Positions 1 through 10,554 of a stretch of DNA of 10,554 nucleotides are shown piece by piece. The notes under the pieces were generated by a model. The model ran no database searches. It was not told the origin of the DNA and saw only the letters and a list, made by a program, of their open reading frames with translations. The first letter of the stretch is position 1. Every line of letters starts with the position of its first letter. The DNA comes from Alphaproteobacteria bacterium (GTDB lineage Bacteria; Pseudomonadota; Alphaproteobacteria; Sphingomonadales; Emcibacteraceae), in the NCBI GenBank assembly GCA_002749135.1, contig NVVY01000017.1, positions 12,595 through 23,148 on the forward strand, written 5' to 3'. Made by a program: the position numbers and the translations under genes.

Positions 1-315
1 ACTGGCGGCGATATTAAAGGCATAGGTGGGGATAGCCTGCTGATCGGCCACGGTTTTAACCATCAGAATCAAAATGGCCCACAGGCTTAAATCATACAGG
101 GGCGAGAGATAGGGCCGCAACCGCTGATAAAGCTCGGACTTTTCAAGTGGATGCGGAATTAAAAACCGGATTAACCGGACCACGCCGAGGCTAAGCCCCC
201 ACAGGAGGATAATGATCCCCAACTGGGCCAATGTCTGGTAGGACAAAAGAGTGTCATCAAACCAATGCCATATGGTCTGTATCCACTCCTGTGCTTTTAT
301 GGTGAGGTCATTCAT
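1..315 (-). CDS. Partial membrane protein, probably MscS-family mechanosensitive channel (N-terminal 105 residues)
   Basis: The reading frame opens with ATG at 313-315 and runs without a stop off the left edge, so only the N-terminus is present. What is seen: an amphipathic start with several tryptophans (residues 11-19), a hydrophobic helix at about residues 30-48 (LGIIILLWGLSLGVV), a basic/proline linker (RFLIPHPLEK), and a second hydrophobic helix at about 74-90. This layout of short N-terminus plus successive helices before a missing C-terminal domain fits small-conductance mechanosensitive channels, but the diagnostic pore helix and beta domain are outside the window, so the family name is an inference. 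It starts 46 nt after the tadA stop on the same strand and may be co-transcribed with it. Its own Shine-Dalgarno is weak (GGGTAAGA). It could be another inner-membrane protein. Confidence 0.6.
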   Translation of the reverse strand, partial: MNDLTIKAQEWIQTIWHWFDDTLLSYQTLAQLGIIILLWGLSLGVVRLIRFLIPHPLEKSELYQRLRPYLSPLYDLSLWAILILMVKTVADQQAIPTYAFNIAAS

Positions 316-335
316 AAGCTGATCTTACCCAAAAA

Positions 336-357
336 TAGCGCAATAGCCAATAGCCAA
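336..357. repeat. Short tandem repeat between tadA and the membrane-protein gene
   Basis: Two perfect adjacent copies of TAGCCAA (344-350 and 351-357) are preceded by an imperfect copy TAGCGCAA (336-343). It lies in the 46-nt gap between two same-strand genes. No function can be assigned; slippage of a 7-nt unit here would change the gap length only. Confidence 0.6.
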
Positions 358-361
358 TGCT

Positions 362-817
362 TTACCGCCGGCTGCGGAAAAAATCTTTCAGCATTTCAGA
401 GGCCGCCCGTTCGCCGATACCGCCGTATATTTCAGGCCTGTAATGACAGCTTGTGGCATGGAAAATGCGCGGGCCGTTGTCCACCCCGCCGCCTTTTTCA
501 TCATAGGCGGCAAAATACAGCCGCCTGATCCGGGCAAAGGAGATCACCTGCGCGCACATGGGGCATGGCTCCAAAGTCACATAGAGATCACAGTCCGGCA
601 GGCGTTCGCTGTCCCGTATCTCACAAGCCGCCCGGATGGCCAGAAGTTCTGCGTGAGCGGACGGATCGCGATGTTCAACCACCCGGTTTCCAGCCCGGGT
701 AATGACCCTTCCCGTCGGCCCGTGAACGACAACCGCCCCCACCGGAACCTCGCCCCGATCGGCGGCGGCGGTGGCTTCTTCGAGGGCAATAGCCATATAA
801 TCATTGGAAATTGTCAT
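362..817 (-). CDS. tadA: tRNA-specific adenosine(34) deaminase TadA
   Basis: A zinc-dependent deaminase that converts adenosine 34 to inosine in the anticodon wobble position of tRNA-Arg(ACG), needed to read CGU/CGC/CGA codons. At 151 residues it has the normal length. Seen in the protein: the N-terminal helix and strand with EVPVGAVVV (residues 23-31), the catalytic motif HAE (His55 zinc ligand, Glu57 proton shuttle), and PCPMC at 84-88 whose Cys85 and Cys88 complete the zinc site. The C-terminal helix ends in FFRSRR, typical of the tRNA-binding tail. The start at 815-817 is chosen because it gives the usual short leader; a weak AAGAA lies just upstream, and the alternative Met8 has no better site. 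It is divergent from rluB across a 49-nt gap. General cytidine/guanine deaminases share the fold, but the neighbours and motifs favour TadA. Confidence 0.93.
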   Translation of the reverse strand: MTISNDYMAIALEEATAAADRGEVPVGAVVVHGPTGRVITRAGNRVVEHRDPSAHAELLAIRAACEIRDSERLPDCDLYVTLEPCPMCAQVISFARIRRLYFAAYDEKGGGVDNGPRIFHATSCHYRPEIYGGIGERAASEMLKDFFRSRR

Positions 818-866
818 AATTTCTTGTATTGCATCATATTTAGCCCATTACAACAGAATTGCACTG

Positions 867-1799
867 ATGACCCATGATATAGAACAGCCCCGAAAGGGCG
901 AACGCATAGCCAAGATGCTGGCCCGGGCCGGTGTCGGCTCCCGCCGCGCCGTAGAACGCATGATTGCCGCCGGCATGGTCAAGATAAATGACGAGGTCAT
1001 CACCACCCCGGCGACCCTGATCACCTCGGTCGAGGGCATCACCGTGGACGGCATGGTAATACAGCCCCCCGCCCCGACAAAGCTGTGGAAATACCATAAG
1101 CCCGCCGGACGCATGACCACCTATTATGATCCGGAGGGACGGCCCACGGTCTTTGAGGCCATGCCGTCAAATATGCCGCGTGTCCTGTCCGTTGGCCGCC
1201 TTGACCTGAATACGGAGGGTCTGTTGCTCATGACCAATGACGGGGAACTGGCCCGGTGGCTGGAACTGCCCTCAACCGGCTGGCTCAGGACTTATAAAGT
1301 ACGTTGTCACGGTTATTTCGACCGGGAGAAGGTGGCGGAAATCCGGCGCGGCATCACCATAGAGGATGTGAAATACCGGGGGGTGAAGATCAATATCAAT
1401 GAAAATCGGGAAAAATCCAATATCTGGCTGACCATCGGTATCAAGGAAGGCAAGAACCGCGAGGTACGCAAGCTTCTGGACTATATCGGCCTGCAGGTGA
1501 CGCGGCTGATCCGCCTGTCCTATGGCCCCTTTGAACTCGGCGAAATTGAGCGCGGCGGCCTGCGGGAAATAACCGTCAAGGATATGCATCTTCATTGCGC
1601 CGATTATTTCAAGGACCGGGGTATTTCAGAGGAAGATTCCGAAACCAAAAAACCGGCTCCTAAATCGAAGGCGGGTTGGGCCAAGGCCAAACCCAAAGCA
1701 AACCAGCGGCGCATAAGCAAGAAAAGAAAAGACCCCAAACGGCGCGCGGATCAGGCTAAAAAGACAACCGGTCCCCGCAGGACATCCGGCAAAAAATGA
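867..1799 (+). CDS. rluB: 23S rRNA pseudouridine synthase of the RsuA/RluB family
   Basis: Isomerises a uridine to pseudouridine in rRNA (RluB acts on U2605 of 23S rRNA in E. coli). The 310-residue protein has an N-terminal S4 RNA-binding domain (about residues 11-60, including RIAKMLARAGVGSRR), then the synthase domain with the catalytic motif GRLDLNTEGLLL (Asp113) and the family segments KEGKNREVRKLL (193-204) and LIRLSYGPFELG (214-225). Residues 256-310 form a Lys/Arg/Pro-rich low-complexity tail, probably an RNA-binding extension. The frame stays open back to a TTG at 804 inside tadA, but ATG 867 is chosen because the S4 domain begins shortly after it. No clear Shine-Dalgarno precedes it, so it may be leaderless or weakly initiated. 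The stop overlaps the rsmD start. RluB versus RluE/RsuA cannot be fully separated here; the basic tail and cluster favour RluB. Confidence 0.88.
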   Translation: MTHDIEQPRKGERIAKMLARAGVGSRRAVERMIAAGMVKINDEVITTPATLITSVEGITVDGMVIQPPAPTKLWKYHKPAGRMTTYYDPEGRPTVFEAMPSNMPRVLSVGRLDLNTEGLLLMTNDGELARWLELPSTGWLRTYKVRCHGYFDREKVAEIRRGITIEDVKYRGVKININENREKSNIWLTIGIKEGKNREVRKLLDYIGLQVTRLIRLSYGPFELGEIERGGLREITVKDMHLHCADYFKDRGISEEDSETKKPAPKSKAGWAKAKPKANQRRISKKRKDPKRRADQAKKTTGPRRTSGKK

Positions 1800-2344
1800 G
1801 AATCATCGGCGGTGAATATGGCGGGCGCAAATTAACCCCGCTTTTAGGCCGGGACATACGCCCCACCACCGACCGGATGCGGGAAACCATCTTTAATATC
1901 CTCAGACATTCCTCCATAGACCTTGAGGGGGCCACAGTGTTGGATGTGTTTGCCGGAACCGGTGCCATGGGGCTGGAGGCCCTGTCTCACGGTGCGGCCC
2001 ATGCCACTTTCTTTGACAATGCCCCCAAGTCCCTTCAAATCTTAAAAAAAAATATTTCCTTGCTGGGCGTTAAAAATAAAGCGTCCGTCAAAAATGTGTC
2101 TGCCCCGGCATTGCCGGCCACAGGTAAACAATATGATATTGTCTTTCTGGACCCTCCCTATCACCTTGATGTCATCAATGACACCCTGTCAGCCTTAAAA
2201 GAAAAAAAATATCTCGCCAACAATTGTATAATCATCGTTGAATATTCTTCAGGAAATGCCTTGGCATATCCAGATTATTTTATTGCCACCAAAGAAAAAA
2301 CCTATGGCGATGCCCGTGTTATATTTTTGGAAAACAATTTTTAG
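1796..2344 (+). CDS. rsmD: 16S rRNA (guanine(966)-N2)-methyltransferase RsmD
   Basis: An S-adenosylmethionine-dependent methyltransferase that modifies G966 of 16S rRNA during 30S assembly. The 182-residue protein has the family's usual length and signatures: the RIIGGEYGGRKL opening, RPTTDRMRETIFNIL (residues 22-36), the SAM-binding motif LDVFAGTGAMGLEALSHGA (49-67), and the catalytic DPPY (119-122) that positions the target amino group. Its ATG overlaps the rluB stop as ATGA, and no separate Shine-Dalgarno is visible, so translation is probably coupled to rluB. Odd: the first 240 bases (1801-2040) are about 57% G+C by hand count and the remaining 300 about 38%, a sudden change within one gene, although the protein signatures continue intact across it. 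Confidence 0.92.
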   Translation: MRIIGGEYGGRKLTPLLGRDIRPTTDRMRETIFNILRHSSIDLEGATVLDVFAGTGAMGLEALSHGAAHATFFDNAPKSLQILKKNISLLGVKNKASVKNVSAPALPATGKQYDIVFLDPPYHLDVINDTLSALKEKKYLANNCIIIVEYSSGNALAYPDYFIATKEKTYGDARVIFLENNF

Positions 2345-2368
2345 ACAATCATTTACTATAAAGGCGTT

Positions 2369-2476
2369 ATGATATTAACATGTGCTGATTGTAAGCGATG
2401 CGTTGCCCCCACCTGTTTTTGTATCTGTACAGGTGTTATGCTTGCTTCAGAGGGGTGTCAATCGAGTTTTATTTGA
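2369..2476 (+). CDS. Possible 35-residue cysteine-rich small protein
   Basis: A short frame in the convergent gap after rsmD: ATG 2369-2371, stop TGA 2474-2476, overlapping the last 8 bases of phoD on the other strand. A possible Shine-Dalgarno (AAAGG) ends 4 nt before the ATG. It would encode seven cysteines in 35 residues, spaced C-x2-C-x2-C-x4-C-x-C-x-C-x9-C (positions 5, 8, 11, 16, 18, 20, 30), which suggests metal or disulfide chemistry if it is made. No known family is recognised. The evidence for translation is only the start, the weak ribosome site and the unusual composition. Some of the cysteines come from repeated TGT triplets in and near an inverted repeat, so chance is a serious alternative. 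Confidence 0.22.
   Translation: MILTCADCKRCVAPTCFCICTGVMLASEGCQSSFI
2410..2435. repeat. Inverted repeat between convergent rsmD and phoD
   Basis: Arms CACCTGT (2410-2416) and ACAGGTG (2429-2435) are perfectly complementary with a 12-nt loop. It sits between two converging genes, where a bidirectional terminator would be expected, but neither strand shows a T-run after the stem, so it is at best a weak or factor-assisted terminator. It could also be a protein-binding site. It lies inside the possible cysteine-rich frame. Confidence 0.4.
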
Positions 2477-3863
2477 TCTTGTTTTCCCACGTCATTACGC
2501 CATTTGTCAATTCGCTGGCTTTTAAAATAAGTGGTTCCCAAACTGCCCCGCCATGAACACCAATGAGATTGAACGTTAAAACAGGTTCATCAGTTGTCAT
2601 ATCAAAATCAATAACACCAAAATTTGTGGTTCCTGAATATGGCGTACGGATACGGACTTCGGGATTTCTGCCCAAAAATTTATTGCTTGTGGCCTGAGCC
2701 AGTGGCGAACTAACAAAATTGTAAAAGTCATACCCCCCTTTTTCTGACCAAGGAATAGCATTCAATTCACCATAGTGTGTGTCGCCTGATAAAAGAACAA
2801 CCCCGCCTATGCCCTCATCTCTGATAAAATCAAGTATTTCGTTACGCTCATTTAAAAAAGATGACCACGAATCAAGGTCCTGGCCACCTACATTCGACCA
2901 TCCTGTACCACAGATTAAAAATTTGAAAGGGGCCGTGCTTTTTAATAGTTCTTTTTTTAACCATTCTTTCTGTTCTGATCCCAACATTGTTTTATTGTTA
3001 TTATTTGGCTGTTCGCCAGAATCGCGGTAATATCTTCCATCCAAAAAGAAAAAGTCTACGCCGCCGTACGTATAACTAAAAAAGACTCCGGGGGTGTTTG
3101 TTAAACCATAGTGCGGGTTGGCCCAATAACGTTTAAAGACATCAAGCGATTCTTCTCTAATTGGATTTGCCCGATCATAATCATTTCTCCCATAATCATG
3201 GTCATCCCAGATCGCCAATTGAGGAACTGTCCGGCTGACCTTCTGCATAGAGCTCACAGCCCGTTGCTGCCGATATTGACCAGCAATAATTTCTGGATTT
3301 TTACTGTCTGAATATATGTTGTCGCCAAGCCAGAAGAAGAGATCCGGCTTCCAGAGAGAAACAGCATTCCATATTGGCTGAATTGGATCACCTTGCAGTC
3401 GGGCACAAGACCCGAAAGCAAGCCGAAATTTTGTTTTGGACCCTAATGCCGGGGCCGTTTTAAGATTGAAGGGGGGCAGGAAAGACAGGTCTGGAAGCTG
3501 ACGAGCCCATTGTCCAAGAGCTTTACCTCTATTTAGAAAAACGCGGTAATAATAATTTGTATTTTCTTTTAGACCGTTGATGGAATGTACCGTAACAAAG
3601 TCATTTTCTGATTTTGCTAACTGCCTACTGGCGACGAAAGGATGCTTGAAAAGAGGATCGGTATCCACTCTTATTTCTACTTCATACTCGCCATTGGCTC
3701 TTGTCCAGATAAGAGCCTCGGTAGGGGTGACGGCGCCGAGCATGGGGCCCTGAACCAAATGAGGATAGGACATGTCATCAAATCCGCTGGCGAAAGCCCC
3801 AACTCTTGCAGTTGCAAAATAACTGGCACTGGCAAAAAGAAATGCTCTTTTGGAAATAAGCAT
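2469..3863 (-). CDS. phoD: Secreted PhoD-like alkaline phosphatase / phosphodiesterase
   Basis: A metal-dependent phosphoesterase expected to release phosphate from phosphomono- or diesters outside the cytoplasm. The 464-residue protein has an N-terminal export signal (residues 1-26, ending AFA-SG), an immunoglobulin-like PhoD N-domain (about 33-138, with PMLGAVTPTEALIWTR), then the metallophosphoesterase domain with GSC (151-153), LGDNIY (179-184), WDDHDYG (219-225) and SGDTHYGEL (359-367), whose Asp, Asn, His and Cys residues form the Fe/Ca-type metal site in known PhoD proteins. The frame extends to an ATG 21 nt upstream, but AAAAGGG lies inside that extension, 6 nt before ATG 3861-3863, so the inner start is chosen. 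PhoD enzymes are normally Tat substrates with twin arginine; here the motif is S-K-R-A-F-L, a lysine-arginine variant. It follows the TonB receptor by 80 nt on the same strand. Substrate preference cannot be read from the sequence. Confidence 0.88.
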   Translation of the reverse strand: MLISKRAFLFASASYFATARVGAFASGFDDMSYPHLVQGPMLGAVTPTEALIWTRANGEYEVEIRVDTDPLFKHPFVASRQLAKSENDFVTVHSINGLKENTNYYYRVFLNRGKALGQWARQLPDLSFLPPFNLKTAPALGSKTKFRLAFGSCARLQGDPIQPIWNAVSLWKPDLFFWLGDNIYSDSKNPEIIAGQYRQQRAVSSMQKVSRTVPQLAIWDDHDYGRNDYDRANPIREESLDVFKRYWANPHYGLTNTPGVFFSYTYGGVDFFFLDGRYYRDSGEQPNNNNKTMLGSEQKEWLKKELLKSTAPFKFLICGTGWSNVGGQDLDSWSSFLNERNEILDFIRDEGIGGVVLLSGDTHYGELNAIPWSEKGGYDFYNFVSSPLAQATSNKFLGRNPEVRIRTPYSGTTNFGVIDFDMTTDEPVLTFNLIGVHGGAVWEPLILKASELTNGVMTWENKIK

Positions 3864-3869
3864 ATGTTT

Positions 3870-3876
3870 CCCTTTT
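3870..3876 (-). promoter_or_regulatory. Shine-Dalgarno of phoD, decides the start
   Basis: AAAAGGG on the minus strand, 6 nt before ATG 3861-3863. It lies inside the longer possible reading frame, so the outer ATG (3882-3884) is unlikely to be used. Confidence 0.7.
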
Positions 3877-3899
3877 AGTAGCATTTGTAATTATGATAT

Positions 3900-3938
3900 G
3901 AATAATCGGGCCGGTTATTTAACCAGCCCAATTTATTC
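3900..3938 (-). other. Strong intercistronic hairpin between the receptor gene and phoD
   Basis: In the minus-strand RNA the core stem is GGGCUGGUU with AACCGGCCC, nine pairs including one G-U, closed by the loop AAAU. Outside it a short A+U stretch and a further GAAUAA/UUAUUC pairing extend the structure with a small asymmetric bulge. No U-run follows on the minus strand, so a simple intrinsic terminator is unlikely. It begins 5 nt after the receptor stop, a position where such hairpins often protect the upstream message from 3' exonucleases or lower expression of the downstream gene. That role is inferred. Confidence 0.65.
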
Positions 3939-3943
3939 TGGAA

Positions 3944-6334
3944 TTAAAAGTTATAACGCGCTCGCATAGTGATAACACGAGGTGATAAATATTGCTTGCT
4001 CGTGAATCCCTGGAAAAAATCATCGGTATGTATGGAGCTGACAGAATTATTATCGAAGATATTCTGAATGGCAAACTCTCCCGTCCAATTACTGTTCTCT
4101 GGTTTAATTTGAATATTCAGATCTAACATATCGTACGATGGTACAATATCACGTTTCGCAGAATTAAATACACGGGCGAAATATGTCCCGCGATGTGTAT
4201 ATATCAGACTTAATGTCGCATTCCCAAAATCAGGAATTTCCCGCAGATAGGTTAAACGGACATTGGCAACAAGATCCGGAATTTTTGGTAATTCATTGCC
4301 AGTAACATCCTGAGCCAACGAATTGATTGCTGCAATAATAGCCGGGTCTAGCGGTTTGGCAAAGGGGTTAAGACCTGAACCTCCCAATGAGGGCGGTGCT
4401 GTAAGGGCAGCTGTTATATTGGTTTGCTCTGCACGATCAACGGCCAGGCGACCTTGTTTTATGTTGCTTTTAGATATCGTCAGATTTCCATCAAGCCATA
4501 AATTATCAAGCAACGTAGCACGGCTTTCGATCTCAATGCCATAAACTTCAGATTTAGGCAGGTTGGCCCCACCGCTAACCCCGCTACCCGTCAGTTTCAG
4601 GCCAGCCGACTGAAACAGGAAGTTATCAATATTATAGTAATAGGTCGCAATATTAAGGGTTACCCTATTATCCATAAACTTGTTCTTTGATCCTATTTCA
4701 TAGGCCGTCACCTTCTCTTCCTTGAATATCTCGGGGAAGAATCCTGCGCCGGTGCTATCCGTAGCAAAACCATTATTCGAGGCAGCAGGTTTTTTCCCCG
4801 TTGCCACAGATCCATAGATCATATTATCATCTGTCGTATTATAACTGACCGCCCCTTTAAACGTAACGTTATTGTTCGTTGCAGAAGGTGTCCTGGTAGA
4901 CGTCCGTCCGTTGACAACACAAAATAAGCTACAACGTTCATCATTGAATTTATTGGTTGTATATCTTAACCCACCACTTATTCTCAGCTTGTCATCCATA
5001 AGATTAATGCCAGTTTGGCCAAAAAAGGAATAGGTCTCGAAATTCCTAAAATCAGCATTGATGAAATCAACATCGGGATTGGCAAACGGATTTGGCGCCA
5101 TGGTTTTTGTGTTGACCGGATTACCATCAAAGCCAGCATCAAAGAAATTGGCGGTGTTGCTAAAAATTTTAGTGTTCATATAAAAAGAACCAATAATCCA
5201 ATCGAAAGCTTCATCATTATCAGGTGATGAAATATTGATTTCTGCGGTATATGTCTTGTCATTCTGTAGCAATGTCCCAACGTGCTGACGTATGGGTAAC
5301 TCACCAAGAAGATCGATGGTACCCACCAAGGGCAAGGGAGCGGGATCATTGGCTGTTAATGATGAGCGATCCGCATCCAGAACTCTCTGCATGCGATATT
5401 TTTGATAACTGAACAGTCCCTTAATCTGTGCTATAGGCGTACTCCAGTCGACGATGATGCTGGCGGACTGGTTATCAATAGTAAAAGATTCGAGCGTATC
5501 ATGAGCAACCTTCCTCGGGTCCGATGAAATGGTATCAAAACCACCTTTTAGCGCGGGACCATTTATATCCGACTTAAAGGAATGATATGAAGCGAGAATG
5601 GAAAGGTCTTCGGTTGGGGCCCATAAAATCTGGGCCGCCAGTGAATCGTCATTCTCATCATCCAGATCATGACCGGGAATGGCAAGATTCTTTGTATAAC
5701 CATTATGTTCACGATGAGACCCGGTTAGTTTTACCGCCAAATCTTGTGACAACGGGACGTTGATTGTTCCCCGTACCCGTGATGTTGAATAGCTCCCGAA
5801 AGTTGCGTCAATGAACCCGTCTATATTATCAAAATGCGGTTTTTTCGTAATGATATTAATCATACCGCCTGAGGAACTATTACCATATAAAGTACCATCA
5901 GGTCCTCGAACTACCTCTACACGTTCAATGTCAACCAAATCCTCAAACAGCGCGTAATCATTCGACATAAAGACACCATCGACATGGTATGCCACACCGG
6001 GTTTCGTGGCCGCATTGTCAGGCACTTCATTGCCGATTCCGCGAATGGCTATTGTCCGCCGGTAGCCTTGAACATTGGTAAAAACAACGCCAGGTACTTT
6101 GTCACTGAGGTCAAATGCGTCACTGATATTCAATATATCAAAATCATCTCCCTTGATGGCACTGACGGCACCCGCAATATCCTGGAGACTTTGATCCCGC
6201 TTTTGAGCGGTTACAATTATTTCATCTATTTGATTATTCTTATTCACTTCTTCGCTTTGCGCATAAGCCATCGGAATAATGGCTAGTGCAGTTGTCGAGA
6301 ATAGAATTTTTTGTAGCTTGCTTTGGAAACTCAT
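3944..6334 (-). CDS. TonB-dependent outer-membrane receptor
   Basis: An outer-membrane beta-barrel that takes up a large or scarce solute using energy from TonB-ExbBD. The 796-residue protein has a signal peptide (1-25, cleavage after AYA), a TonB-box region DEIIVTAQKRDQSLQDI (37-53), a plug domain (about 47-165: LSDKVPGVVF, IAIRGIGNE, VEVVRGPDGTLYGNSSSGG, INIITKKP), and a barrel ending in the outer-membrane signature Phe796. Cys468 and Cys472 lie in a probable external loop and could form a disulfide. Plug segment PDGTLYGNSSSGG differs from the common PQGTLYGRNATGG. The start is ATG 6332-6334, because GAGGAG lies 10 nt upstream inside a longer frame (ATG 6350-6352). It is the first gene of a probable operon with phoD and has a Pho box upstream, so the cargo is probably a phosphorus compound. 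The sequence alone does not reveal the ligand; a siderophore or other nutrient is the alternative. Confidence 0.93.
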   Translation of the reverse strand: MSFQSKLQKILFSTTALAIIPMAYAQSEEVNKNNQIDEIIVTAQKRDQSLQDIAGAVSAIKGDDFDILNISDAFDLSDKVPGVVFTNVQGYRRTIAIRGIGNEVPDNAATKPGVAYHVDGVFMSNDYALFEDLVDIERVEVVRGPDGTLYGNSSSGGMINIITKKPHFDNIDGFIDATFGSYSTSRVRGTINVPLSQDLAVKLTGSHREHNGYTKNLAIPGHDLDDENDDSLAAQILWAPTEDLSILASYHSFKSDINGPALKGGFDTISSDPRKVAHDTLESFTIDNQSASIIVDWSTPIAQIKGLFSYQKYRMQRVLDADRSSLTANDPAPLPLVGTIDLLGELPIRQHVGTLLQNDKTYTAEINISSPDNDEAFDWIIGSFYMNTKIFSNTANFFDAGFDGNPVNTKTMAPNPFANPDVDFINADFRNFETYSFFGQTGINLMDDKLRISGGLRYTTNKFNDERCSLFCVVNGRTSTRTPSATNNNVTFKGAVSYNTTDDNMIYGSVATGKKPAASNNGFATDSTGAGFFPEIFKEEKVTAYEIGSKNKFMDNRVTLNIATYYYNIDNFLFQSAGLKLTGSGVSGGANLPKSEVYGIEIESRATLLDNLWLDGNLTISKSNIKQGRLAVDRAEQTNITAALTAPPSLGGSGLNPFAKPLDPAIIAAINSLAQDVTGNELPKIPDLVANVRLTYLREIPDFGNATLSLIYTHRGTYFARVFNSAKRDIVPSYDMLDLNIQIKPENSNWTGEFAIQNIFDNNSVSSIHTDDFFQGFTSKQYLSPRVITMRARYNF

Positions 6335-6344
6335 TGTACAAGTT

Positions 6345-6350
6345 CTCCTC
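6345..6350 (-). promoter_or_regulatory. Shine-Dalgarno of the TonB-dependent receptor gene
   Basis: GAGGAG on the minus strand, 10 nt before ATG 6332-6334. It overlaps the first codons of the longer frame, which argues for the inner ATG and a standard signal peptide starting MSFQSKLQK. Confidence 0.7.
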
Positions 6351-6385
6351 ATCCATTGGATATTAAAATCTAAATAAATATATTC

Positions 6386-6403
6386 ATTGGTATCGGCACC
6401 AAT
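6386..6403 (-). repeat. Small inverted repeat in the receptor mRNA leader
   Basis: ATTGGT and ACCAAT, six pairs with the 6-nt loop GCCGAT (minus strand), about 50 nt before the receptor start. It might form a modest leader hairpin. No riboswitch family is recognised. Confidence 0.35.
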
Positions 6404-6449
6404 TCATCTGGTAATAATTGAATATCACCACATATCTAATGGATAGGAA

Positions 6450-6480
6450 ATATTACGGGAGCGTGACTGTTATGTGACAG
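6450..6480 (-). promoter_or_regulatory. Predicted Pho box and promoter of the receptor-phoD operon
   Basis: On the minus strand the 18-bp site at 6463-6480 reads CTGTCACATAACAGTCAC: two 7-bp repeats separated by ATAA, an 11-bp period. Against the PhoB consensus CTGTCATAWAWCTGTCAY it has two mismatches, and the spacer fits AWAW exactly. Seven nt downstream is TAATAT (6450-6455), a 4-of-6 match to a sigma-70 -10. PhoB-dependent promoters carry the Pho box in place of a -35, usually with about 10 nt to the -10, so the spacing here is slightly short. The site is 128 nt before the receptor start codon. PhoB binding is predicted from sequence only, but a phosphatase gene in the same operon supports it. 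Confidence 0.68.
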
Positions 6481-6614
6481 TTCCTTGCATGGGGGATGTG
6501 AAATAGTTTCGGTAATGTTTCCCTAATTAAAGAGAACCCTCCACTTTTACGAAGCAAGTCCAGATAAGCATTGAGATGATATCTGTATGACTTGTGAAGC
6601 CTCCCTTTGACCAC
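6453..6614 (-). other. Open 53-codon frame, possible degenerate gene end
   Basis: A frame from GTG (6612-6614) to TAA (6453-6455) with no ATG and no Shine-Dalgarno before the GTG; it is open from a TGA some 20 nt further upstream. The predicted peptide is basic and looks protein-like (for example LNAYLDLL, LIRETLPKLFHIPHARN), loosely reminiscent of the C-terminal ends of some DDE transposases, but no family can be named with confidence. The codons include several AGG, AGA and ATA, unlike the conserved genes nearby. The Pho box lies inside its 3' end. It may be a remnant of a lost gene or a chance open frame. Confidence 0.2.
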
Positions 6615-6690
6615 AGTATACACTAAAATATATCAAATCTCGACAGAACCTAGGTTAAATCAGCGCCCTCAACAGAGGAAAATCAAGAAT

Positions 6691-7674
6691 TTAAGACCTG
6701 AGTGCCTTGTCAAAAACATCCCTATCTACATTGCCGCCACTCAGCACGATACAAAAGGTTTTTCCCTTAACATCCATGCGGCCTGAAAGCATGGCGGCAA
6801 GGGCCACGGCCCCACCCGGCTCGACCACAAGCTTTAGGTTCTCCCACGCATATTTTACTGCCTGCAAGACTTGTTCGTCATTAACTGTTAAAATGGAATT
6901 TACATGTTTCTGCATAATATTAAAGGTCATCTGGCCCGGTGACTGTGTGAGCAAGGCATCACAAATGGTTCCGCTAAAGTGGCTGTTTTTCTGAATTGCG
7001 CCACTTTCAAGCGACCATTTCACATCATCGAAACTCTCCGGCTCCACACCATAAATTTCCGTATCCGGTGACAGGGATTTTATGGCAGTTGCGCTTCCTG
7101 AGATCAGACCGCCGCCGCCCACAGGACAGACAAACCCGTCAAAGGCCACGCCCATATTCCGGCCCTGTTCAATGACCTCTAGCCCGACAGTTCCCTGACC
7201 ACATATAATGTCAAAATCTTCAAAAGACGGCACAACAACCGCACCCTGTTTCGCCGCAATAGCCGCCGCGATTTCTTCCCGGCTGTCCGTCTCCCGATCA
7301 CATTTGACGACTTCGGCGCCGTAAGAAAGCGTGTTTTCCAGTTTCATGGCCGGTGCATCGGACGGCATGACAATCGTGGCTTTAATGCCAAGTAGTTTGG
7401 CCGCAGCGGCAACCCCCTGCGCATGATTTCCTGATGAAAAAGCCACCACACCGCGGGCCTTCTGCACATCACTCAACTGACATAACCGATTATAGGCCCC
7501 GCGAAATTTAAAAGCCCCGACCCTTTGCAAATTTTCCGGCTTGATAAAAATCTGTGCGCCAAGATGTTCGGACAGGGGCGCAGACCGTAATAATGGCGTT
7601 TTAACCGCAACGTCCTTTATCCTGTCAGCGGCATCCTGAATGTCTTTTAATGTCGGATATTTATTTCTAGACAT
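6691..7674 (-). CDS. PLP-dependent threonine/serine dehydratase (no ACT domain)
   Basis: A fold-type II pyridoxal-phosphate enzyme expected to deaminate L-threonine to 2-oxobutanoate and/or L-serine to pyruvate; relatives include catabolic TdcB and serine racemases. In the 327-residue protein the PLP lysine is Lys56 in GAFKFRGAYN, SSGNHAQG (80-87) is the substrate/carboxylate loop, GGGGL (186-190) binds the cofactor phosphate, and SGGN (312-315) contacts the pyridine ring. The length equals that of single-domain TdcB-type enzymes; the regulatory ACT domain of biosynthetic IlvA is absent, so isoleucine feedback is not expected. The frame begins with TTG 7678-7680, but ATG 7672-7674 is preferred: GGAG is 10 nt before it and only 4 nt before the TTG. 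The ribosome site is part of an inverted repeat. The nearby ilvD is divergent, so a link to branched-chain synthesis is possible but not shown. Racemase activity cannot be excluded. Confidence 0.88.
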   Translation of the reverse strand: MSRNKYPTLKDIQDAADRIKDVAVKTPLLRSAPLSEHLGAQIFIKPENLQRVGAFKFRGAYNRLCQLSDVQKARGVVAFSSGNHAQGVAAAAKLLGIKATIVMPSDAPAMKLENTLSYGAEVVKCDRETDSREEIAAAIAAKQGAVVVPSFEDFDIICGQGTVGLEVIEQGRNMGVAFDGFVCPVGGGGLISGSATAIKSLSPDTEIYGVEPESFDDVKWSLESGAIQKNSHFSGTICDALLTQSPGQMTFNIMQKHVNSILTVNDEQVLQAVKYAWENLKLVVEPGGAVALAAMLSGRMDVKGKTFCIVLSGGNVDRDVFDKALRS

Positions 7675-7678
7675 AGAC

Positions 7679-7709
7679 AAACTGCTCCATAAAATTTACA
7701 GAGCAGTTT
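7679..7709 (-). promoter_or_regulatory. Perfect 9-bp inverted repeat covering the dehydratase ribosome binding site
   Basis: Minus strand: AAACTGCTC (7701-7709), a 13-nt spacer, GAGCAGTTT (7679-7687), 9 of 9 complementary, with two more possible G-U pairs outside in RNA. The Shine-Dalgarno GGAG (7685-7688) is three-quarters inside the downstream arm, and the ATG begins 4 nt after the arm ends. In RNA the hairpin would hide the ribosome site; in DNA the same dyad could be an operator for a dimeric repressor. Which is true cannot be told from sequence. Confidence 0.6.
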
Positions 7710-7745
7710 ACATATGTTTAAAAAAAAGGATAGTCGGCATTTTTC

Positions 7746-7757
7746 CTGATTAATCAG
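7746..7757. repeat. 12-bp perfect palindrome over the Sel1-protein stop codon
   Basis: CTGATTAATCAG, self-complementary with no loop, spans the TGA stop of the Sel1-like gene. On the minus strand it is followed about 18 nt later by a run of eight T (7721-7728 region), with only a 4-bp AGGA/TCCT stem directly before the run. A weak terminator is possible but not convincing. Confidence 0.3.
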
Positions 7758-8119
7758 TCTATCTCACCAAGGACTTCTTTAGCTTCCGCACTGCCGTTAC
7801 GCACAGCCTCTTTTAACCATAATCTGGCAAGCTCCTCGTTTTTTTTGGTCCCTTCCCCAAAAGCATACATTAAACCGGTCACAAGCTGTGCGTCTTTCAT
7901 GCCCAATTGTGCCAACGACAGACACAGGGGATGAGCAAAATCAAAGTTGGAATTTACAAATGCTTCAAGGCATTTTTTTTCAGAAGCGGGGTCTTCTATC
8001 TTGGCCAATTCAATAGGACCATCTACTCTTGTCGCAGCATGTGCCGTTGACAAAGTCACAGCTGATAATAACACACCCGTAATCAGACCCAAAATAACCA
8101 TGAAAGATTTTTTAAACAT
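7754..8119 (-). CDS. Exported Sel1-like repeat protein
   Basis: A 121-residue protein with a clear signal peptide (MFKKSFMVILGLITGVLL..., cleavage after AHA at 28) and a mature part with Sel1/TPR-like helical repeats: about residues 62-76, and a good copy at 77-110 with AQLVTGLMYAFGEGTKKN then ARLWLKEAVRNGSAEA. Sel1 repeats are protein-interaction scaffolds; no enzymatic role is expected. Cys50 and Cys66 are the only mature cysteines and could form a periplasmic disulfide. The frame is open to ATG 8168-8170, but AGGGA (8127-8131) lies 7 nt before ATG 8117-8119 and only this start gives a normal signal peptide. It ends 79 nt before the dehydratase start on the same strand, so the two may be co-transcribed. 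The partner protein is unknown. Confidence 0.8.
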   Translation of the reverse strand: MFKKSFMVILGLITGVLLSAVTLSTAHAATRVDGPIELAKIEDPASEKKCLEAFVNSNFDFAHPLCLSLAQLGMKDAQLVTGLMYAFGEGTKKNEELARLWLKEAVRNGSAEAKEVLGEID

Positions 8120-8322
8120 TTTATTATCCCTACTATTGTCCACACACACACCAAAGCGGCCTTTGATCATTTATCTGCAATATGGGGGCCAAAAATATTT
8201 TATTGTTATTTTTCAATGAGTAATAGGATTAAGGCCACACAGAGAATCAAAGAATTATGAAAACTGTATCAAATTCTTTACAATTTGTTAACCAATTGTT
8301 TCATTTTGGGAAAATAGAGGGG
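8120..8322 (-). other. Gap between the two small exported-protein genes, with adjacent inverted repeats
   Basis: This A+T-rich 203-nt gap holds ACAATT/AATTGT (8280-8299, 8-nt spacer) directly next to AAAGAATT/AATTCTTT (8249-8279, 15-nt spacer), both perfect in their arms, a 5-bp stem with tetraloop CAAAG/CTTTG (8152-8165), a (CA)5 run (8141-8150) and the Shine-Dalgarno of the Sel1 gene (8127-8131). No T-run follows the repeats and no good promoter was recognised, so whether transcription stops or continues here is open. Confidence 0.45.
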
Positions 8323-8847
8323 CTATTTCAGACGCTTTACTCTAATAAGAGTTTTTTTCGTCGGCACAATTATATTATATCCACCGAGCATTCCTTTTTT
8401 AATCTTCACCTCGAATTCCCCTTTAGGCAACCGGATACGGCCCCCGGATTTTTGTTTCCATATCTGGCCATTATCCATAAAAAGAACGAATTTTTTGGAA
8501 GCAGTATAGACAAATTTCTCTACTTTGAGCCTTATTTCTTTAAGCTCCTTATCTTCTGCTTTCTTTTGTTCCTCTCTGGCTTTTTTTATCGGAGACTCCC
8601 GTAACTGGGTTTTACCAAAGTTGGCAACTTTTTGTTCCTTTGTGACTTTCACCTCATGCGGACGATTCTGAGCGATATCTGAACCAACTGCCTTTTTCGC
8701 CGCCAAATCAAAACAAGCAAGCCGCTGATCATTATCAGTTATTTTAGCACAGCCAAAAAAGGACTGAATCTGGTCAGCCTGCGCCTGATTGCTGGTTAAA
8801 AGAGTAGTTCCTAGAAGAAAGAAAAAAATAACGGCCCCTTTAATCAT
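8323..8847 (-). CDS. Exported protein of unknown function with two-cysteine N-terminal motif
   Basis: A 174-residue protein with a signal peptide ([17 protein letters not shown]..., cleavage after AQA at 24). The mature part starts with [21 protein letters not shown] (in two pieces: Cys33 and Cys45 flank a D/N-rich turn), a motif seen at the N-terminus of many proteobacterial exported proteins, probably a disulfide-linked helical hairpin. Residues 84-112 are very rich in Lys and Glu (likely a charged helix or coiled coil). Residues 118-173 look like a small beta domain ([35 protein letters not shown]). The longer frame starts at TTG 8860-8862; GGAGG (8856-8860), 8 nt before ATG 8845-8847, decides the shorter start. 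No function is recognised. It is divergent from ilvD across a 154-nt gap. Confidence 0.75.
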
Positions 8848-8855
8848 GTCTTTAT

Positions 8856-8860
8856 CCTCC
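8856..8860 (-). promoter_or_regulatory. Shine-Dalgarno of the two-cysteine exported protein
   Basis: GGAGG on the minus strand, 8 nt before ATG 8845-8847; it rules out the TTG that opens the longer frame. Confidence 0.7.
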
Positions 8861-8875
8861 AAACATTATCTGTGT

Positions 8876-8881
8876 TTTATA
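8876..8881 (-). promoter_or_regulatory. Possible -10 for the two-cysteine exported protein gene
   Basis: TATAAA on the minus strand (5 of 6 to TATAAT), about 29 nt before the start codon. No acceptable -35 is present 16-18 nt upstream; instead the region contains GCAGTC twice on the plus strand (8886-8891 and 8901-8906, 15 bp apart), which could be an activator or repressor site. Confidence 0.28.
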
Positions 8882-8933
8882 AATTGCAGTCTAAATGGCT
8901 GCAGTCCGATTTACCAAGTATTTTTTAAAAACA

Positions 8934-8961
8934 TCGACAAAGGCGCGAAAAATGATATTTA
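8934..8961 (+). promoter_or_regulatory. Possible ilvD promoter
   Basis: TCGACA (8934-8939, 5 of 6 to TTGACA) with a weak TATTTA (8956-8961, 3 of 6 to TATAAT) after a 16-nt spacer. The -10 match is poor, so this is only the best candidate in the divergent gap. Confidence 0.2.
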
Positions 8962-8987
8962 TATCTCAGGTAACACAGCATATGTAA
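8952..8987 (+). CDS. Possible 11-residue leader peptide upstream of ilvD
   Basis: ATG 8952-8954 to TAA 8985-8987, reading [16 protein letters not shown] (8939-8943) lies 8 nt before the ATG, and the TAA ends one base before the ilvD Shine-Dalgarno. It contains two Ile codons (both ATA) and one Val. Classic ilv leaders are richer in branched-chain codons and are followed by a terminator hairpin, which is not visible here, so any attenuation role is speculative. Confidence 0.15.
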
Positions 8988-8988
8988 C

Positions 8989-8994
8989 AAGGAG
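8989..8994 (+). promoter_or_regulatory. Shine-Dalgarno of ilvD
   Basis: AAGGAG, 7 nt before ATG 9002-9004; the strongest ribosome site in the window. Confidence 0.8.
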
Positions 8995-9001
8995 TGACAC
9001 C

Positions 9002-10554
9002 ATGCCTGCCTATCGTTCCAAAACCTCCACCCATGGCCGCAATATGGCCGGCGCCCGCGCCCTGTGGCGTGCAACAGGGGTCCGGGATCAGGATTTTGGC
9101 AAACCAATCATTGCCGTGGTCAACAGCTTTACCCAATTTGTGCCGGGCCATGTTCACTTGAAAGACATCGGGCAGATGGTCGCGCGCGAGATTGAAAAAC
9201 ACGGCGGCATTGCCAAGGAATTCAACACCATCGCCGTTGATGACGGCATCGCCATGGGCCATGACGGCATGCTCTATTCCCTGCCCAGCCGCGAGATTAT
9301 CGCCGACAGCGTGGAATATATGGTCGAGGCTCATTGCGCAGACGCCATCATCTGTATCTCCAACTGTGACAAGATCACACCCGGTATGATGATGGCGGCC
9401 TTGCGTCTGAATATTCCGGCCATCTTTGTCTCCGGCGGCCCCATGGAAGCGGGCAAGACCGAAGTTATTAATCACAAGCTGGACCTTGTGGATGCCATCA
9501 TCATGGGCGTTGACCCCAATGTGAGCGATAAAATTGTTGAACAGGTGGAGCGCTCCGCCTGCCCCACCTGCGGCTCCTGTTCCGGCATGTTTACCGCCAA
9601 CAGCATGAATTGCCTGACCGAGGCATTGGGCCTGTCCCTGCCCGGCAACGGCACTTTGCTGGCGACCCATGCGGCCCGGAGGGAGCTGTTCCTGAAAGCC
9701 GCCCGGACAATCACCGAAAATACCATTGCCTGTTATGAAAAAGATGACAGTTCTGTCCTGCCCCGGTCCATTGCCACTTTCGAGGCCTTTGAAAATGCCA
9801 TGACACTGGATATTGCCATGGGCGGGTCCACCAATACCGTATTGCACCTTCTGGCAGTAGCGCAGGAGGGGGAGGTTGATTTCACCATGGATGATATTGA
9901 CCGCCTGTCACGAAAAGTGCCCAATATATGTAAAGTCGCCCCCTCATCCCAGGAATATCATATGGAGGATGTCCACAGGGCGGGCGGGATCATCGCCATA
10001 TTGGGCGAATTGGACAAGGGCGGGTTTCTCAACCGGGATTGTCCCACCGTCACGGGCGGTAGCCTCGCCGATGTGATCGCGGAAAATGACATTAACCGCG
10101 CCCCAAGTGAAGACACACAGATTTTTTTCAGGGCGGCCCCCGGCGGCGTGCGCACCACGGAAGCCTTCAGCCAGAACAAACATTATATCAGCCTTGACCT
10201 TGACCGGGAAAAGGGCTGCGTTCGGGCTGTGCAGAATGCCTATAGCAAGGATGGCGGCCTTGCCATTCTGAAAGGCAATTTGGCCGTTGACGGCTGTATC
10301 GTAAAGACGGCAGGCGTGGATGAGGATAATTTAACCTTCACCGGCCCGGCACGTATTTATGAAAGTCAGGACGATGCGGTAAAAGGCATCACCACGGGCA
10401 AGGTCAAGGCCGGCGATGTGGTCATCATCCGTTATGAAGGACCACGAGGCGGGCCTGGTATGCAGGAAATGCTCTATCCCACCTCCTACCTGAAATCCAT
10501 GGGCCTTGGCAAAGAATGCGCTCTTGTGACCGATGGCCGTTTTTCCGGTGGCAC
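9002..10554 (+). CDS. ilvD: Dihydroxy-acid dehydratase IlvD (3' end outside the window)
   Basis: An iron-sulfur dehydratase that makes 2-oxoisovalerate and 2-oxo-3-methylvalerate from the dihydroxy acids, the third common step of valine/leucine/isoleucine synthesis, in the cytoplasm. The frame is open from ATG 9002 to the right edge (517 codons); the long E. coli-type enzyme has about 616, so roughly 100 residues are missing. Seen: [20 protein letters not shown] at the start, [13 protein letters not shown] (79-91), [10 protein letters not shown] (120-129, cluster-ligand Cys122 and the Lys124 of the metal site), [20 protein letters not shown] (183-202), [33 protein letters not shown], and finally the start of DGRFSGG just before the edge. 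It is divergent from the exported-protein gene; no other ilv gene is visible. It resembles the oxygen-sensitive 4Fe-4S long-form enzymes rather than the shorter 2Fe-2S type; sugar-acid dehydratases of the same superfamily are much less likely. Confidence 0.97.

Follow-up and report, generated by a model that had tools for sequence, protein, structure and literature searches.

A near-consensus Pho box precedes a TonB-dependent receptor and PhoD-family phosphatase gene pair in an Emcibacteraceae genome: evidence for a probable PhoB-controlled route to organic phosphate

A TonB-dependent receptor gene in an alphaproteobacterium of the family Emcibacteraceae is preceded by a three-repeat Pho box and followed by a gene for a PhoD-family phosphatase, and we consider it likely that the two genes form a portable, PhoB-controlled cassette for the scavenging of organic phosphate. 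The window, by which we mean the whole 10,554-nucleotide stretch of DNA analyzed, corresponds to G000:C8:12595-23148 in a draft genome of 2.84 Mb in 57 contigs that is 88.8% complete. Judged from its sequence, the promoter probably places receptor and phosphatase under PhoB; we assign the pair, rather than the receptor alone, to this control because phoD is the next gene, and since the PhoB switch precedes both a receptor and a phosphatase, the pair would be made under phosphate scarcity and serve in scavenging. In the mechanism we propose, PhoB~P would bind three repeats spaced by 11 bp at 6452-6480 during phosphate starvation, the repeats would replace the -35 element, and the bound regulator would recruit RNA polymerase. 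The transcript would cover the receptor gene, pass an attenuating stem-loop and continue into the gene for the PhoD-family phosphatase/phosphodiesterase. The receptor would deliver an organic phosphate to the periplasm, where PhoD, probably exported via Tat, would free phosphate for import by PstSCAB.

The core of the Pho box lies on the minus strand at 6463-6480 and, as the preliminary description had stated, consists of CTGTCAC (repeat 1, 6474-6480), an ATAA spacer and CAGTCAC (repeat 2, 6463-6469). The count of two mismatches given there was also accurate, as the site departs at exactly two of 18 positions from the Escherichia coli PhoB consensus, CTGTCAT-A(A/T)A(T/A)-CTGT(C/A)A(C/T), in the form quoted from PMC3465305. 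The exact pattern CTGTCAC-ATAA-CAGTCAC occurs only once in the 2.84-Mb genome. Scored as single 7-mers, repeats 1 and 2 reach 10.3 and 5.2 bits, respectively, and combined they reach 18.7 bits with an 18-bp matrix trained on pstS promoters. A probable third repeat, CCGTAAT (6452-6458, minus strand; 7.3 bits, P = 0.0009), had been overlooked; it keeps the 11-bp register and outscores repeat 2, and the genome's own pstS promoter likewise contains three in-register repeats, of 8.8, 5.0 and 3.6 bits. With three repeats at 6452-6480, the region agrees with the definition of a Pho-box promoter as at least two CTGTCAT-like 7-mers at 11-bp spacing. Spacing arguments place the candidate -10 element at TAATAT (6450-6455) or TATTTC (6447-6452), both on the minus strand. 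The TAATAT hexamer noted earlier is indeed present after the first two repeats, but it overlaps repeat 3, so that either hexamer may serve as the -10. A sigma-70 consensus scan returned no promoter at the Pho box and two sites elsewhere in the region, where 1.5 were expected, and no direct repeats of at least 12 bp turned up in the receptor upstream region, which is unsurprising given repeat units of 7 bp. The receptor leader (6353-6455) has a predicted fold slightly more stable than that of its shuffled counterparts (-21.7 kcal/mol, z -2.05).

To build the matrix, pstS was searched in 60 relatives and matched in 41; 30 loci were returned and all 30 were scanned, of which 22 relatives' promoters served for training while the genome itself and seven close kin were held out. 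The window site, at 18.7 bits, stands slightly below the held-out pstS site of the same genome (20.4 bits) and far above the runner-up in the window (8.8 bits). Scores for all eight held-out pstS sites lie between 19.3 and 21.1 bits, and those for the training sites between 14.5 and 24.8 bits. Scores of at least 18.6 bits have a chance probability of 2.6e-7 per position, which amounts to roughly 1e-4 over a single strand of the 338-bp receptor upstream region, and none of 500 column-permuted matrices reached the site score on this region (mean 2.8, best 17.8). Genome-wide, chance alone would yield about 1.5 such sites over both strands (1.1 to 2.0 at G+C 0.50 to 0.40), so the score by itself is no proof, and position and neighboring genes must count. 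The comparison with sites of pst and pho genes that had been proposed as a check came out in favor of the site: the receptor upstream region is second, just below pstS, among 178 upstream regions of this genome, a set that comprises genes for which 300 bp of upstream DNA were available, represents part of the genome and is enriched for pattern hits. Ranks 3 and 4 belong to a homologue of inositol-3-phosphate synthase (16.0 bits) and its divergent neighbor (15.4 bits), and rank 5 to a gene resembling uvrC by eye, whose site is probably a chance match. Loose consensus scanning was rejected because it separates true Pho boxes poorly from noise: a scan allowing up to two mismatches gave 95 sites against 38 for a reversed control, and a second gave 102 against 68. 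Since these scans discriminate poorly and the hits of the first fall mostly within ORFs (75 of the 91 hits re-found in the retrieved DNA lay inside ORFs of at least 150 aa; the other hits among the 95 were duplicates or lay outside that DNA), the pstS-trained matrix was preferred. At the level of sequence, this analysis confirms the Pho box as real.

The genome encodes the regulator on which such a promoter would depend. PhoB was recognized at 337.4 bits (cut-off 296.2) and, on the same contig, PstB at 362 bits (cut-off 343), within an ORF order that reads kinase-pstS-pstC-pstA-pstB-phoU-phoB, named partly by eye. PstS scored 151.2 bits with the PstS model, under its cut-off of 206.6, and the kinase before pstS scored 299.4 bits with the PhoR model (cut-off 334.2), its best match being PnpS at 319.7 bits (cut-off 400). 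Other Pho-like sites were also observed. Four CTGTCAT-like repeats in 11-bp register (G000:C7:21549-21588, L019) precede a gene for an OlsF-like ornithine-lipid synthase; the site scores 16.6 bits, and the gene is outside the 178 since its locus ended within it. Its truncated piece scored 314.4 bits against a cut-off of 620. Ornithine-lipid genes of the OlsF-like type are expected in a Pho regulon, and Pho-controlled lipid remodeling is a probable role for this one, as far as its promoter sequence indicates. At G000:C10:46654-46693 (L194, L195), two divergent Pho-like sites lie between an uncharacterized gene and the homologue of inositol-3-phosphate synthase, which scores 429.9 bits against a cut-off of 638. 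A second PstSCAB-like cluster (G000:C4:5220-11326, L110) is located downstream of another TonB-dependent receptor, and the scanned stretches of this cluster and its receptor contained no site of at least 14 bits.

The receptor gene (3944-6334, minus strand) encodes a protein of 796 aa with plug and beta-barrel domains. The listed ORF starts at 6352 and would give 802 aa; we chose the ATG behind AGGAG on the basis of this ribosome-binding site and of relatives, two of which (P0121 and P0122, 92% and 87% identical) are 796 aa long with an identical start position. PF07715 and PF00593 both exceed their cut-offs, and the AlphaFold model (mean pLDDT 84) has the TonB-receptor fold. The family is broad, with 77 relatives at E <= 1e-60 among 7997 scored candidates; those named include gammaproteobacteria (Haliea, Idiomarina, Colwellia and Pseudoalteromonas), and their annotations, where given, read TonB receptor, 'iron complex' receptor or hypothetical protein.

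Because the partner is a phosphatase and the pair appears to be PhoB-controlled, we favor an organic phosphate as the cargo. The main rival cargo is iron: cells starved of phosphate may need more iron, for instance to supply PhoD-type enzymes, and PhoB could then control a receptor for an iron complex, which we regard as improbable. PhoD enzymes carry iron. The best NCBIfam match of the receptor is TIGR01783, TonB siderophore receptor, at a score (140 bits, 1e-40) below the cut-off of 223.5, and its best PDB match in both sequence and fold is 4epa, FyuA. A link between PhoB and iron supply appears in the excerpted text of PMC11126600. Against iron stand the phosphatase partner, found both here and in G002, and the lack of any reductase, siderophore or ABC-transporter gene beside the receptor in the window. 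The siderophore-receptor match says little, since most solved TonB receptors in the match lists are siderophore receptors, and reading the cargo from the fold was rejected, with Fiu, FhuE and FhuA close behind FyuA. Phytate as an established cargo was rejected as well: the loci that bear a phytase gene in the same 16-kb stretch as a PhoD relative (in G271, G267 and G357, including L164 and L166) differ from the window locus, the window genome, at 88.8% completeness, has no match to the Pfam phytase family PF02333, and no phytase was seen by eye in the G071 stretch with PhoD.

The phosphatase gene directly behind the receptor (2469-3863, minus strand; 464 aa) had been overlooked in the preliminary description. 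The listed ORF runs to 3884, and the start was chosen by the ribosome-binding site and by relatives of 464-465 aa. Its product belongs to the PhoD family by its scores for PF09423/PF16655 (104.8 bits, cut-off 27, and 44.6 bits, cut-off 30); it reaches 57.6 bits of the 1000 required by NF058638, the alkaline phosphatase PhoD equivalog, and is thus PhoD-like rather than that equivalog. It begins with what we take to be a KR-type Tat-like signal. The protein shares with 2yeq, presumably the PhoD of Bacillus subtilis, its fold and the motifs SC, GD-IY, WDDH and GD-H, but identity is about 20%, and 2yeq is a secreted enzyme of a Gram-positive organism. Purple acid phosphatases follow 2yeq in the structure search, which is uninformative on the substrate.

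Between the two genes lies a stem-loop (3900-3938, minus strand; -22.7 kcal/mol, z -5.85) that may act as an attenuator or partial terminator, and because it separates the genes, simple co-transcription of receptor and phoD is disfavored. PhoB might then drive the receptor only, with the stem-loop cutting off phoD, which would depend on low read-through or on another promoter. We hold this to be rather unlikely, and it overlaps with our preferred explanation, the two not being mutually exclusive. The strength of the stem-loop and its position right after the receptor stop codon speak for receptor-only control, as does the corresponding gap in G002, which contains another, different hairpin that has a U-tract (z -2.84 over 86 nt, -1.56 over 146 nt). 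No U-tract follows the stem-loop in the window, however, and the 36 nt between it and the PhoD start codon leave little room for a promoter. A PhoB-driven transcript that passes an attenuating stem-loop remains our preferred reading.

Comparison with relatives changes the scope of this regulation. Beyond the window, receptor orthologues at E = 0 were found only in G002 (84% identical) and G007 (68% identical) when the best six candidates from each of 147 genomes were scored, and a further scan of contigs gave only receptors of 25-36% identity, useless for comparing promoters. A lack of the repeats upstream of orthologous receptors had been named as grounds for refutation, and they are indeed missing at both orthologues reached, the best sense-strand scores upstream being 5.6 bits in G002 and 0.9 bits in G007. 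Scores were also low upstream of G002 phoD (5.1 bits) and of a sigma-factor-like gene in G007 (8.7 bits), and a 10.6-bit site in G002 two genes upstream of the receptor (L041:2429) was rejected as approximately at chance level for 10 kb. The earlier proposal of Pho control of the receptor therefore gains support from the ranking of the site but not from conservation. As the box is absent at both orthologues, Pho control should be seen as a trait that belongs to this genome or its lineage rather than to the receptor family.

The same absence raises the possibility that the Pho site arose by chance or is a relic, and that something else controls the pair, as in the relatives. The G002 receptor promoter contains the promoter-like sequence TTGACC-17-TATTAA, found by eye, and G007 has FecR-like and sigma-factor-like ORFs, also named by eye, before a receptor with a weak STN match below the cut-off. 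These arrangements, and the roughly 1.5 equally good sites expected per genome, speak for a chance or relic match. The position and strand of the site, its third repeat and the PhoD neighbor are jointly unlikely under such a reading, given a probability near 1e-4 from the upstream region alone, and we consider it very unlikely. A palindrome, GATCACAATT...AATTGTGATC, was observed in the G002 receptor promoter region (L041:4037-4272); with the TTGACC-17-TATTAA sequence, it suggests a different, possibly repressor-type control. We tentatively propose, as a possibility somewhat less likely than not, that a mobile cassette exchanges its control on moving: PhoB here, a repressor-type palindrome promoter in G002 and sigma/FecR for the G007 receptor. 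The G002 pair sits beside catabolic genes, and the G007 contig ends before any phoD position.

A PhoD of this kind (E <= 1e-60) was found in eight of 396 genomes of the order, the window genome included. In G002 it adjoins a receptor of the same family. Three more cases have receptor and PhoD homologues on contigs of matching size (15540, 26141 and 3095983), which suggests linkage there too. In G077 and G331, the PhoD gene comes after a TonB receptor gene from a different family, whose product has no blastp hit to the window receptor at 1e-5; a separate, divergent receptor in G331 was weakly matched. The G077 locus (L042, 4847-13791) was seen to carry genes for a sigma factor, FecR, a TonB receptor, two PhoD proteins and PhoX in a row, apparently a phosphatase island under surface-signaling control. 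In G071, G271 and G267 (L043, L164 and L166), PhoD genes were found behind MFS genes and among genes resembling those of inositol catabolism, where iol-type names were assigned by eye and Pfam and the G267 MFS arrangement by eye; the transporter was identified as UhpC/GlpT-like by search in G071 (L043) only. In the eighth genome, G357, neither a receptor gene nor an MFS gene was seen clearly adjacent to PhoD.

The upstream flank suggests how the pair may have come to this location. The closest relative, G009, whose pstS and ammonia-lyase proteins are 96% and 89% identical to those of the window genome, has no match to the receptor (E <= 1e-60, best six candidates scored) or to PhoD (E <= 1e-40), and DNA similarity to G009 stops at 6666, before the promoter. 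A 27-bp repeat (6536-6562), 55 bp upstream of the Pho box and with no transposase gene here, recurs at three further places in the genome and has matches in six other genomes of the genus; at three of 10 other loci it runs into a common start, ATG-CCC-A-(C/T)-x-AAG-AAA-CGT, encoding MP(T/I)KKR. From these features it is probably the end of an insertion sequence. The adjoining 91-bp segment (6563-6653) has a second copy, 96% identical, at G000:C36:37893-37982, and the promoter part itself (6353-6522) had no other match in 16 genomes of the genus at E <= 0.001. Insertion-sequence activity may thus have joined the receptor-PhoD cassette to this site, with the Pho box either carried along or acquired. 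Beyond the break, 6691-7680 encodes a PLP enzyme whose nearest match is threo-3-hydroxyaspartate ammonia-lyase, at 374.8 bits against a cut-off of 452.

PhoB-controlled TonB receptors are already known from Caulobacter crescentus, where PhoB controls various such receptors that are proposed to import phosphate donors (PMC11208175). The window resembles that system in placing a TonB receptor in an alphaproteobacterial PhoB regulon, and the Caulobacter regulon includes phosphatases, a phytase and a phosphodiesterase (PMC11208175). Unlike the window, with its single Pho box before an accessory two-gene pair, the portion of that article at hand describes no direct receptor-PhoD pair. In Flavobacterium, three TonB-type transporters and two SusCD-like complexes are induced by phosphate depletion only, and the Pus complexes are co-located with phosphomono- and diesterases (PMC8115612), much as the receptor here adjoins a phosphatase. 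Those, however, are named Pus complexes of Bacteroidetes with a SusD partner (PMC8115612), whereas the window has only one receptor, and no SusD-like gene was observed next to it. A Citromicrobium TonB receptor adjoins a phytase, so that its cargo, too, is inferred from an adjoining phosphate-releasing enzyme (PMC3400609); the enzyme in the window is PhoD-like instead, in a genome with no phytase-family match. Among the literature matches listed, no title or opening of an abstract reports a Pho box in control of a receptor-PhoD pair.

In conclusion, because the box is absent at both orthologues reached, homology by itself is a poor ground for transferring the control. Marine bacteria encode many TonB receptors of unassigned cargo, and a Pho box at the rank of pstS combined with a phosphatase partner suggests organic phosphates as a testable class of cargo for the receptor family described here. 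If the proposed exchange of control is correct, one uptake function may serve phosphorus starvation in this organism and substrate-induced catabolism in other species.
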